A stretch of DNA of 64,000 nt, taken from assembly GCF_009192745.1 (NCBI RefSeq), contig NZ_VTFV01000002.1:744001-808000 (forward strand), in the 5' to 3' direction. Shown here piece by piece: positions 1 through 64,000 of the stretch (the stretch's first letter is position 1; every line of letters starts with the position of its first letter). The notes under the pieces were generated by a model, which was not told where the DNA came from, ran no database searches, and saw only the letters and a program-made list of their open reading frames with translations. Origin of the DNA: Arthrobacter citreus (GTDB lineage Bacteria > Actinomycetota > Actinomycetes > Actinomycetales > Micrococcaceae). The position numbers and the translations under genes were made by a program.

Positions 1-450
1 GGCCACGGTCTGTGCCTGCATCCGGTCCAGCAGGCCGCGTTCCTGCAGTGAGTCGCTGAGGTCCCCCACCAGTTGGATTTCCTGCCGGGAAACCACCTGC
101 AGCAGTCGTGGCTCCCGCAGCAGCAGCCGGGAGATCCGCTTGAAGTCAGATTGCTCCACCTCGTAGGCGAACTGCTCGCGGCAGGCATCAATCAGCTCGC
201 GGAGAATCAGCGGCGCGGACCCGGCAGGTGCTTCCCGGGAGAGTAAGGCGTTCAGCAGCTCGCCCTGCCCGGGCACCGCGGCCGCTTCCTTGGAATCGTA
301 GTAGCGGAAGAAAGTCCGCTCAGAGATGCCTGCCCTTTCGGCAATGCGCGCCACCGTCGTCGCCTCCACGCCGTCGGCTTCCAGTAAATCGAGAGTGGCC
401 AGCTGGATCTCCCGCCGCGTAGCGGCCTTATGGTCTGCGCGCTTGCCCAT
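1..450 (-). CDS. TetR family transcriptional regulator (3' end outside window)
   Basis: Reading the minus strand from an ATG at 450 gives MGKRADHKAATRREIQLATL followed by a typical TetR helix-turn-helix (TTVARIAERAGISERTFFRYY, about residues 27-47) and the first part of an alpha-helical ligand domain. The frame stays open to base 1, so about 150 residues are visible and the C-terminus is missing. It is divergent from a DHA2-type exporter gene, and inverted repeats resembling a TetR operator sit between the two. This suggests it represses itself and the exporter, with the exported compound as inducer. The ligand is unknown. Confidence 0.85.
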   Translation of the reverse strand, partial: MGKRADHKAATRREIQLATLDLLEADGVEATTVARIAERAGISERTFFRYYDSKEAAAVPGQGELLNALLSREAPAGSAPLILRELIDACREQFAYEVEQSDFKRISRLLLREPRLLQVVSRQEIQLVGDLSDSLQERGLLDRMQAQTVA

Positions 451-491
451 GGTGTTTCCGCTCCCTTCGCCGTGCCTGTAGGGGCATTGTC

Positions 492-544
492 TTCTGTCAC
501 AGTATGCCACTTTCGTTAGGTGAATCTGTCAGTCTGTGACAGAA
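492..544. promoter_or_regulatory. Probable TetR operators between regulator and exporter
   Basis: TTCTGTCACAG (492-502) recurs as its exact reverse complement CTGTGACAGAA (534-544). In addition, 525-543 is itself a perfect palindrome, TCTGTCA-gtctg-TGACAGA. The sites lie in the intergenic region of a divergent TetR/exporter pair, the usual place for TetR operators. Binding has not been shown. Confidence 0.65.
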
Positions 545-580
545 TTTTCCGGTTCCAGTCCAGAAGAAACCGAGGAATCC

Positions 581-2029
581 TTGAGCACCAAAAGCACCAC
601 CGCACAACCCGGCGGAGAGAATGCCGCTCCGGCGCTGAACACGAAACAGCTGACCGGAATCATCGGGGCGCTGGCCCTGGCTGCGTTCCTCATGATCCTG
701 AACGAAACAGTCCTGACCGTGGCTTTGCCCTCGATCATGGCGGACCTGCAGGTCTCCGCAGCGGCCGGCCAGTGGCTGACCACCGGGTTCCTGCTGACCG
801 TCTCCGTGGTTATCCCGACCACCGGGTTCCTGCTCCAGCGCTTCACCACCCGAAGCCTGTTCATCTTCGCGCTGGCCAGCTTCCTGGCCGGCACGGTGCT
901 GGCTGTCTTCGCCTCCAGCTTCGCCCTGCTGCTCATCGCCCGGATCATCCAGGCCGTAGGCACGGCCATTGTGCTGCCGCTGCTCATGACCACCACGCTG
1001 ACACTGGTTCCGCCGCACAAGCGCGGCGCCATCATGGGCCTGAACTCGATCGTCATCTCTGTTGGTCCCGCGCTTGGCCCCACTGTTTCAGGTGCGATCG
1101 TCAACGCCCTGAGCTGGCACTGGATCTTTGTGCTGATGCTGCCCATCGCCGCAGTGGTCCTGGCGCTGGGAATCATCTTCATCAAGATCCCCTCCAATAC
1201 CCGCAAGCTGCCCGTGGATGTGCCCTCGGTGATCCTGTCTGCGCTGGCATTCGGCTTCCTGGTCTACGCGATCTCCAGCCTGGAGCACGCCGCAGACAAC
1301 CTGGTACTGGTGGGCGTCAGCGTGGTTGTGGGAGCCGGATCCCTGGCATTGTTCATCCAGCGGCAGATCCGCCTCACCCGGACCGGCAGGGAACTGCTGA
1401 ACCTGGCACCGTTCCGGAACCGGAACTTCTCCCTCAGCGTCATCCTGATCATGATCGCCATGGGCACCCTGCTGGGCACCGTGGTGATTGTGCCGATCAT
1501 GCTGCAGACCGGCAGGGGACTGGATACCCTGACCATCGGCCTGATGCTCCTGCCCGGCGGACTGATCCAGGCCGCCGTCGGACCGGTCTTTGGCCGCGTC
1601 TTTGACCGCTTCGGTCCCCGCCCGGTGCTGATCCCCGGTGCCGCAATGCTGGCCCTTGGCCAGTGGATGTACGTCGGTGTCACTCCGGAATCCGCCACCT
1701 GGGTCTTCACCGTTGCCCACATTGTCTTCAGTATCGGTCTGGCCATGCTGATGACGGGACTGCTCTCCTCTGCCCTGGCCACTGTGGAACCGCGGCTTTA
1801 CGGCCACGGGTCGGCGATCTTCAACACCGGTCAGCAGCTCGGCGGCGCGATTGGCACCACCATCTTCGTCACCGTGCTCTCCACGCTCTCCGCTGCCCGG
1901 CTGGACGAGGGTTCGGCACTGGCCGATTCGTTGTTCTCCGGTGCGCACACCGCGTTCATCATCGGAGCGCTGCTGGCCACCGCCGGCCTGGTCCTGGCCC
2001 CCTTCATCAAGATTCCGCGCCGCGCCTAA
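581..2029 (+). CDS. MFS transporter, DHA2 (drug:H+ antiporter) family
   Basis: A hydrophobic protein of about 482 residues with many predicted membrane helices, matching the 14-helix DHA2 exporters. The helix 1 region carries the family signature LNETVLTVALPSIMADLQ, and the antiporter motif C region reads ALGPTVSGAIV. It probably exports a toxic compound using the proton gradient. Start choice: a GTG at 536 is in frame, but it lacks a ribosome site and lies inside the operator palindrome. The TTG at 581 follows GAGGAA at good spacing and leaves the operator in the 5' region. The divergent TetR gene is the likely repressor. Confidence 0.85.
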   Translation: MSTKSTTAQPGGENAAPALNTKQLTGIIGALALAAFLMILNETVLTVALPSIMADLQVSAAAGQWLTTGFLLTVSVVIPTTGFLLQRFTTRSLFIFALASFLAGTVLAVFASSFALLLIARIIQAVGTAIVLPLLMTTTLTLVPPHKRGAIMGLNSIVISVGPALGPTVSGAIVNALSWHWIFVLMLPIAAVVLALGIIFIKIPSNTRKLPVDVPSVILSALAFGFLVYAISSLEHAADNLVLVGVSVVVGAGSLALFIQRQIRLTRTGRELLNLAPFRNRNFSLSVILIMIAMGTLLGTVVIVPIMLQTGRGLDTLTIGLMLLPGGLIQAAVGPVFGRVFDRFGPRPVLIPGAAMLALGQWMYVGVTPESATWVFTVAHIVFSIGLAMLMTGLLSSALATVEPRLYGHGSAIFNTGQQLGGAIGTTIFVTVLSTLSAARLDEGSALADSLFSGAHTAFIIGALLATAGLVLAPFIKIPRRA

Positions 2030-2039
2030 CCCCTCCCGC

Positions 2040-2105
2040 CCCATCGAGATGGCAGATACGGCTCGTTTGAGCGCTCAAAAGAGCCGTATCTGCCATCTCG
2101 ATGGG
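2040..2105. repeat. Long perfect inverted repeat (hairpin), family member 1
   Basis: Two 25-nt arms (2040-2064 and 2081-2105) are perfect reverse complements, beginning CCCATCGAGATGGCAGA and ending TCTGCCATCTCGATGGG. The 16-nt loop itself holds the palindrome TTTGAGCGCTCAAA. It lies between two co-directional genes and is not followed by a T run. A similar element with the same outer ends but a different middle occurs at 35114-35169, so this is a repeat family rather than an ordinary terminator, although it may also stop transcription. Confidence 0.8.
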
Positions 2106-2140
2106 GGAATGGGGAAGGGAGCTGAACCTAGACTGGACGG

Positions 2141-3760
2141 GTGACTGACTTCTCCCGCGTTCCGGGCACACCCCAAAGTTTTAACCTTCCGCTGCTGGCT
2201 GCGCTCGCCGCCGATCTGTCCGACGCCGGCTACACGGTCGACGGCGTCGCAGCCTTCCTGGGGGAGGAGGCCAGCTCCGCCCTGTCCCGGGACCAGCTGG
2301 TTCCTGCCATGCTCGCCTGCAGGGCAGCAGCCGACGGCGGCGCCCCGGCCCCGGTGGCCGCTGCGGTGGCGCTGTGGCTCGTAGGCTCCTCCGTTCCAGC
2401 GCAGCAGGTCCGGGACGCATTCCCCCGGACGGGCACGGAGGGGCTGGCGGAGCTCGGACTGGCGGAGGAGGACCCTGAGGCATCCGAAATGCTGCGCGCC
2501 AGCGTGGACCTGCGGCCCTACGAGTTCGACGGCCGCGCCGGCAGCACGCACCTCTGGGTGGCCAGCGACCTCGGGGCCCACCAGCGTCCGGGAGTGCTGC
2601 CGCACGGGCATGTGCTGGGCATCGGGCAGGCATCCCTGTCCCTGGCCCAGCTGAGCATTAACACTCCGGTGGACCGGGCGCTGGACCTGGGCACCGGCTG
2701 CGGGATCCAGGTCTTCCACCTGTTGGGACACGCCCGGCACGTAACCGCCACGGACATCTCCGAGCGGGCCCTGGGTTTCACCCGTTTTAACCTGGTGCTG
2801 AACGCCCCGGCCCTCGGACTTGACCCGGACCAGCTGGATCGCCGCGTTCAGCTTCGGCTTGGCAGCATGCTGGAGCCGGTGGCGGGGGAGCACTTTGACC
2901 AGGTGGTTTCAAACCCGCCGTTCGTGATCACCCCGCGGGTGTCCGGCGAGGATGAAGAAGACCGCTTCACCTACCGTGACGGCGGACTGCCGGGGGACCA
3001 GATCGTTTCCGGTCTCTTCCGGAACCTTGAATCCGTGCTGGCTCCGGGCGGCATCGCACAGATGCTGGGGAACTGGGAGATCCAGGGGCCGGCGGAAGAC
3101 GGCGGGAAGGACACCTGGAACGCCCGGCTGCGCTCCTGGCTGCCGGAGGGCATGGACGCCTGGGTGATCCAGCGTGAGGTGCTCAGCCCGGCCGAATACG
3201 CGGAAATGTGGCTTCGGGACGCGGCAGAGAACCGGGACCGGGACGAGTACGCCGCCTCTTACGCCGCCTACCTGCGCGACTTCGCCTCCCGCGGGACCAC
3301 CGGCGTCGGCTTCGGCTCAGTGTGGATGCGGCGGCGGGCCAACTCAACGGCAGCCCCGCTGCTCCGGTTCGAGGAAATCACCCACCCGCTCGAGTCCCCG
3401 CTCGCACCGCACCTGGCTGCCGCCGTCGAACGTTTTGACTGGATCCAGGCGCACCCTCACCTGGGCGCCGAGCACCTTGTAGTGGCCGAGGATGTCACCG
3501 AGGAACGCCATGCCCGCCCCGGCGCTGAGCATCCCGGTGTGATCCTGCTCCGCCAGGGCGCCGGCCTGCGGCGGACCAACCTGATGAGCACCGAGCTGAC
3601 AGGCTTTGTGTCAGCGTGCGACGGCGACCTGCCCGCCGGGGCGATTATCGCGGCACTTGGCTCGCTTCTGGGCCGTGGGGATCCGGAGTTCGCCGCCGCG
3701 CTGGAGGAAGAAGTGCGCAACCTGGTCCTGGACGGGTTCCTCCTTCCGGCAGCACCGTAA
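2141..3760 (+). CDS. Class I SAM-dependent methyltransferase (NPPF motif)
   Basis: A protein of 539 residues. The middle holds a Rossmann-type methyltransferase domain with the SAM-binding loop LDLGTGCG (about residues 181-188) and the catalytic motif NPPF at 258-261. That motif is typical of N-methyltransferases acting on glutamine or on adenine/guanine bases (PrmC/RsmC-like). The N-terminal 150 residues form a helical domain found with this methyltransferase in actinobacteria, and the C-terminal 200 residues are a further conserved extension. The substrate cannot be read from the sequence. The start is a GTG preceded by GGACGG. It stands alone, between the long hairpin and topA. Confidence 0.8.
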   Translation: MTDFSRVPGTPQSFNLPLLAALAADLSDAGYTVDGVAAFLGEEASSALSRDQLVPAMLACRAAADGGAPAPVAAAVALWLVGSSVPAQQVRDAFPRTGTEGLAELGLAEEDPEASEMLRASVDLRPYEFDGRAGSTHLWVASDLGAHQRPGVLPHGHVLGIGQASLSLAQLSINTPVDRALDLGTGCGIQVFHLLGHARHVTATDISERALGFTRFNLVLNAPALGLDPDQLDRRVQLRLGSMLEPVAGEHFDQVVSNPPFVITPRVSGEDEEDRFTYRDGGLPGDQIVSGLFRNLESVLAPGGIAQMLGNWEIQGPAEDGGKDTWNARLRSWLPEGMDAWVIQREVLSPAEYAEMWLRDAAENRDRDEYAASYAAYLRDFASRGTTGVGFGSVWMRRRANSTAAPLLRFEEITHPLESPLAPHLAAAVERFDWIQAHPHLGAEHLVVAEDVTEERHARPGAEHPGVILLRQGAGLRRTNLMSTELTGFVSACDGDLPAGAIIAALGSLLGRGDPEFAAALEEEVRNLVLDGFLLPAAP

Positions 3761-3920
3761 CCCAGCGCACAGCTAAATTGGTCCGGGTCCGCCCGCCGGT
3801 GCAGTTATGGTTACCCTTGTGCTTGGGGTTTCCCCATACTGTCTAAGGATGAGCGAGCATGCGGTGCGCTGCACGCGCCGTTGATCATCCGTTTTGAACC
3901 ATCCCGTACGTAGGAGAACA

Positions 3921-6638
3921 GTGCCAGTTAAGGCAACGGAGAAGTCGACCGGCAAGAAGAAGAAGCTGGTAATTGTCGAGTCACCGGCCAAGGGCAAGAC
4001 GATCGCCGGCTATCTTGGCGACGGCTTTGAGGTCACGGCGTCGATGGGTCATATCCGTGACCTTCCGCAGCCCTCGGACCTTCCCGCCGAGCTGAAGAAG
4101 AGTTCGCTGGGCAAGTTTGCCGTTGACCTGGATAAGGACTTCGAGCCCTATTACGTTGTCTCCACGGACAAGAAGAAGAAGGTTGCGGAGCTCAAGGCCG
4201 CGCTCAAAGACGCCGACGAACTCTACCTCGCAACTGACGGTGACCGCGAAGGCGAAGCCATCGCGTGGCACCTGCTCCAGGTGCTGAAGCCGAAGGTTCC
4301 CGTCCACCGCCTGACCTTCCCGGAAATCACCAAGGAAGCGATCCAGCGGGCGTTGCTGGAAATGCGGGACATCGACATCTCCATGGTCGATGCCCAGGAA
4401 ACCCGCCGCATCCTGGACCGCCTCTACGGCTACGAGATCTCCCCTGTGCTCTGGCGCAAGGTGGCCCGCGGCCTCTCCGCCGGCCGCGTCCAGTCCGTGG
4501 CAACCCGCCTGGTCGTAGAGCGCGAACGCGAGCGGATGGCGTTCCGCTCCGCGTCCTACTGGGACCTGCTCGGCACGTTCTCCACTGCCTCCTCGGAAAG
4601 TTTCAAGGCGCGCCTGACTTCGGTTGACGGCGCCCGGATCGCGTCCGGCAAGGACTTCACCGACCGCGGCGAGCTCAAGTCCAAGAACGTCACGCACCTG
4701 GATGAAGCGGCCGCCCTGTCCCTCGCCGAAGGCCTGCAATCGGCGTCGTTCACCGTCCGGTCCCTTGAAACCAAGCCGTACACCCGCCGCCCCGCAGCCC
4801 CGTTCACCACCTCCACGCTGCAGCAGGAGGCCAGCCGCAAGCTGCGCTTCTCCTCCCGCGTGACCATGCAGGTTGCGCAGCGGCTGTATGAAAACGGCTA
4901 CATCACCTATATGCGTACCGATTCCTCGTCCCTGTCGGACCAGGCAATCAACGCTGCCCGCCGGCAGGCTTCGGAACTCTACGGACCCGAGTATGTGCCC
5001 GAAGCCCGCCGCGTCTACAAAGGCAAGTCCAAAAACGCTCAGGAAGCCCACGAGGCCATCCGCCCCGCCGGCGACTCCTTCCGCACCCCGGCGCAGGTTG
5101 CATCCTCGCTGCGCGGAGACGAGTTCAAGCTCTATGAACTGATCTGGAAGCGCACCGTCGCCTCCCAGATGGCGGACGCCAAGGGTTCGACGGCGTCAGT
5201 CAAGCTGGGTGCCGTCTCGGCTGACGGGCGTGACGCCGAATTCTCGGCCTCCGGTACCGTCATCACCTTCCGCGGTTTTATGGCCGCCTACGAAGAAGGC
5301 CACGACGCTACCCGGGACGAGGACGAAGGTTCCGAAGGAGGACGCCTGCCGGTCCTCAAGAAGGACGATCCGCTCAGCGCCGCCGACCTGGCAGCCAGCG
5401 GCCATGAAACTTCCCCGCCGCCGCGCTTCACCGAAGCTTCGCTGGTGAAGACGCTCGAAGAGCTGGGAATCGGACGCCCGTCCACGTACGCCGCGACGAT
5501 CTCCACGATCATGGACCGCGGGTACGTCACGCAGCGCGGCCAGGCACTGGTGCCCAGCTGGATTGCGTTCTCCGTGGTCCGGCTGCTGGAGGAACACTTC
5601 ACTGACTACGTGGACTACGACTTCACCGCCGAAATGGAAGAGGACCTGGACCGCATTGCGCGCGGCGAAGCCGGCCGCGTGGAGTGGCTGAACCAGTTCT
5701 ACTACGGCGACCGGAAAGACACCGGCCTGCACACCATCGTCAACGACCTCGGTGAAATCGACGCACGTGCCGTGAACTCCATCGAGATCGCCGACGGCAT
5801 TGTGCTGCGCGTGGGCAAGTTTGGCCCGTACCTGGAGCGCCCGCTGCCGGCGGACGCCCCGGAAGGCACCGAACCCGACCGCGCCAACGTACCCGAGGAC
5901 CTTGCCCCGGATGAGCTGACCGCTGAGAAGGCCATTGAGCTGATGAACAGTGCCGGCCCCGAGGAGCGCGTACTGGGGGAGGACCCCGAGACCGGGCGGA
6001 CCATCGTGGCGCGCAACGGCCGTTACGGCCCGTACGTCATTGAACTCATTCCGGAGCCCACGGCCGAGGAACTGGCGAACCAGCCGGTGGAGTATTACAA
6101 GAACGGCAAGCCCAAGCCGCCGAAGAAGCCTGCCAAGGTTAAGCCGCGCACGGGTTCGCTGTTCAAGTCCATGAGCGTGGAGACTGTCACCCTGGAAGAG
6201 GCGCTGAAGCTGATGCGTCTGCCCCGGGTGCTGGGCACCGACGCCGAGGGCAATGAGATCACCGTGCAGAACGGCCGGTTTGGTCCGTACCTGAAGAAGG
6301 GCACCGACTCCAGGTCGATCGGCTCCGAGGAGGAGATCTTCACGATCACCCTGGAGCAGGCACTGGAGATCTACTCCCAGCCCAAGCAGCGCGGCGGGCG
6401 GCAGGCTGCGGCTCCGCTGGCCGAGTTCGGCACCGATCCCGTCTCGGAGAAGCCGGTAGTGGTCAAGGACGGCCGCTTTGGTCCCTACATCACCGACGGC
6501 ATCACCAACATCACCGTTCCGCGGTCCATGGCCATTGAGGAACTGACCCGGGAACGGGCGCTTGAACTGCTCGCGGAGAAGCGCGAGAAGGGCCCGGCCA
6601 AGAAGCCGGTCCGCAAGCGCGCGACGGCCAAGAAGTAA
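3921..6638 (+). CDS. topA: DNA topoisomerase I (type IA)
   Basis: This enzyme relaxes negative supercoils by transient single-strand cleavage. The Toprim domain begins KLVIVESPAKGK (Glu20), with the metal-binding D-G-D-R-E at residues 106-110. The catalytic tyrosine lies in GYITYMRTDS (about Tyr330). The C-terminal half carries four repeats of the type NGRFGPYL, followed by a lysine/arginine-rich tail ending KKPVRKRATAKK, as in other actinobacterial TopA proteins of about 900 residues. The GTG start at 3921 is chosen because AGGAGA lies just upstream; an in-frame ATG at 3894 has no ribosome site. Monocistronic. Confidence 0.97.
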   Translation: MPVKATEKSTGKKKKLVIVESPAKGKTIAGYLGDGFEVTASMGHIRDLPQPSDLPAELKKSSLGKFAVDLDKDFEPYYVVSTDKKKKVAELKAALKDADELYLATDGDREGEAIAWHLLQVLKPKVPVHRLTFPEITKEAIQRALLEMRDIDISMVDAQETRRILDRLYGYEISPVLWRKVARGLSAGRVQSVATRLVVERERERMAFRSASYWDLLGTFSTASSESFKARLTSVDGARIASGKDFTDRGELKSKNVTHLDEAAALSLAEGLQSASFTVRSLETKPYTRRPAAPFTTSTLQQEASRKLRFSSRVTMQVAQRLYENGYITYMRTDSSSLSDQAINAARRQASELYGPEYVPEARRVYKGKSKNAQEAHEAIRPAGDSFRTPAQVASSLRGDEFKLYELIWKRTVASQMADAKGSTASVKLGAVSADGRDAEFSASGTVITFRGFMAAYEEGHDATRDEDEGSEGGRLPVLKKDDPLSAADLAASGHETSPPPRFTEASLVKTLEELGIGRPSTYAATISTIMDRGYVTQRGQALVPSWIAFSVVRLLEEHFTDYVDYDFTAEMEEDLDRIARGEAGRVEWLNQFYYGDRKDTGLHTIVNDLGEIDARAVNSIEIADGIVLRVGKFGPYLERPLPADAPEGTEPDRANVPEDLAPDELTAEKAIELMNSAGPEERVLGEDPETGRTIVARNGRYGPYVIELIPEPTAEELANQPVEYYKNGKPKPPKKPAKVKPRTGSLFKSMSVETVTLEEALKLMRLPRVLGTDAEGNEITVQNGRFGPYLKKGTDSRSIGSEEEIFTITLEQALEIYSQPKQRGGRQAAAPLAEFGTDPVSEKPVVVKDGRFGPYITDGITNITVPRSMAIEELTRERALELLAEKREKGPAKKPVRKRATAKK

Positions 6639-6651
6639 GACGGTGCCGGCT

Positions 6652-6702
6652 GCCGCGCACATTTTCCGGTCCCCTGCACAGGGGCCCGGAAAGGTGTGCG
6701 GC
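6652..6702. terminator. Stem-loop downstream of topA
   Basis: GCCGCGCACA (6652-6661) pairs with TGTGCGGC (6695-6702). The inside continues as TTTTCCGG/CCGGAAA and CCCCTG-ca-CAGGGG. This makes one long hairpin between topA and the phosphatase gene. There is no T run on the plus strand, so it is a plausible but not canonical terminator. Confidence 0.5.
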
Positions 6703-6725
6703 CGGTACGGCCGCATAATGGGATC

Positions 6726-7775
6726 ATGCGACTAGGAGTCCTGGACATTGGGTCCAACACCGTGCATCTGCTGCTGGTCGATGCACACCCCGGTGCGCGC
6801 CCTGTCCCGTTCGCGTCCCATAAACGTCCCCTGCAGCTGGTAGCCCACCTGGACGCCGGCGGGGCGGTAACGCCCCAGGGCCAGCGCCTGCTGGCGGACT
6901 TCGTGGCTGAGGCCCGCGACTTCGCCCTCCGCCACCGCGCGCAGGACATGCTCGCGTTTACCACCTCCGCGATCCGCGAGTCCGCCAACGGCCAAAGCGT
7001 GCTGGACTTTGTGGAGCTGGAAACCGGCGTGACGCTCAAGGAGCTCAGCGGCCGGCAGGAAGCTTCCATGACCTACCTCGCGGTCCGCCGCTGGTTCGGC
7101 TGGGGCGCCGGCACCCTGCTGGACCTGGATATTGGCGGCGGGTCCTTCGAAATGGCGCAGGGACAGGATGAACTGCCCGACGTCGCTGTCTCGGTGCCGC
7201 TGGGCGCCGGACGGCTCACCCGCGACTGGCTGCACGAAGACCCGCCCGGTCCTGCCGCCGTCCATGCCCTGCGCAGCCATATCCGCGGCGTCGTGCAGGA
7301 AGCCGCGGCAGAGTTCAAGGAGTATGGTTCCCCCCACCTTGCTGCGGGAACCTCCAAGACGTTCCGGTCCCTGGCCCGCCTCACCGGGGCCGCGCCTTCC
7401 GGTGCCGGGGTGTACGCACGCCGCAAGCTGCGCCGTGCCGACCTCTCCGCCCTCATCCCGCGGCTGGCAGGGATGACCGCGGCCCAGCGGGCGGAGCTTG
7501 ACGGCGTTTCGGACCTGCGCGCCCCGCAGGTCCTTGCCGGCGCCCTGGTAGCGGAAGCAGCAATGGAAGCCTTCAGCATCAAGTCCCTGCGGATCTGCCC
7601 CTGGGCACTTCGGGAGGGACTCATCCTGCAGCGTTTCGACACGCTGCGCTTCGACACAGGAAATGCCGGCCCTCTGGGCAGGCCGCCTGCCGGTCCCCAC
7701 ATCCTCCCGCCGGGACCGGCCGGGGCACTGGTCCTGGCTGCGGCCGGCGAACCGAACGGAAGTGCACCACTATGA
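6726..7775 (+). CDS. Ppx/GppA family phosphatase
   Basis: A 349-residue actin-fold phosphatase. The N-terminal phosphate loop reads LGVLDIGSNTVHLLLVD (residues 3-19), and a second loop LDLDIGGGSFEMA is near residue 135. Family members remove terminal phosphate from polyphosphate or from guanosine pentaphosphate, and which applies here cannot be told from sequence. The ATG at 6726 follows GGGATC. It overlaps the next gene by four bases (ATGA), so the two are probably translated together. The same pairing of Ppx/GppA, a TIM-barrel isomerase and proC is common in related actinobacteria. Confidence 0.9.
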   Translation: MRLGVLDIGSNTVHLLLVDAHPGARPVPFASHKRPLQLVAHLDAGGAVTPQGQRLLADFVAEARDFALRHRAQDMLAFTTSAIRESANGQSVLDFVELETGVTLKELSGRQEASMTYLAVRRWFGWGAGTLLDLDIGGGSFEMAQGQDELPDVAVSVPLGAGRLTRDWLHEDPPGPAAVHALRSHIRGVVQEAAAEFKEYGSPHLAAGTSKTFRSLARLTGAAPSGAGVYARRKLRRADLSALIPRLAGMTAAQRAELDGVSDLRAPQVLAGALVAEAAMEAFSIKSLRICPWALREGLILQRFDTLRFDTGNAGPLGRPPAGPHILPPGPAGALVLAAAGEPNGSAPL

Positions 7776-8605
7776 CACTGACCTCCCCCCAGAACGTGCA
7801 GCCCGCGGCGAACCTACCGCAGATCCCCGTGGCGCTGTCCAGTTCGTCCGTATACCCGCTGTCCGTCCATGACACGTTCGCCGTGGCACACGACCTGGGC
7901 TACGACGGCGTGGAAGTGATGGTCACGGGCAGCCAGATCAGCCGCAACCCGGAGACCATCCGCGGCCTGATCGAGCGGTACCAGATGCCGGTGCTTGCCA
8001 TCCACGCGCCGACACTGCTGCTGACGCAGCAGGTATGGGGAAAGGCCTGGACCAAGATCGAACTCTCCGCCGCGATGGCCGCGGAAGTCGGAGCGACAAC
8101 CGTAGTGGCACATCCGCCCTTCCGCTGGCAGTCCGGCTACGCGGAGAACTTCGCTGAGGGTGTCCGCCGAATCGCAGAGGAATACGGCGTCACCATCGCG
8201 GTGGAGAACATGTACCCGTGGAGGGTCCGGGGCAGGGAGGCAAAAGCCTACCTCCCGCACTGGAATCCCCTGCCGGAACCTTATGAGCATGTGACCTGGG
8301 ATTTCTCCCACGCCGCCATCGCCGGAATGGACTCTTATGAGGAGATCCGCAAGCTGGGCAGCCGGCTGAGCCACGTCCACCTCACCGACGGAACACCCAA
8401 CGGCAAGGATGAGCACCTGCTTCCGGGGCAAGGCACCCAGCGCTGCGCGGAAACCCTGCAGTATCTGTCCGAAACCGGATACACCGGCACTGTGGCGATC
8501 GAAGTCAGTACCCGCAAGGCAAAGGAAGCAGGGGAACGGGAAGAGATGCTGCGGCAGACCCTTGAATTTGCCCGCGTGAACCTGAACCAGGTGCTGGACG
8601 AATAG
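7772..8605 (+). CDS. Sugar phosphate isomerase/epimerase family (TIM barrel)
   Basis: A 277-residue protein of the AP-endonuclease-2/xylose-isomerase-like TIM-barrel superfamily. Likely metal ligands are in the conserved strands VAHPPF, AVENMYPW, WDFSHAAIAGMD and HVHLTDG, with a final AIEVSTRK. Such proteins isomerise or epimerise small sugars or polyols, or cut abasic DNA; the close relatives in this gene context are uncharacterised. The start codon overlaps the stop of the Ppx/GppA gene (ATGA). No signal peptide is present, so it acts in the cytosol. Confidence 0.82.
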   Translation: MTLTSPQNVQPAANLPQIPVALSSSSVYPLSVHDTFAVAHDLGYDGVEVMVTGSQISRNPETIRGLIERYQMPVLAIHAPTLLLTQQVWGKAWTKIELSAAMAAEVGATTVVAHPPFRWQSGYAENFAEGVRRIAEEYGVTIAVENMYPWRVRGREAKAYLPHWNPLPEPYEHVTWDFSHAAIAGMDSYEEIRKLGSRLSHVHLTDGTPNGKDEHLLPGQGTQRCAETLQYLSETGYTGTVAIEVSTRKAKEAGEREEMLRQTLEFARVNLNQVLDE

Positions 8606-8832
8606 CCGCCGCTTAAACGAGTGGGTGCCGGCGGTCAAACGGGACGGTTGGGGGGAAACGTCCGCGGATCGCCGGCACCACCGGGCCGGTAAACCGGCCC
8701 TTCATCACTCGCACCTCCAAGAGGCAATAATTACGATACGCACCAAAGTTGTGGACCGGCACAGAGCTGCCTGAATGTCTGCTTGGAATCTTCGTATTCG
8801 GGCGCTGCGGGGCACCGTGCGAGAATCGGGGC
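8606..8832. other. Intergenic region with two inverted repeats
   Basis: This 227-bp gap before proC has two structures. GGTGCCGGCG (8624-8633) pairs with CGCCGGCACC (8670-8679), and GGGCCGGT-aa-ACCGGCCC (8683-8700) is a tight hairpin followed by TTCAT. The second may terminate the upstream operon. An AT-rich stretch (8727-8740) follows and could hold the proC promoter, but no clear pair of hexamers was assigned. Confidence 0.45.
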
Positions 8833-9684
8833 ATGCAGAATCTTCCCCGACTTTCTTTCCTGGGCTGCGGCTCCATGAACGAGGCCATCCTTGGCGGCAT
8901 CCTTGCCGGCGGCTTCCCGCCCGAACTCATCACCGCCACGGTGCGGCGGAGCGAACGTGCCGGGCAGCTCCGCGAACGACACGGCATCACCGTGCTGGCC
9001 GAGTCTGAGGACGCCGGCGCCAACCGCACCGCCGCGGAATCCGCGGACGTCGTCATCATCGGTGTTAAGCCCGTGGGCGTGCGCGCCATGCTGGAAGACG
9101 TTGCTGCCACGCTTCGCCCGGAAGCCGTCGTCGTCAGTGTTGCAGCGGCCGTCCCGCTGGAGCTGATGGAGGCTGCCCTGCCCGCCGGCACCCAGGTGAT
9201 CCGAACCATGCCCAACACGCCAGCAAAGCTGGGCCGCGGCGTGACCGCACTTGCGCCGGGTTCGGCTGCAACTGCGGACTCCGTGAAGCTGGTGCGTTCC
9301 CTGCTGTCGGGCACCGGCCGGGTATTCGAGGTGCGCGAAGACCAGATCAACGCCGTTGGCTCCGTCAGCGGATCCGGCCCCGCGTACGCCTTCTACCTTG
9401 CCGAGGCAATGGCGAAGGCGGGAGCAGACCTGGGCCTGGATCCGGAACTGGCAGCACTGCTGGCCGCTGAGACCATTGCCGGAGCAGGCGCGATGCTGGC
9501 AGAACCCGAAGCGGACGCCGCAGCCCTGCGGAAGGCCGTGACCAGCCCCAACGGCACCACGGAAGCAGCGATCGGCGTTTTTGACGCCCGGGGGCTGCCA
9601 GGCATCATCGCCGGCGGCATGCACGCCGCAGCGGACCGCTCAGCGGAGATCACCGCCGGGCTCAGCGCTGCGCGGCAGCCCTAG
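8833..9684 (+). CDS. proC: Pyrroline-5-carboxylate reductase
   Basis: Last step of proline synthesis: NAD(P)H-dependent reduction of pyrroline-5-carboxylate. The 283-residue protein starts with the dinucleotide-binding motif LSFLGCGSMNEAILGG. It contains the family signature around GSVSGSGPAYAFYLAEAM and ends in the helical dimerisation domain with VTSPNGTTEAAIGVF. The start is the ATG at 8833. The stop overlaps the stop of the convergent trkA gene through a shared CTAG, so transcripts from the two strands meet here with no terminator between. Confidence 0.95.
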   Translation: MQNLPRLSFLGCGSMNEAILGGILAGGFPPELITATVRRSERAGQLRERHGITVLAESEDAGANRTAAESADVVIIGVKPVGVRAMLEDVAATLRPEAVVVSVAAAVPLELMEAALPAGTQVIRTMPNTPAKLGRGVTALAPGSAATADSVKLVRSLLSGTGRVFEVREDQINAVGSVSGSGPAYAFYLAEAMAKAGADLGLDPELAALLAAETIAGAGAMLAEPEADAAALRKAVTSPNGTTEAAIGVFDARGLPGIIAGGMHAAADRSAEITAGLSAARQP

Positions 9685-10349
9685 GGCCGGGAGGCGAAGC
9701 GTTCCAGCAGGTCCACGTGGCCGGACACGATCAGCACGTCCCGGCTGGAGACCTTGGTGTCAGCCTGCGCATAGGTGAAGTCCTCGCCCGGGGACTTCAC
9801 CCCCACCACCGTGACCCCGTACTTCGAGCGGACGTTGGATTCGCGCAGGGTGAAGCCCTGGGTTTCCTTGGGCGGGTACATCTTCACGATTGCGAAGTCG
9901 TCGTCGAACTCGATGAAGTCCAGCATCCGTCCACCCACCAGATGGGCGGCACGCTGCCCGGCGTCGGCCTCGGGGTAGATCACATGGTTGGCGCCGATCC
10001 GGGTGAGGATCTTTCCGTGGGCCGGGGTAATGGCCTTTACCCACAGGTGCTCGATGCCCAGGTCCACCAGGTTTACGGTAATGAGCACGCTTGACTCGAT
10101 GGACGTGCCCACGCCCACGACGGCGGCAGAGAAGTCCTGCGCGCCAAGCTGCTTGAGCGCATCGATGTTGGTTGCGTCCGCCTGCACCACGTGCGTGAGC
10201 TTGCCCGACGCTTTCTGCACCAGGTCCGGGTCCCGTTCGATGGCCAGGACTTCACGGCCCTGCTTCACCAGCTGCTCGGCGGTGGCGGAACCAAAGCGGC
10301 CCAGTCCAATAACCAGGACGGGGGCATTGTGCGGCGGTCTCTCAGCCAA
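9681..10349 (-). CDS. trkA: TrkA family potassium uptake regulatory protein
   Basis: A cytosolic gating subunit of a potassium transporter. It has 222 residues with a single RCK unit: an N-terminal NAD(H)/nucleotide-binding Rossmann fold (VLVIGLGRFGSATAEQL, from residue 11) and a C-terminal TrkA-C domain. The single-unit length matches KtrA/CeoB rather than the double-length E. coli TrkA. The start is a TTG, and the gene overlaps the end of trkH by eight bases, so the two form a translationally coupled operon. Confidence 0.92.
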   Translation of the reverse strand: MAERPPHNAPVLVIGLGRFGSATAEQLVKQGREVLAIERDPDLVQKASGKLTHVVQADATNIDALKQLGAQDFSAAVVGVGTSIESSVLITVNLVDLGIEHLWVKAITPAHGKILTRIGANHVIYPEADAGQRAAHLVGGRMLDFIEFDDDFAIVKMYPPKETQGFTLRESNVRSKYGVTVVGVKSPGEDFTYAQADTKVSSRDVLIVSGHVDLLERFASRP

Positions 10350-11751
10350 TGATGGGCCTTTCCTCAGGGTAGTGGTACAGCGGCTTGCGCTGGCGCAGGG
10401 CCAGGGCGGCCGCCAGCGTGATTGTTCCGACGCGGCCGGCGAACATCAGGCCGGCCAGGATGTATTTGCCCGACGGCGGCAGCTCGGGACTGAGCCCGAT
10501 GCTCAGGCCCACGGTGGCAAACGCGGAGATCACTTCGAACAGTACCGGCTGGAGGGTTTCCTCCGTGACGACCAGCAGTCCGATCGTGGCCACTGCCACC
10601 ATGGTGGCGCCCAGGATCACCACCGAAATGGCCACCCGCAGCGCTCCGGCCGGAATGTTCCGTCCGAAGGCCCGCACATCGGTATCGCCGCGTGCCTCCG
10701 CGACGATGGCCAGGAAGATCACGGCAATGGTGGTGACCTTGATGCCGCCCGCGGTGGAAGCGGAACCGCCGCCGGCGAACATCAGCATGTCCGTGATCAG
10801 CAGGGTGGAAGCGTCCTGGTCCGCCATGTCCACCAGGCTGAACCCGCCGGAGCGCATCATCACGGAGGCGAACACCGCATGCAGGATCTTCTCGCCCACT
10901 CCCATCCCGGCGATCGTGCGCTGGTTGAACCATTCAAACAGGGCCCACAGCACTGAGCCGGCGGCCAGCAGGATCAGGGAGACCAGCACCGTGAGCTTGG
11001 TGTGCAGGTTCCACCTCCGTGTCCGCATGCGGCTCTGCAGCAGGACCATGATCACCGGGAAGCCCAGGCTGCCGATGAAGACGCCGGCCATGATGGGGAT
11101 CAGCACCCACAGGTCATATTCGTACGGCACCAAACCGTCCGAGTGCGGCGTGAACCCGGCGTTGTTGAAGGAAGAGATGGAGTAGAAGACGGCGTGCCAG
11201 ATGGCCTCGCCCGGAGACTCGCCCAGGATCATGAACCGGGGTGCGAGCACGGCAGCCAGTGCGAGTTCGATGAGCACGGTGGTACTCACGACGATCCTCA
11301 GCAGGTTGCCCACCTCACCCAGGCGGCCGGTGTTCATGCCTTCCTGCGCGATCAGCTTGCCGCGGACGCCCAGGCGGCGGTTCACAGCCAGCGCCAGCAG
11401 CGATGCCATGGTCAGGATGCCCAGGCCGCCCACCTGGATGGCAATCAGGATGAGGACCTGGCCAAAACCGGACCAGTAGGTGGCGGTAGAGACCACCGTC
11501 AGCCCGGTCACGCACACTGCGGACACCGCCGTGAACAGGGCATCGTGCAGGGCTGTGGCCTCACCGGAGGACGACGCTACAGGCAGGGCCAGCAGCGCCG
11601 TAAAGAGCAGGATCACCAGCGAGAAGACGATCAGGGCCAGTCTCGCCGGGGAAGAATTGGCCACGGCGTCAATGAAGTCCCGGCCTGCGACGATGAAGCC
11701 GAAGGGACGGCGCTGCCGCGTCTGCAGCGTGTGCTGCGGTTGGGATGCCAT
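10342..11751 (-). CDS. trkH: TrkH/KtrB family potassium transporter, membrane subunit
   Basis: An ion-conducting membrane protein of about 469 residues. The four selectivity-filter glycines of the four-fold pore repeat can be seen in VCVTGLT, FNNAGFT, MRSGGFS and FATVGLS. It works with the TrkA protein encoded directly downstream. Start choice: ATG at 11751 (MASQPQHTL) is preferred. An in-frame GTG at 11802 would add 17 residues, and neither has a strong ribosome site. The gene is divergent from the AcuC-type deacetylase, with about 100 bp between the starts for both promoters. Confidence 0.93.
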   Translation of the reverse strand: MASQPQHTLQTRQRRPFGFIVAGRDFIDAVANSSPARLALIVFSLVILLFTALLALPVASSSGEATALHDALFTAVSAVCVTGLTVVSTATYWSGFGQVLILIAIQVGGLGILTMASLLALAVNRRLGVRGKLIAQEGMNTGRLGEVGNLLRIVVSTTVLIELALAAVLAPRFMILGESPGEAIWHAVFYSISSFNNAGFTPHSDGLVPYEYDLWVLIPIMAGVFIGSLGFPVIMVLLQSRMRTRRWNLHTKLTVLVSLILLAAGSVLWALFEWFNQRTIAGMGVGEKILHAVFASVMMRSGGFSLVDMADQDASTLLITDMLMFAGGGSASTAGGIKVTTIAVIFLAIVAEARGDTDVRAFGRNIPAGALRVAISVVILGATMVAVATIGLLVVTEETLQPVLFEVISAFATVGLSIGLSPELPPSGKYILAGLMFAGRVGTITLAAALALRQRKPLYHYPEERPIIG

Positions 11752-11858
11752 GGGTCGAAAAGTCCAGTTCTGTGCGCGGGGTCCTGCCAAGTAGTAAACC
11801 ACTTAACCGGGCGTCCGGCGGTGCAGGCCGTCCGGGGCGGATCGCGTAGCCTGTGAGC

Positions 11859-13067
11859 ATGACGAGTACCGGGCTGGGCCTCACCGCTGTGCCCACGCAC
11901 ATCGTGTGGGACGAATCGCTGCTGGCGTATAACTTCGGCTCCACGCATCCCATGAGTCCGCTGCGGCTGGACCTGACCGCCCGCCTGGCGAAGGAGCTCG
12001 GTATTTTCGATCTTCCCCAGGTCACCCTGGGTGCTCCGTACGTCGCGGAGGACCGCCAGCTGGAGCGGGTGCACGATACCGCTTACGTAGCAGCCGTGAG
12101 GGAAGTCAGCCGGAATCCCCAGACGTCCAACGCTGCCCTGGGCCTCGGAACGGAGGACGATCCCGCGTTCGAGGGGATGCACGAGGCCAGCGCCAGGCTG
12201 GTGGGCGGTTCCCTTGCCGCGGCTGAGGCCGTGATCTCCGGCCGGGCCCGCCACGCGGTCAACTTTGCCGGCGGAATGCACCACGCGTTTGCGGGAAAGG
12301 CATCCGGTTTCTGCATCTACAACGACGCCGCTGCGGCCGTCGCGCGGTTCCTGGACGCGGGCTACAGCCGGGTCCTGTATATCGACGTCGACGCGCACCA
12401 CGGGGACGGCACCCAGTCCATTTTCTGGAACGACCCAAGGGTCATGACCATCTCGGTCCACGAAACCGGGATCTCCCTTTTTCCCGGAACGGGGTTCGCC
12501 AATGAATCCGGAGGGCCTGACGCGCCGGGCACAGCCGTGAACGTTGCACTGCCGCCCGGCACCCGGGATGCCGGGTGGCTGCGCGCCTTCCACGCCGTCG
12601 TCCCCCAGCTCACAGCCGCCTTTGCGCCGGAAGTGATCATTAGCCAGCACGGCTGCGACGGCCACCGCGATGACCCGCTCTCCAACCTGCGCGTATCCGT
12701 GGATACGCAGCGGCAGGCAGCCCTGACCATTTCCGGGCTGGCAGACCAGTTCTGCGAGGGACGCTGGATTGCCACAGGCGGCGGCGGATACAACGTGGCC
12801 AGCGTGGTTCCGCGGTCCTGGACGCTGCTGCTGGCAGTGGCCGCGAATACCCGGATGCCGCTGACCACCCCCGTGCCCCAGCCGTGGCGGGAGTACGTCC
12901 GCGAACGGCACGGAATCGACACCCCGGCAGAGATGGGTGACGGCGTGGATATGTGGTGGCGGTCGTGGGAGGTTGGATACGACCCGAATGACGACATTGA
13001 CCGAACGGTCATGGCCACCCGCAAGGAAGTCTTCCCGCTGCACGGTCTGGACCCCTGGTTCGACTGA
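11859..13067 (+). CDS. Acetoin utilization protein AcuC-like / class I-type histone deacetylase
   Basis: A zinc deacetylase of 402 residues. The zinc-site motif YIDVDAHHGDGTQ (Asp176, His180) and the upstream paired histidines (GGMHHAF) are intact, as is the late GGGGY loop. Bacterial members remove acetyl groups from lysines, for example to activate acetyl-CoA synthetase, or act on acetylated small amines. Near neighbours do not decide between these. ATG at 11859 is preferred over the GTG at 11853. Cytosolic; transcribed divergently from trkH. Confidence 0.88.
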   Translation: MTSTGLGLTAVPTHIVWDESLLAYNFGSTHPMSPLRLDLTARLAKELGIFDLPQVTLGAPYVAEDRQLERVHDTAYVAAVREVSRNPQTSNAALGLGTEDDPAFEGMHEASARLVGGSLAAAEAVISGRARHAVNFAGGMHHAFAGKASGFCIYNDAAAAVARFLDAGYSRVLYIDVDAHHGDGTQSIFWNDPRVMTISVHETGISLFPGTGFANESGGPDAPGTAVNVALPPGTRDAGWLRAFHAVVPQLTAAFAPEVIISQHGCDGHRDDPLSNLRVSVDTQRQAALTISGLADQFCEGRWIATGGGGYNVASVVPRSWTLLLAVAANTRMPLTTPVPQPWREYVRERHGIDTPAEMGDGVDMWWRSWEVGYDPNDDIDRTVMATRKEVFPLHGLDPWFD

Positions 13068-13103
13068 ATGGACCGCTCTCCTGCCGAAACTGAGACAGCA
13101 CAG

Positions 13104-13125
13104 ATATGCCGCTAAGGTAATGCAT

Positions 13126-13127
<2 letters not shown>
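13104..13127. promoter_or_regulatory. Inverted repeat over ribosome site of ArsR gene
   Basis: ATATGC (13104-13109) and GCATAT (13122-13127) form an inverted repeat with a 12-bp spacer that contains AAGG, the ribosome site, and ends at the start codon. ArsR-type dimers bind such AT-rich dyads, so this may be an autoregulatory operator. Confidence 0.4.
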
Positions 13128-16332
<3,205 letters not shown>

Positions 16333-16429
16333 CAAATACTCGCTTTCACTGCAGGCTGTTCTTGGCACCCGAGCCTACGCCGTCCGCTGCGGGACCCGCG
16401 TCACAAAGAAAGATTGTGAACATGTGAAC

Positions 16430-16458
16430 TTGCGGTGCTTCCGGAACCGGCCTACGGT
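16430..16458 (+). promoter_or_regulatory. Putative promoter of the aro leader
   Basis: TTGCGG (16430-16435), a 17-bp spacer and TACGGT (16453-16458) fit a housekeeping actinobacterial promoter. The expected transcription start falls at about the ATG at 16466, so the leader peptide would be read from a leaderless transcript. No Shine-Dalgarno sequence is visible before that ATG. Confidence 0.55.
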
Positions 16459-16465
16459 CTTACCC

Positions 16466-16522
16466 ATGACTAACCGTTGGTATGCGTATTTTTCGTTGGC
16501 TCTGGAGGAGCCCGCGCGATAA
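16466..16522 (+). CDS. Aromatic amino acid leader peptide (attenuator), 18 aa
   Basis: The short frame encodes MTNRWYAYFSLALEEPAR. It holds Trp, Tyr, Tyr and Phe within five codons (WYAYF) directly upstream of DAHP synthase, the first enzyme of aromatic amino acid synthesis. A ribosome stalling here for lack of any of the three charged tRNAs could change folding of the RNA downstream. The stall codons lie inside the first hairpin arm (see the attenuator entry). Probably leaderless. Its function is inferred from codon content and position; the peptide itself need have no role. Confidence 0.75.
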   Translation: MTNRWYAYFSLALEEPAR

Positions 16523-16638
16523 TACGCTGACGCCAACCTTCAGAGCCAACAGGACAGGGATCATTCCCTGTCCTTCGCCATATCCGGCGGGTTCTGGAGA
16601 CGAGTCCCGCCGGTCCACCCTCAAACGGATACGGGACC
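16476..16638 (+). promoter_or_regulatory. Attenuator-like RNA leader of DAHP synthase
   Basis: Several complementary segments lie between the stall codons and the aro start. GTTGG/GCGTATT (16476-16490) pairs with AATACGC/CCAAC (16521-16537). GTTGGCTCTG (16495-16504) pairs perfectly with CAGAGCCAAC (16541-16550). GGACAGGGA-tcat-TCCCTGTCC (16552-16573) is a strong hairpin, CCGGCGGG/CCCGCCGG (16584-16613) another, and GGTCC (16612-16616) can cover GGACC beside the aro start codon. Competing pairings around 16495-16550 fit ribosome-mediated attenuation. No clear T run follows the hairpins, so control could act on translation instead of termination. Confidence 0.65.
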
Positions 16639-17736
16639 ATGAACCTCACCGCCACACAGCACACCAAGACCACCTCAGACCAGCGGGTACGCGAATTCCG
16701 CCCGCTGCCGGCACCGGAACAGCTGCTGGCCGAACTGCCGCTTTCTCCTGAACTGGCCGCCACTGTGCGCAGCGGACGGGAAGCTGTCCGGGCGGTGCTC
16801 GACGGCGTTGACGACCGCCTGCTCGTCATCGTCGGGCCCTGTTCCATCCATGATCCGGACGCTGGCCTGGAGTACGCCCGGCGCCTGGCAGCCGTGGCGG
16901 AAGAGCACCGCGATGACCTGCTCATTGTGTTGCGGGCCTACTTCGAGAAGCCGCGGACCACGGTGGGCTGGAAGGGCCTGATCAACGACCCGCACCTGGA
17001 CGGCAGCCATGACATCGAGGCCGGCCTGTACGCCGCCCGGAGGTTCCTGATTGCCGCCGGTGAGCTGGGACTGCCGGTCGCCACCGAATTCCTCGAACCC
17101 ATCAGCCCGCAGTACGTCGCGGACCTGGTCAGCTGGGGAGCCATCGGCGCGCGGACCACAGAAAGCCAGATCCACCGCCAGCTCGCATCCGGGCTGTCAA
17201 TGCCGGTCGGCTTCAAGAACGGGACGGACGGTTCGCTGCAGATCGCCCTGGACGCCTGCGCGGCAGCGGCTGCTCCGCAGTCCTTCCTGGGGATCGACGG
17301 AGCCGGCCGCGCCTCCATGGTCCGCACCGCCGGCAACGCGGACACCCACCTGATCCTGCGCGGCGGAAGCGCCGGCCCCAACTACTCAGCGGCCGACGTC
17401 GCTGCCGCCTCGCAGGCGCTGGCGGCCAGGGAGCTGAACCCGCGGCTCATTGTCGACGCCAGCCATGCGAACTCCGGCAAGGACCACCACCGCCAGGCGG
17501 AAGTTGCACTCCAGCTCGCCGCCCAGCTGGAATCGGGAACGGAAGGCGCCGGTATCCTGGCAGGGATCATGCTGGAGAGCTTCCTGGTGGGAGGTGCCCA
17601 GGCGCATGACTCCGCCAACCCGGGGCCGCTGGTCTACGGCCAGAGCATCACTGACAAGTGCATGGACTGGGAAACTTCGGCAGGGATCCTTACTGTCCTG
17701 GCCCAGGCAGCACGCAGCCGGCGGAATGCGTCATAG
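16639..17736 (+). CDS. 3-deoxy-7-phosphoheptulonate (DAHP) synthase, class I
   Basis: Condenses phosphoenolpyruvate with erythrose 4-phosphate, the committed step of the shikimate pathway. The 365-residue protein is of the AroF/G/H (class I) type: LLVIVGPCSIHD, the YFEKPRTTVGWKGLINDP loop, ATEFLEPISPQY, GFKNGTDGSL and VDASHANSGKDH are all present, covering substrate and metal sites. Many actinobacteria rely on the unrelated class II enzyme, so this may be an additional isozyme. The upstream leader peptide with Trp, Tyr and Phe codons suggests the gene responds to all three end products. Confidence 0.94.
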   Translation: MNLTATQHTKTTSDQRVREFRPLPAPEQLLAELPLSPELAATVRSGREAVRAVLDGVDDRLLVIVGPCSIHDPDAGLEYARRLAAVAEEHRDDLLIVLRAYFEKPRTTVGWKGLINDPHLDGSHDIEAGLYAARRFLIAAGELGLPVATEFLEPISPQYVADLVSWGAIGARTTESQIHRQLASGLSMPVGFKNGTDGSLQIALDACAAAAAPQSFLGIDGAGRASMVRTAGNADTHLILRGGSAGPNYSAADVAAASQALAARELNPRLIVDASHANSGKDHHRQAEVALQLAAQLESGTEGAGILAGIMLESFLVGGAQAHDSANPGPLVYGQSITDKCMDWETSAGILTVLAQAARSRRNAS

Positions 17737-17884
17737 GAGCCGCAGAATGAGCGGCAAAACTTCCACTATGGTTACTCCAGCCACTAGAGTAGAGTGCTAG
17801 ACGGTCACGAGATGGTCATCAAGGCGACACGCCGCCTTCAGTTGTATGGCGCAGGTTGCTTCCGAGCGAAGGAACAAGAGATAA

Positions 17885-18097
17885 ATGGCAGACGAGAGCA
17901 ATTTCTCGGACGTGCGGTTTCTGACGGTGTCAGAGGTCGCGGATGTCATGCGCGTGTCCAAGATGACCGTTTACAGGCTGGTGCATTCCGGGGAACTCCC
18001 GGCAGTCCGTTTCGGGCGGTCCTACCGCGTTCCGGAGTCTGCGGTGCAGCAGGTTCTGCGCAACGCCGTCATCGACCGGCAGTCCGGAACGGCTTAG
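17885..18097 (+). CDS. BldC-like MerR-type helix-turn-helix protein
   Basis: A 70-residue protein that is essentially one winged helix-turn-helix of the excisionase/MerR-N type: FLTVSEVADVMRVSKMTVYRLVHSGELPAVRFGRSYRVPESAV. The size and sequence match the BldC group of actinobacterial developmental regulators, which bind DNA as asymmetric head-to-tail oligomers. No effector domain is present. GAAGGAAC precedes the ATG. The short distance to the bS22 gene on the same strand matches the order seen in related genomes. Confidence 0.88.
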   Translation: MADESNFSDVRFLTVSEVADVMRVSKMTVYRLVHSGELPAVRFGRSYRVPESAVQQVLRNAVIDRQSGTA

Positions 18098-18285
18098 GCA
18101 CTTTTCAGTCCGTAACCTGATTCGGGGCTGCTCCCGGCGCTGTCCATCAAGGCTGCGCGGAGGCGGTACCCTGTTAAAGAACGTTTCATTCTGGCTAGTA
18201 ATTGCCGGAACCGATGCTGGCGGGCCATGAGGCCTGACGGAAGCGGGGACCGGCATGGCTCCTAATTTAAGTTTGTGAGGACTCT

Positions 18286-18384
18286 GTGGGTTCAGTAATC
18301 AAGAAGCGCCGCAAGCGTATGGCCAAGAAGAAGCACCGTAAGCTGCTTCGTAAGACCCGCCACCAGCGCCGCAATAAGAAGTAA
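18286..18384 (+). CDS. Small ribosomal subunit protein bS22 (AURKAIP1/COX24 domain), 32 aa
   Basis: A 32-residue, very basic protein starting MGSVIKKRRKRMAKKKHRKL and ending RRNKK. It matches the actinobacterial AURKAIP1/COX24-domain protein now recognised as bS22 in mycobacterial ribosomes, where it sits near the decoding centre. GTG start with GTGAGGA four bases upstream. A strong terminator follows directly, so it is expressed as its own short transcript or as the end of one with the BldC-like gene. The short length makes it easy to miss. Confidence 0.92.
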   Translation: MGSVIKKRRKRMAKKKHRKLLRKTRHQRRNKK

Positions 18385-18402
18385 ATTCTTCTTAGCTGCC
18401 GC

Positions 18403-18444
18403 GAAGCCCGCCGTCCGAACAGGACCTGGCGGGCTTCCGCTTTT
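18403..18444 (+). terminator. Rho-independent terminator after bS22
   Basis: GAAGCCCGCC (18403-18412) pairs with GGCGGGCTTC (18428-18437), with an inner GTCC/GGAC stem, followed by CGCTTTT. It lies 18 bases after the bS22 stop. Confidence 0.85.
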
Positions 18445-18480
18445 AAGCCACTGCTGCTCCAGTGCTCCGGCGGGCTGCTG

Positions 18481-19293
18481 TTAGCGGGAACGTACCCAGG
18501 AGAATCCGCGCCACAGCCCGTAAGCCGCACCTGCGAGTGAAGCCGTCTTCAGGCCCAGCGTTGCCGCCCGGCGTCCGGAGCGGAAATCATAAACCGGCCA
18601 GTTGTGGTCACGGGCATGGCGGCGCAGCCGCGCGTCCGGGTTGATCGCCACGGGATGCCCCACCATGCTGAGCAGCGGCACGTCGTTGTAGGAGTCGCTG
18701 TACGCCCAGCAGCGCTCCAGGTCCAGGCCCTCCTGTTCGGCCAGTTCCTTCACACCGGCTGCCTTCGCCGGTCCGTGCAGGAATTCACCCACCAGGCGCC
18801 CGGTGTAGAGCCCGTCCGTGACTTCGCTGACGGTTCCCAGTGCACCGGTGAGGGAGAGCCTGCTCGCAATCACAGAGGCGACTTCAACCGGGGTACCGGT
18901 AACCAGCCAGACCGGGCGGCCCGCTTTGAGGTGCTGTTCGGTCAGTGCACGGGTTCCCGGCCAGATCTTGGAGACGATCATCTCGTCATAAACTTCTTCG
19001 CCCAGGATGCGGACGTCCTCGGCGGCCAGTCCGGTGGCGAACGCCAAGGCGGCGTCCCGGACGCTGTGCACGTCCTTCAGGTTCTCGCCTTGGAGCATAA
19101 AACGCAGCTGCTTGACGGCGAACCCCGCCGCTTCGCGGAGCGTAAAGACCTTCTTTTGGTACATTTTCCGGCCCACGTGGAACAGGCTGGCACCGCGCAT
19201 CAGGGTGTTGTCGACGTCGAAGAATGCTGCTTCTCCCGGGTTGCCTGCCGCGGCCGGAGAATCGGCGGCACGGACGAGCGTGGGACGGGGCAT
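18481..19293 (-). CDS. HAD-IB family phosphatase (SerB-like)
   Basis: A haloacid-dehalogenase-type phosphatase of 270 residues. Motif I, FFDVDNTLM, holds the nucleophile Asp and acid/base Asp near residues 25-27. Motif II is VWLVTGTP, and motif III with the metal-binding acids is YSDSYNDVPLLSMVGHPVAINPD. The helical cap between motifs I and II matches the HAD-IB subclass containing phosphoserine phosphatase and CicA. The substrate is unknown. The C-terminal 40 residues carry a weakly hydrophobic stretch (ATLGLKTASLAGAAYGLW) that may touch the membrane. It converges on the bS22 terminator. Confidence 0.85.
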   Translation of the reverse strand: MPRPTLVRAADSPAAAGNPGEAAFFDVDNTLMRGASLFHVGRKMYQKKVFTLREAAGFAVKQLRFMLQGENLKDVHSVRDAALAFATGLAAEDVRILGEEVYDEMIVSKIWPGTRALTEQHLKAGRPVWLVTGTPVEVASVIASRLSLTGALGTVSEVTDGLYTGRLVGEFLHGPAKAAGVKELAEQEGLDLERCWAYSDSYNDVPLLSMVGHPVAINPDARLRRHARDHNWPVYDFRSGRRAATLGLKTASLAGAAYGLWRGFSWVRSR

Positions 19294-19351
19294 GCAAGAA
19301 GTCTACTGAAAAACCTCACCGGAACGCGGAAGCGCGGCTTGGGAGGCTAAG

Positions 19352-19624
19352 TTGGAAGTCATGAAAGATGCCTCTTCCGGAGCCCATGTACCTGAGCTCC
19401 TTCTGCTGACCCGCCCAGGCTGCCATCTTTGCCAGGCCGCCCGTGAGGTTCTGGACCGGGTCTCGGCCGATCTCGGAGTCCCCTGGCAGGAACGCTCGAT
19501 CGAGGAGGACCCCGAGCTTCAGGAACGTTTCGCCGAAGAGATTCCAGTGCTGATGATCGACGGCGTGCAGCGCGATTTCTGGCAAATCGATGAAGCGCGC
19601 CTGCGCCGCCTGCTGGCAGCGTAA
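19352..19624 (+). CDS. Glutaredoxin family protein
   Basis: A 90-residue thioredoxin fold with the redox pair Cys24-x-x-Cys27 (TRPGCHLC) and the cis-proline segment EEIPVLMIDG. It probably reduces disulfides in the cytosol, in actinobacteria usually linked to mycothiol or thioredoxin reductase. The TTG at 19352 is chosen because GGGAGG lies five bases upstream; the ATG at 19361 is an in-frame alternative with poorer spacing. It is followed by rex after about 115 bp on the same strand. Confidence 0.85.
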   Translation: MEVMKDASSGAHVPELLLLTRPGCHLCQAAREVLDRVSADLGVPWQERSIEEDPELQERFAEEIPVLMIDGVQRDFWQIDEARLRRLLAA

Positions 19625-19740
19625 CCGGGCGCTACACACACTTGGACGCCGGGAGAACCGGTCATAAAGTGGAGAATCTCTCGGGGCCGCCCCGCCTGCA
19701 GGAGCCGCACCGCAGCCCATAGCTAACGAAAGTTGCCGAA

Positions 19741-20457
19741 GTGAGTATGCCGGATGATCCAGACGCCGCGGGTCCTGCCGTGTCTGCGCACGGGCGGCAC
19801 ATTCCGCCGGCCTCCCTTGCACGGCTGACGGTTTACCTCAGGGTCCTGGGGACCATGCTGACTGAGGGCGTTGAGCGGGTGTCGTCCGAGGAGCTCGCGG
19901 AAGCGGCGGGGGTGAATTCTCCCAAGCTGCGCAAGGACCTTTCCTATCTGGGTTCCTACGGAACGCGCGGGGTTGGCTATGACGTGCCTTATCTCAGCGG
20001 CCAGATTTCGGCAGCCCTGGGCCTGACCCTGGACTGGCGGGTGGCGATAGTTGGTGCCGGGCACCTGGGACGTGCCCTGGCCGGGTACCCGGGTTTTGGG
20101 TCCAGGGGCTTTGAGGTGGTGGCGCTTTTTGACGCCGATCCGCTGACCGTGGGGCAGGAAGTAGGCTGGCTGCGCATTTCTGACGTGCAGTCGCTGGAAG
20201 CCGTGCTGGAGAAGACCCGGGCCAACATGGCTGTCCTCGCGGTTCCCGCTGATGCGGCGCAGGAGATGTGCACACGCCTGGTGGACGCCGGAATTACGAG
20301 CATCCTCAGCTTTGCGCCGGTGGTCCTGCAGGCGCCTCCGGAGGTCCAGATCCGAAAGGTGGACATGGCCACTGAACTGCAGATCCTTGCTTACCACGCG
20401 CAGCGCGCCCAGGTTTCCGCACTCGCAACCGATGCCCAGGCGCGCCTGATGCGCTGA
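19741..20457 (+). CDS. rex: Redox-sensing transcriptional repressor Rex
   Basis: Represses respiration and fermentation genes when NAD+ is high and lets go when NADH rises. The N-terminal winged helix includes SSEELAEAAGVNSPKLRKDLSYLG, followed by the hinge GTRGVGYDV typical of Rex. The Rossmann fold VAIVGAGHLGRALAGYPGF then binds NAD(H). The length of about 238 residues fits the family. GTG start at 19741. Its location upstream of cytochrome maturation, menaquinone and nitrate reductase genes fits a respiratory role, but no convincing Rex operator was found in the window. Confidence 0.93.
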   Translation: MSMPDDPDAAGPAVSAHGRHIPPASLARLTVYLRVLGTMLTEGVERVSSEELAEAAGVNSPKLRKDLSYLGSYGTRGVGYDVPYLSGQISAALGLTLDWRVAIVGAGHLGRALAGYPGFGSRGFEVVALFDADPLTVGQEVGWLRISDVQSLEAVLEKTRANMAVLAVPADAAQEMCTRLVDAGITSILSFAPVVLQAPPEVQIRKVDMATELQILAYHAQRAQVSALATDAQARLMR

Positions 20458-20461
20458 GAGC

Positions 20462-21361
20462 CTAGGCGGTCCTTCCGCCATGGGTTGCGAAATACCGGCT
20501 GCTGGCCGGCATGAACGCAAGACCGGTTCCCAGCCCAGCCAGCAGGGCCCCGGCCACATGGACAAAGGAACCATCCCGGAACCCAAAGAACAGGGCTGCG
20601 GCCACCACCACGCAGGCACCGGTCCGTGCCCAGCTCCTGCCGTCCCGTACCAGGGAAGCCAGCAGCAGGAAGATTCCGAACGCGACCGCGGCAACGGCAA
20701 CATCCGCAACCCTGGCAAGCGAAAGGATCGTCTCAACCGGAACGCGCAGCTCCGCCAGCTGGGCAGCTGCCTGGGGGGCCGGCCGATCCGGATCCAACGC
20801 CGCACGCAGGCCGGCAATCAGGCCCAGCACACCCCCTGCAGTGATGAACAGGACTGCGGCCTTCACGGGAAAAGGAGCCGGACGCCTGGTCTTGCGGTCG
20901 GAGATCCGCGGCGGCCGCGGTGCTGCTGCAGGAGCCGACGGCATGTGGCTCGGGCGGGACGGCGTTTTGGCTGCGGGGCGCGGCAGTACCGGCGGTTTGG
21001 CAGGTTGCCCTGCGGGGACGGCTGCCGGGCTGGACACCGTCCGGGCGGTACTGTCTGCGGGCAGGTTCACCGATCCGTTGAGGACAGACTCGCTCCGGCG
21101 CGGGCGGTGGGCAGCGGGCGAGGAAAGAGCCAGTTGGATGACTGCGTCCGGGAACCGGGCCCAGCCGAACAAGCGGCCCATGCCGGCGTGGCCGGCAGCG
21201 GGTTTGGGCGGATGCGGGGCAGCATCGCCGGTTTGCAGATCCCGGCCCGGGGACGAATCATCCTTTTCGGCGGGCCGGTGAAGACCGGGATGCAGGATGC
21301 GGTTGGCGAGGGAGTTGGTGCCTGCTCGGGATGAGCGGGGCGCTGCGGGAGGAGTCGTCAT
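20462..21361 (-). CDS. Membrane protein with disordered proline-rich N-terminus
   Basis: About 299 residues starting MTTPPAAPRSSRAGT. The first 165 residues are rich in Pro, Ala, Arg and Ser and are probably disordered in the cytosol. About four transmembrane helices follow (AAVLFITAGGVLGLIAGLRA, VADVAVAAVAFGIFLLLASLV, TGACVVVAAALFFGF, VAGALLAGLGTGLAFM). The end, MPASSRYFATH, resembles that of the next minus-strand gene, and both share a G-x-x-WAR loop, so the two look like diverged duplicates. The start at 21361 is an estimate; an in-frame start at 21436 is possible. Function unknown. Confidence 0.7.
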   Translation of the reverse strand: MTTPPAAPRSSRAGTNSLANRILHPGLHRPAEKDDSSPGRDLQTGDAAPHPPKPAAGHAGMGRLFGWARFPDAVIQLALSSPAAHRPRRSESVLNGSVNLPADSTARTVSSPAAVPAGQPAKPPVLPRPAAKTPSRPSHMPSAPAAAPRPPRISDRKTRRPAPFPVKAAVLFITAGGVLGLIAGLRAALDPDRPAPQAAAQLAELRVPVETILSLARVADVAVAAVAFGIFLLLASLVRDGRSWARTGACVVVAAALFFGFRDGSFVHVAGALLAGLGTGLAFMPASSRYFATHGGRTA

Positions 21362-21536
21362 AATCGTCGCCGCCTTCACAAGACCGGGAGAATCGAAGCC
21401 CCGCCGTGCTCCCGAGGGTGCCCGGCGGAGACTCAACGCTACGCGTCACTGCTTCTGCTGTGACCTGTGCCGGCCTGAACCCGTGCGCGGACTGCCCAGA
21501 TTCTCTTGCATGGGCCCGGGGCCCGGCACGGATTCC

Positions 21537-22328
21537 CTAGTAGGCACGGTAGGGATTGAACTCCCGGCGCCGGAAGTAGGGGTTGCTCGGGCGCAGGTAG
21601 AGCATGACGATTCCTGCGATTCCGGCCAGTGAGGACAGCAGTGAGAGCCAGCCAAGCAGTGAGGTGACATAGACCGGCAGGGAAACCAGCAGCCCGACGG
21701 CGGAAAAGGCGGCAAACACTGTGCCCAGGATCCGAGCCCAGTTATGTCCCTTCAGGATGAACCAGGCGATCAGGACGTACAGGCCGAGTCCAATGATGCT
21801 CAGGACCACGGAGAACCAGACGACGAAGCCTCCGGCGTCCTGGATGTCCACATTGGCGTCCCGCAGAGAATCCAGCTGGGCAACGGTGAGGACGTCCGGC
21901 AGGCGGAAGGAAGTCACGAGGTTGCTAATCAGGGACAGCACCCCGGCGGCGATGATCAGCCAGAAACCAATGACGACCTCCCGGGGCGCCGGTCCCTTTG
22001 GCTGGCTTTGCTGCGGTGCCCCCGGGTAGCTGTAGCCGGAGGGCTGGGCCGGCTGGTACCCGTAGGACTGTCCGTACTGGCCCTGTCCGTACGGACTTTG
22101 GCCGGACTGCCCCGGGGGCGGCCCCTGCTGGCCGTACGGCGTGCCCTGGGGATCGGATCCCTGTGCCGGATGCTGCCCGGGCTGCGGAGGAATGTGCGGC
22201 TGGGCCTGCTGCTCAGGCGTCTGGCCATACTGGCCATAGCGCGGTTCGGGCCGGGGATCGCCTGCGGAGCCGTCGCCGTGCGCGGGGTTTCCTTGATCCT
22301 GGGGATCGGGAACGTTGGGAGTGCTCAT
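21537..22328 (-). CDS. Membrane protein with Gln/Gly/Pro/Tyr-rich N-terminus
   Basis: A 263-residue protein. Residues 1-110 form a low-complexity tract with repeats such as YGQQGPPPGQ and SPYGQGQYGQSYG, a type common in actinobacterial membrane proteins. Four transmembrane helices follow (EVVIGFWLIIAAGVLSLISN, FVVWFSVVLSIIGLGLYVLI, ILGTVFAAFSAVGLLVSL, LLGWLSLLSSLAGIAGIVML), ending LRPSNPYFRRREFNPYRAY. It resembles the neighbouring protein at 20462-21361 in the G-x-x-WAR loop and C-terminal end. ATG at 22328. Function unknown. Confidence 0.75.
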   Translation of the reverse strand: MSTPNVPDPQDQGNPAHGDGSAGDPRPEPRYGQYGQTPEQQAQPHIPPQPGQHPAQGSDPQGTPYGQQGPPPGQSGQSPYGQGQYGQSYGYQPAQPSGYSYPGAPQQSQPKGPAPREVVIGFWLIIAAGVLSLISNLVTSFRLPDVLTVAQLDSLRDANVDIQDAGGFVVWFSVVLSIIGLGLYVLIAWFILKGHNWARILGTVFAAFSAVGLLVSLPVYVTSLLGWLSLLSSLAGIAGIVMLYLRPSNPYFRRREFNPYRAY

Positions 22329-22478
22329 TGGGGCCCGCCTGCCGTGTGGATTGGCCTGCCGGCAAGTCGCCGGCAGGGCAGATAACCCATCTGCGAAGTC
22401 GGAAGCCAGTCTATGCCTCCAGACTGTCCCTCCACACGGGGAGCGGAGCATTTCCCGCGGCTCGGCAGCGCTTAAAGA

Positions 22479-22517
22479 ACGCAGATCCGGGGCGCGTTCA
22501 GCGCTCCGGATCTGCGT
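22479..22517 (-). terminator. Rho-independent terminator of yceI
   Basis: ACGCAGATCCGG (22479-22490) and CCGGATCTGCGT (22506-22517) are perfect reverse complements. Read on the minus strand the hairpin is followed by TCTTTAAG. It lies just downstream of the yceI stop. Confidence 0.8.
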
Positions 22518-22534
22518 GGATGTCCTGTGGAGGA

Positions 22535-23074
22535 TCAGGCCTTTACGAAGGCTGCGTCCACGTTGATGGTCACCTTGTCGCCCACGAGGACGCCGCCGGT
22601 CTCCAGCGCTGCGTTCCAGGTCAGGCCGAACTCCTTGCGGCTGATGGCCGTGGAACCGGAGAAGCCGGCGCGGGTGGCGCCGAAGGGGTCAACGGCCACA
22701 CCGTTGAATTCGACGTCCAGGGTCACCGGGCGGGTGGTGTCCTTGATGGTCAGGTTGCCGGTGAGCTTGTAGCTCTCACCCGAGCCTTCAATGCCGGTGG
22801 CGGTGAAGCGCAGTTCCGGGAACTGCTCCACGTCGAAGAAGTCTGCGCCCTTGACGTGTGCGTCGCGGTTGGCATCGTTCGAGTTGAAGGACGCGGCGTC
22901 GATCACGGCTGTGATCTTGGAGTCGCTGAGGTCCTGGCCAACCTCCAAGGCGGCGGTCACCTTGTCGAAGTTGCCGCGGACCTTGCTGATGCCGGCGTGG
23001 CGGACGGTGAAGCCAACCTCGCTGTGGGAGGAGTCGAGGTTCCAGGTGCCTGCTGTCAGACCGGTGGGGATCAT
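22535..23074 (-). CDS. YceI family protein (lipocalin-like isoprenoid-binding fold)
   Basis: A 179-residue protein with the YceI beta-barrel signature: AGTWNLDSSHSEVGFTVRHAGISKVRG, KITAVIDAASFNSND, RDAHVKGADFFDVEQFPELRF and an end with TWNAALETGGVLVGDKVTI. Family members bind polyisoprenoids or related lipids, and their exact role is unsettled. No signal peptide is seen, so it is probably cytosolic, as in many actinobacterial copies. ATG at 23074 with AAGGAG well spaced. A palindrome in the promoter (23127-23140) suggests regulation by a MarR-type protein. Confidence 0.88.
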   Translation of the reverse strand: MIPTGLTAGTWNLDSSHSEVGFTVRHAGISKVRGNFDKVTAALEVGQDLSDSKITAVIDAASFNSNDANRDAHVKGADFFDVEQFPELRFTATGIEGSGESYKLTGNLTIKDTTRPVTLDVEFNGVAVDPFGATRAGFSGSTAISRKEFGLTWNAALETGGVLVGDKVTINVDAAFVKA

Positions 23075-23126
23075 GTGTTTCTCCTTGGTTTTAGTTGGTG
23101 GCAGGCACTTTGTGCCATCGCCAGTA

Positions 23127-23170
23127 GATGCATTTGCATCCACTATTACACACATTGGTCAAAGGTTCAA
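23127..23170 (-). promoter_or_regulatory. Putative yceI promoter with palindromic operator
   Basis: On the minus strand TTGAAC (23170-23165), a 16-bp spacer and TAATAG (23148-23143) form a plausible promoter. At the expected start site lies the perfect palindrome GATGCA-tt-TGCATC (23127-23140), like operators seen before MarR-yceI pairs. No MarR gene is adjacent here. Confidence 0.5.
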
Positions 23171-23220
23171 GCGTTTGTGAAGATTTAATCTTCCCCGGCG
23201 TGTCTGCGAGACTGGGAAGC

Positions 23221-23883
23221 ATGTCCCGCGCCTCAATCCACCTCGTCCGTCACGGTGAAGTCTTCAACCCGGACGGCGTTCTCTACGGCAGGCTGCCCGA
23301 ATTCCATCTCTCCGACCTCGGCCGCCAAATGGCGGACCGGGTAGCAAAGCACTTCGAAGAACGCCGGAACGACGGCGCGAAGCTGGTTTACCTGGTCGCT
23401 TCACCGCTGACCCGCGCCCAGGAAACGGCGGCTCCCATCGCCCGCGCCCTCGGAGTTGAAACGGTCACCGACGAGAGAATCCTCGAAGCGGAGAACCGCT
23501 TCGAAGGGCTCCCCGGGGTGAAGCGGCAGCTGCGCAATCCCAAGTACTGGCCGCTGCTGCGCAATCCCATGAAGCCCTCGTGGGGCGAGCCATACGCTCA
23601 GCAGGTGGACCGGGTCATGGCTGCGGTGCATGAGGCGAGGATCCGCGCACTGGAGCTGGGCGGCAGCGGCGCCGAAGCCGTCCTGGTCAGCCACCAGCTG
23701 CCCATCTGGGTCACCAGGCTCGCCGCGGAAGGACGCAGGCTTTGGCACGATCCCCGGAGCCGGGAATGCACACTCACCTCCGTGACGACCCTTGACTTCA
23801 ACGACATGGAACTCACCGGGGTCCGGTATGCCGAGCCGTCAGCCGACCTCCTGCCCGGGGCAGCGAATCTGCCGGGCGCATAA
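23221..23883 (+). CDS. Histidine phosphatase family protein
   Basis: A phosphoglycerate-mutase-like phosphatase of 220 residues. The phosphohistidine motif is HLVRHGEV near the N-terminus, with the partner arginine in SPLTRAQETA, the acid in EAENRFEG and the second histidine in LVSHQLPIW. It acts on a small phosphorylated metabolite that cannot be named from sequence. It lies directly before the thioredoxin/CcdA/ResB/CcsB genes on the same strand, a position it holds in related genomes, so it is probably part of that transcript. Confidence 0.88.
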   Translation: MSRASIHLVRHGEVFNPDGVLYGRLPEFHLSDLGRQMADRVAKHFEERRNDGAKLVYLVASPLTRAQETAAPIARALGVETVTDERILEAENRFEGLPGVKRQLRNPKYWPLLRNPMKPSWGEPYAQQVDRVMAAVHEARIRALELGGSGAEAVLVSHQLPIWVTRLAAEGRRLWHDPRSRECTLTSVTTLDFNDMELTGVRYAEPSADLLPGAANLPGA

Positions 23884-23942
23884 TACAATTACTACGCGTT
23901 GTAGAAGTGGCCGCCCCCTGCCGCGATGAAAGCTGGAGATCC

Positions 23943-24578
23943 GTGAAGAAACCGACAAGCGAAACACCGCCCTCCGCCATGCACCGCAGGTCGTTCCTGC
24001 GCCTTGGTGCCGGGCTGGCGGTTGGAGTGCCGCTTGCGGCTGCACTGGCCGGATGCTCGGCGGACGATCCGCTGGCTGAACAGGCCAAGGCCGGAGACAA
24101 CAAGAACTACATCGCCGGTGACGGTTCCGTCACTGAATATGCCCCCTCCGAACGCGGTGAGCCGGTTCGGCTGAGCGGAACCCTCTTCGACGGCACGGAA
24201 GTCAGTGCTACGGACTGGGCCGGCGACGTCGTCGTCCTGAACTTCTGGTACGCCGCCTGCGCTCCCTGCCGGAAGGAAGCTCCGGACCTCGTGGAACTCC
24301 ATGACACGTATGCCCCGGAAGGCGCCCGCTTTTATGGGGTCAACATCCGGGACGAGGCCAAGACCGCAGAGGCTTTCGAGCGGAACTTCGCCATTCCCTA
24401 CCCCAGCTTCGAGGACCGTAACGGGGGAGTGCTGCTGGCCATGACCAGCTTCGTGCCGCCGCAGGCCGTCCCCACCACGCTGGTCCTTGACCGCGAAGGC
24501 AGGGTTGCCGCGCGCATCCTGGGCCTGGCGGACAAGGGCACCCTGAAGACCCTCATCGCCGACGCGCTGGCCGCGTAG
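23943..24578 (+). CDS. TlpA/ResA-like thiol-disulfide lipoprotein
   Basis: A membrane-anchored thioredoxin-like protein of 211 residues outside the cytoplasm, expected to keep apocytochrome c haem-binding cysteines reduced. Residues 15-38 combine a twin-arginine motif (RRSFLRL) with a lipobox ending LAGC (Cys38), so it is probably exported by the Tat system and lipidated. The redox pair is Cys106-x-x-Cys109 (YAACAPC), and the cis-proline segment is AVPTTLVLD. The GTG at 23943 follows GGAG; earlier in-frame codons would place the signal peptide too deep. First of the cytochrome c maturation genes. Confidence 0.9.
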   Translation: MKKPTSETPPSAMHRRSFLRLGAGLAVGVPLAAALAGCSADDPLAEQAKAGDNKNYIAGDGSVTEYAPSERGEPVRLSGTLFDGTEVSATDWAGDVVVLNFWYAACAPCRKEAPDLVELHDTYAPEGARFYGVNIRDEAKTAEAFERNFAIPYPSFEDRNGGVLLAMTSFVPPQAVPTTLVLDREGRVAARILGLADKGTLKTLIADALAA

Positions 24579-24583
24579 CCAAG

Positions 24584-25372
24584 GTGCCGCCCGTGCTTCC
24601 CGCTGCCGCCGTGCCGGCAGCCAACGTCTTCGCCGAGACGATCCTGAACGGATCGATGCTTCTGGCGATCCCCGTTGCCGTGCTGGCCGGGCTGGTTTCC
24701 TTCCTGTCCCCGTGTGTGCTGCCCCTGGTGCCGGGCTACCTCGGCTACGTCACCGGCCTGACCGGAATCGACCTGCAGAAGCAGCGCCGCGGCCGGATGT
24801 TCACCGGGATTGCCCTGTTTGTCCTGGGTTTCTCCGTGGTGTTCGTGGCCATAGGTGCCGGAATCGGACAGCTCGGTGCCTGGCTGCGCGGTGCCGAGCA
24901 GGCCTGGATACAGCAGGTGCTCGGCGCGTTGATCATCCTGCTGGGCATCATCTTCATGGGCGGCCTTTCCTGGTTCCAGCGGGACCGCAAGATCGAGGCG
25001 CGCCCTCCCGCCGGGCTCTGGGGCGCCCCGCTGCTGGGAGTTACCTTTGGGCTGGGCTGGGCTCCGTGCCTGGGCCCCACCCTCTCTGCCGTGCAGCTGC
25101 TCTCCTTCTCCGGGGATGACGCCTCCGCCGCCAAGGGTGCCCTGCTGACCTTTGTCTACTGCCTCGGCCTGGGCCTGCCGTTCCTGCTGATCGCACTGGG
25201 CTTCCGGCGCGGCATGGGAGCCCTGGGCTTCTTCCGCCGCTACCGCGTGGGCCTGCAGCGTTTTGGCGGCGGCATGCTGATCGCCCTTGGCCTGCTGATG
25301 GTCACCGGCATCTGGAATCTTTGGATCAACCAGCTGCAGGGCTGGCTGGACAGCGTGACCCTGCCGATCTGA
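24584..25372 (+). CDS. ccdA: Cytochrome c biogenesis protein CcdA
   Basis: Carries reducing equivalents from cytosolic thioredoxin across the membrane to the thiol protein encoded upstream. It has 262 residues and about six membrane helices. The two redox cysteines lie in the expected motifs, SFLSPCVLPLVPGYLGY and GWAPCLGPTL. The start is a GTG five bases after the stop of the TlpA-like gene. The order TlpA-CcdA-ResB-CcsB is the system II cytochrome c maturation operon of Gram-positive bacteria. Confidence 0.93.
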   Translation: MPPVLPAAAVPAANVFAETILNGSMLLAIPVAVLAGLVSFLSPCVLPLVPGYLGYVTGLTGIDLQKQRRGRMFTGIALFVLGFSVVFVAIGAGIGQLGAWLRGAEQAWIQQVLGALIILLGIIFMGGLSWFQRDRKIEARPPAGLWGAPLLGVTFGLGWAPCLGPTLSAVQLLSFSGDDASAAKGALLTFVYCLGLGLPFLLIALGFRRGMGALGFFRRYRVGLQRFGGGMLIALGLLMVTGIWNLWINQLQGWLDSVTLPI

Positions 25373-25440
25373 TGAATAAACCTCCAAACCCGTCCCCAGA
25401 GAACAATGAGAACCAGTTGAAACCTGAACCGGAGAGCGAA

Positions 25441-27177
25441 ATGACGCCACAGCCTCCCGTGGAGAACACGGAAGCGGATACCGCTGCTGCGGACCGCCCG
25501 GGAGAAAAGGCTGGCAACGACGTCGCCCTTCCCGCCCTGGGCCTGCGCGGCACCCTGCGCTGGGCGTGGACGCAGCTCACCAGCATGCGCACGGCGCTGT
25601 TCCTGCTGCTGCTGCTCGCGGTGGCCGCGGTGCCCGGCTCGCTGTTCCCCCAGCGCCCGGCCAACCCCGGGGCGGTAACCCAGTACATTCAGGACAATCC
25701 GGACACCGGGCCCTGGCTGGACCGGTTCCAGCTGTTCGACGTGTACTCCTCGGTCTGGTTCTCGGCAATCTACCTGCTGCTGTTCATCTCCCTGATCGGC
25801 TGCGTCATTCCCCGTGCCAAGGTCCACTGGAAGGCGCTGCGCTCCAAGCCGCCCCGCACACCCACACGGCTCTCGCGGCTGCCCGAATACGGGACCCTGG
25901 CCGTGCCTGCGGGCACCGGACTCACCGCTGCCGGCGCCGCCCGCGACGCCGCAGCCGTGCTCCGCAAGCGGGGATACCGGGTTGAGGCCCGGGACCTGGA
26001 CGGTACCCGTCCGTCTGTCGGTGCCGAGCGCGGTTTCGCCAAGGAAACCGGCAACCTGATCTTCCACGTCTCGCTGATCGGCGTGCTGGCCTCCGTCGCC
26101 GTCGGCGGGCTGCTGGGCTACAACGGGCAGCGCATCGTGGTCGAAGGGGATACCTTCGTCAACACCCTGGTTGGCTACGACACCTTCAGCCCGGGCACGA
26201 ACTTCTCCGAATCCCAGCTCAGCCCCTATTCCCTGACCCTTGATGACTTCGATGTCACCTTCGACCGGCAGCCGAACGGCAACGTCCAGCCGCTGGACTT
26301 CACTGCAGGTGTCACCGTGCAGGAAGACCCGGAGGAGGAACCCCGCTCCGAGACGCTGAAGGTCAACGAGCCGCTGAACGTTGGCGGCACCAAGGTCTAC
26401 CTGGTCGGCAACGGCTACGCCCCGGTTGTCACCGTCCGCGACGGTGAGGGTGAGATCGCCTTCCAGGGCCCGGTGGTGGGTGTCCCGACCGACGGCGTCT
26501 ACACCTCGCTGATGGTCATCAAGGCACCGGACGCGAAGCCGGACCAGCTTGGATTCGTCGGGTTCTTCCTGCCCACGGCCATGCTGGATTCAAACGGTGT
26601 CTCCTTCTCAGGGGACCCGGATCCGGTCAACCCCCAGCTGAACCTGAACTCCTACTACGGCGACCTTGGCCTGGACAACGGGGTACCCTCCAACGTCTTC
26701 GTCCTGGACACCGAGGACCTCACGGAGCTGAACAACCGCGACCTTGATTCCGGCGGCATTGTCCTGGGCATGAACCAGAGCTACGACCTGCCTGAGGGCA
26801 AGGGGTCCATCAGCTTTGACGGGCTGCTGCGCTACGCCGCGCTGGATGTGCACTATGACCCGGCGAAGACGGCGGTGGGCATTTTCGCCGCGCTCAGCCT
26901 GGCCGGGCTCTCTGCGTCGCTCTTCATTGCACGCCGCCGCGTTTGGGTTCGTACCGGAACCGCCGACGATGGACGCATAATGGTCGAGTACGGATTGCTG
27001 GCCAGGGGCGAAGACCCGCGGCTGGAAACTGAGGGCGAAGCACTGCGGACCCTGCTTGAAAAGAAGTGGCTGGCGGGCGCCCCCGCCGCAACCCCAGCGG
27101 AAGGCCCGGAAACCCTGGCCGATGCATCAGTGACCGGCAGCACCGGACGCACGGAAGAAACAGGTAAGGACTCCTAA
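25441..27177 (+). CDS. resB: Cytochrome c biogenesis protein ResB
   Basis: Forms with CcsB the system II haem export and ligation complex that attaches haem to apocytochrome c outside the membrane. About 578 residues, with transmembrane helices near the N-terminus (MRTALFLLLLLAVAAVPGSLF, then WFSAIYLLLFISLIGCVIP), one before the large outer domain (LIFHVSLIGVLASVAVGGLL) and one near the end (VGIFAALSLAGLSASLFIA). The ATG at 25441 follows GGAGAG. An in-frame ATG at 25372 overlaps the ccdA stop (TGATG) and would add 23 polar residues with atypically AT-rich third positions. Confidence 0.92.
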   Translation: MTPQPPVENTEADTAAADRPGEKAGNDVALPALGLRGTLRWAWTQLTSMRTALFLLLLLAVAAVPGSLFPQRPANPGAVTQYIQDNPDTGPWLDRFQLFDVYSSVWFSAIYLLLFISLIGCVIPRAKVHWKALRSKPPRTPTRLSRLPEYGTLAVPAGTGLTAAGAARDAAAVLRKRGYRVEARDLDGTRPSVGAERGFAKETGNLIFHVSLIGVLASVAVGGLLGYNGQRIVVEGDTFVNTLVGYDTFSPGTNFSESQLSPYSLTLDDFDVTFDRQPNGNVQPLDFTAGVTVQEDPEEEPRSETLKVNEPLNVGGTKVYLVGNGYAPVVTVRDGEGEIAFQGPVVGVPTDGVYTSLMVIKAPDAKPDQLGFVGFFLPTAMLDSNGVSFSGDPDPVNPQLNLNSYYGDLGLDNGVPSNVFVLDTEDLTELNNRDLDSGGIVLGMNQSYDLPEGKGSISFDGLLRYAALDVHYDPAKTAVGIFAALSLAGLSASLFIARRRVWVRTGTADDGRIMVEYGLLARGEDPRLETEGEALRTLLEKKWLAGAPAATPAEGPETLADASVTGSTGRTEETGKDS

Positions 27178-28205
27178 TGCCCTCCATTGACTACCAGCTC
27201 GCGGAATACAGCGACCTCTTTATGCTGCTGGCGGCGTTCACCTATACGGTCGCGCTGCTCGCCTTTGCCTGGGATCTGGCAAAGAGCAGCAAGACGCTGA
27301 AGGCGATCGACCAGAAGGCCGCAGTCCAGGCCGCTCCGAAGGTCATGGCGACTGCGGGAGCTCCGACGGGACCGGCGGACTCCAGCCGCCAGTGGAACAC
27401 CGGCGAAGCAGTAACCGCTGACGACGCGATGGGCTACACCGGTGCCCGCCGCAACGCTGCCCGCGTCGCCGTCGCCCTCACCGCGCTGGCCACGCTCATC
27501 CACGCAGCCGCCGTGGTTTCCCGTGGACTCGCCGCACACCGCGTGCCGTGGGGCAACATGTACGAGTTCTGCACCACCGGCGCCCTGGTGGTCTCGGTGG
27601 TCTTCCTGCTGGTGCTGCTGCGCCGCGACATCCGGTTCCTGGGCACCTTCGTGGTTGGCCTGGTGCTGATCATGATGATGGCAGCGACCATCGGCTTCCC
27701 CACCCCGGTTGGGCACCTGATTCCGGCACTGCAGAGCTACTGGCTGATCATCCATGTCTCCGTTGCCGTGATCGCCTCCGCCCTCTTCACCCTGACCTTT
27801 GCCATGTCCGTGCTGCAGCTGCTGCAGGCTGACCGCGAGGCCAAGGCCCGCGCCGGCGGCAAGGAGCGCTTGGCGTTCCTGAAGATCGTTCCCTCGGCCC
27901 AGTCCCTGGAGAACTTCTCCTACCGCATCAACGCTGTTGCCTTCGTGCTGTGGACCTTCACCCTGATGGCCGGCGCCGTGTGGGCCGAGCAGGCCTGGGG
28001 CCGTTACTGGGGCTGGGACACCAAGGAAGTCTGGACTTTCGTGATCTGGGTTGTTTACGCCGGCTACCTGCACGCGCGCGCCACCCGCGGCTGGACCGGC
28101 ACCCGTGCCGCCTGGCTCTCGATCGTCGGCTACCTCTGCGTGGTCTTCAATTTCACGATCGTGAACGTCTACTTCGCCGGCCTGCACAGCTACTCCGGCG
28201 TCTAG
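27177..28205 (+). CDS. ccsB: Cytochrome c biogenesis protein CcsB (CcsA-type, haem handling)
   Basis: A polytopic membrane protein of 342 residues, partner of ResB in system II cytochrome c maturation. The tryptophan-rich haem-binding WWD-type motif reads WGRYWGWDTKEVW near residue 280, and conserved histidines lie in LIIHVSVAV and the loop TLIHAAAVV. The start codon overlaps the resB stop (TAATG), showing tight coupling. A strong terminator follows, ending the operon. Confidence 0.93.
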   Translation: MPSIDYQLAEYSDLFMLLAAFTYTVALLAFAWDLAKSSKTLKAIDQKAAVQAAPKVMATAGAPTGPADSSRQWNTGEAVTADDAMGYTGARRNAARVAVALTALATLIHAAAVVSRGLAAHRVPWGNMYEFCTTGALVVSVVFLLVLLRRDIRFLGTFVVGLVLIMMMAATIGFPTPVGHLIPALQSYWLIIHVSVAVIASALFTLTFAMSVLQLLQADREAKARAGGKERLAFLKIVPSAQSLENFSYRINAVAFVLWTFTLMAGAVWAEQAWGRYWGWDTKEVWTFVIWVVYAGYLHARATRGWTGTRAAWLSIVGYLCVVFNFTIVNVYFAGLHSYSGV

Positions 28206-28217
28206 GATCTCCACCTC

Positions 28218-28255
28218 AAAAACCCCGCTCCGGCTCCTGCCGGGGCGGGGTTTTT
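28218..28255 (+). terminator. Rho-independent terminator after ccsB
   Basis: AAAAACCCCGC (28218-28228) pairs with GCGGGGTTTTT (28245-28255) around an inner CCGG/CCGG stem. It is 12 bases beyond the ccsB stop. Confidence 0.9.
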
Positions 28256-28303
28256 GCGCCGGACCCACTCCGCAAACGCTCTGAACGGTGCCAGACTGGG
28301 CCA

Positions 28304-28372
28304 ATGAGTCTCCGCGCAGGGTACATCCGGCGAGCAGCACTTGTCCGGGTCGACACGTCTGGGCGTTCATGA
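28304..28372 (+). CDS. Possible 22-residue upstream ORF of MFS gene
   Basis: An ATG at 28304 opens a 22-codon frame (MSLRAGYIRRAALVRVDTSG...) whose TGA overlaps the ATG of the exporter gene as ATGA. This could be a translational leader, or a remnant of a regulator gene cut off when the exporter arrived. No recognised domain. Confidence 0.25.
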   Translation: MSLRAGYIRRAALVRVDTSGRS

Positions 28373-29781
28373 AGCCGGCGGGCAAAGCCGTCATCGCGCT
28401 GACCGCGTGCTGCATCGCCCAGTTCGTCCTGACGGTCAACGGCTCGATCGTGAGCATCGTCCTTCCCGACATTGCGAGGGAGTTCGGCTCCTCGATGACG
28501 TTGCTGCAGTGGACGGTAGGAGTCTACGTCCTCGCTTTCGCGTGCCTCCTGACAGCGGCGGGCAACATGGCCGACCGGCTCGGCCGCCGCCGCATCCTGA
28601 TCGCCGGACTCGCCGTAATCCTGATCGGCTCCCTGGTCTGCGCGCTGAGTTCCGATGCCGCTGTGCTCATCGCCGGGCGCGTCGTGCAGGCCGTCGGCGC
28701 AGCAATGCTCGCTTCGTCGGGGCTCGCCGCTGTCTCGGCCGAGTCAACCGTCACCGCGGTGCGGGTCCGCGCGATCGCGTGGTGGGCCGCGATTGGCGGT
28801 GTCGCCCTGGCCGCCGGACCCTTCATCGGTGGCGTCCTCAGCGAGTACTTCGGATGGCGCGGCGTGTTCTGGATGAGCGTCCCGGTCGCCCTCATCGGCC
28901 TGATCCTGGTGCCGGTCTCCGTCAAGGAGTCACGCAACCCCTCGCCGCAGCCGTTCGATGCCGTCGGGCAGATCCTGCTGTCGGGGTTCCTCGCTGCGCT
29001 GGCCTTCGCGATGATCGAGGGCACGCAGCTTGGCTGGACCTCGGCGCCTATCCTGATCGCGCTCGGGGCCGCGGCTGTGCTCCTCACTGTCGGGCTGCTG
29101 CGTGCCCGGCGCCGGCCGGATCCCCTGATCCCGCTCCGGCTCTTCGCCGACCGCCCCTTCGTCCGGGCCTCGCTCACCTCGATCATCGGCTTCGCCGCCG
29201 CCGCAGGCTTCTTCTATGTCGCCCCGCAGTATCTGCGCTCGATCCGCGGGGAGAGCGCGCTGGAGGCGGGCATCTTCCTCCTGCCGCTCGCGATCGCCGC
29301 TCTGGCTTCCGCCCAGCTGTCCGGGCGGATCGTCGCGGCCGGGCGGGCGGGCCAGGACCTGGTGGCGGGCGGAGTGGTCATGGCACTCGGTTCGGTGATG
29401 CTGCTGGTGTGGTCGGACGGCTCGCTGTGGGTGGTCGCGGCGGCGTTCATCATCTTCGGATTCGGCTACGGACTGCTCAACGATCCGCTCAGCGTGGAGG
29501 AGCTCGCATCGCTTCCCGACTCGGAGGCGGGCCTGGCTTCGTCGCTGTTCTCGACGTCGAAGCAGACCGGTCAGCTCTTCGGCATCGCGGCGGTGGGCAC
29601 CATCCTGTCCGCGGCCTCGCCGGACTTCGCGCCAGCCTACCGCGATGCGGGCGGGTGGGGCTGGGCTGCACTGGTAGTCTGCGGCGTCGCGGTCTCCGCC
29701 CTCAATGTCCCGTCCCTGGGAAGCCGCGCCAAACCGATCCGCACCCGCACCACCACGACACCGGACGGGCCTTCCCGTTAA
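28369..29781 (+). CDS. MFS transporter, DHA2 family (probably acquired)
   Basis: A 470-residue membrane protein with about 14 helices. It has the DHA2 start LTVNGSIVSIVLPDIAREFG, the loop motif GNMADRLGRRRILIAGL and motif C AAGPFIGGVLSEYFG. It probably exports a drug or small organic compound. Its codon use differs from its neighbours: TCG for serine and GCG for alanine are frequent, where the surrounding genes favour TCC/AGC and GCC. It also interrupts a block of cytochrome/menaquinone genes, so recent transfer from another actinobacterium is likely. ATG at 28369. No regulator gene is adjacent. Confidence 0.85.
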   Translation: MKPAGKAVIALTACCIAQFVLTVNGSIVSIVLPDIAREFGSSMTLLQWTVGVYVLAFACLLTAAGNMADRLGRRRILIAGLAVILIGSLVCALSSDAAVLIAGRVVQAVGAAMLASSGLAAVSAESTVTAVRVRAIAWWAAIGGVALAAGPFIGGVLSEYFGWRGVFWMSVPVALIGLILVPVSVKESRNPSPQPFDAVGQILLSGFLAALAFAMIEGTQLGWTSAPILIALGAAAVLLTVGLLRARRRPDPLIPLRLFADRPFVRASLTSIIGFAAAAGFFYVAPQYLRSIRGESALEAGIFLLPLAIAALASAQLSGRIVAAGRAGQDLVAGGVVMALGSVMLLVWSDGSLWVVAAAFIIFGFGYGLLNDPLSVEELASLPDSEAGLASSLFSTSKQTGQLFGIAAVGTILSAASPDFAPAYRDAGGWGWAALVVCGVAVSALNVPSLGSRAKPIRTRTTTTPDGPSR

Positions 29782-29787
29782 AGGCGG

Positions 29788-30165
29788 CTAGCTGCTGCTG
29801 GGCTTCTCGTCGTCGTTCTGCTTGGAGCGCTTCTCACGGTCGGCGATTTCCTGCTCGCGGCGCTTGAGCTCTTCTTCCTTCGCCTTCTGCCGGCGTCGGA
29901 TCTCCAGGTTGCGGAGGAACTCGGGATCGTCGTCCGGGGCGGTGGGACGCCGGGGCGCGCGGGGCTTGGGCTCAGGTCCGTGGCCGGGGCGGCCAAAAAG
30001 GAACCAGAGGATCGCGCCAAGGACCGGCAGCAGCAGGATCACCGCGAGCCAGAAAGGTTTGGAGATGCTGCGCACTTCATGGGCCCGGGACATAAGGCAG
30101 TCGATGACGGCGTAGATAATTACGGCTGCGACGACGATGACGCCGAGGAGTACGAAGCGGGGCAT
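29788..30165 (-). CDS. Small membrane protein, phospholipase D N-terminal-like (PLDc_N) domain
   Basis: A 125-residue protein. Two transmembrane helices (FVLLGVIVVAAVIIYAVIDCL and PFWLAVILLLPVLGAILWFLF) flank the loop SRAHEVRSISK, the pattern of the PLDc_N domain. A cytosolic coiled-coil-like tail rich in Glu, Lys and Arg follows (EIRRRQKAKEEELKRREQEI). It has no phospholipase catalytic motif. ATG at 30165. In related genomes it accompanies the menA/DUF4229 region. Function unknown. Confidence 0.8.
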   Translation of the reverse strand: MPRFVLLGVIVVAAVIIYAVIDCLMSRAHEVRSISKPFWLAVILLLPVLGAILWFLFGRPGHGPEPKPRAPRRPTAPDDDPEFLRNLEIRRRQKAKEEELKRREQEIADREKRSKQNDDEKPSSS

Positions 30166-30283
30166 GCCACCCAGTGTAGTGGAGCCAGCTGGAGGCGGCC
30201 TGAATGGTTTCCAAAGGCACCCAATTCGTGATCCCGTGAACTGTCTGGGAACCGGATCAGGTGCGTACCCGTAGAATGGGGAC

Positions 30284-30592
30284 GTGGCTTTCTGGAAATT
30301 TACCGCTCTCCGCCTTGGTCTGGTGGCAATCTTCTTCGTTGCAGGCATTTACCTGCAGCTTGGGCTGGTGCTGTCTGCCATCGTCTCTGCCGTCCTGGCG
30401 TGGTGCGTGACGTACCTGTTCTTCCGGGACATGCGCGACGCCGCGGCCGTAGGCCTGCAGAGCCGCTTCAGTGAAAAGACGCCTCCCTCCCGTAACCGTG
30501 CCGAGCTGGACGACTCCGCTGCCGAGGACTCGCTGCATGACGCGAACCCCGACGTCACCATCGACGCCGACCGCAAGCCCCGCGAAAACTAA
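30284..30592 (+). CDS. DUF4229 domain-containing membrane protein
   Basis: A 102-residue protein with two transmembrane helices at the N-terminus (ALRLGLVAIFFVAGIYLQLGL and VLSAIVSAVLAWCVTYLFF) and a polar acidic tail. It matches the actinobacterial DUF4229 family, whose function is not known. GTG start at 30284 after GGGGAC. The divergent neighbour is the PLDc_N protein, with about 118 bp between the starts. Confidence 0.8.
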   Translation: MAFWKFTALRLGLVAIFFVAGIYLQLGLVLSAIVSAVLAWCVTYLFFRDMRDAAAVGLQSRFSEKTPPSRNRAELDDSAAEDSLHDANPDVTIDADRKPREN

Positions 30593-30679
30593 CCCACCCC
30601 TGCCTCCGCCGGCATCTTTGCTAGGGTCGACGGACAGTATTGCCCGGCTTCAGCCGCCGGGCCGCGGCAGGGGGAGCGC

Positions 30680-31741
30680 TTGGAGAATTCAGAACTGAAG
30701 GACCGCCCTGGGCAGGGCGAAATCGCCTACAACCGGCGTTGGCTGATTGGTCTTGTAACCGGACTCTTCGCACTCGGAATTGCTGCGGCGGCATGGATGG
30801 CGAGCGTGGCCGGCCGCCTGCCCGATCCGATGGCAAGCCACTGGGGCCCGAACGGCGTGGACGGTTACATGTCCCTCTGGGGCAACGCAGGTATTGCCGT
30901 GTTCGTCGGCGGGGGCAGTGGAGCGCTCATTGCCGGACTGTCCATCCTGACCCGCGGCTATTCGGCTTTTACTGCCCGGCTCGGTGTTGGCTTCGGAGTC
31001 GGTTTCGGAATGCTCATGACGGGCCTGGCGGTGGCTGTCGCCGCAGGCCAGCTCGATCTGGCAGACGCCTCACAGGCGGAGATCTCCGGTCCGGTGATGT
31101 GGGCTGCCGCCGTGGCCGGCTGCATTGCCGGTGGCGTGAGCGGCTGGCTGTACCGGCCCGCAGAAGTGGACCGGACTCCCAGCCCGGCTACGGACGCTGC
31201 GGCGGCTGAGGCAGCCAGTGAAGAGTCGGCCCTGGCCGCCGATGCGCGCCGGGCCGCTGCCAGCGGGGAAAGCCTGGTCATCAAGGTCTCCATGGGACCG
31301 GCCAAGTGGCTGCTCTGCCTCGGAACCGGCGCAGTAGTTGCGCTGAGCCTGGTGTTCCTCCATCCCGCCCTGGCCCTGCTGGGGATTCCAACCGCCGTGC
31401 TGCTGTGGATCTTCTGCTCGGGCAAGGCCGTGATTGACGACGCCGGCGTGCGGGTGTTGGCTGGCGGGTTCTGGAAGCTGATGCCGCTTTCCCACAGAGA
31501 GATCCAGGCGGCTTCCGTCCAGGACATCCAGGCGATGGACTTTGGCGGCTGGGGCTACCGGCTGACCGGCGGCAGCGTCGGCTTCATCATGCGCAGCGGT
31601 CCGGCCCTGGTCCTGACGGCAGGATTCAAGCAGCGTTTCGTGATCTCGATGCCCGACGCCGGGACTGCCGCCCTCGCCTGCGCGCTGGTAAACGCGCACC
31701 GGACTGGCCTCCGGGATGAATCCCGCCCACCTGGGGTCTGA
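30680..31741 (+). CDS. DUF1648-type membrane protein
   Basis: A 353-residue membrane protein. The segment LPDPMASHWGPNGVDGYMS after the first helix is the hallmark of DUF1648 proteins (SdpI-like). Further helices follow (AGIAVFVGGGSGALIAGLSIL, VGFGVGFGMLMTGLAVAVAAG, WAAAVAGCIAGGVSGWLY). An alanine-rich cytosolic linker and two more helices lead to a C-terminal domain resembling a bacterial PH-like fold. The TTG start at 30680 follows GGGGAGCGC. Neighbouring two-component genes might control it, but this is a guess from position. Confidence 0.72.
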   Translation: MENSELKDRPGQGEIAYNRRWLIGLVTGLFALGIAAAAWMASVAGRLPDPMASHWGPNGVDGYMSLWGNAGIAVFVGGGSGALIAGLSILTRGYSAFTARLGVGFGVGFGMLMTGLAVAVAAGQLDLADASQAEISGPVMWAAAVAGCIAGGVSGWLYRPAEVDRTPSPATDAAAAEAASEESALAADARRAAASGESLVIKVSMGPAKWLLCLGTGAVVALSLVFLHPALALLGIPTAVLLWIFCSGKAVIDDAGVRVLAGGFWKLMPLSHREIQAASVQDIQAMDFGGWGYRLTGGSVGFIMRSGPALVLTAGFKQRFVISMPDAGTAALACALVNAHRTGLRDESRPPGV

Positions 31742-31803
31742 ATTGACGGCTCCATGCCGGGTTTCGCCACTTTGGGTCCCTAAGCGTCGCTAGGGTGGCT
31801 GCT

Positions 31804-33168
31804 ATGAGGTCACTTCTCTCCATCTCAAGGCGCTGGGCGGCTCCTGCTGCGGCTGCTGTCTTTTTCGTCGCCTGGTGTGTGGCCGAGTGGGGAGAGATGG
31901 GGCCGATCATCGGTTTCTTTCCGACCTATTGGACTGGAACCGTGCCGCTGCTGGTGCTGACGGCGGCAATCGGGACAGCCGTCCGCTGGCCTGTCCTGTC
32001 TCTTTGCCTGACTGCGCTGCTCCTGCTGGGCCAGCTCTTGCGCGCCGTATCATCGATGGATTCCTCGCATTGGGCCATGTATGTTGGCTCGTTTATAGCG
32101 CTGGGCCTGATCGCCTGGACCGGCAGCAGGCGGATACGGATTATCGCCGCCCTCTCCAACGTCTTCTTCGCTGCCGTGATGACCTTCCTGATGCTCTCGT
32201 GGCGCTATGGGCACGGCCGCGGATTCGGGGCGGACTGGCTTCCTACGTTTTATGCCGGCGACAGGGCAACCCTGGCAACCTTCGCACCCCAGCTGTTCCT
32301 GCAGCTTCTTCTTATCGCAGGGTCGTTTTTCGCCGCAGGCCTGCTGCTGGCACTGGTCCAGGAACGGGGAAGTCTGTTCCGGGCCCGTGAGCTGGCCCAG
32401 TCCACGTTGAAGGACCGTGAAATCGACCTGGTGGTGGAGCAGGAACGGACCCGCATCTCCCGCGACCTCCATGATGTCCTGGCACATTCTCTGGCAGTCA
32501 TCGCCGCGCAGGCTGATGGCGCACGCTATTCGGTGAAAGACCAGCCCGAACCGGTGCTCAAGGCGCTGGAAACCATCGCCTCATCCGCCCGGAGCGCCCT
32601 GGTGGATGCCCAGCGGGTCATCGAGGGAGTCGAGGATGACGGGATGAGAGCACCGCAGCCGAGGCTGAATGACATCACAGAGCTTATTGACGGCATGAGC
32701 AGCAGCCTGGAAATCACCCGGGGGACGTCCGGGCACCCAGTCGATCTCTCCGACGGCCAGCAGCTTGCCGTCTTCCGGATTGTGCAGGAATGCCTGACTA
32801 ATGCCTTGAAGCATGTGGGCCGGGGAACAACGGTCCGTCTGCACTTCGACTGGAGCGGTCCGGGACTGACGATGCACGCGGCCTCGGGCCTGCCGGAGCG
32901 CCACGGGTCAGAGGAGGCCCAGGCGCGCCGGCCGGGGCGGGGGATACCCGGGATGCGGGAACGTGCGCATCTGGCCGGCGGCTGGCTTACGGCGGGTCCG
33001 GATGGAGAGCAGTTCCGGGTGACTCTGTTCCTGCCGTACGGCCCGGGGGAGAACCGTCCCGCTGCGGCAAGCCTGGCTGAAGACCCGGCACCTGACGAGC
33101 CGGAGCACGAAGACGCGACAAGGCTCGCCTTGAGCACTGGCGAAGAACGGAATAACAAGAATGCCTGA
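31804..33168 (+). CDS. Two-component sensor histidine kinase (NarL/DesK class)
   Basis: About 454 residues. Five to six membrane helices span residues 10-180 and a coiled dimerisation segment follows. The HisKA_3 phospho-acceptor motif is ERTRISRDLHDVLAHSLAVI with the phosphorylated histidine at about 223, and the ATPase N-box is VQECLTNALKH. The usual Asp-x-Gly-x-Gly ATP box is not clear: the expected place reads LTMHAASGLPERHG. The final GIPGMRERAHLAGG is normal for the class. The signal is unknown. The gene overlaps the response regulator by eight bases. ATG at 31804 is preferred over a GTG at 31795. Confidence 0.88.
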   Translation: MRSLLSISRRWAAPAAAAVFFVAWCVAEWGEMGPIIGFFPTYWTGTVPLLVLTAAIGTAVRWPVLSLCLTALLLLGQLLRAVSSMDSSHWAMYVGSFIALGLIAWTGSRRIRIIAALSNVFFAAVMTFLMLSWRYGHGRGFGADWLPTFYAGDRATLATFAPQLFLQLLLIAGSFFAAGLLLALVQERGSLFRARELAQSTLKDREIDLVVEQERTRISRDLHDVLAHSLAVIAAQADGARYSVKDQPEPVLKALETIASSARSALVDAQRVIEGVEDDGMRAPQPRLNDITELIDGMSSSLEITRGTSGHPVDLSDGQQLAVFRIVQECLTNALKHVGRGTTVRLHFDWSGPGLTMHAASGLPERHGSEEAQARRPGRGIPGMRERAHLAGGWLTAGPDGEQFRVTLFLPYGPGENRPAAASLAEDPAPDEPEHEDATRLALSTGEERNNKNA

Positions 33169-33844
33169 GTCGAATACGCGGATCTCGGTAGCGCTGGTCG
33201 ATGACCAGCCCCTGTTCCTGGCCGGGATCCGGATGCTGGTGGAGAGCCAGAAGGACATGGTTTTCAGCTGGGAGGCCGGCGATGGACTGAAAGCGGCAGA
33301 GCTGGCCGCCGAACTGCGCCCCGACGTGATCTTGATGGACCTGCGCATGCCGGTCGTTGATGGGGTGGAGGCCACCCGTCGAATTGTTGCCGAAGCGGAG
33401 GGCACGGGATCAGACCCGCCCCGGATCATTGCCTTGACAACTTTCAACCGTGACCAGGCCGTTGTCCAGGCCGTTCAGGCCGGAGCCAGCGGCTACCTGT
33501 TGAAGAGCGCCGAACCCGAGTTCCTCCTCGCAGCGATCAGGACAGTGCACACTGGCTACTCGGTGATCGCACCGGGATCGATCCACTCGCTGTTCGAGCA
33601 TGCGGCCCGCAGTGCTCTTCCCCGGGAACCGGATCTGTCCGCTATCGAGGTGCTCTCGGCGCGGGAGAGGGATGTGTTCCTGCTGGCCGCCAAAGGGCTG
33701 AGCAACCAGGAGATAGCGCAGAGCCTTTTCATCTCGGAAGCCACGGTCAAATCCCACCTGAGGAATGTGCTCGACAAATTGGAACTGCGTACCCGGATCC
33801 AGCTGGTGTCCTTCGCCCACGAGCACCGATTGCTGGGTACCTGA
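33161..33844 (+). CDS. NarL/LuxR-type response regulator
   Basis: A 227-residue regulator, partner of the kinase encoded just upstream. The receiver domain has acidic residues in VALVDDQPL, the phospho-acceptor Asp60 in DVILMDLRMP, a Thr in ALTTF and Lys in GYLLKS. The C-terminal LuxR helix-turn-helix reads LSARERDVFLLAAKGLSNQEIAQSLFISEATVKSHL. Targets are unknown; the DUF1648 protein upstream or nearby exporters are possibilities only. Confidence 0.92.
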   Translation: MPESNTRISVALVDDQPLFLAGIRMLVESQKDMVFSWEAGDGLKAAELAAELRPDVILMDLRMPVVDGVEATRRIVAEAEGTGSDPPRIIALTTFNRDQAVVQAVQAGASGYLLKSAEPEFLLAAIRTVHTGYSVIAPGSIHSLFEHAARSALPREPDLSAIEVLSARERDVFLLAAKGLSNQEIAQSLFISEATVKSHLRNVLDKLELRTRIQLVSFAHEHRLLGT

Positions 33845-33953
33845 GGTGGAAGGGGGCAGGCGGATTCCGCGGGGACGGCAGTGTGTGTCCGGCCACCTGG
33901 GTGTCCTGGCGGCAGCAGCACACGCTCTTTCCTGGTTTGGTGCGGGCGCACTT

Positions 33954-34193
33954 ATGGCGGCATCAGGCATGGGAACCTCGAACGGATGGAACCAGGCTGC
34001 CTGGATTGTCATCCTCGTTGTGCTGCTCGGATCTGCTGCCCTGCTGCTGGGCGTAGTCCTCGGCGTCGTCCGTTCCGGCCCGCCGGGGCTGCGCCCCGCC
34101 AATGTTCCGGTGTTAGGCCAGCAGCCGGGTCAGCACCAGCGCCAGGCCGTAGATCACGCTGAAGCCAAGGTTGATCAGGCCGGTCTGCTTTAG
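33954..34193 (+). CDS. Possible small single-span membrane protein overlapping menA
   Basis: A 79-residue frame starting MAASGMGTSNGWNQ, with one strong transmembrane helix (AAWIVILVVLLGSAALLLGVVLGVV). Its last 27 codons overlap the 3' end of menA on the other strand, where the frame is forced by menA coding. An in-frame GTG at 33846 directly follows the response regulator stop. Small one-helix proteins are common in this setting, but no family is recognised and the frame may not be translated. Confidence 0.35.
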   Translation: MAASGMGTSNGWNQAAWIVILVVLLGSAALLLGVVLGVVRSGPPGLRPANVPVLGQQPGQHQRQAVDHAEAKVDQAGLL

Positions 34194-34997
34194 CACCGGA
34201 ATCAGGCTGCGGCGCTTCTTGCCCTTGAGCATCAGCCAGCTCGGCATCAGGCACGCCGGCAGCAGCAGCAGGACCAGCAGCACCCAGGGGTAGTCACCCA
34301 CCAGGAGCAGCGGAAGCAGCAGTGCCAGGGCCAGCATCATCACGTAGCTGATCCGGGCGGCGTCGTCGCCCAGTCGAACGGCCAGCGTCCGTTTGCCCGA
34401 CTCCCGGTCGGTGGGGATGTCCCGCACATTGTTGGCCATCAGCAGGGCGGTGGCAATCAGCCCGGTGGAGACCGCACCGATCCAGGCGGCGGCATTGACC
34501 GAACCGGCCTGGGTGTAGGTGGTGCCCAGCGTGGCTACGAGCCCAAAGAAGACAAAGACAAAAACGTCGCCCAGGCCCAGGTACCCGTACGGGTTGCGGC
34601 CTCCGGTGTAGCCCCAGGCCGCCGCAATGCAGCCGACCCCTACGAGCAGCAGGAACCAGGCCTGGGAGAGGATCACCAGGGCAAGCCCGGCAGCCATGGC
34701 CAGGCCGAAGCAGAGGAACGCTGCGTACTTCACGTGCTTGGCAGCTGCTGCGCCGGATCCGGTGAGGCGCAGCGGGCCAACGCGGTTGTCATCGGTGCCG
34801 CGCACGCCGTCGGAATAGTCGTTGGCGTAGTTAACGCCCACTTGCAGCAGGACTGCCACCGCGGCGGCGAGCACAGCGTTGAGCCAGCGGAAGCCGCCCA
34901 GGTCGAACGCAGCCGCGGAACCGATAATCACCGGAGCAACCGCCATTGGAAGTGTCCGGGGGCGTGCCCCCTCGAACCATTGCGCCGCTGTGGCCAC
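34113..34997 (-). CDS. menA: 1,4-dihydroxy-2-naphthoate polyprenyltransferase
   Basis: Joins the prenyl chain to dihydroxynaphthoate in menaquinone synthesis, in the membrane. About 294 residues with eight or nine helices. The first Asp-rich prenyl-diphosphate motif is NYANDYSDGVRGTDD and the second is NNVRDIPTDRESGKRTLAVRLG. The GTG at 34997 is favoured since AAGGA lies seven bases upstream; the TTG at 35003 is too close to that site. With menE and menB on the same strand it forms a menaquinone gene cluster close to the menaquinol-using nitrate reductase. Confidence 0.94.
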   Translation of the reverse strand: MATAAQWFEGARPRTLPMAVAPVIIGSAAAFDLGGFRWLNAVLAAAVAVLLQVGVNYANDYSDGVRGTDDNRVGPLRLTGSGAAAAKHVKYAAFLCFGLAMAAGLALVILSQAWFLLLVGVGCIAAAWGYTGGRNPYGYLGLGDVFVFVFFGLVATLGTTYTQAGSVNAAAWIGAVSTGLIATALLMANNVRDIPTDRESGKRTLAVRLGDDAARISYVMMLALALLLPLLLVGDYPWVLLVLLLLPACLMPSWLMLKGKKRRSLIPVLKQTGLINLGFSVIYGLALVLTRLLA

Positions 34998-35113
34998 AGT
35001 CAATTCCTTCTATGTTGGCTTGGTGCTGATGCTCTCCGGCAGGAACCGCACCTGCCGGCCAGCTACATTCTCCCGCACCTCTGCCGGGAGCGCGAAAACG
35101 CCCCTCCGCGCGC

Positions 35114-35169
35114 CGAGATAGCAGAAAGTGCACGTCCCAGCGCTGAGACGTGCACTTTCTGTCATCTCG
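35114..35169. repeat. Long inverted repeat (hairpin), family member 2
   Basis: Arms 35114-35136 and 35147-35169 match at 21 of 23 positions: outer CGAGAT and CAGAAAGTGCACGTC against GACGTGCACTTTCTG and ATCTCG. The loop holds CAGCGCTG. Outer ends and the AGCGCT loop core match the element at 2040-2105, but the middle of the stem differs. It lies between menE and menA. Confidence 0.75.
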
Positions 35170-35188
35170 ATGAGAGAACAGGGCAGTC

Positions 35189-36325
35189 CTAGCCGCGGGC
35201 GGCAGCGAGCAGCCGGCGGACGGCCAGCCGGTCGGTCTTCCCTCCGGGCAGCTGGGGGAGGCGCTCGAGCTCCACTACCACCTTGGGCACGGCGGGGGCT
35301 CCGAGTGCGGAGCGGACGGCGCTGCGCAGCAGGCCCGTGTCCACGGAGCCGACGACGACGATTCCCACCACCGCGCCCCACTCCGGGTCATCCAGTCCCA
35401 TGGCCACTGCCTGATGCACCTCGGGAAGCTGTTCAGCTGCAGCGGCTACCGCAGCACCGGAGACTTTCACGCCGCCGGTGACGATCACGTCGTCGAGCCG
35501 GCCCGTCACCGTGACGATGCCGCGGGCATCCACCGAACCGGTGTCATCGGTACGGAACCAGCGCTTCCCGGAATGGAAGGCAAACCGCTCGGCGCTTAGC
35601 TCCGGCGCACCCAGGTACCCTTCGGCCAGCATATCTCCGGCGATCCAGAGCCGGCCCTGGTCCTCCTGGACCTCGACGCCGGGCAGCGGAACGCCGTCGT
35701 ACACGCAGCCCCCGGCTGTCTCGCTCATGCCGTAAGTGCGCACCACGTTCAGCCCGGACTCCGCTGCCTGCGCCAGCAGGGAACGGCTGGAGGCAGCGCC
35801 GCCGAGCAGGATCGCGTCGAACCGGCGAAGCACGGCGAGCGTGTCCGGCGCCGGATCGGTGAGCAGGCGGTGCAGCTGGGTCGGTACCAGGGACGTGAGC
35901 CGGGTCCGGTCCGTCAGCGCCTGGGCCGCCGTGGTGAAGGCCTCGGGGCTGAAGGGCGCCCCGGTGTCCATGAGCACGGGTTCGGTTCCCGCGTAGAGCG
36001 AGCGCACCAGCACCTGCACCCCGGCAATGTAGTGCACCGGCAGGGCCAGCAGCCACTGGCCGTCCCGGCCCAGATGCATCGCGGTCGCCATGGAGGACGC
36101 CGCGAGGGCATCGGTGCTGAGCATGGTCTGCTTGGGCGTACCGGTGGAGCCTGAAGTGCTGATCACCAGTGCCACGTCGTCATTGGGCAGTTCCCCGGTG
36201 AACGTCTGCGCCGGATCGGCATGCGGGGCGACGGCGGGGCCTTCCCCTGCCAGCGCGGCAGCAAGCGGCGGCAGCAGGTCCCCGGCATTGAAACCGGCCG
36301 GTGTGTGGACGGGAAGCAGTTCCAT
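35189..36325 (-). CDS. menE: o-Succinylbenzoate--CoA ligase
   Basis: Activates o-succinylbenzoate with ATP and CoA in menaquinone synthesis. The 378-residue length is typical for the short actinobacterial MenE. Adenylation motifs seen: STSGSTGTPKQTMLS (phosphate loop), YGMSETAGGCVYDG, the hinge region RTDDTGSVDARGIVTVTGRLDDVI and a C-terminal lysine in LPGGKTDRLAVRRLL. It follows menB with a six-base gap and precedes menA, all on the minus strand. Confidence 0.92.
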   Translation of the reverse strand: MELLPVHTPAGFNAGDLLPPLAAALAGEGPAVAPHADPAQTFTGELPNDDVALVISTSGSTGTPKQTMLSTDALAASSMATAMHLGRDGQWLLALPVHYIAGVQVLVRSLYAGTEPVLMDTGAPFSPEAFTTAAQALTDRTRLTSLVPTQLHRLLTDPAPDTLAVLRRFDAILLGGAASSRSLLAQAAESGLNVVRTYGMSETAGGCVYDGVPLPGVEVQEDQGRLWIAGDMLAEGYLGAPELSAERFAFHSGKRWFRTDDTGSVDARGIVTVTGRLDDVIVTGGVKVSGAAVAAAAEQLPEVHQAVAMGLDDPEWGAVVGIVVVGSVDTGLLRSAVRSALGAPAVPKVVVELERLPQLPGGKTDRLAVRRLLAAARG

Positions 36326-36331
36326 GACGTC

Positions 36332-37285
36332 CTAGAAGTAGTAGGGGAAGTTGGACCAGTCCGGGTCCCGTTTCGCCAGGAACGCTTCCTTGCCCTCCAC
36401 CGCCTCATCCGTCATGTACGCCAGCCGGGTGGCTTCGCCGGCGAAGACCTGCTGGCCAGCCAGTCCGTCGTCTGCGAGGTTGAAGGCGAACTTGAGCATG
36501 CGGATGGCCTGCGGGGACTGCCGGGCAATGTCCGCAGCGTATTCCAGGGCCACCTTTTCCAGGTTCTCGTGGTCCACCGCTTCGTTGACGGCGCCCATGG
36601 CAACCATGTCTTCGGCAGAGTATTCGCGGGCCAGGAAGAAGATTTCCCGCGCACGCTTCTGGCCGATCTGCCGGGCCAGCAGCGCCGAACCGTAGCCGGC
36701 GTCGAAACTGCCGACAGTGGCGTCGGTCTGCTTGAACTTTCCGTGCTGGCGGGAAGCGATGGTCAGGTCGGAAACAACATGCAGGCTGTGCCCGCCACCG
36801 GCTGCCCAGCCGTTGACGACGGCGATGACCACCTTGGGCATGGTGCGCATCAGGCGCTGCACTTCCAGGATGTGCAGCCGGCCGGCGCGGGCCGGATCAA
36901 TTGTTTCCTGGGTCTCGCCGTCGGCGTACCGGTACCCATCCCGGCCGCGGATCCGCTGGTCTCCGCCGGAGCAGAAGGAGTGCCCGCCGTCCTTGGGGGA
37001 GGGGCCGTTGCCGGTGAGCAGGACGGTGGCAACATCGGGAGTCATGCGGGCATGGTCCATGGCCCGGTAAAGCTCGTCCACGGTGCCCGGACGGAATGCG
37101 TTGCGTACCTCCGGGCGGTTGAAGGCGATCCGCACGGTGGGCAGGTCGCGCACCACGGCGCCGTCGGCGTCGCGCTCCACCTGCCGGTGGTAGGTCATGT
37201 CGGTGAAGTCGTCGAAGCCGCCAACCACCCTCCACTGCATGGGATCGAAGATGTCAGAGACCTGCTCGGGTAGTTGTGTGCTCAC
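36332..37285 (-). CDS. menB: 1,4-dihydroxy-2-naphthoyl-CoA synthase
   Basis: A crotonase-fold enzyme that closes the second ring of the naphthoquinone. Its 317 residues include the oxyanion-hole segment FCSGGDQRIRGRDGYRYADG and the family motif VVNGWAAGGGHSLHVVSDLT. The active-site region FKQTDATVGSFDAGYGSALLAR has an Asp where hydratases carry Glu, as in the actinobacterial MenB type. The start is a GTG at 37285. The gene is divergent from narG; the 125-bp gap between them must hold both promoters. Confidence 0.95.
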   Translation of the reverse strand: MSTQLPEQVSDIFDPMQWRVVGGFDDFTDMTYHRQVERDADGAVVRDLPTVRIAFNRPEVRNAFRPGTVDELYRAMDHARMTPDVATVLLTGNGPSPKDGGHSFCSGGDQRIRGRDGYRYADGETQETIDPARAGRLHILEVQRLMRTMPKVVIAVVNGWAAGGGHSLHVVSDLTIASRQHGKFKQTDATVGSFDAGYGSALLARQIGQKRAREIFFLAREYSAEDMVAMGAVNEAVDHENLEKVALEYAADIARQSPQAIRMLKFAFNLADDGLAGQQVFAGEATRLAYMTDEAVEGKEAFLAKRDPDWSNFPYYF

Positions 37286-37410
37286 GGATCGAGTTTATCG
37301 CGGTCACAAAAGTCGGCTTTCGGAGCGGCAGCCGGAGCATCTTCGCCGGTGCCGGACCGGAATCCGCACGCACGCTGTTGACCCCGGAAGACGGCGCGTA
37401 GCTTGAGTAA

Positions 37411-40400
37411 ATGGCTAGCAGCTCCGTGACGGGGACAGACGGCCCCGCTTCCGATGCACTCCTGAAACTCGGCAGGTTCTTCACCCGCTGGGACGAGACG
37501 GCCGACGGCCGTGCGGTCTTCCGCGAAGGCGGGCGGAAGGGCGACGCGTTCTACCGGAACCGGTGGAGCCACGACAAGGTGGTCCGCTCCACGCACGGGG
37601 TGAACTGCACCGGGTCCTGTTCCTGGAAGGTGTACGTCAAGGACGGGATCATCACCTGGGAAGCGCAGGAAACCGACTATCCCACGGTGGGCCCGGACCG
37701 GCCGGAGTACGAACCCCGCGGCTGCCCGCGCGGCGCTGCGTTCTCCTGGTACACCTACTCACCCACCCGGGTCCGCTACCCCTATATCCGCGGCGTCCTG
37801 CTGGAAATGTACCGTGAGGCCAAACGCTCTTCCGGCGGGGACCCGGTGCTGGCCTGGGAAGCGCTGGTGGCTGATCCCGAGAAGCGCCGCACCTGGCAGC
37901 AGGCGCGGGGCAAGGGCGGGCTGGTGCGCTCCAGCTGGCAGGAAGCCCTGGAAATGACGGCGGCGGCGCACGTTTCCACGATCAAGAACTTCGGCCCGGA
38001 CCGCTGTACCGGCTTCTCCCCGATCCCGGCCATGTCCATGGTCTCCCACGCTGCCGGAGCCCGGTTCATCAACCTGATCGGCGGGGTGATGAACAGTTTC
38101 TACGACTGGTACGCGGACCTGCCGGTAGCGTCCCCGCAGGTTTTCGGTGACCAGACCGACGTACCTGAATCGGGGGACTGGTGGGACGCGACCTACCTGA
38201 TGATGTGGGGCTCCAACATTCCGGTGACCCGCACCCCGGATGCGCACTGGATGGTGGAAGGACGCTACCGCGGCACCAAGGTGGTTTCTGTCAGCCCGGA
38301 TTACGCGGACAACACCAAGTTCGCCGATGAGTGGCTGCCGGTCCAGGCCGGCTCCGATGCGGCCATGGCGATGGCCATGGGGCACGTGATCCTGAAGGAG
38401 AATTTCGTGGACCGGCGGGTGCCGTTCTTCGAGGACTATGTGCTGCAGTTCACCGACCTGCCGTTCCTGGTCACCCTGGTGGACGGGCCGGACGGCACAA
38501 CAGTTCCGGGTAAGTTCCTCACCGCACAGGACCTGGGCGGCGAGAGCGCGCAGGCTGCGGACGCCGCGTTCAAGACCGTCCTGCTGGAGCGGTCCAGCGG
38601 CGCCGCGGTGGTGCCCAACGGTTCACTGGGCTTCCGGTACAACGACGACGACGCCGGCAAATGGAACCTGGACCTGCAGGGCGTGGTTCCCTCGCTCTCG
38701 CTGGGGGACACTGCCGGGTGGTCCGGAGAGACCTCGGGCGTGGACCTGCCCGTTTTCTCCGATCCATCCGGTGCCGGATCCGTGGTGCACCGCGGCGTGC
38801 CGGTCGCGGAAGTTGCAGGCCGGAAGGTCACCACGGTCTTCGACCTGATGCTCGCCCAGTACGGTGTGGGCAGGGAGGGGCTGCCGGGAGACTGGGCGGC
38901 AGGGTACGACGACGCTGCCACCGCCTGCACCCCGGCCTGGCAGGAGGAACTGACCTCCGTCAAACCCTCCGCAGTGATCCGCACCGCCCGGGACTTCGCC
39001 GCGAATGCGGAAAAGTCCCGCGGCCGGTCCATGATCATCCTGGGTGCCGGGATCTGCCAGTGGTACCACGGGGACGTCACGTACCGGGCCATCCTGGCCA
39101 TGCTCATGCTCACCGGCTGCGAAGGACGCAACGGCGGCGGCTGGGCACACTACGTGGGGCAGGAGAAATGCCGCCCCATCACGGGCTGGGCGGCTATGGC
39201 GTCGGCGGGGGACTGGAACCGCCCGCCGCGCTTTATGATCGGCACCGCGTTCTGGTACATGCACACGGACCAGTTCCGCTCCGACGGCTATTCCACGGAC
39301 GGCGTGCAGTCCCCGCTGGCGGAAGGCCACCTGCGCGGCATGCATTCAGCCGATGTGATTGCCAAGTCCACCCGGATGGGATGGATGCCGTTCTTCCCGC
39401 AGTTTGACGCGAAGAACTCACTGGACGTGGCCGATGAAGCCGCCGCCGGCGTCGAACGCGGCGAAGCCGAAACACCGGCCCGCTGGGTGGCGGACCGGCT
39501 GAAGGGCGGGCAGCTGCGCTTCGCGGTGGAGGACATTGACGCCCCTCAGAACTGGCCGCGGACACTGATCCTCTGGCGCTCCAACCTGCTGGGCTCCTCA
39601 GCCAAAGGCGAGGAGTACTTCCAGAAACACCTCCTGGGCACCCTGAACAACGTGCTGGGTTCTGATCACGGGGACGCCCGGCCCAAGGATGTGGTGTGGC
39701 GGGAGGAAGCACCGCAGGGCAAGCTGGACCTGCTGGTCTCAGCCGACTTCCGGATGACCAGCTCCACCCTGCTCTCCGACGTGGTTTTCCCGGCCGCCAC
39801 CTGGTACGAGAAATACGACCTCTCCTCTACAGACATGCACCCCTACGTGCATGCGTTCACCCCGGCCATCGCGCCTCCGTGGGAATCAAAGTCGGACTTC
39901 GAGCTGTTCCGGCTGCTTTCCGTGGAATTCTCCCGTCAGGCACAAAAGCACCTGGGGGTCCGCAACGACCTGGTGGCCACCGCACTGACGCATGACACCC
40001 CGGGGGAGATCGCGCAGCCCGGCGGCCATGCCCCGGACTGGAAAGGCACGGACATCCCGGCTGTGCCTGGAAAGAACATGCCGAGCCTCGCCGTCGTCGA
40101 ACGCGACTACACGGCCATCGCGGACAAGTTCGTTGCCATGGGCCCGCTGGCGGAGAAGCTGGGTTTCACCACCAAAAACATCACGTACAAAGTCGACAAA
40201 CAGGTGCGGCAGCTGGCGCAGAAGCACGGTGTCTTCGATTCCGGTGCAGCCCGCGGCAGGCCGGCTGTGGACACCGACGCACGGATGGCGGAGGCAATCC
40301 TGCTCTTCTCCGGCACCACCAACGGCGAACTGGCGGTCCAGGGCTTCGAAACCCTGGAACAACGCACCGGCACCCCGCTGGCCGACCTGGCGATCGGCGC

Positions 40401-41136
40401 CGAAGATAAGCTGATCACCTTCCGTGACACGCAGGACCGCCCGACGCCGGTCATCACGTCCCCGGAATGGTCCGGTTCGGAGTCCGGCGGCCGCCGCTAC
40501 GCCCCGTTCACCATCAACATTGAACGGCTGAAACCCTTCCACACGCTCACCGGGCGGATGCACTTCTTCCTGGACCATGACTGGATCCGGGACATGGGGG
40601 AGGCCCTGCCGGTGTTCCGCCCGCCCCTGGACATGAACCGGCTCTTCGGTGAACCCAAGCTGGGCACCAAGGGAGAACTGTCCGTGGCGGTGCGGTACCT
40701 GACCCCGCACAACAAGTGGTCCATCCACTCCGAATACCAGGACAACCTCTTTATGCTTTCGCTCTCCCGCGGCGGCACTGCGGTCTGGATGAGTCCCCAG
40801 GACGCGGACCTGATCCAGGTCGCGGACAACGACTGGGTGGAGTGCGTGAACACCAACGGGGTGCTGGTGGGCCGCGCCATCGTTTCCAGCCGGATGCCCG
40901 CCGGGGTGGTCTACGTCCACCACGCACAGGAACGCATCATCGATACGCCGAAATCCGAGGCCACCGGACGGCGCGGCGGCATCCACAACTCCGTCACCCG
41001 GATCCTGGTCAAACCCAGCCACATGGTCGGCGGATACGCCCAGCTCTCCTGGGCCTTCAACTACCTGGGCCCCACGGGCAACCAGCGGGACATTGTCTCC
41101 GTGGTCCGCCGGCGCTCGCAGGAGGTGAGCTACTGA
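37411..41136 (+). CDS. narG: Respiratory nitrate reductase, alpha subunit
   Basis: The catalytic molybdenum (bis-MGD) subunit reducing nitrate to nitrite on the cytosolic side of the membrane. It has 1241 residues, the full family length. The FS0 cluster ligands are His62, Cys66 and Cys70 (THGVNCTGSC) and Cys105 (GCPRGA). The molybdenum-ligand Asp lies in NSFYDWYADLP. First gene of narGHJI. TTGACC (37378) and TAGCTT (37399) with a short 15-bp spacer sit just before the ATG, so the transcript may start near the ATG. The lack of a strong ribosome site fits that idea. Confidence 0.97.
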   Translation: MASSSVTGTDGPASDALLKLGRFFTRWDETADGRAVFREGGRKGDAFYRNRWSHDKVVRSTHGVNCTGSCSWKVYVKDGIITWEAQETDYPTVGPDRPEYEPRGCPRGAAFSWYTYSPTRVRYPYIRGVLLEMYREAKRSSGGDPVLAWEALVADPEKRRTWQQARGKGGLVRSSWQEALEMTAAAHVSTIKNFGPDRCTGFSPIPAMSMVSHAAGARFINLIGGVMNSFYDWYADLPVASPQVFGDQTDVPESGDWWDATYLMMWGSNIPVTRTPDAHWMVEGRYRGTKVVSVSPDYADNTKFADEWLPVQAGSDAAMAMAMGHVILKENFVDRRVPFFEDYVLQFTDLPFLVTLVDGPDGTTVPGKFLTAQDLGGESAQAADAAFKTVLLERSSGAAVVPNGSLGFRYNDDDAGKWNLDLQGVVPSLSLGDTAGWSGETSGVDLPVFSDPSGAGSVVHRGVPVAEVAGRKVTTVFDLMLAQYGVGREGLPGDWAAGYDDAATACTPAWQEELTSVKPSAVIRTARDFAANAEKSRGRSMIILGAGICQWYHGDVTYRAILAMLMLTGCEGRNGGGWAHYVGQEKCRPITGWAAMASAGDWNRPPRFMIGTAFWYMHTDQFRSDGYSTDGVQSPLAEGHLRGMHSADVIAKSTRMGWMPFFPQFDAKNSLDVADEAAAGVERGEAETPARWVADRLKGGQLRFAVEDIDAPQNWPRTLILWRSNLLGSSAKGEEYFQKHLLGTLNNVLGSDHGDARPKDVVWREEAPQGKLDLLVSADFRMTSSTLLSDVVFPAATWYEKYDLSSTDMHPYVHAFTPAIAPPWESKSDFELFRLLSVEFSRQAQKHLGVRNDLVATALTHDTPGEIAQPGGHAPDWKGTDIPAVPGKNMPSLAVVERDYTAIADKFVAMGPLAEKLGFTTKNITYKVDKQVRQLAQKHGVFDSGAARGRPAVDTDARMAEAILLFSGTTNGELAVQGFETLEQRTGTPLADLAIGAEDKLITFRDTQDRPTPVITSPEWSGSESGGRRYAPFTINIERLKPFHTLTGRMHFFLDHDWIRDMGEALPVFRPPLDMNRLFGEPKLGTKGELSVAVRYLTPHNKWSIHSEYQDNLFMLSLSRGGTAVWMSPQDADLIQVADNDWVECVNTNGVLVGRAIVSSRMPAGVVYVHHAQERIIDTPKSEATGRRGGIHNSVTRILVKPSHMVGGYAQLSWAFNYLGPTGNQRDIVSVVRRRSQEVSY

Positions 41137-42812
41137 TGAGGATCATGGCGCAGACGGCGATGGTCATGGCACTGGACAAGTGCATTGGCTGCCACACCTG
41201 CTCGGTGACCTGCAAACAGGCCTGGACCAACCGGGCCGGTACCGAATACGTGTGGTTCAACAACGTTGAAACCAGGCCGGGGCAGGGCTACCCCCGCCGC
41301 TACGAGGACCAGGAGAAGTGGCGCGGAGGGTGGGAACTCAACCGGCGGGGGAACCTGAAACTGAAGTCCGGCGGCCGGGCGGCGAAGCTTTTTGGCCTGT
41401 TTGCCTCACCCGTGCAGCCTGAGCTCAGCGACTACTACGAACCCTGGACCTACGACTACGAGAACCTGATCCAGGCCCCGGCCGGGAACGATTTTCCGGT
41501 GGCCCGGCCCAAGTCCCTGATTACCGGGGACAACATGAAAATCCAGTGGTCGGCGAACTGGGATGACAACCTGGGCGGCGCACCGGAGACCGCGCAGCAG
41601 GATCCCGTGGTGGAAAAGCTGCGCCGGGAGGCCGAGGACAAGGTCAAGTTCGAGTTCGACCAGACCTTCATGTTCTACCTGCCGCGGATCTGCGAGCACT
41701 GCCTCAACCCGTCCTGCATGGCATCCTGCCCCTCCGGCGCCATCTACAAGCGGGAGGAAGACGGAATCGTCCTGGTGGACCAGGACCGCTGCCGCGGCTG
41801 GCGGCAGTGCGTCACCGGCTGCCCGTACAAGAAGATGTACTTCAACCACCGCTCCGGCAAGGCGGAGAAGTGCACGTTCTGCTACCCGCGGATCGAAGTG
41901 GGGCTGCCCACGGTGTGCGCGGAGACCTGCGTGGGGCGGCTGCGGTACATCGGCATCTTCCTGTACGACGCCGACCGCGTTACCGAAGCGGCGGCCACCC
42001 CCAACGAGCAGGACCTCTACGAAGCGCAGCTGGACCTGATGATGGATCCGAATGACCCGGAGGTCATTGCCGCCGCCCGCGCAGAGGGCATCCCGGAGGA
42101 CTGGCTGGACGCCGCACGCCGGTCACCGGTGTACGCGCTCGCGAAGGAGTTGCGGGTGGCCCTGCCGCTGCACCCGGAATACCGGACCATGCCCATGGTC
42201 TGGTACGTTCCGCCGCTGTCTCCGATCGTGGATGTGCTCAAGGACCAGGGGCACGACGGCGAGGACGCCCGCAACCTGTTCGGCGCTATTGAGGCGCTGC
42301 GCATCCCGGTGGAGTACCTTGCCGAACTCTTTACCGCCGGGGACACGGACCTGGTGACCGCAGTGCTGCGCAAGCTGGCGGCCATGCGTGCCTACATGCG
42401 GGCCATCACCCTGGGCGATGCCCCGGACGAATCGATCGCCGCCGACGTCGGAATGACCGGGGAATCCATCGTGCGGATGTACCGGCTGATGGCTGTGGCC
42501 AAATACGAGGAACGGTACGTGATTCCCAGCGCCCACCTGGAGGACGCGCACAACCTCGAGGAAATCGGCTGCTCACTGGATACCGACGGCGGGCCGGGCA
42601 TGGGCCAGACCGGAGTTTTCGGTGAAGCGTCCGGGCGTCCCATGCCTGTGGCCGTTGAGAACTTCAACGCACTGGAAGCCCGGCAGCGCGGCGACGACCC
42701 GGCCGGGAACCGGGACATGACGGGCCGGGTCAACCTGCTGAACTGGGACGGCCGGGGAGGCACGCAGGGGCTGTTCCCGCCCGGTCCCCAGGACGGGGGC
42801 GAGCGGAAATGA
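41136..42812 (+). CDS. narH: Respiratory nitrate reductase, beta subunit (iron-sulfur)
   Basis: Carries electrons from the NarI haems to NarG through four iron-sulfur clusters. Of the 558 residues, the cysteine groups are CIGCHTCSVTC, CEHCLNPSCMASCP, CRGWRQCVTGCP and CTFCYPRIEVGLPTVCAETC. The Trp in the third group, in place of a Cys, marks the [3Fe-4S] cluster as in other NarH proteins. The ATG overlaps the narG stop (TGATG), with AGGAGGTGA upstream. A much earlier in-frame start inside narG is not plausible. Confidence 0.97.
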   Translation: MRIMAQTAMVMALDKCIGCHTCSVTCKQAWTNRAGTEYVWFNNVETRPGQGYPRRYEDQEKWRGGWELNRRGNLKLKSGGRAAKLFGLFASPVQPELSDYYEPWTYDYENLIQAPAGNDFPVARPKSLITGDNMKIQWSANWDDNLGGAPETAQQDPVVEKLRREAEDKVKFEFDQTFMFYLPRICEHCLNPSCMASCPSGAIYKREEDGIVLVDQDRCRGWRQCVTGCPYKKMYFNHRSGKAEKCTFCYPRIEVGLPTVCAETCVGRLRYIGIFLYDADRVTEAAATPNEQDLYEAQLDLMMDPNDPEVIAAARAEGIPEDWLDAARRSPVYALAKELRVALPLHPEYRTMPMVWYVPPLSPIVDVLKDQGHDGEDARNLFGAIEALRIPVEYLAELFTAGDTDLVTAVLRKLAAMRAYMRAITLGDAPDESIAADVGMTGESIVRMYRLMAVAKYEERYVIPSAHLEDAHNLEEIGCSLDTDGGPGMGQTGVFGEASGRPMPVAVENFNALEARQRGDDPAGNRDMTGRVNLLNWDGRGGTQGLFPPGPQDGGERK

Positions 42813-43507
42813 GCCTGCTGGAGAAGCTGCTGGGCAAACCGGGCAAGGGCACTCTCGCGCCCGAAGCGTACGCGGACAGCAATCCCCGGCGCAGCGCCGT
42901 CGTACGCCAGGTCGCGTCCCTGCTGCTCCAGTACCCGGACGAGGACCTGCTGGCGTCCCTGCCGCTGCTGCGCGGCGCCCTGGAAGAGGAAGGCGCGCTC
43001 ACCGACGGCATGGAGGAATTCCTGGACTCGTTCACGGACCGGCCGCTGACGGATCTCCAGAGCGAGTACGTCCAGGAATTCGACCTGTCCAAACGGCACA
43101 GCCTGCACCTGACCTACTGGACCGACGGCGATACGCGCCGCCGCGGCGAAGCGCTCGCCGCCTTCAAGGAGGTCTACCGGGAGCACGGGCTGCTGCCCGA
43201 GGGTACGGAACTGCCGGACTACCTGCCGCTGGTCCTGGAGTTCGCGGCCAAGGTCTCACCGGCGGACGGCTATGAACTGCTGCAGCGCTACCGTCCGTCC
43301 GTGGAACTGCTGCGGCTGGCGCTGCGGGACGCCGGCCTGCCCTACAGCCACGTCCTGGCGCTGGTCTGTTCCACACTGCCAGGGGTCTCGCCGGAGGACG
43401 CGCAGACGGTGATGCGCACCGCCGGCTACGGCCCGCCCACTGAAAGCGTGGGCCTGGAACCCTACAGTTCGCGGCTGCTGCCGCTCTCTGAGAGGAACCG
43501 GACATGA
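42809..43507 (+). CDS. narJ: Nitrate reductase molybdenum cofactor assembly chaperone
   Basis: A private chaperone that holds apo-NarGH in the cytosol until the molybdenum cofactor is inserted. The 232-residue all-helical protein has the family segments QVASLLLQYPDEDLLASLPLL, YVQEFDLSKRHSLHLTYWTDGDTRRRGEALAAF and PDYLPLVLEFAA. Overlaps narH and narI by four bases each (ATGA), so all four subunit genes are translationally coupled. Confidence 0.95.
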   Translation: MSLLEKLLGKPGKGTLAPEAYADSNPRRSAVVRQVASLLLQYPDEDLLASLPLLRGALEEEGALTDGMEEFLDSFTDRPLTDLQSEYVQEFDLSKRHSLHLTYWTDGDTRRRGEALAAFKEVYREHGLLPEGTELPDYLPLVLEFAAKVSPADGYELLQRYRPSVELLRLALRDAGLPYSHVLALVCSTLPGVSPEDAQTVMRTAGYGPPTESVGLEPYSSRLLPLSERNRT

Positions 43508-44331
43508 TTGCCACAGGATCGCGTTTCCCCGCCGATGTGCTGCCGCCCGAAAACGTGACCGTCACCCTGGGCGACGTCATGCTCTGGGGAGTGCTCCCGT
43601 ATGTGGTGATAGCCGTCCTGGTGCTGGGTTCCATCTGGCGGTACCGGTACGACCAGTTCGGCTGGACCACCCGGTCCTCGCAGCTCTATGAGGCGCGGAT
43701 CCTTCGCATCGCTTCTCCGCTGTTCCACTTCGGGATCCTGGCAGTAATCGCCGGGCACTTCATCGGGCTGGTGATTCCCCAGTCCTGGACAAAGGACGTG
43801 GGGATCTCCGAGGGGCTGTACCACGCGATGGCCCTGGGGATCGGTCTCATCGCCGGGATCGGAACCATGGTGGGGGTGGTCCTGCTGATCTACCGGCGCC
43901 GCACCACCGGACCGGTGTTCATGGCCACGACCCGGAACGACAAACTGATGTACGTGGTCCTGGTCGCGGCACTGTTCGCCGGCCTGGCAACAACCCTTAT
44001 TTCCGTGTTCGACCCGAACATCACCGATTACCGCGAAACTGTCTCGCCCTGGTTCCGGTCCATCTTCATCTTCCAGCCGGACATCGCCGCGATGACCGCT
44101 GCGAGCCTCTCCTTCAAGATCCATACGCTGTGGGGCCTGGCCCTGTTCGTGATCTGGCCGTTCACCAGGCTGGTGCACGCCTTCACCGCTCCGCTGCAGT
44201 ACATTTTCCGCCCGTACATCGTCTACCGCTCCCGCGGGAAGCGGAAGACGCCCGGCGCGGTGGCGCCGCGCCGCGGCTGGGCGCCGGTGGGTACGCCGGA
44301 CCGGGACCGCAGGGGAGTTCCCCGGCAGTAA
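43504..44331 (+). CDS. narI: Respiratory nitrate reductase, gamma subunit (cytochrome b)
   Basis: A membrane subunit that oxidises menaquinol and passes electrons through two b haems to NarH. It has 275 residues and five membrane helices. Haem-ligand histidines lie in HFGILAVIAGHFIGL and in the late helix KIHTLWGLALFVIWPFTRLVH. The basic C-terminal tail faces the cytosol. The ATG overlaps the narJ stop. The Men enzymes encoded beside this operon supply its substrate quinol. Confidence 0.96.
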   Translation: MIATGSRFPADVLPPENVTVTLGDVMLWGVLPYVVIAVLVLGSIWRYRYDQFGWTTRSSQLYEARILRIASPLFHFGILAVIAGHFIGLVIPQSWTKDVGISEGLYHAMALGIGLIAGIGTMVGVVLLIYRRRTTGPVFMATTRNDKLMYVVLVAALFAGLATTLISVFDPNITDYRETVSPWFRSIFIFQPDIAAMTAASLSFKIHTLWGLALFVIWPFTRLVHAFTAPLQYIFRPYIVYRSRGKRKTPGAVAPRRGWAPVGTPDRDRRGVPRQ

Positions 44332-44352
44332 GGACTTCGCGAAAGGACAGCC

Positions 44353-45591
44353 ATGGCATCCGCACCCTCCGCACCTGCCGCCCCGGACCTGAAATCCGGG
44401 CAGCTGCTGAACCTGGTTACCGCCACCGTAGCCTCCACCGTGGGTTTCTGGGCCTGGACCATCATTGGCCCGCTTTCCGCCCGATACACCCAGACACTTG
44501 ACCTGAATCCATCCCAGGCTTCCATCCTGGTGGCCATGCCCATCCTGGTGGGTTCCCTGGCCCGGATTCCGGTGGGTGCCTGGACCGACCGCTACGGCGG
44601 AAGGCGCATGTTCACGCTGGTCCTGGGCGCGACGGCGCCGCTGGTGCTGCTGACTGCGCTGGCGGGTGAATCGGAAAGCTACGCGCTGCTCATCATCGTC
44701 GCGTTCTTCCTCGGCATCGCCGGTACGGTCTTCGCGATCGGCATTCCGTTCTGTTCCGCCTGGTATGACCGCAGCCGCAAGGGCTTCGCCACCGGCGTCT
44801 TCGGCGCCGGAATGGTTGGCACCGCCGTGTCCGCGTTCTTCACGCCCCGGCTGGTCACCGGCGTGGGGTACTTCAATGCCCACCTGATCATTGCGGGGGT
44901 AGTGGCGCTGATGGCGGTGATCAGCTGGCTGGTGCTGCGTGAATCCCCGGCCTGGAGTAGGCCCACCGAGCCAACGCTGCCCAAGATCCGGCATGCATTC
45001 ACGCTCAAGGCCACCTGGCAGCTGTGTTTCCTCTACGGCATAGTCTTCGGCGCATTCGTTGCCTTCTCCAACTACCTGCCCACCTATCTCGGCAACGTCT
45101 ACGACTGGGACGCCACGGACGCCGGAACCCGCACCGCAGGCTTTGCCGTCGCTGCGGTGATTGCCCGGCCCATCGGCGGTACTGTCGCAGACAAAATCGG
45201 GCCCAGGATCGTCACCCTCGTATCCTTCGCCGGAACCGTGGTCCTGGCCATGGTGGTGGCGTTCCAGCCCAGCCAGGAGCGGGTCTACGGGACGGCGTTC
45301 CTGCTCATGGCGCTGTTCCTGGGGCTGGGCACGGGCGGCGTCTTCGCCTGGGTGGGACGGGCCGCTCCGCCCAAGGACGTGGGTACCGTCGGCGGGATCA
45401 TAGCCGCTGCCGGGGGACTGGGCGGCTACTTCCCGCCGCTTGTCATGGGTGCAACCTACGACGCCGAGAACTCCAGTTACTTCGTGGGACTCACCCTGCT
45501 GGCGGTCTTCGCGGCGCTGGCGCTGCTGCTGACCTTCACCGTGCGCAACGGCGGAAAAACCGACGAACGGGCGGCGGCGCCGTCGTCGTAG
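44353..45591 (+). CDS. narK: Nitrate/nitrite transporter, MFS NarK type
   Basis: Brings nitrate in and/or lets nitrite out, serving the cytosolic nitrate reductase. The 412-residue, 12-helix protein carries the nitrate signature glycine loops: FAIGIPFCSAWYDRSRKGFATGVFGAGMVGT in the first half and FAWVGRAAPPKDVGTVGGIIAAAGGLGGYFPP in the second. AAGGACAG precedes the ATG, 21 bases after narI, so it belongs to the same transcript. Whether it is a NarK1-type proton symporter or a NarK2-type exchanger is not settled by eye. Confidence 0.93.
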   Translation: MASAPSAPAAPDLKSGQLLNLVTATVASTVGFWAWTIIGPLSARYTQTLDLNPSQASILVAMPILVGSLARIPVGAWTDRYGGRRMFTLVLGATAPLVLLTALAGESESYALLIIVAFFLGIAGTVFAIGIPFCSAWYDRSRKGFATGVFGAGMVGTAVSAFFTPRLVTGVGYFNAHLIIAGVVALMAVISWLVLRESPAWSRPTEPTLPKIRHAFTLKATWQLCFLYGIVFGAFVAFSNYLPTYLGNVYDWDATDAGTRTAGFAVAAVIARPIGGTVADKIGPRIVTLVSFAGTVVLAMVVAFQPSQERVYGTAFLLMALFLGLGTGGVFAWVGRAAPPKDVGTVGGIIAAAGGLGGYFPPLVMGATYDAENSSYFVGLTLLAVFAALALLLTFTVRNGGKTDERAAAPSS

Positions 45592-45628
45592 CCCTTGGCC
45601 CCGGCGGGCGCCGGAGTAGAGTCGGACG

Positions 45629-46354
45629 ATGGGTGCAACAGAGCTGATCCTCATCCGCCATGGCGAGAGCGCCGGCAACGTCGCCGCAACCCACGCCCAG
45701 CGCACCGGAGCCGAGGTGATCGACGTCGGGCTCCGGGATCCGGATGTGCCGCTCAGCGCTGACGGGGAGCGGCAGGCCGTGGCCCTGGGCGCATGGCTGG
45801 CGTCGCTGCCCGCCGAGGAGCGGCCGGATTCAGTATGGTGTTCCCCGTACCTGCGGGCCCGGCAGACAGCTGAACTGGCAGGGCTGTCCCCCTTCCGGGT
45901 GGATGAACGCCTGCGGGACCGCGAACTGGGAATACTTGACCTGCTGACTTCCCGCGGCGTCGCCGCACGCTATCCGGTGGAAGCCGAACGTAAACAGTGG
46001 CTGGGTAAATTCGCGTACCGCCCGCCGGGAGGGGAGTCCTGGGCAGACGTTGCCCTCCGGCTGCGCTCGCTGCTGCGGGACCTGGACGACGCCGAGGACG
46101 GGCGCCGGGTATCGGTCGTGTGCCATGACGCGGTGATCCTGCTGCTGCGCTACGTCTGTGAAGGGCTGCTGGAAGCCGAGCTGCTGGATATCGCTGCCGC
46201 GAACAGTGTGCGCAATGGTTCGATTACCCGTCTGGTGCGTCCCTCCGGTACCGGTTTCTGGAACGTTGCCGCCTTCAACGGAGTGGACCACCTGGCCGCT
46301 GGCGGCGCCCCGGTCACCGAACATGCAGGAGATGAAAATGTCCACCCGCGCTGA
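45629..46354 (+). CDS. Histidine phosphatase family protein
   Basis: A 241-residue phosphoglycerate-mutase-like phosphatase. The phosphohistidine motif is ELILIRHGESAGN, followed by SPYLRARQTAELAG, the acid in RDRELGILD and the second histidine in VVCHDAVILLLRY. Substrate unknown. The frame overlaps the start of nnrD by 17 bases, so the two genes are probably one transcript. Confidence 0.88.
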   Translation: MGATELILIRHGESAGNVAATHAQRTGAEVIDVGLRDPDVPLSADGERQAVALGAWLASLPAEERPDSVWCSPYLRARQTAELAGLSPFRVDERLRDRELGILDLLTSRGVAARYPVEAERKQWLGKFAYRPPGGESWADVALRLRSLLRDLDDAEDGRRVSVVCHDAVILLLRYVCEGLLEAELLDIAAANSVRNGSITRLVRPSGTGFWNVAAFNGVDHLAAGGAPVTEHAGDENVHPR

Positions 46355-47207
46355 ACTGGTCACCCCCGCGCTGCTGCGCTCCTGGCAGGTCTCCCGGGAT
46401 GCCGAAGGCAAGGATGACAGGGGTACCGTCCTGGTGGTGGGCGGTGCGCGGCGGACACCCGGTGCTGCGATCCTCACCGGCCGGACGGCGCTGCGTGCCG
46501 GTGCCGGCCGGCTGACGCTTGCCGTGGCCGAAGCGGCCGCCGTTGCCTCCGCCGTTTCGCTGCCTGAGTGCGGCACTGTGGGCCTGCAGGAAAAGGGGCA
46601 GCGCATCGACGGGAGCGCTGCTGCCGACGCACTCGGTGCGGATCTTGAAACCGCGGACGTCCTGGTGGTGGGACCCGGCCTGGACAACGCCGAGGACACC
46701 GCAGACCTGCTGCGCAGTATCAGCCCCAAGATCCCGCAGGACGCAGCAGTGGTGCTGGACGCGTACGCGCTGGGTGTGCTGCCCGGTCTGCCGGAACTGG
46801 GGGAGCTGCTCTCGGGGCGCCTGGTGCTCACCCCCAACCGAACCGAAGCTGCACGCCTGCTGGACACCGATGAAATAGAGGACGCCGACGCCGCAGCCCT
46901 GGATATCGCCCGCCGCTACGGTGCGGTCGTGACCAGCAAGGGGCGGATCACCGCCCCGGACGGCCGTGCCTGGGAAATACCGGCGGGCAATCCCGGCCTG
47001 GCCACCTCGGGAAGCGGAGACGTCCTGGCCGGAGCCGTGGCCGGCTTCCTTGCCCGGGGAGCATCTCCTGACCAGGCAGCCTGCTGGGGCACGTACCTGC
47101 ATGCTGCGGCGGGTGACCGGTTGTCTTCTTCCAAGGGCCCGCTGAGTTTCCTGGCAAGTGAACTGCTCGAAGCCATGCCGCAGGTGATGACGGAACTGAC
47201 GGTGTAA
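46338..47207 (+). CDS. nnrD: ADP-dependent NAD(P)H-hydrate dehydratase
   Basis: Repairs hydrated NADH and NADPH, using ADP as energy source. The 289-residue protein has the ribokinase-like fold with VLVVGGARRTPGAAILTGRTAL near the N-terminus, VVGPGLDN, LTPNRTEAARLL and the catalytic loop NPGLATSGSGDVLAGAVAGFLARG. It lacks the N-terminal epimerase domain found in fused NnrDE proteins. ATG at 46338 with AGGAG upstream. Confidence 0.92.
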   Translation: MSTRAELVTPALLRSWQVSRDAEGKDDRGTVLVVGGARRTPGAAILTGRTALRAGAGRLTLAVAEAAAVASAVSLPECGTVGLQEKGQRIDGSAAADALGADLETADVLVVGPGLDNAEDTADLLRSISPKIPQDAAVVLDAYALGVLPGLPELGELLSGRLVLTPNRTEAARLLDTDEIEDADAAALDIARRYGAVVTSKGRITAPDGRAWEIPAGNPGLATSGSGDVLAGAVAGFLARGASPDQAACWGTYLHAAAGDRLSSSKGPLSFLASELLEAMPQVMTELTV

Positions 47208-47237
47208 TACCGGAGCGGCTGGCTGTGGACCTGCTCG

Positions 47238-48296
47238 TCACGTTCCGGAAACCGTCATCACGATGCTTCCCTGTACCTGGCCGGATTCGAGTCTTGCCAT
47301 GGCAGCCGCGACGTCGGCCAGCGGGAACCGGCTGTCAATGTGCGGTACAACAGCGCCCGATTCCAGCAGCCCGTTCAGCCGCTCAAGTTCCGCGCCGCTC
47401 TCCTTCGCCAGCACATTCCTGAAGCGCCTGTGGCCCCGGTCCAGCATTGAGAGGAAGCGTCCGGCCAGTTGGCGCTCGATCATTCCTCCGGTCACCCTGC
47501 CGCCTTCCTCACCGCCCACCAGTGCAGCGGTTCCACCCGGTTTCAGTGCCCGCCGGAGCCTGGCGAGGGAAGGGTTGCCTGCGATGTCGATGACCGCGTC
47601 ATAAGCACCTGCTGACGCGGCGAAGTCCTCCGACTGATAATCCAGGACGTTCTGCGCCCCCAGGCCACGCACAAAACCGGCCTTGCCGGCAGAGCAGACG
47701 CCGGTCACCTCCGCACCGGCCGCAACCGCGAGCTGCACGGCGAGACTGCCCACCCCTCCGGAGGCGCCGGTGACCAGCACCCGCTGCCCGCGGGACACCC
47801 GTGCGGCGTCGGCCACTGCCTGAAGCGCGGTAAGCCCGGAGACCGGAACGGCAGCAGCCCGCTCGAAATCCAGGCCCTCGGGCATCGGCGCCAGCTTGCG
47901 TTCCAGTGCCGCGGCGTAGCCGGCGAAGGAGCCCTTCCCGATGCCGTACACCCGGTCTCCGGGTTTGAACCGCGTGACATCCTCGCCGACGGCCATGACG
48001 GTGCCGGCCAGATTGTGCCCGGCCACCTGCTGACGAGGGGAACGGAGACCAAAGAACACTCTGAGCAGATAGGGAGTACCCGTCATCACGTGCCAGGCTC
48101 CTTTGGCAAGTCCTGCGGCGTGCACTTGGACGAGGACGTCGCCGGCCGAGATCACCGGAATCGGCACCGTTTTTATCGTGAGTACGTCAGTGCCGCCGTA
48201 ACCGTCCTGAACCACGGCGGTCATCTGTGGAGGCAGGGCGGCGCCTTGCCCCGGCACAGTTCGGCTGAGCGGAGATCGGGAGCTGGTTCCAAACAT
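47238..48296 (-). CDS. NAD(P)-dependent oxidoreductase, MDR family (quinone oxidoreductase-like)
   Basis: A medium-chain dehydrogenase/reductase of 352 residues. The catalytic domain contains GHNLAGTVMAVGEDVTRFKPGDRVYG. No structural-zinc cysteine cluster is visible, which places it with zinc-free quinone-oxidoreductase-like enzymes. The cofactor fold is VLVTGASGGVGSLAVQLAVAAGAEVTGVCS. Substrate unknown. The divergent TetR gene and its palindromic operator suggest induction by an electrophile or drug. Start at 48296 (MFGTSSRS); a later start near MTAVVQ is possible. Confidence 0.85.
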   Translation of the reverse strand: MFGTSSRSPLSRTVPGQGAALPPQMTAVVQDGYGGTDVLTIKTVPIPVISAGDVLVQVHAAGLAKGAWHVMTGTPYLLRVFFGLRSPRQQVAGHNLAGTVMAVGEDVTRFKPGDRVYGIGKGSFAGYAAALERKLAPMPEGLDFERAAAVPVSGLTALQAVADAARVSRGQRVLVTGASGGVGSLAVQLAVAAGAEVTGVCSAGKAGFVRGLGAQNVLDYQSEDFAASAGAYDAVIDIAGNPSLARLRRALKPGGTAALVGGEEGGRVTGGMIERQLAGRFLSMLDRGHRRFRNVLAKESGAELERLNGLLESGAVVPHIDSRFPLADVAAAMARLESGQVQGSIVMTVSGT

Positions 48297-48319
48297 AAGA
48301 AGCCCTTCTTTGTCTCGTT

Positions 48320-48360
48320 GCCTTACTTAGTAAGGCTGACGCTACCGTACAAAGTAAGGC
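48320..48360. promoter_or_regulatory. TetR operator between oxidoreductase and TetR genes
   Basis: GCCTTACT-t-AGTAAGGC (48320-48336) is a perfect 17-bp palindrome. A further half site AGTAAGGC lies at 48353-48360, just before the TetR start. Placement between divergent genes fits repression of both. Confidence 0.7.
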
Positions 48361-48379
48361 GGCGGTAGAGTTGGCGGAA

Positions 48380-49060
48380 ATGAATGAACAAACGGATTTC
48401 TCCCGCCGCCCGCTGACCCGCGAACTGGTGCTCCGCCGCGCCGTCGAACTCGCTGATGAAGGCGGCCTCAGTGCGCTCACCATGCGCTCACTGGCGCAGG
48501 CCCTGGGGGTCAAGCCCATGTCCCTCTACCACCACGTTGCCAATAAGGATGACATCCTGGACGGCCTTGTGGACCTCGTCTTCGCGGAAGTCGACCTGCC
48601 GTCGGACGGGCCGTGGCGCCGGGAGATGGAACACCGGGCGGCATCCCTGCGGAGCGCCCTTGCCAGGCATCCCTGGTCGGTGGGGTTGCTGGAAACGCGC
48701 ACGTCTCCGGGCGCTGCCACCCTGCAGCACCACAATGCCGTGCTGCGTGTGCTGCGGGAGGCCGGTTTCAGCATTGAGGGAGCAGGGCATGCGTATGCGC
48801 TGCTGGACAGCTATATCTACGGGTTCGCGCTGCAGGAGGCGGGCCTGCCCGTTGGCACTCCGGACTCAGACCCCGAGGTCGTGGAAGCAATGGCGAGGTC
48901 CTTTTCCCCGTCTGACCTGCCCTACCTCGCCGAAACGGCCATGTACCGCGTGATGCAGCCGGCCTATGCCTTCGGAGACGAGTTCGGATTTGGTCTGGGG
49001 ATCATTCTGGACGGGCTGGAGGGACTCCTGGCACGCGAGCGGGAATTGGGTGCGGAATAG
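48380..49060 (+). CDS. TetR family transcriptional regulator
   Basis: A 226-residue regulator. The helix-turn-helix is LTRELVLRRAVELADEGGLSALTMRSLAQALGVKPMSLYHHVANKDDILDGL. The C-terminal domain resembles the tetracycline-repressor class (TetR_C_1), with YALLDSYIYGFALQEAGLP. It probably represses the divergent MDR oxidoreductase and itself through the palindrome at 48320-48336. ATG at 48380 is preferred; an in-frame TTG at 48371 is possible. Confidence 0.9.
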   Translation: MNEQTDFSRRPLTRELVLRRAVELADEGGLSALTMRSLAQALGVKPMSLYHHVANKDDILDGLVDLVFAEVDLPSDGPWRREMEHRAASLRSALARHPWSVGLLETRTSPGAATLQHHNAVLRVLREAGFSIEGAGHAYALLDSYIYGFALQEAGLPVGTPDSDPEVVEAMARSFSPSDLPYLAETAMYRVMQPAYAFGDEFGFGLGIILDGLEGLLARERELGAE

Positions 49061-49105
49061 CGGCCGGCTGATGCCTGCGCGCGGCCTGGCCGATAGTGTG
49101 GATTG

Positions 49106-49861
49106 ATGGCAACACCTGACCTCCCGGCCCGATCACGCCGCACTGTCCTGCAGGAAGCGCCGCTGTCCTACCGCTTCACCAAGACCGACGGCGCGGCCCT
49201 GGCCTTCTATGTCGGTGCGATGCTGCTGCTGAGCCTGACGCCGGTGGCGCTCGCGGTGACCGCCGTGATCACGGACCCGGTAACGGCGTCGTACGCCGTG
49301 AACTTCACGTTCTACCTGATCGCCGGAATCCTCGCACTGGTTGCCGCCCGGGAGTACGTGGTGCGCGAAACCAGGATCCTGGCGACGCGGCCCTGGCTCA
49401 CGCTGGGCGTGATCCCGCTGTCCATCATCGCGATGCTGGTCGCCACGATGATCCTGGTACTCCTGACCGGCCCGCCGGAAACCGCAGTGAACCAAGTTGC
49501 GGCACAGGACCTGATGACGTCGGTGTCCCCGTGGCTGATCGTGCCGCTTTTCGTAGTGCTTGCCCCGTTTGTGGAGGAGTACATCTACCGCCACCTGCTG
49601 ATTGGAAAGCTGTCGCGGCGGGTGAATATCTGGGTGTGCAGCCTACTCTCCGTGCTTGTCTTCTCCGGCATCCACGTGCTGGGGGAGTCTGAGTTCTCCC
49701 TGGCCGTGCTGGTGCCGTACCTGGCCATGGGAGCTGTGCTGGTGGGAGTCTACGTCTGGGCAGGAAATAACTTCATGCTGTCCTACTTTGTGCACGCGGC
49801 GAAGAACCTGCTGGCCGTGGTCCTGACCTACGCTGTGCCGGCGGAGCTGCTGCAGCAGTAA
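49106..49861 (+). CDS. CPBP family intramembrane glutamic endopeptidase
   Basis: A membrane protein of 251 residues with about eight helices, belonging to the Abi/CAAX-protease-like CPBP family. The catalytic motifs are FVEEYIYRHLL (E-E-x-x-x-R), VFSGIHVLGE (F-x-x-x-H) and SYFVHAAKNLL (H-x-x-x-N). Bacterial members cut within membranes or act in bacteriocin immunity, and the substrate here is unknown. The ATG at 49106 is the second codon of a longer TTG-started frame. Single gene. Confidence 0.88.
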   Translation: MATPDLPARSRRTVLQEAPLSYRFTKTDGAALAFYVGAMLLLSLTPVALAVTAVITDPVTASYAVNFTFYLIAGILALVAAREYVVRETRILATRPWLTLGVIPLSIIAMLVATMILVLLTGPPETAVNQVAAQDLMTSVSPWLIVPLFVVLAPFVEEYIYRHLLIGKLSRRVNIWVCSLLSVLVFSGIHVLGESEFSLAVLVPYLAMGAVLVGVYVWAGNNFMLSYFVHAAKNLLAVVLTYAVPAELLQQ

Positions 49862-49878
49862 GGCAATCCAGCGGCCGC

Positions 49879-50319
49879 CTAGCTGATGCAGAACTCGTTG
49901 CCCTCCGGGTCCGCCATCGTGTACCAGAGATGCGGACCCTGGCTGGCCTCCCAGAGGAACGTGGCGCCGCGGGCTTCAAGGGCTGCGCGGGTGGCGTTGA
50001 TGTCCTCGCCCGAGAGCCGGATGTCCAGGTGGATCCGGTCCTTGACCGTCTTGGGCTCCGGAACCGGCTGGAACAGGATGCGCATGGGAGTCACCGGGGA
50101 TCCCGGCGGAACCGGCTGCAGGACCGCTGATCCGGCCGCCCACATTCGGGTTCCGTTGTGGTCAATGACGTCATCCGGGGAGGCAAAGCCCTTCGCGAGC
50201 ATTTCGTCGATGAAGTCCTGGTTGGTTTCCTCGACCGGCCAGCCGAGGGTTTCCGCCCACCAGTCGGCCTGGTCGTGGGCGTTCTTGCAGTCGATGCAGA
50301 TCTGGATGTCGTAAGCCAT
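49879..50319 (-). CDS. VOC family protein (glyoxalase-like)
   Basis: A 146-residue protein of two paired beta-alpha-beta modules as in glyoxalase I and extradiol dioxygenases. Start AYDIQICIDCKNAHDQADWWAETLGW and end LWYTMADPEGNEFCIS are typical of the actinobacterial glyoxalase-like group. Metal binding is uncertain. No operon partner; it converges on the CPBP gene. Function unknown. Confidence 0.85.
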   Translation of the reverse strand: MAYDIQICIDCKNAHDQADWWAETLGWPVEETNQDFIDEMLAKGFASPDDVIDHNGTRMWAAGSAVLQPVPPGSPVTPMRILFQPVPEPKTVKDRIHLDIRLSGEDINATRAALEARGATFLWEASQGPHLWYTMADPEGNEFCIS

Positions 50320-50413
50320 AGGGCCAAACCTAGAGCAGCTTCGGCCGTGCGGCCTTCATAATGCGGACAAGTGCCGTCCGGAATCGGGCCTGCCCCTAAA
50401 CTGGGCGGCACAT

Positions 50414-50743
50414 ATGGCAGGGGGAATGATGCTTGAGTTCCACGACGACGCAATGCTGCGGCTGCAGGGCATGCAGCCCAACTGGATGGCACCAAAACCC
50501 ATTCCTGCAGGCTTGGACGCCCTTCTGAGGTGGCCGGCGCTTTTTCGGAACCTGCCGCAGCGCGAGGCCACTGCTGTGCGGGAGGCCTGTGCTGCCGTCT
50601 GGTGTGCGGGATGGACTGCTCCGGACCGGCGGGACGTAGCGGACCTTGTGGCGGAGATCGAGGGCGGAATCGACCTTACGGAGTATCGGCGTCGTATGCG
50701 GCTGCGTTACCCGAATGCCCCGGAAGAACCGTCACGTGTTTGA
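50414..50743 (+). CDS. Hypothetical protein, 109 aa
   Basis: A small acidic to neutral helical protein (MAGGMMLEFHDDAMLRLQGM...), with no signal peptide or membrane helix and no recognised family. Starts at 50414, 50426 and 50429 are all in frame, the last two better placed after GGGGG. Its last codons (from 50731) lie inside the left copy of the 34-bp direct repeat that flanks the downstream catabolic genes. This matters if the 3' end was reshaped by that event. Confidence 0.5.
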   Translation: MAGGMMLEFHDDAMLRLQGMQPNWMAPKPIPAGLDALLRWPALFRNLPQREATAVREACAAVWCAGWTAPDRRDVADLVAEIEGGIDLTEYRRRMRLRYPNAPEEPSRV

Positions 50744-50764
50744 CCGCCCCTGCCTGTTCTGCGA
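50731..50764. repeat. 34-bp direct repeat, left copy
   Basis: Matches 59097-59130 at 31 of 34 positions, with the core TGTTTGACCGCCCC and CCTGTTCTGCGA identical. The two copies bracket the genes from 51044 to 59080. Confidence 0.8.
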
Positions 50765-51043
50765 AGTCCGTGAGATGAGGACGAGACCCCGGTTTCGACC
50801 GCAATACCGCCGAGGACGGCTGATGCCACTGCCAACTGCCCACTGCCTCACGAGCATCATCTCTGTGTTGAACGGTTTGCGCTTGTTTGGGGAACGATGG
50901 TCAGTGAACGGGCCGCCGGTTGATGCCAAGCCAACATGGTTCCGCTCTGCGGAAAAGGGTTCCGGGCATTTTCATTGTGGCTGGTCAGCCGCTCTTCCTA
51001 GGCTGAAAGCACATTGGAGTACAGCCACAGGGGAGTGTAGATC
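50744..51043. other. 300-bp promoter region of the catabolic island
   Basis: No coding frame is supported. It holds the end of the left direct repeat, then about 170 bp without clear structure, then the 39-bp operator-like element (50939-50977), the matching promoter (50975-51004) and the ribosome site GGGGAG of the dehydrogenase gene. Confidence 0.6.
50939..50977 (+). promoter_or_regulatory. IclR-type operator element, copy 1
   Basis: Contains the perfect dyad TTCCGC-tct-GCGGAA (50940-50954), a further TTCCG (50960-50964) and ends ATTTTCATTG. Copy 2 at 55047-55085 shares TTCCG-N5-CGGAA, the extra TTCCG and the ending at identical spacing. It ends over the -35 box TTGTGG (50975-50980), which is followed after 18 bp by TAGGCT (50999-51004). 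Confidence 0.7.
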
Positions 51044-52558
51044 GTGCGGGTTGGGGTCGTAGGGGCAGGGGTTATGGGGCGGGGCATCGCTGCCGCCTCG
51101 GCAGTCGCAGGACATGAAGTTCTGCTTTACGACGTCATTCCAGGCGCTGCACAGACTGCCCTGGACGGAATTGAACAGAGCCTGGCGCGCCGGGCGCTCA
51201 AGGGCAGGATTACGGAGTCAGAGGTTGTCCTCGCCCGTGGGCGGCTCCGGGCAGCTGGTGCACTGACTGAGCTCAGCCTCTGCCGTATCGTCGTCGAGGC
51301 AGTCATCGAGTCGCTTGAGGCCAAACAGCAGGTTTTTGCAGCACTGGAGGACAACGTCAGCACGGATGCGATCCTGGCCACCAACACCTCGTCCCTGTCC
51401 GTGGCAGCCATCGCCCGCGGAACCGCGCATCCGGAACGCTTCCTGGGAATGCACTTCTTCAACCCCGTCAGCGCCATGGACCTCGTGGAGATCGTCCCGG
51501 GCCCGGCCACGGGACCCGAGGTACTCGCCGGCGCACAGGCCTTCATCCGGGGCCTGGGCAAGACGGATGTCGTGGTTAGGGACAGCCCAGGTTTCCTGGT
51601 GAACCTCGCTGGTCGTGCACTCGCCACGGAAGCCCTGCATATCGTCCAGGACGGCGCGGCCAGTTTCCGGCAAGTGGACACCGTCGCCCGGAGGAACCTT
51701 GGTTTTCCGTTGGGGCCCTTCGAGCTCATGGACCTAACCGGCATGGACGTGAACTATCCGGTGACAGCCAATCTTTTCGAACACAATTTCGCAGACGACA
51801 GGCTGCGGTCGACCTGGTATCACCGCTGGTTGTTCGAAGCCGGCATGCTGGGCAGGAAGACGGGGCAGGGATACTACGCGTACCCCGAGCGGACGCCTGA
51901 GCCATCTGCTCAGGACGTACTGGCGCCATCCGGCAACGACGTGCCTGCGGTAACGGTCGCGGGCGGATTCGCCGCGCTGCTTAAGGACTGGCTTACGGAA
52001 CGAGGAGTGCCTGTCACCGACGTCGTGGCAGATGCGGCCCTCTGTGTGGTGGCAGCGGAGGGCCTTGATGCCTCCCGAACGGCCGCGGCCCTGGGGGTTG
52101 ACCCCAGACGGACCGTTGCCCTTGATCTCTGGGATCCCGACGCGCCCGTTACGGTCCTCATGGTTCCGCCCGGTGTCCCCACTGAGACCGTGGGAGCCCT
52201 GGCGGCGCATCTGCGTCGCAGGCAGGACGTGGAGGTGATCGCCGACACTCCCGGATTCATTGGCCAGCGTTTGCTGGCCGCGGTCATTAATCTGGCTTGC
52301 GACATTGCCCAGCGGAGGATCGCTTCGCCGGCTGACATCGACACTGCCGTGACACTCGGACTTGGGTACCCCTACGGACCCCTGGCCTGGGCTGATCAAG
52401 TGGGGCCTGAAAGGATCGTCCGTGTTCTCGATGGCATGTTCGAGGCGACTCGGGACCCGCGTTACCGCTGCAGTCCCTGGCTGCGCCGCCGCGCAGCGGC
52501 CGGCCTTTCCTGTCTCGAACCGGACTATGAACCCGGGGCTCCGCTTTCCCAGCTTTGA
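51044..52558 (+). CDS. 3-hydroxyacyl-CoA dehydrogenase (PaaH-like, two 3HCDH domains)
   Basis: Oxidises a 3-hydroxyacyl-CoA to the 3-oxoacyl-CoA with NAD+. The 504 residues comprise a Rossmann fold (VGVVGAGVMGRGIAAASAVAG), the catalytic His region GMHFFNPVSAMDLVEIV, and two consecutive C-terminal dimerisation domains (DSPGFLVNLAGRALATEAL and DTPGFIGQRLLAAVINLAC). This layout matches PaaH/PaaC 3-hydroxyadipyl-CoA dehydrogenases. GTG start with GGGGAG upstream. First gene of a three-gene operon with two crotonases, preceded by the IclR-type element. Confidence 0.9.
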   Translation: MRVGVVGAGVMGRGIAAASAVAGHEVLLYDVIPGAAQTALDGIEQSLARRALKGRITESEVVLARGRLRAAGALTELSLCRIVVEAVIESLEAKQQVFAALEDNVSTDAILATNTSSLSVAAIARGTAHPERFLGMHFFNPVSAMDLVEIVPGPATGPEVLAGAQAFIRGLGKTDVVVRDSPGFLVNLAGRALATEALHIVQDGAASFRQVDTVARRNLGFPLGPFELMDLTGMDVNYPVTANLFEHNFADDRLRSTWYHRWLFEAGMLGRKTGQGYYAYPERTPEPSAQDVLAPSGNDVPAVTVAGGFAALLKDWLTERGVPVTDVVADAALCVVAAEGLDASRTAAALGVDPRRTVALDLWDPDAPVTVLMVPPGVPTETVGALAAHLRRRQDVEVIADTPGFIGQRLLAAVINLACDIAQRRIASPADIDTAVTLGLGYPYGPLAWADQVGPERIVRVLDGMFEATRDPRYRCSPWLRRRAAAGLSCLEPDYEPGAPLSQL

Positions 52559-52599
52559 ACCCAGCAGCAACAACCGTTACAACACGAAGGAATGACCAG

Positions 52600-53409
52600 A
52601 TGTCGGTATATGACGCATACGAGCACCTGCTGATCGAGGAAGTTGAGGAGGGCATTCTCAGAGTCACCATGCACAGTCCGGGACGGCTTAATGCCGCTCA
52701 CGCAGGAATGCACACCGAGCTGGCCCGGATCTGGAAAGACATAGACGAGGATCCGAACGTCAACGTCGCCATCCTGACCGGATCCGGGGGAGTCTTCTCA
52801 GCGGGCGGGGACCTGGACCTGGTAAAGGACATGTCGGAAAATTTCGATGTCCTGACCCGGGTCTGGAAGGAAGCCCGTGACCTCGTCTACAACGTCATTA
52901 ACTGTTCTAAGCCGATTGTCTCCGCGATGGAAGGTCCAGCCGTGGGCGCCGGGCTGGCCGCTGGCCTGCTTGCCGACATTTCCATCGCCGCGAAGGATGC
53001 TCGCATCATCGACGGACACACCCGCTTGGGCGTGGCGGCGGGGGACCATGCGGCTATCGTATGGCCTCTGCTCTGCGGCATGGCCAAGTCGAAGTACCAC
53101 CTCATGCTTTGTGAGCAAGTGACAGGTGAGGAAGCCGAACGCATGGGCCTCGTTTCGCTGACCGTCGACGCCGGCGACGTTCAGGACCGGGCGCTTGAAG
53201 TGGCTAGGAAACTGAACCGCGGTTCCAAGACAGCACTTCGTTGGACCAAGTACGCGCTCAATAACTGGCTGCGGATGGCAGGGCCAACCTTTGACGCAAG
53301 CCTGGCGCTGGAGTTCATGGGTTTCAACGGGCCGGACATCAGGGAAGGCCGGGCCTCCGTGCTGGAGAAGCGCCGTCCGCAGTTCGGCGCTCCGGCAGAG
53401 ACACGCTGA
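52600..53409 (+). CDS. Atypical enoyl-CoA hydratase/isomerase family protein
   Basis: A crotonase-fold protein of 269 residues. The oxyanion-hole segment [15 protein letters not shown] and the motif [21 protein letters not shown] are intact. The two glutamates used by classic hydratases are missing: the first position reads DGHTRLG (His140), and the region of the second reads [10 protein letters not shown]. An Asp occurs in AAGDHAA (Asp149). It may therefore be a hydrolase, isomerase or ring-cleaving enzyme rather than a simple hydratase. ATG at 52600 follows GAAGGA. Same operon as its neighbours. Confidence 0.82.
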
Positions 53410-53411
53410 AC

Positions 53412-54206
53412 ATGGTTGCAAGCGACGTGGGCGCTGTGGGACATATCCTCGTCGAGGCGCCTGCCCCGGGAGTAGCGCTGGTGCGCATCTGCCGGCCGGA
53501 GGCGCGCAACGCCCTGTCCATGCCACTGCGTGAGGAACTTGCGGACGTCTTCCACGCGCTGGAAGCGGACCACGCCGTCCGGGCCGTGGTCCTGGCCGGG
53601 ACGGATGGGTTCTTTGCCGCCGGCGCGGATGTCAGGAGCATGGTCGGGGTTGGGCCCATTGAGATGTACCAGCGTCACACAGAGCGGCTGTGGGGAGCGG
53701 TGGGTTCCTTCAGCCGCCCGGTCATCGCCGCCGTTAACGGGCATGCTCTCGGTGGCGGACTTGAACTGGCGATGAACACTGACATCATCATCGCCGCCGA
53801 TTCAGCGAAGCTCGGTCAGCCCGAGGTCCGCCTGGGCATTATGCCGGGCGCAGGGGGGACCCAGCGGCTGCTGCGGGCAGTTGGAAAATTCCACGCAATG
53901 CGGCTGTGCCTGACGGGTGAGACCATCACGGCCACCGAAGCGCGGGATATGGGACTCGTCTCGATGGTGGTCCCGTCCGCCGAGGTGGAAGAGACCGCTG
54001 TCCGGATGGCGCAGGATATCGCGGCCCTTCCGGCGGTAGCGGTGGAACAGATCAAGGAAGTGATCACTCTGGGCGCGGATGCGCCGCTGGAAGCAGCCAT
54101 GGCTCTGGAGCGCAAGGCGCTGCAGCTGCTATTCGCCAGCGCGGACAAGGAAGAAGGACTGGTCGCTTTCACCGAAAAACGCCGTCCGAACTTCACGGGC
54201 CGGTAA
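53412..54206 (+). CDS. Enoyl-CoA hydratase, PaaF-like
   Basis: A 264-residue crotonase. The first catalytic glutamate is present (Glu138 in [20 protein letters not shown]), while the second is Arg164 (HAMRLCLTG). E. coli PaaF likewise lacks the second glutamate and has Lys there, so the protein resembles phenylacetate-pathway hydratases more than fatty-acid ones. It ends KRRPNFTGR. It starts right after the stop of the previous crotonase gene and ends at a two-way terminator. Confidence 0.88.
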
Positions 54207-54207
54207 C

Positions 54208-54251
54208 AATGATTGTGGGGCAGCTGCTGAAGCAGCTGCCCCACAATCATT
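54208..54251. terminator. Bidirectional terminator between convergent genes
   Basis: Perfect 21-nt arms (54208-54228 and 54231-54251), starting AATGATTGTGGGGCAGC on both strands, separated by only two bases. It lies exactly between the stops of the convergent hydratase and IclR genes. Confidence 0.85.
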
Positions 54252-54256
54252 CCCAG

Positions 54257-54997
54257 TTAGTCGGCGAGGTAGTCCGCGGACTGGAGCAGCGGCGGGACCA
54301 GTTCGGCGGCGATATCCGCCGCCTCAAGCTGACTGGTCCGGGCGATGAGGGTCAGGGCATACAGTTCGCCGCTGCACCGGACAGGAACAGCTACGCCGCC
54401 GAGGTCCGTGTTCCAGCCTCCGATGCTGGACACATACCGACCCGATGCCGCCGCCAGACGTTCCTCGAAAGGTGTGACGGGCTGGCCGCGGCGTTCAAGG
54501 TCATAACGGATGGATGACGTCAGTCGGCTCTTCTCGGGTTCCTCCGACGCTGCGACAAACGCCAGCCCTGCCGCCGAAACCGAGATGGGCAACCGTCCGC
54601 CAACTGCGAGGTTGACACTGCTGGAATTACGCGGACGCGTAACGCTCATAAACGTCATGTGCAGGCCGTCCCGGGTTGCCAGGGCAGCAGTGAGCCCGGT
54701 CGTATCGGCAAGGCTGTCCAACGCCCTGCGCGCCCGTCCGGCGATCGGAAGGTTCACCAGGACCGGGTAGCCCAGACGCAGGTTTTTCGGAGTCAGATAG
54801 TAGGCGCCGGAATCAGAACTGACTCTGAGATACCCCAACTGGACCAGACTGTCCGTGAGCCGGGAAACAGTGGAAGGCGGGAGTCCGGTGGCACGTGAAA
54901 GCTGTCCGTTGCCCATGGAACCCGTTGCGCGGGAGAGGACTTCAAGGATCTTTAGCCCGCGGGCGAGGGCTTCTATGGGTCTGGTAGGGGAGCTCAC
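54257..54997 (-). CDS. IclR family transcriptional regulator
   Basis: A 246-residue regulator. The N-terminal winged helix reads ALARGLKILEVLSRATGSMGNGQLSRATGLPPSTVSRLTDSLVQLGYL. The C-terminal effector domain spans residues 80-246 with LADTTGLTAALATRDGLHMTF. IclR proteins of catabolic clusters usually sense a pathway acid or CoA thioester. The shared 39-bp elements before both operons here are its probable targets, and their place upstream of the -35 box suggests activation. The GTG at 54997 is preferred; an in-frame start at 55018 is possible. Confidence 0.9.
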   Translation of the reverse strand: MSSPTRPIEALARGLKILEVLSRATGSMGNGQLSRATGLPPSTVSRLTDSLVQLGYLRVSSDSGAYYLTPKNLRLGYPVLVNLPIAGRARRALDSLADTTGLTAALATRDGLHMTFMSVTRPRNSSSVNLAVGGRLPISVSAAGLAFVAASEEPEKSRLTSSIRYDLERRGQPVTPFEERLAAASGRYVSSIGGWNTDLGGVAVPVRCSGELYALTLIARTSQLEAADIAAELVPPLLQSADYLAD

Positions 54998-55046
54998 ATA
55001 TCTGATCGTAGCGATCAACCGCTGCCCCGGCTGAAACTGGACGCAC

Positions 55047-55085
55047 GTTCCGACAGGCGGAAATAGCTTCCGACAATTTTCATTG
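55047..55085 (+). promoter_or_regulatory. IclR-type operator element, copy 2
   Basis: Contains the dyad TTCCG-acagg-CGGAA (55048-55062), a further TTCCG and the ending ATTTTCATTG, the same order and spacing as copy 1 at 50939. It overlaps the -35 box TTGAAG (55083-55088), followed after 18 bp by TAGCGT (55107-55112). It lies between the IclR gene and the AtoE-type transporter, so it could control both. Confidence 0.7.
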
Positions 55086-55171
55086 AAGCCTGCGACAGTG
55101 CCTCATTAGCGTGATGGGACGGGCAATGCCGAGAACCCCGTATCCACTCCGAAACGAAAGTCGAGCTGTCC

Positions 55172-56566
55172 ATGTCAATGACGACTGCGCGCCGAAAGCT
55201 CTCCCTCTCAGAAAAAGTTGCGACCGGTTACTCACGTTATTTTCCTGATTCTTTGATATTTGCGCTTGTACTAACCGTCATCGCCATGATTCTGGCGCTG
55301 ATCTACACCGACTCGGGGGTAGGGGAGGTGATGGACGCCTGGTTCGTGGGTATTCCCATGCTCTTCACCTTCGCGTTCCAGCTGGCCTTCACTTACGCCG
55401 CAGCCCTAGTCCTCGTTGACACTCCCAGAATCCAGCAGCTCATCCGGCGTCTTGCACAGCTGGTGCGTACGCCGCAGGCGGCCTACATTTACACCGGTAT
55501 CTTCGGTGCGCTGACGTCATTCGTCGGGTGGTACATCGGTCCAGTAGTCACCGCCATTTTTGCCCGGGCCGTGGCCAAGGAATTGAAGGGTGTCGATTAC
55601 CGTCTCATCTCGGCCATTGCTTATTCATCCTTCGTCATTTCCCTGACTGGTATTTCCGGAACGATTCCGCTGTTCGTGGCATCGGAAGGCCCGCTGACGG
55701 AAACCCTGGGTGGGCTCATCGGCCTCCAGGACACTACGTTCTCCGTCATGAACCTGGCCTCGGCCGCCATGATTGTCCTGGCCACGACGGTCACGTTTTA
55801 CTTTATCGCCCGTAACAAGAAGCACGTGGTGTCCTTCGCTGACCTTGCCGTCGGTGCCGCCGACGAGCGGACGGACCGTGTTGAGGACGAAGAGAGCGCC
55901 GACCTGGCAGACGGTGGCAGCTTCGCCTCCCGGGTCAACCGAAGCCGGCTGCCGATCCTCATCATCGGTCTGCTGGGCCTTGGCTACCTGGTCTTCTACT
56001 TTGTCCAGAACGGCCTCAGCGGCCTGGACCTGAACACCGTGGCCTTCATTGCTCTCGTCATGGGACTGCTGGTCCAGCGAAACGCAGTGACATACTCCGC
56101 GTCCTTCGCCCGCAACCTCGTCTCGACCGGCTCAATCATGCTGCAGTTCCCCATCTACGGGGGAATAGCCTCAATTTTCGCCGTGACGGGCCTGGCCGGC
56201 GTGCTCACCGAGGGTCTGGTGAGCATCTCTAACGAGTACACCTACCTGACGATCACATTCCTCATCACGGGGGTGCTGAACCTCTTCGTCCCCTCTGCGG
56301 GATCACAGTTCGTTGCCACAGCTCCCTTCTTCATTCCGGCGGGTGAGAGCTTCGGGATCGACAACACCTTGACGGTGATGGCCATCACCTATGGTGACAT
56401 CTGGACCAACCTGATTCAGCCGTTTTGGGCACTGCTGTACTTTCCGATCCTTGCCGCTGGTACTCGCCTGAGGGTTCGGGACTTTCTAGGGTACTGCCTC
56501 CCCATTCTGGTGGTGGTCGGCATCATCTGGATCATTGCCCTGAACTTCATTCCGCTGCATCTGTGA
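55172..56566 (+). CDS. AtoE-type short-chain fatty acid transporter
   Basis: A membrane protein of 464 residues with about ten to twelve helices, matching the AtoE family of short-chain carboxylate permeases. Conserved stretches seen are GWYIGPVVTAIFARAVAKEL, SLTGISGTIPLFVASEGPL and FVPSAGSQFVATAPFFIPAGESFG. It probably imports the carboxylic acid that the downstream ligase activates. The first 30 codons are less GC-rich than neighbouring genes. First gene of the second operon under the IclR-type element. Confidence 0.88.
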   Translation: MSMTTARRKLSLSEKVATGYSRYFPDSLIFALVLTVIAMILALIYTDSGVGEVMDAWFVGIPMLFTFAFQLAFTYAAALVLVDTPRIQQLIRRLAQLVRTPQAAYIYTGIFGALTSFVGWYIGPVVTAIFARAVAKELKGVDYRLISAIAYSSFVISLTGISGTIPLFVASEGPLTETLGGLIGLQDTTFSVMNLASAAMIVLATTVTFYFIARNKKHVVSFADLAVGAADERTDRVEDEESADLADGGSFASRVNRSRLPILIIGLLGLGYLVFYFVQNGLSGLDLNTVAFIALVMGLLVQRNAVTYSASFARNLVSTGSIMLQFPIYGGIASIFAVTGLAGVLTEGLVSISNEYTYLTITFLITGVLNLFVPSAGSQFVATAPFFIPAGESFGIDNTLTVMAITYGDIWTNLIQPFWALLYFPILAAGTRLRVRDFLGYCLPILVVVGIIWIIALNFIPLHL

Positions 56567-56615
56567 CCGAGAAAAACCAAAATAACCCTGAAACAACGTA
56601 CGTGAGGCCATAAGC

Positions 56616-58043
56616 ATGACCACTCCCCACCGCCCTGCGGTCCGCCCGCCCTACTACTACGAGTCCCTGGACTGGGCAGGGCTCGTCAAGGAGTACGAGC
56701 CGCCCTTCGAGTTCATGACCGGGGCCCGTCTATGGTCCCGGGACCAGATTGCTGAGGAGCAGCTCAAACGGCTGCGGGGTGCAATGTCCCGCGCCGCGAC
56801 GGTTCCGTTCTACCAGCGGTTGTGGGGGGAAGCCGGTTTCCATCCGGAGGACGTCAAATCGCTTGAGGACCTCTCCCGGATGCCCCTCTACACGATCGAC
56901 GACATCCGGGACAGCATCGAACGCCGGCCGCCGTTGGGCGACTATCAAGGCTTGGGCTTCGAAGACGGGGCAGCCACCCCCTTGCGCCTCTACACCAGCG
57001 GCGGTACCACCGGGGCGCCCCGGCCGACCATCTACAGCCAGTGGGACCGGGAGGTAGGCGCTATCCTCAGTGCGCGGACCTTCTACATGCAGGGGGTCCG
57101 CCCTGGCGACGTCGTGATGAATGCGTGGGCATACTCGACCCACAATGCAGCATGGATCATGGACCATGCGCTTTGGCACTGGTTAGGGGCCACCCCCCTG
57201 ACCACCAGCACCGGAAATGTCACGCCCACGGAGAAGCAGGTGGAGCTGGCACACCTCTTTAAGGCATCCTCCATCACCGCCACCTCTGATTATCTTCTGC
57301 ACATCGCGGACACAGCACGGAAGATAGGCCTTGACCCGAAACATGACCTCTCCCTGAAAACCCTGCTTTCGTTTGGGGACACAGCGGCCGTAGAAGAAGC
57401 CTTCGGGGTACCCACGTACGACTCGTACGCCTTCCATGAAGTCCAGTACGTGGCCGCCGAGTGCCACGCAAAAGACGGACTGCACGTCTTCGAGGACGCC
57501 TTCATTGTGGAAGTCGTCGATTTCGAAACAGGTCAACCGCTGCCACCCGGCCATCGGGGCAACCTCGTGGTTACAGCGCTTTACAAGACTGGAACATCGC
57601 AACTGCGCTACAACATCCAGGATATTTCTGCCGCGTATGAGGATGTCGAGTGTGCGTGCGGGAGCCGGCACCGGAAATTGGACTACTTCCAGGGACGAAG
57701 CGACACCATGGTGAAGCTGCGCGGTGTCAATGTCTGGCCGGAGGCGTGCGGCAGGATCGTCCGTGAGCACCCGGGCGTGACCGGTGAATACTTCTGCATC
57801 GCCCAGCGGGTTCAGCCTGAGGGCAAGCCAGCTCGGGACGCCATGACGATCATGGTCGAAACGGTAGAAGGAGCGGAGGGCTCCTTCCAGCTGCGCGCGG
57901 AATTGGAGAAACTGCTCAAGCAAAAAGTCGGAGTCCAGATCGACGTGGAACTCGTCGGCCGTGATTCGCTTCGTGGCCTCACCGGCCACGGAGAACGTGC
58001 CAAGCTCAAGCGGTTCGAGGACCAGCGGACGGTGAACCGGTGA
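56616..58043 (+). CDS. PaaK-like phenylacetate/aryl--CoA ligase family protein
   Basis: An adenylate-forming acyl-CoA ligase of 475 residues. The phosphate loop is LYTSGGTTGAPRPTIYS, later motifs are TYDSYAFHEVQYVAAECHAKDGLHVFED and the hinge region YFQGRSDTMVKLRGVNVWPEACGRIV, and the C-terminal lysine region ends HGERAKLKRFED. These motifs and the length place it with phenylacetate-CoA ligases. True PaaK proteins are about 430 residues and differ in the first 60, so the natural substrate is open. GTGAGG precedes the ATG. It overlaps the next gene by four bases (GTGA). Confidence 0.86.
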   Translation: MTTPHRPAVRPPYYYESLDWAGLVKEYEPPFEFMTGARLWSRDQIAEEQLKRLRGAMSRAATVPFYQRLWGEAGFHPEDVKSLEDLSRMPLYTIDDIRDSIERRPPLGDYQGLGFEDGAATPLRLYTSGGTTGAPRPTIYSQWDREVGAILSARTFYMQGVRPGDVVMNAWAYSTHNAAWIMDHALWHWLGATPLTTSTGNVTPTEKQVELAHLFKASSITATSDYLLHIADTARKIGLDPKHDLSLKTLLSFGDTAAVEEAFGVPTYDSYAFHEVQYVAAECHAKDGLHVFEDAFIVEVVDFETGQPLPPGHRGNLVVTALYKTGTSQLRYNIQDISAAYEDVECACGSRHRKLDYFQGRSDTMVKLRGVNVWPEACGRIVREHPGVTGEYFCIAQRVQPEGKPARDAMTIMVETVEGAEGSFQLRAELEKLLKQKVGVQIDVELVGRDSLRGLTGHGERAKLKRFEDQRTVNR

Positions 58044-59080
58044 AGGCGTACGTTCAGCAGGAGCACGGCCGGCCCGTGGAGGCTGTCGAGATGCCCGATC
58101 CTTCTCCGCAGCACGGAGAGATCGTGGTGTCCGTGGCCAGCTGCGGCCTGAACCATCTGGACCTGTGGCTGAAACAGGGTTCCACGGGCGATGACCTGAG
58201 ACTGCCGCGGGTTCCCGGGAGTGACGTTGTTGGGCGCGTCACTGAGCTGGGAGCGGGCGTTGATCCCGCGCTGGCCGGGAAGAACGTGGTCCTCTACCCG
58301 GGTAGAGGCTGCGGAAACTGTGACTGGTGCTCGTCCGGGCATCCCAGCGCCTGCCGGGGGTTCCGGATCATGGGATATTCCTTCGACGGGGGATATGCCG
58401 AGCAGGTCGTCGTACCTGCTGAATCAGCCATGGTGTTGGGCGATGACCCGGATCCTGCCTGGGCTGCGGTGCCGGTGGCCTACGTGACGGCTTGGAACGC
58501 CCTGGTGACTAAGGGCGGGCTGGAGAAGGGAAAGACGGTAGCGGTCTGGGGAGCTGCGGGAGGTTTGGGTAACGCCGCGCTCCGCCTTGCAAAGGCCATG
58601 GGCGCCATCCCATTGCCGATCGTCGGTTCCGAGGAAAAAGCCTCCTGGTTGGCAGCCACGGGATGGTCCGGGGACATTGTTGTCAGAGGAGAAGACGTGG
58701 CGTCCGAAGTCCGGTCCCTCACCGGCGGACGAGGCGTAGACGTGGTCCTGGATCATGTCGGCGCCGCTGCGGTCAACAGCAGCCTGCGGATGTTGGCGGT
58801 ACGTGGACACCTGGCCTTCTGCGGGGTCACCACAGGGCACAGCGTGGAGATGGATCTGCGGCAGATTTTCGGAAAGCAACTTACGGTTGCGGGAACATGG
58901 ATCGGTGATCCCTCGGACATGCGTGATGTCGTGCGTTTCCTGGACCAGAATCCGCAGGCACTGCCAGTCGTCCAAGCGTCCTATGCATTCGATGACGCCC
59001 GCGCTGCGCAGGACGCCCAGTCCGATCCCGGACGCAGCGGAAAGGTAGTACTGCGTTCGAGTGGACCTGCGCAGGCCTAG
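58040..59080 (+). CDS. Zinc-binding alcohol dehydrogenase family protein
   Basis: A medium-chain dehydrogenase of 346 residues. The structural zinc site is intact (Cys91, Cys94, Cys97, Cys105 in GCGNCDWCSSGHPSAC). The catalytic-zinc region reads SCGLNHLDLW with Cys35 and His39, and the cofactor fold is VAVWGAAGGLGNAALRLAKAMGA. It probably oxidises or reduces a hydroxyl/keto group of a pathway intermediate; similar enzymes act on alicyclic hydroxyacyl-CoA esters. GTG start overlapping the ligase stop. Last gene before the right direct repeat. Confidence 0.87.
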   Translation: MKAYVQQEHGRPVEAVEMPDPSPQHGEIVVSVASCGLNHLDLWLKQGSTGDDLRLPRVPGSDVVGRVTELGAGVDPALAGKNVVLYPGRGCGNCDWCSSGHPSACRGFRIMGYSFDGGYAEQVVVPAESAMVLGDDPDPAWAAVPVAYVTAWNALVTKGGLEKGKTVAVWGAAGGLGNAALRLAKAMGAIPLPIVGSEEKASWLAATGWSGDIVVRGEDVASEVRSLTGGRGVDVVLDHVGAAAVNSSLRMLAVRGHLAFCGVTTGHSVEMDLRQIFGKQLTVAGTWIGDPSDMRDVVRFLDQNPQALPVVQASYAFDDARAAQDAQSDPGRSGKVVLRSSGPAQA

Positions 59081-59096
59081 TGGGGAGCTGGCGGAT

Positions 59097-59130
59097 GTCA
59101 CCTGTTTGACCGCCCCGCCCTGTTCTGCGA
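59097..59130. repeat. 34-bp direct repeat, right copy
   Basis: Matches 50731-50764 at 31 of 34 positions. It ends four bases before the dyad upstream of the thiolase gene. Confidence 0.8.
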
Positions 59131-59133
59131 TTG

Positions 59134-59157
59134 TTTATAGAACGATTGGTCGGTAAA
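59134..59157. promoter_or_regulatory. TetR/PaaR-like operator upstream of thiolase
   Basis: TTTATAGAACGATTGGTCGGTAAA pieces form a dyad: TTTATAGAACGA against TTTACCGACCAA (reverse of the right half), 8 of 12 matching. The half ACCGACC resembles operators of actinobacterial TetR regulators of phenylacetate and fatty-acid genes. The regulator gene is not in the window. Confidence 0.5.
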
Positions 59158-59217
59158 TCCGGCAGCCGTGCGGGCAGCGAAGCCCGGCGGCGAACTGGCA
59201 ACTCTTTGGGAGCAGAC

Positions 59218-60429
59218 ATGGCTGAGGCTTTTCTCGTTGGCGGAGTGCGGACCCCGGTGGGCCGCTACGGAGGTGCGCTGTCCAGCGTCCGTCCCGATGA
59301 CCTCGCAGCACTGACACTGCGTGAACTCGTAGCCCGCGAAGGCCTGGACCCCGCCGTCGTGGACGAAGTCATCCTCGGCAATGCCAACGGTGCAGGCGAA
59401 GAAAACCGCAACGTGGCACGCATGGCTGCCCTCCTGGCAGGGTTCCCGGACACCGTCCCGGGCATCACCGTGAACCGCCTTTGCGCCTCGGGCCTCTCCG
59501 CGATCATCATGGCCTCGCACATGATCAAGGCAGGCGCCGCGGACATCGTCATCGCCGGCGGCACTGAGTCCATGAGCCGTGCTCCCTGGGTAACCGAGAA
59601 GCCGACCAAGGCCTTCGCCAAGCCCGGAGACACCTTCGACACCTCGATCGGCTGGCGCTTCGCCAACGAACGCTTCGTCTCCGGCGATCTCTCCCGCGAC
59701 GGGAAGATGACGTACTCGATGCCGGAAACCGCCGAAGAACTGGCTTCCACGGACAGCATTTCCCGCGAAGACGCCGACGCGTTCGCCGTCCGCTCGCACG
59801 AAAAGGCCCTGGCTGCCATCGCCGCCGGACGCTTCAAGGACGAAATCGTTCCCGTCACCATCAAGGGCCGCAAGGGCGATACCGTCGTAGACACCGACGA
59901 AGGACCCCGCGAAGGCACCACCCTGGAGGTCCTCTCCAAACTGCGCCCCGTGGTCAAGCCCGGGGGCATCGTCACGGCAGGCAACGCCAGCTCCCTGAAC
60001 GACGGCGCCTCGGCGATCATCATCGCCTCCGAGCGCGCTATCAAGGAATACGGCCTCACCGCCCGCGCCCGGATCGTCGACGGCGCCTCCGCCGGTGTCC
60101 CGCCGGAAATCATGGGCATCGGTCCTGTTCCGGCCACGCAGAAGGTCCTGCAGCGCAGCGGCATCAGCCTGGACCAGGTTGGCGCCTTCGAGCTCAACGA
60201 AGCCTTCGCCACCCAGTCCCTGGCCTGCATCCGCCGCCTCGGCGTTGACGAGGGAATCGTGAACAACGACGGCGGCGCCATCGCCCTGGGCCACCCGCTC
60301 GGCTCCTCCGGCTCCCGTATCGCCATCACGCTGCTGGGCCGCATGGAACGCGAAGGCGCCTCCCACGGCATCGCGACCATGTGCGTGGGCGTCGGCCAGG
60401 GCACTGCCATGCTGATCGAGGCCGTGTAG
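59218..60429 (+). CDS. paaJ: Acyl-CoA thiolase, PaaJ/PcaF-like
   Basis: Cleaves a 3-oxoacyl-CoA, probably 3-oxoadipyl-CoA, to acetyl-CoA and succinyl-CoA. The 403-residue protein begins AFLVGGVRTPVGRYGGALSSVRPDDLAA, close to the PaaJ/PcaF start. The nucleophile is Cys89 (NRLCASG), with ELNEAFATQ, the His in NNDGGAIALGHPLGSSGSR, and the second Cys in ATMCVGVGQGTA. The ATG at 59218 with GGGAG is preferred; an in-frame ATG at 59131 would add 29 unrelated residues and overlap the operator. First of a three-gene operon. Confidence 0.92.
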   Translation: MAEAFLVGGVRTPVGRYGGALSSVRPDDLAALTLRELVAREGLDPAVVDEVILGNANGAGEENRNVARMAALLAGFPDTVPGITVNRLCASGLSAIIMASHMIKAGAADIVIAGGTESMSRAPWVTEKPTKAFAKPGDTFDTSIGWRFANERFVSGDLSRDGKMTYSMPETAEELASTDSISREDADAFAVRSHEKALAAIAAGRFKDEIVPVTIKGRKGDTVVDTDEGPREGTTLEVLSKLRPVVKPGGIVTAGNASSLNDGASAIIIASERAIKEYGLTARARIVDGASAGVPPEIMGIGPVPATQKVLQRSGISLDQVGAFELNEAFATQSLACIRRLGVDEGIVNNDGGAIALGHPLGSSGSRIAITLLGRMEREGASHGIATMCVGVGQGTAMLIEAV

Positions 60430-61184
60430 TGCAGGACTTTTCGCACTTCACCACGCTCAAGGTCACCGTCGGGGAAGACCGCATCTCTGCGGTCCTGAAC
60501 CGGCCGGAGGTCCGCAATGCCATTGACCAGGCCATGGTCGATGAGCTGCACGCCCTCTGTGCGGAACTCGAGAACAATCCGAAGATCCTGATCCTCTCCG
60601 GCACCGACGGCATTTTCGCCTCCGGCGCGGACATCGCGCAGCTGCGCGAACGCCGTCGGGACGACGCACTGCGCGGCATCAACTCGACCATCTTCCACCG
60701 CATCGCCAAGCTGCCCATGCCGGTGATCGCCGCGCTGGACGGCTACGCGCTGGGCGGGGGAGCGGAGCTGGCATTCGCCGCCGACTTCCGCATCAGTACG
60801 CCGTCGGTGAAGATCGGCAACCCGGAAACCTCGCTCGGCATCATGGCCGCAGCCGGAGCCACCTGGCGCCTGAAGGAACTCGTCGGAGAACCCCTGGCTA
60901 AGGAAATCCTGCTGGCCGGACGCATCCTGAACGCTGAGGAAGCCCTGGCCGCGCGGCTGGTCACCGAGGTCCACGACGCGGAGAACCTGCTGGACGCTGC
61001 CAATGCACTGGCTGACCGGATCGCCAAGCAGGATCCGCTGGCCGTCCGCATTACCAAGTCCGTGTTCCATGCGCCCGCCGAGGCGCACCCCGTGATCGAC
61101 ACCCTCGCCCAGGGCATCCTCTTCGAGTCCGAGGCGAAGTTCGACCGTATGCAGGCATTCCTGGAAAGGAAGAAAAAGAAATGA
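60429..61184 (+). CDS. Enoyl-CoA hydratase, PaaF/PaaG-like
   Basis: A 251-residue crotonase. Both catalytic glutamates are present (Glu133 in GNPETSLG, Glu159 in LAKEILLAG), with the oxyanion hole GIFASGADIAQL. It probably hydrates 2,3-dehydroadipyl-CoA, or acts as isomerase, in the lower phenylacetate pathway. The start is a GTG sharing one base with the thiolase stop (TAGTG); an ATG-type start further upstream at 60381 lies inside paaJ and is not plausible. It overlaps the next gene by four bases. Confidence 0.88.
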   Translation: MQDFSHFTTLKVTVGEDRISAVLNRPEVRNAIDQAMVDELHALCAELENNPKILILSGTDGIFASGADIAQLRERRRDDALRGINSTIFHRIAKLPMPVIAALDGYALGGGAELAFAADFRISTPSVKIGNPETSLGIMAAAGATWRLKELVGEPLAKEILLAGRILNAEEALAARLVTEVHDAENLLDAANALADRIAKQDPLAVRITKSVFHAPAEAHPVIDTLAQGILFESEAKFDRMQAFLERKKKK

Positions 61185-62029
61185 CAGTTCCCTCCAAGGT
61201 TGGTGTCCTCGGCGGCGGCCGCATGGGTGCGGGCATCGCCCACGCCTTCTGCACGGCCGGTGCCTCCGTCGTCGTCGTCGAGCGTGACGAGCAGGCCGCC
61301 AGTGCAGCCTACGAGCGCGTTGCCTCCAATCTCGCCAAGAGCGTTGAGCGCGGCACCACCGAGGAGACCCTCGATGCCCTGGTGGCCCGGCTCAGCGTCT
61401 CCACAGACTATGCAGACTTCGCCGGTGCCGGCCTGGTGGTCGAGGCAGTTCCGGAAGACTTTTCCCTGAAGGCGACCGCGCTGACGGCTGTGGAGGAACA
61501 GCTCGACGCCGATGCCTGGCTCGCGTCGAACACCTCCTCGCTGTCTGTTTCGGAGCTGGCGGAGAAGCTGCAGCGCCCGGAGCGGTTCTGCGGACTGCAC
61601 TTCTTCAACCCCGTTCCCGCGTCCACCCTCATCGAAGTGGTCCTGGGCAAGCAGACCTCCGAGGAGCTGGCTTCCGCCGCCCGGACCTGGGTGGCCGACC
61701 TGGGCAAGACGCCCGTCGTCGTCAATGACGCTCCCGGTTTCGCCAGCTCACGCCTGGGCGTGGCCATTGCCCTGGAGGCGATGCGTATGGTCGAAGAAGG
61801 CGTTGCCTCTGCCGAGGACATCGACGCTGCCATGGTCCTGGGCTACAAGCACCCGACCGGCCCGCTGAAGACCACGGACATTGTGGGACTGGACGTGCGC
61901 CTGGGCATCGCGGAGTACCTCGCGTCCACCCTTGGCCCCCGCTTCGAGCCGCCGCAGATCCTCCGGGACAAGGTTGCCCGCGGCGAACTCGGCCGCAAGA
62001 CCGGCAAGGGCTTCTTCGACTGGAGCTAG
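61181..62029 (+). CDS. 3-hydroxyacyl-CoA dehydrogenase (PaaH / 3-hydroxybutyryl-CoA type)
   Basis: A 282-residue single-domain dehydrogenase oxidising a short 3-hydroxyacyl-CoA with NAD+. The Rossmann fold is VGVLGGGRMGAGIAHAFCTAG, the catalytic His region GLHFFNPVPASTLIEVVLG, and the C-terminal helices end RGELGRKTGKGFFDW. With the thiolase and hydratase it completes a beta-oxidation trio. A terminator follows. Confidence 0.9.
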   Translation: MTVPSKVGVLGGGRMGAGIAHAFCTAGASVVVVERDEQAASAAYERVASNLAKSVERGTTEETLDALVARLSVSTDYADFAGAGLVVEAVPEDFSLKATALTAVEEQLDADAWLASNTSSLSVSELAEKLQRPERFCGLHFFNPVPASTLIEVVLGKQTSEELASAARTWVADLGKTPVVVNDAPGFASSRLGVAIALEAMRMVEEGVASAEDIDAAMVLGYKHPTGPLKTTDIVGLDVRLGIAEYLASTLGPRFEPPQILRDKVARGELGRKTGKGFFDWS

Positions 62030-62042
62030 TTTGCGCCTGGCA

Positions 62043-62091
62043 GCAGCCCGCATGCGTCGCCTGTTGAGGGAGCATGCGGGCTGCCGCTTTT
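62043..62091 (+). terminator. Rho-independent terminator after the paa-type operon
   Basis: GCAGCCCGCATGC (62043-62055) pairs with GCATGCGGGCTGC (62072-62084), followed by CGCTTTT. It starts 14 bases after the dehydrogenase stop. Confidence 0.88.
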
Positions 62092-62122
62092 AAGGTCTGC
62101 GATGTCCGCGAAGCCGGCGCCG

Positions 62123-62680
62123 TCAGCGGGCGGCGTCGATCCCTGCACGCCACCCCGGAGCCCGGCCACCGCGCGGCGGATGCAGCTCGGCGGCATCGAT
62201 GCCTGAGGTTTGAAGCAGCCAGGAGATCAGGGAGTTCGAATTCCACATGTCTCCGCCGGGCATCTTCGCACCCCACACCAGGCACGGTACCCGGGGCACG
62301 CGCTGCAGCAGCGCCCCGGCGTCCCCGGCGGGCAGGCTGAACAGGTCCGGAGGTTCCAGGGCGTAGGCGAGATCGGGAATATCACCGTCCCGCCAGCAGC
62401 GGACCTCATACCGGAACAGTTTCAGTACCCCGAGCCGCTGCGCGCCTACGGGGCCGGTTGCCACCACTCCCCGCGGTTCGGAGCCCTGGCCCCACGCCGG
62501 CGTCATCTCAATCGTGTACCGGGTCCCGGCGGTCACTTCCAGGGCTGCATGGAACAGCGGCTGGGGGCGGCGGTGCTCGCGGGCGGAGCGCCAAAGCTCC
62601 CACCACCGGCTCGTGTGGATCACCACGTGCCCTCCGGCACCGACGGGCAGCCACCATAACTTCACCTCGGCCCTGCCCAT
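62123..62680 (-). CDS. Conserved hypothetical protein, 185 aa
   Basis: A soluble protein with no signal peptide. The segment RVPCLVWGAKMPGGDMWNSNSLISWLL is strongly conserved-looking and contains a possible active-site cluster (Asp, Asn, Ser). The N-terminal GHVVIHTSRWWELWRSAREHRRPQPLFHAALEVTAGTRYTIEM is a beta-rich region. Similar proteins occur widely in actinobacteria without known function. It converges on the terminator of the paa-type operon. Confidence 0.72.
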   Translation of the reverse strand: MGRAEVKLWWLPVGAGGHVVIHTSRWWELWRSAREHRRPQPLFHAALEVTAGTRYTIEMTPAWGQGSEPRGVVATGPVGAQRLGVLKLFRYEVRCWRDGDIPDLAYALEPPDLFSLPAGDAGALLQRVPRVPCLVWGAKMPGGDMWNSNSLISWLLQTSGIDAAELHPPRGGRAPGWRAGIDAAR

Positions 62681-62717
62681 CCGGTGCCTCCCTGGTTCCG
62701 GCGCGAAGGCCCGAAGG

Positions 62718-63521
62718 CTAAGACCTGGCCACCGGCTGCTGCAGCTCAGTCACCCAGTCCGCCTGGTCCGCTGACTCCGACCGAAGGTACACCTCGCGGC
62801 ACGGACCTGACAGGGTCAAACCCCGCGCAATGATCTCTGCGTGCACTGCCTGCCAGCTCTCGCCGATGCGCTCCATCGAACCGAGGTGGACTCCGCAGAC
62901 TGCCTCCGTAACCGCCGGCAGCTCTACCGCCTCGGCGCCGTCGGGCACGGGGCCCGTGTGCGCGAACCCGGCGGTGATCCGCAGGCCGTCCTCGCCCATA
63001 TCGTATTCCGCCACCGGCACACCGCCCGGTGTGCCGGAGGCGGACAGGAGGGTTGCGACGGCATCGAAGAGGGGCCCGACGACGCCGGGGACCTCGGGCT
63101 GTTCGGACACCACGGCGCTGCGGGCAGCGAGCCGGATGGCCGGGAGGGGCTTTTCAATGATTTCGATCTGGGCCATGGCATTTTCCTTTTCAATAAGGTG
63201 GAGCCTGCGCTCAACGTCGATGAGCCGTGCCGCCGCTACCCTCGCCTCTTCGGCGACTTCCGCTCTCCGGAGGCGAAGCAGGCCGGCGATCCGGCCGGAG
63301 TCCACCCCGGAAGCGAGCATCGCGGAAATATCGTCCAGGCCGAAGCCCAGGGAACGCAGCGCCACAATCCGGTGCAGCCTCTCAAGCTGGGACGGATCGT
63401 AGGAGCGGTAACCGCTGAACTCATCCACGTGAGCGGGCACGAGCAGGCCGGCGGTGTCCCAGTGCCGCAGCATGCGGTGGGTTACCTGGCCGATCTGCGC
63501 GAACGCTCCGATGGTTAACAT
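62718..63521 (-). CDS. MerR family regulator with GyrI-like ligand domain
   Basis: A 267-residue regulator of BmrR layout. The N-terminal MerR domain is LTIGAFAQIGQVTHRMLRHWDTAGLLVPAHVDEFSGYRSYDPSQLERL, followed by a dimerisation helix of about residues 85-115. A GyrI-like effector-binding domain runs from about 118 to the end. Such proteins sense lipophilic cations or drugs and activate efflux genes from over-long promoter spacers. No obvious target lies next to it; the divergent phosphatase gene starts about 95 bp away. Confidence 0.88.
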   Translation of the reverse strand: MLTIGAFAQIGQVTHRMLRHWDTAGLLVPAHVDEFSGYRSYDPSQLERLHRIVALRSLGFGLDDISAMLASGVDSGRIAGLLRLRRAEVAEEARVAAARLIDVERRLHLIEKENAMAQIEIIEKPLPAIRLAARSAVVSEQPEVPGVVGPLFDAVATLLSASGTPGGVPVAEYDMGEDGLRITAGFAHTGPVPDGAEAVELPAVTEAVCGVHLGSMERIGESWQAVHAEIIARGLTLSGPCREVYLRSESADQADWVTELQQPVARS

Positions 63522-63616
63522 GTCTCAGTTCTCCTGCCTGCCACAGTGTCAGGGTCAAGTATCGCCTCCGAACGGCTTTCCGGGTGCCCGGCAGCGGTAC
63601 CGCCTACGCTGGAGGA

Positions 63617-64000
63617 ATGGGGAACCCGTCGAACCGCACTGTTGACTGGGAGGGCGCTGCCAACGCCCGGGACCTCGGAGGGATCCCGGCTGCCGGCGGC
63701 CAGGTCCGCCCCGGCAGGTTCTACCGGATGGGCCGCTCTGAATGGCTCACTGCCCGCGGCTGGCAGCAAGCGCGCGACGCCGGTGTCCGCACCGTCATCG
63801 ACCTGCGCAACGCAGCGGAGATCGGCCGCAGGGATACGGATCCCGTGGTGCCGCCGTCGGCAGTCCACGGCGTCCGGTTCCTCAACCTGCCCACCCAGGA
63901 AGCCAACGATCCCGACTTCACCGCACTCACGGGCCCGTACATGAGCTCACCGCGCTTCTACCCGGAGAACCTGCGGCGCTGGCCGGAAAAGTTCGCGGCA
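63617..64000 (+). CDS. Tyrosine-protein phosphatase family protein (3' end outside window)
   Basis: The ATG at 63617 follows GGAGGA closely and opens MGNPSNRTVDWEGAANARDL, the start of the protein-tyrosine/serine phosphatase family related to MptpB (N-x-R-D-L-G-G motif, then RPGRFYRMGRSEWLT and RTVIDLRNAAEIG). The catalytic H-C-x5-R loop should lie beyond the window's end. 128 codons are visible, all open to base 64000. Confidence 0.85.
   Translation, partial: MGNPSNRTVDWEGAANARDLGGIPAAGGQVRPGRFYRMGRSEWLTARGWQQARDAGVRTVIDLRNAAEIGRRDTDPVVPPSAVHGVRFLNLPTQEANDPDFTALTGPYMSSPRFYPENLRRWPEKFAA

Follow-up and report, generated by a model that had tools for sequence, protein, structure and literature searches.

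Genes of the locus

We analysed a 64,000-nt stretch of the Arthrobacter citreus genome (the window), in which a gene for an IclR-family regulator lies between two operons of three genes each (Table 1). Operon 1 codes for a predicted 3-hydroxyacyl-CoA dehydrogenase and two enoyl-CoA hydratase-type proteins, and operon 2 for a putative acid transporter, a CoA ligase whose closest solved structure is the phenylacetate-CoA ligase 4r1l, and an alcohol dehydrogenase. No acyl-CoA dehydrogenase domain was found among the ten proteins scanned, and the substrate of the locus is possibly an unsaturated or 3-hydroxy acid. Operon 1 and iclR are convergent, and the perfect inverted repeat between them is probably a terminator common to both.

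Table 1. Coordinates of the features in the window
Feature	Position	Strand	Details
34-bp direct repeat, left copy	50731-50764	+	At island edge; 31/34 identical to 59097-59130
Island	50765-59096		8,332 bp; contains iclR, both modules and six further genes; edge positions ambiguous to within the 34-bp repeat
Operator copy 1	50939-50977	+	Boxes 50940-50944, 50950-50954, 50960-50964; possible fourth box 50970-50974
Promoter P1	50975-51004	+	-35-like TTGTGG 50975-50980, 18-bp spacer, -10-like TAGGCT 50999-51004
3-hydroxyacyl-CoA dehydrogenase, operon 1	51044-52558	+	PF02737, PF00725; NF006124 531.5 bits, cut-off 508
Enoyl-CoA hydratase/isomerase family, operon 1	52600-53409	+	NF005595 451.1 bits, cut-off 292; EchA15-like in PDB
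Enoyl-CoA hydratase, operon 1	53412-54206	+	NF006007 371.8 bits, cut-off 355
Perfect 20-bp inverted repeat	54208-54251		RNA fold -47.3 kcal/mol, z -9.3
IclR-family regulator	54257-54997	-	GTG start, alternative TTG 55018; PF09339, PF01614
Candidate iclR -10 TACGAT	55005-55010	-	7 nt before GTG 54997; read from sequence
Possible extra box of copy 2, iclR side	55038-55042	-	TGGAC, 4/5 of YGRAA; weak
Operator copy 2	55047-55085	+	Boxes 55048-55052, 55058-55062, 55068-55072; possible fourth box 55078-55082
Promoter P2	55083-55112	+	-35-like TTGAAG 55083-55088, 18-bp spacer, -10-like TAGCGT 55107-55112
Short-chain fatty acid transporter family, operon 2	55172-56566	+	PF02667 309 bits; under TIGR00366 cut-off
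PaaK-like acid-CoA ligase, operon 2	56616-58043	+	PF14535; under PaaK cut-offs
Zinc-binding alcohol dehydrogenase, operon 2	58040-59080	+	PF00107, PF08240
34-bp direct repeat, right copy	59097-59130	+	Upstream of core thiolase gene

An earlier, sequence-only reading of this DNA had placed an IclR gene beside operator copy 2, and the Pfam signatures bear this out, with scores of 58.7 bits for HTH_IclR (cut-off 22) and 42.3 bits for IclR_C (cut-off 24). The best NCBIfam model is that of PcaR/PcaU/PobR (TIGR02431); however, as the score of 90.3 bits is below the cut-off of 284.75, the regulator falls outside this subfamily. The placement of the candidate -10 suggests that the iclR mRNA may be leaderless. 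A limited literature search found no paper on this regulator or on the island.

Both operator-promoter modules, iclR and the six other genes constitute one 8.3-kb insertion, a new finding. It is missing from the three relatives that we read (G232, G032 and G131), in which its flanks adjoin each other, and its GC content is 0.62 versus 0.66 and 0.67. The island claimed by the sequence-only reading is thus a genuine insertion, but it ends near 59096. We initially assumed that the thiolase operon was part of it, and rejected this because its genes occur without the island in the same three relatives; the thiolase, hydratase and hydroxybutyryl-CoA dehydrogenase genes downstream are therefore core genes of the genus. 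The 34-bp repeat was not detected at the left island edge in Arthrobacter gandavensis.

Twin predicted operators and promoters

Two 39-bp elements, at 50939 and 55047, had been claimed to share TTCCG-N5-CGGAA and a second TTCCG, and both were found as described. They are identical at 29 of 39 bases, including three exact half-sites, TTCCG-N5-CGGAA-N5-TTCCG (boxes 1 to 3), and ATTTTCATTG. By comparison, 500 pairs from shuffled intergenic regions shared at most 26 bases. Outside the element the copies diverge, with 5/20 matching bases on the left flank and 6/20 on the right, and a repeat search of 50600-59300 returned the operator pair as the longest direct repeat. Both copies conform exactly to the three-box spacing of IclR sites, TTYCR-N5-YGRAA-N5-TTYCR in alternating direction. 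The possible extra box on the iclR side of copy 2 reads CGGAC in A. gandavensis and has no counterpart at copy 1.

The -35-like and -10-like hexamers with their 18-bp spacer, also part of the earlier claim, were seen at both promoters, at equal distances from the element. The TTG-N21-TANNNT layout that they define is found at 2 of the 1144 TTG triplets on both strands of the window, namely at P1 and P2. Nevertheless, the hexamers compare poorly with the sigma-70 consensus (6/12 and 7/12 letters for P1 and P2 by eye, a weak fit), and a consensus promoter scan of 50744-55260 detected none. Measured from the assumed starts, the palindrome centres are at -64; measured from the start codons, they are at -97 and -117.

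Rarity and conservation of the motif

In the window, a search for the boxes together with ATTTTCATTG, tolerating up to 3 mismatches, matched the two elements alone, and this full pattern was found in 0/100 shuffles. The genome-wide scan proposed in the sequence-only reading located the exact three-box motif at the two operators only: with the strict core, no third site turned up in the 3.55 Mb of the genome (zero-mismatch control, 0), and the relaxed boxes TTYCR-N5-YGRAA-N5-TTYCR again yielded only copies 1 and 2 (control, 1). Allowing up to 2 mismatches in the core gave 34 matches, against 9 with the reversed pattern. Among them, 31 carry two mismatches, one of these being copy 2 on the opposite strand, and the sole one-mismatch match, at C5:301201, was dropped as it sits within an ORF.

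In one sister species, A. gandavensis, both sites are kept in front of the genes adjoining iclR, with 38/39 identical bases for copy 1 and 37/39 for copy 2. None of these three substitutions affects boxes 1 to 3. Around copy 1, identity is 137/172 in the upstream region and 13/18 in the P1 spacer, with hexamers and spacing kept. By contrast, the leader of copy 2 is conserved at 57/57 positions, so that this element is no better conserved than its own surroundings. The motif pair is present in 2/29 genomes of the genus, and among 24 genus genomes searched, a close copy of the regulator was found only in the two that harbour the pair.

Across 395 genomes of the family, the strict motif is found at 14 sites, 8 within ORFs and 6 between Pfam-supported genes. 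As the reversed control gave 6 sites, most isolated matches are attributable to chance. The six intergenic sites represent three independent clusters, and an IclR gene was present in the cluster in 6/6 cases. We also scanned 40 IclR loci (30 + 10) with 1.5-kb flanks, including the window's own locus and that of A. gandavensis. Matches of 15/15 or 14/15 were limited to copy 2, its A. gandavensis counterpart and a single 14/15 site at another locus (L031), and the reversed control gave no match of at least 13/15 over the 40 loci. Since no other site of such quality was found, bar that one, the motif is not shared by the IclR proteins of the family at large.

At the phylum level, the regulator was detected at E <= 1e-22 in 1 of 396 genomes, the window's own, in a search that scored about six candidates per genome and that a diverged ortholog could escape. 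The transporter has matches in 5 other genomes of this sample, at 35-37% identity. Among plasmid records, the regulator had 259 matches and the transporter 73, none of which reached 60% identity, and a contig scan for further orthologous islands returned A. gandavensis (98%) and a Mesorhizobium match at 26%.

Proposed regulation and alternatives

That the IclR protein encoded alongside coordinates the control of both operons is a well-supported prediction from the sequence. We consider it likely that the protein binds both elements and controls both operons, probably as an activator. The half-sites TTCCG, CGGAA and TTCCG, alternating in direction just upstream of a weak promoter, would lie on one side of the DNA, being spaced by one helical turn. 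IclR dimers, or a tetramer, with an organic-acid ligand would most likely aid RNA polymerase at both promoters, so that operon 1 (the dehydrogenase and two hydratases) and operon 2 (the acid transporter, CoA ligase and alcohol dehydrogenase) would be switched on together. Copy 2, located between the divergent iclR and operon 2, probably serves in autoregulation as well, and the whole would represent one inserted catabolic island carrying its own switch. Of the coordinate activation claimed by the sequence-only reading, the coordinate control is well supported, given the three-box geometry, the uniqueness of the motif, its co-occurrence with the regulator and the IclR clusters, whereas activation is suggested by position. 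We favour it because of the distances of the palindrome centres from the assumed starts and start codons, most IclR sites in the published survey (PMC8222616) being nearer the start codon, and because the promoters are weak. The protein might also have a dual role.

Alternatively, the same regulator might be a repressor, closing both promoters until an acid or a CoA ester releases it. The operator reaches up to or into the -35-like hexamer, so that IclR binding could indeed block the polymerase. However, the three certain boxes are upstream of the -35, away from the -10 and the start codon, and stronger hexamers than these would be expected of a promoter under repression. Neither point is decisive, and we regard repression as unlikely. 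It is more improbable still that another regulator of the genome binds both elements, the neighbouring IclR protein controlling something else or only itself. The genome contains 26 matches to the HTH_IclR model, and binding of IclR to the elements is a prediction. Nevertheless, sites, regulator and target genes all belong to one insertion, within the genus the motif pair is found together with the close regulator copy, the half-site geometry is of the IclR type and there is no further strict site in the genome. Finally, a chance likeness or a duplication remnant devoid of regulatory meaning, as might be suspected from copies within 4.1 kb of each other and a sigma-70 scan without a promoter, is hardly credible, as the likeness stops at the element edges, 0/500 shuffled pairs reach 29/39, the A. 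gandavensis differences spare boxes 1 to 3 and the same rare promoter layout is seen at both sites, each in front of an operon.

A possible fourth half-site

At both promoters, a possible fourth half-site, TTTCA (a TTYCR box), abuts the -35 hexamer in the 10-bp register. With this box at -39 from the assumed start, the geometry deduced for both copies would suit an activator half-site near -40; the scan detected no consensus promoter there. The operator might thus comprise four half-sites, at element positions 2, 12, 22 and 32 in the directions right-left-right-right, all filled by an IclR tetramer on a single face of the helix, an extension that we put forward tentatively and with some doubt. 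The register of box 4 is identical in both copies, and in A. gandavensis the TTTCA of copy 2 is replaced by TTCCA, still a TTYCR box. As the tract is one shared block, its presence in both copies counts as a single observation. By-eye counts of 3/5 and 4/5 letters at box 4 of the independent sites G183 and G782 argue against the four-box reading, and the tract may simply be T-rich, bendable DNA. If true, the complex would be passed on to RNA polymerase through this odd, direct fourth contact, which would give IclR activators a fixed register for docking.

Comparison with known IclR systems

In their survey, Suvorova and Gelfand (2021, PMC8222616) predicted three-box operators for 32 ortholog groups of IclR regulators and located most IclR sites between -20 and -80 relative to the start codon. 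The sites described here resemble the three-box sites of that survey in their three boxes, alternating direction and adjacent IclR gene. By eye, boxes 1-2 match 13/14 (copy 1) and 12/14 (copy 2) box letters of its GKTYCRYW3-4RYGRAMC motif. Boxes 2-3 have the order and spacing of its group 2 and, by eye, only 10/14 and 8/14 of the group 2 letters. The two copies differ in having a shared T-rich tail with the possible direct fourth half-site beside the -35.

The PcaU and PobR operators of Acinetobacter baylyi consist of a palindrome and an external direct half-site, the latter needed for PcaU binding (cited in PMC8222616). These regulators, too, are IclR-family proteins with three-box sites; however, their half-sites are GTTCG or GTCCG instead of TTCCG, and they target ring-cleavage genes rather than CoA-ester and transport genes. 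The PcaU operator is located between the divergent regulator gene and operon, as copy 2 is. In our alignment, Thr43 and Arg46 in the recognition helix of the regulator correspond to the DNA-contacting Thr49 and Arg52 of TtgV, an IclR-family protein of Pseudomonas putida with a solved structure with DNA, which, unlike the regulator described here, controls efflux pumps. IclR-type regulators have been pictured as transcription-inducing tetramers (PMC10400447).

The twin-operator finding is real, well supported and ordinary in kind, a tidy case of a known type of bacterial switch. An uncharacterised IclR protein is given a precise, testable predicted operator together with its entire small predicted regulon, and the locus is an example of a regulator, its pair of operators and the target genes having arrived together, in one insertion. 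With two promoters of the same geometry, the cell offers an internal replicate for studies of the contact between IclR activators and RNA polymerase. Identifying the acid of the island would name the pathway and could turn the regulator into a sensor.

Two matching elements with an exact core found nowhere else in the genome

The sequence-only reading of this region held that two 39-bp elements share one architecture, with TTCCG, CGGAA and TTCCG half-sites (boxes 1-3). This is borne out: copies 1 and 2 are identical at 29/39 bases (maximum of 26 in 500 shuffle pairs), and both contain the exact three-box core and end in ATTTTCATTG. Their flanks are unlike, with 5/20 bases equal on the left and 6/20 on the right. 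The genome-wide scan for TTCCG-N5-CGGAA-N5-TTCCG that the same reading had suggested returned two exact matches, these elements alone, in 3.55 Mb (13 contigs). The relaxed TTYCR-N5-YGRAA-N5-TTYCR pattern also matched only copies 1 and 2 in the genome, with one match for the reversed control pattern. The single one-mismatch match to the core lies inside an ORF, and when two mismatches were tolerated a total of 34 matches was obtained, vs 9 for the reversed control.

Table. Features of the island and its surroundings (window coordinates)
Feature	Position	Size or type	Remarks
Small ORF	50414-50743	109 aa	just left of island
Direct repeat	50731-50764 and 59097-59130	34 bp	island's two edges; 31/34 identical
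Island	50765-59096	about 8,332 bp	both modules (element plus promoter hexamers), iclR and six other genes; GC 0.62 vs 0.66 and 0.67
Element, copy 1	50939-50977	39 bp
Operon 1		behind copy 1	3-hydroxyacyl-CoA dehydrogenase, two enoyl-CoA hydratases
Inverted repeat	54208-54251	perfect, 20 bp	between convergent operon 1 and iclR; fold -47.3 kcal/mol, z -9.3
iclR	54257-54997	minus strand	GTG start
Palindrome TGATCGTAGCGATCA	55003-55017	perfect, 15 bp	spans presumed iclR promoter and start
TGGAC	55038-55042	candidate box	directed towards iclR; 4/5 letters
Element, copy 2	55047-55085	39 bp
Operon 2 leader	55115-55171	57 bp
Operon 2		behind copy 2	short-chain fatty acid transporter, PaaK-like CoA ligase, zinc alcohol dehydrogenase
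Block with GATTGTTTATAGAACGATTGGTCGGTAAATC	59120-59170		upstream of core thiolase operon

The TTG of ATTTTCATTG starts a -35-like hexamer, and TANNNT follows 18 bp beyond it in both copies; of the window's 1144 TTG triplets, these two alone are followed by TANNNT at that spacing. The promoters claimed earlier stand as -35-like and -10-like hexamers at equal spacing, but a sigma-70 promoter scan of 50744-55260 detected none, indicating that promoters here are weak or lacking.

In Arthrobacter gandavensis, the closest named relative for the regulator (98% identity), copy 1 is retained at 38/39 positions, compared with 137/172 aligned bases for its upstream region and 13/18 for the promoter spacer, and both hexamers and their spacing are kept, a clear conservation footprint. 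Conservation of copy 2 (37/39; iclR-to-element stretch, 43/49) is indistinguishable from that of its well-kept leader (57/57). None of the three substitutions within the elements affects boxes 1-3. The operon 2 leader is conserved above the adjoining genes, and an ATG inside it opens a short overlapping frame.

Family survey and the probable regulator

As claimed, a divergent IclR gene adjoins copy 2, which separates it from operon 2. Both elements have the geometry of the three-box IclR sites described in PMC8222616, where the consensus is GKTYCRYW3-4RYGRAMC, three-box sites of alternating direction are predicted for 32 ortholog groups, and the third box is cited as required for PcaU. Across the family, 14 strict sites were found in 12/395 genomes (reversed control, 6). 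Eight are inside ORFs, about the chance expectation, in sigma-70-like (3 genomes), amino-acid-kinase (3, presumably PyrH-like), zf-CGNR (1) and glycosyltransferase (1) genes; Pfam was run on four of these ORF sites, the remainder being judged by similar translations. The other six, some crossed by mechanical ORFs in other frames, lie between Pfam-supported genes: two in the window, two in genome G058 and one each in G183 and G782. All six have an IclR gene in their cluster, in three independent clusters. The G183 site lies between transporter and metallo-hydrolase genes, close to IclR, P450 and ferredoxin-reductase genes, and that of G782 within a transporter/OsmC/dehydrogenase/enolase-like/IclR run ('dehydrogenase' and 'enolase-like' assigned by eye), about 2.9 kb from the IclR gene. 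Their IclR proteins are 21 and 23% identical to ours and share its recognition-helix Thr43 and Arg46, which align with the DNA-contacting Thr49 and Arg52 of TtgV. Binding of the window's IclR protein to both elements is predicted as very likely. A scan of 40 IclR loci yielded no further site of comparable quality, bar one 14/15 match, which speaks against the motif being general. Among the strict sites, two independent ones in IclR-encoding clusters of other family species (L064 5207-5231, L076 8340-8364) both precede a T-rich tract.

Element positions 32-36 read TTTCA in both copies, a TTYCR half-site exactly 10 bp past box 3, in the same direction and abutting the -35 hexamer. Copy 2 of A. 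gandavensis has TTCCA there; by eye, 3/5 letters fit in G183, 4/5 in G782 and 1 or 2 of 5 at the eight ORF sites. Since the block is common to both copies, this evidence counts once, and that the elements would hold a fourth half-site is a bold reading that we consider rather unlikely.

Around iclR, the inverted repeat is probably a terminator common to operon 1 and iclR. TACGAT on the minus strand ends 7 nt ahead of the GTG, so that the iclR mRNA would be a candidate leaderless transcript. TGGAC is a weak candidate for an additional box of copy 2, and the 15-bp palindrome, unchanged in A. gandavensis, is possibly a further operator.

Origin of the island

In G232 and G032, the stretch that aligns with the window as far as 50764 directly joins the one that aligns from 59097 onwards; the corresponding break in G131 is 50307 to 59135. 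As the relatives' flanks adjoin without them, the modules, iclR and six other genes represent one insertion. In 5/29 genus genomes, judging from gene positions, the flanking genes are <5 kb apart and the island could not fit; DNA was read directly in three of these five. Relatives harbour one copy of the 34-bp repeat, upstream of the core thiolase gene, and no left copy was detected in A. gandavensis. Deletion by recombination between the repeats would fit equally well with these edges, but the island is rare: paired three-box sites occur in 2/29 genus genomes, a close regulator copy in 2/24 searched, and the ligase has a 98% match in one other of 29, its relatives elsewhere being at 29-38%. 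This rarity speaks for gain rather than deletion.

The thiolase, hydratase and hydroxybutyryl-CoA dehydrogenase genes (59.1-62.0 kb) are core and occur without the island. Upstream of them, 59097-59250 is 91% identical in G232, and the block with GATTGTTTATAGAACGATTGGTCGGTAAATC, which G232 and G032 both retain, resembles an operator for another regulator. On the left, 50384-50729 is also partly or wholly missing in G232 and G032. The 109-aa ORF weakly matches VbhA antitoxin (29.8 bits against a cut-off of 25.9); its 3' end alone seems left in G232 (L078 about 2491-2560).

Mode of control and putative pathway

The sign of control is less certain than binding. The palindrome centres are 64 bp ahead of the assumed transcription starts, and 97 and 117 bp ahead of the start codons, and most IclR sites in the published survey are at -20 to -80 (PMC8222616). 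Because the centres are further upstream than most surveyed sites and the promoters are weak, activation is favoured, and we consider it rather probable. Of the IclR regulon with coordinate activation proposed earlier, the operator pair is well supported, and activation is the favoured mode. An operator pair of this sort is already known in kind. Gene content suggests an organic acid as substrate, which would be taken up, converted to its CoA ester, hydrated and oxidized, and the neighbouring core operon may supply the thiolysis step. The operator pair is well supported as real and as marking out the regulon of a single inserted catabolic island.
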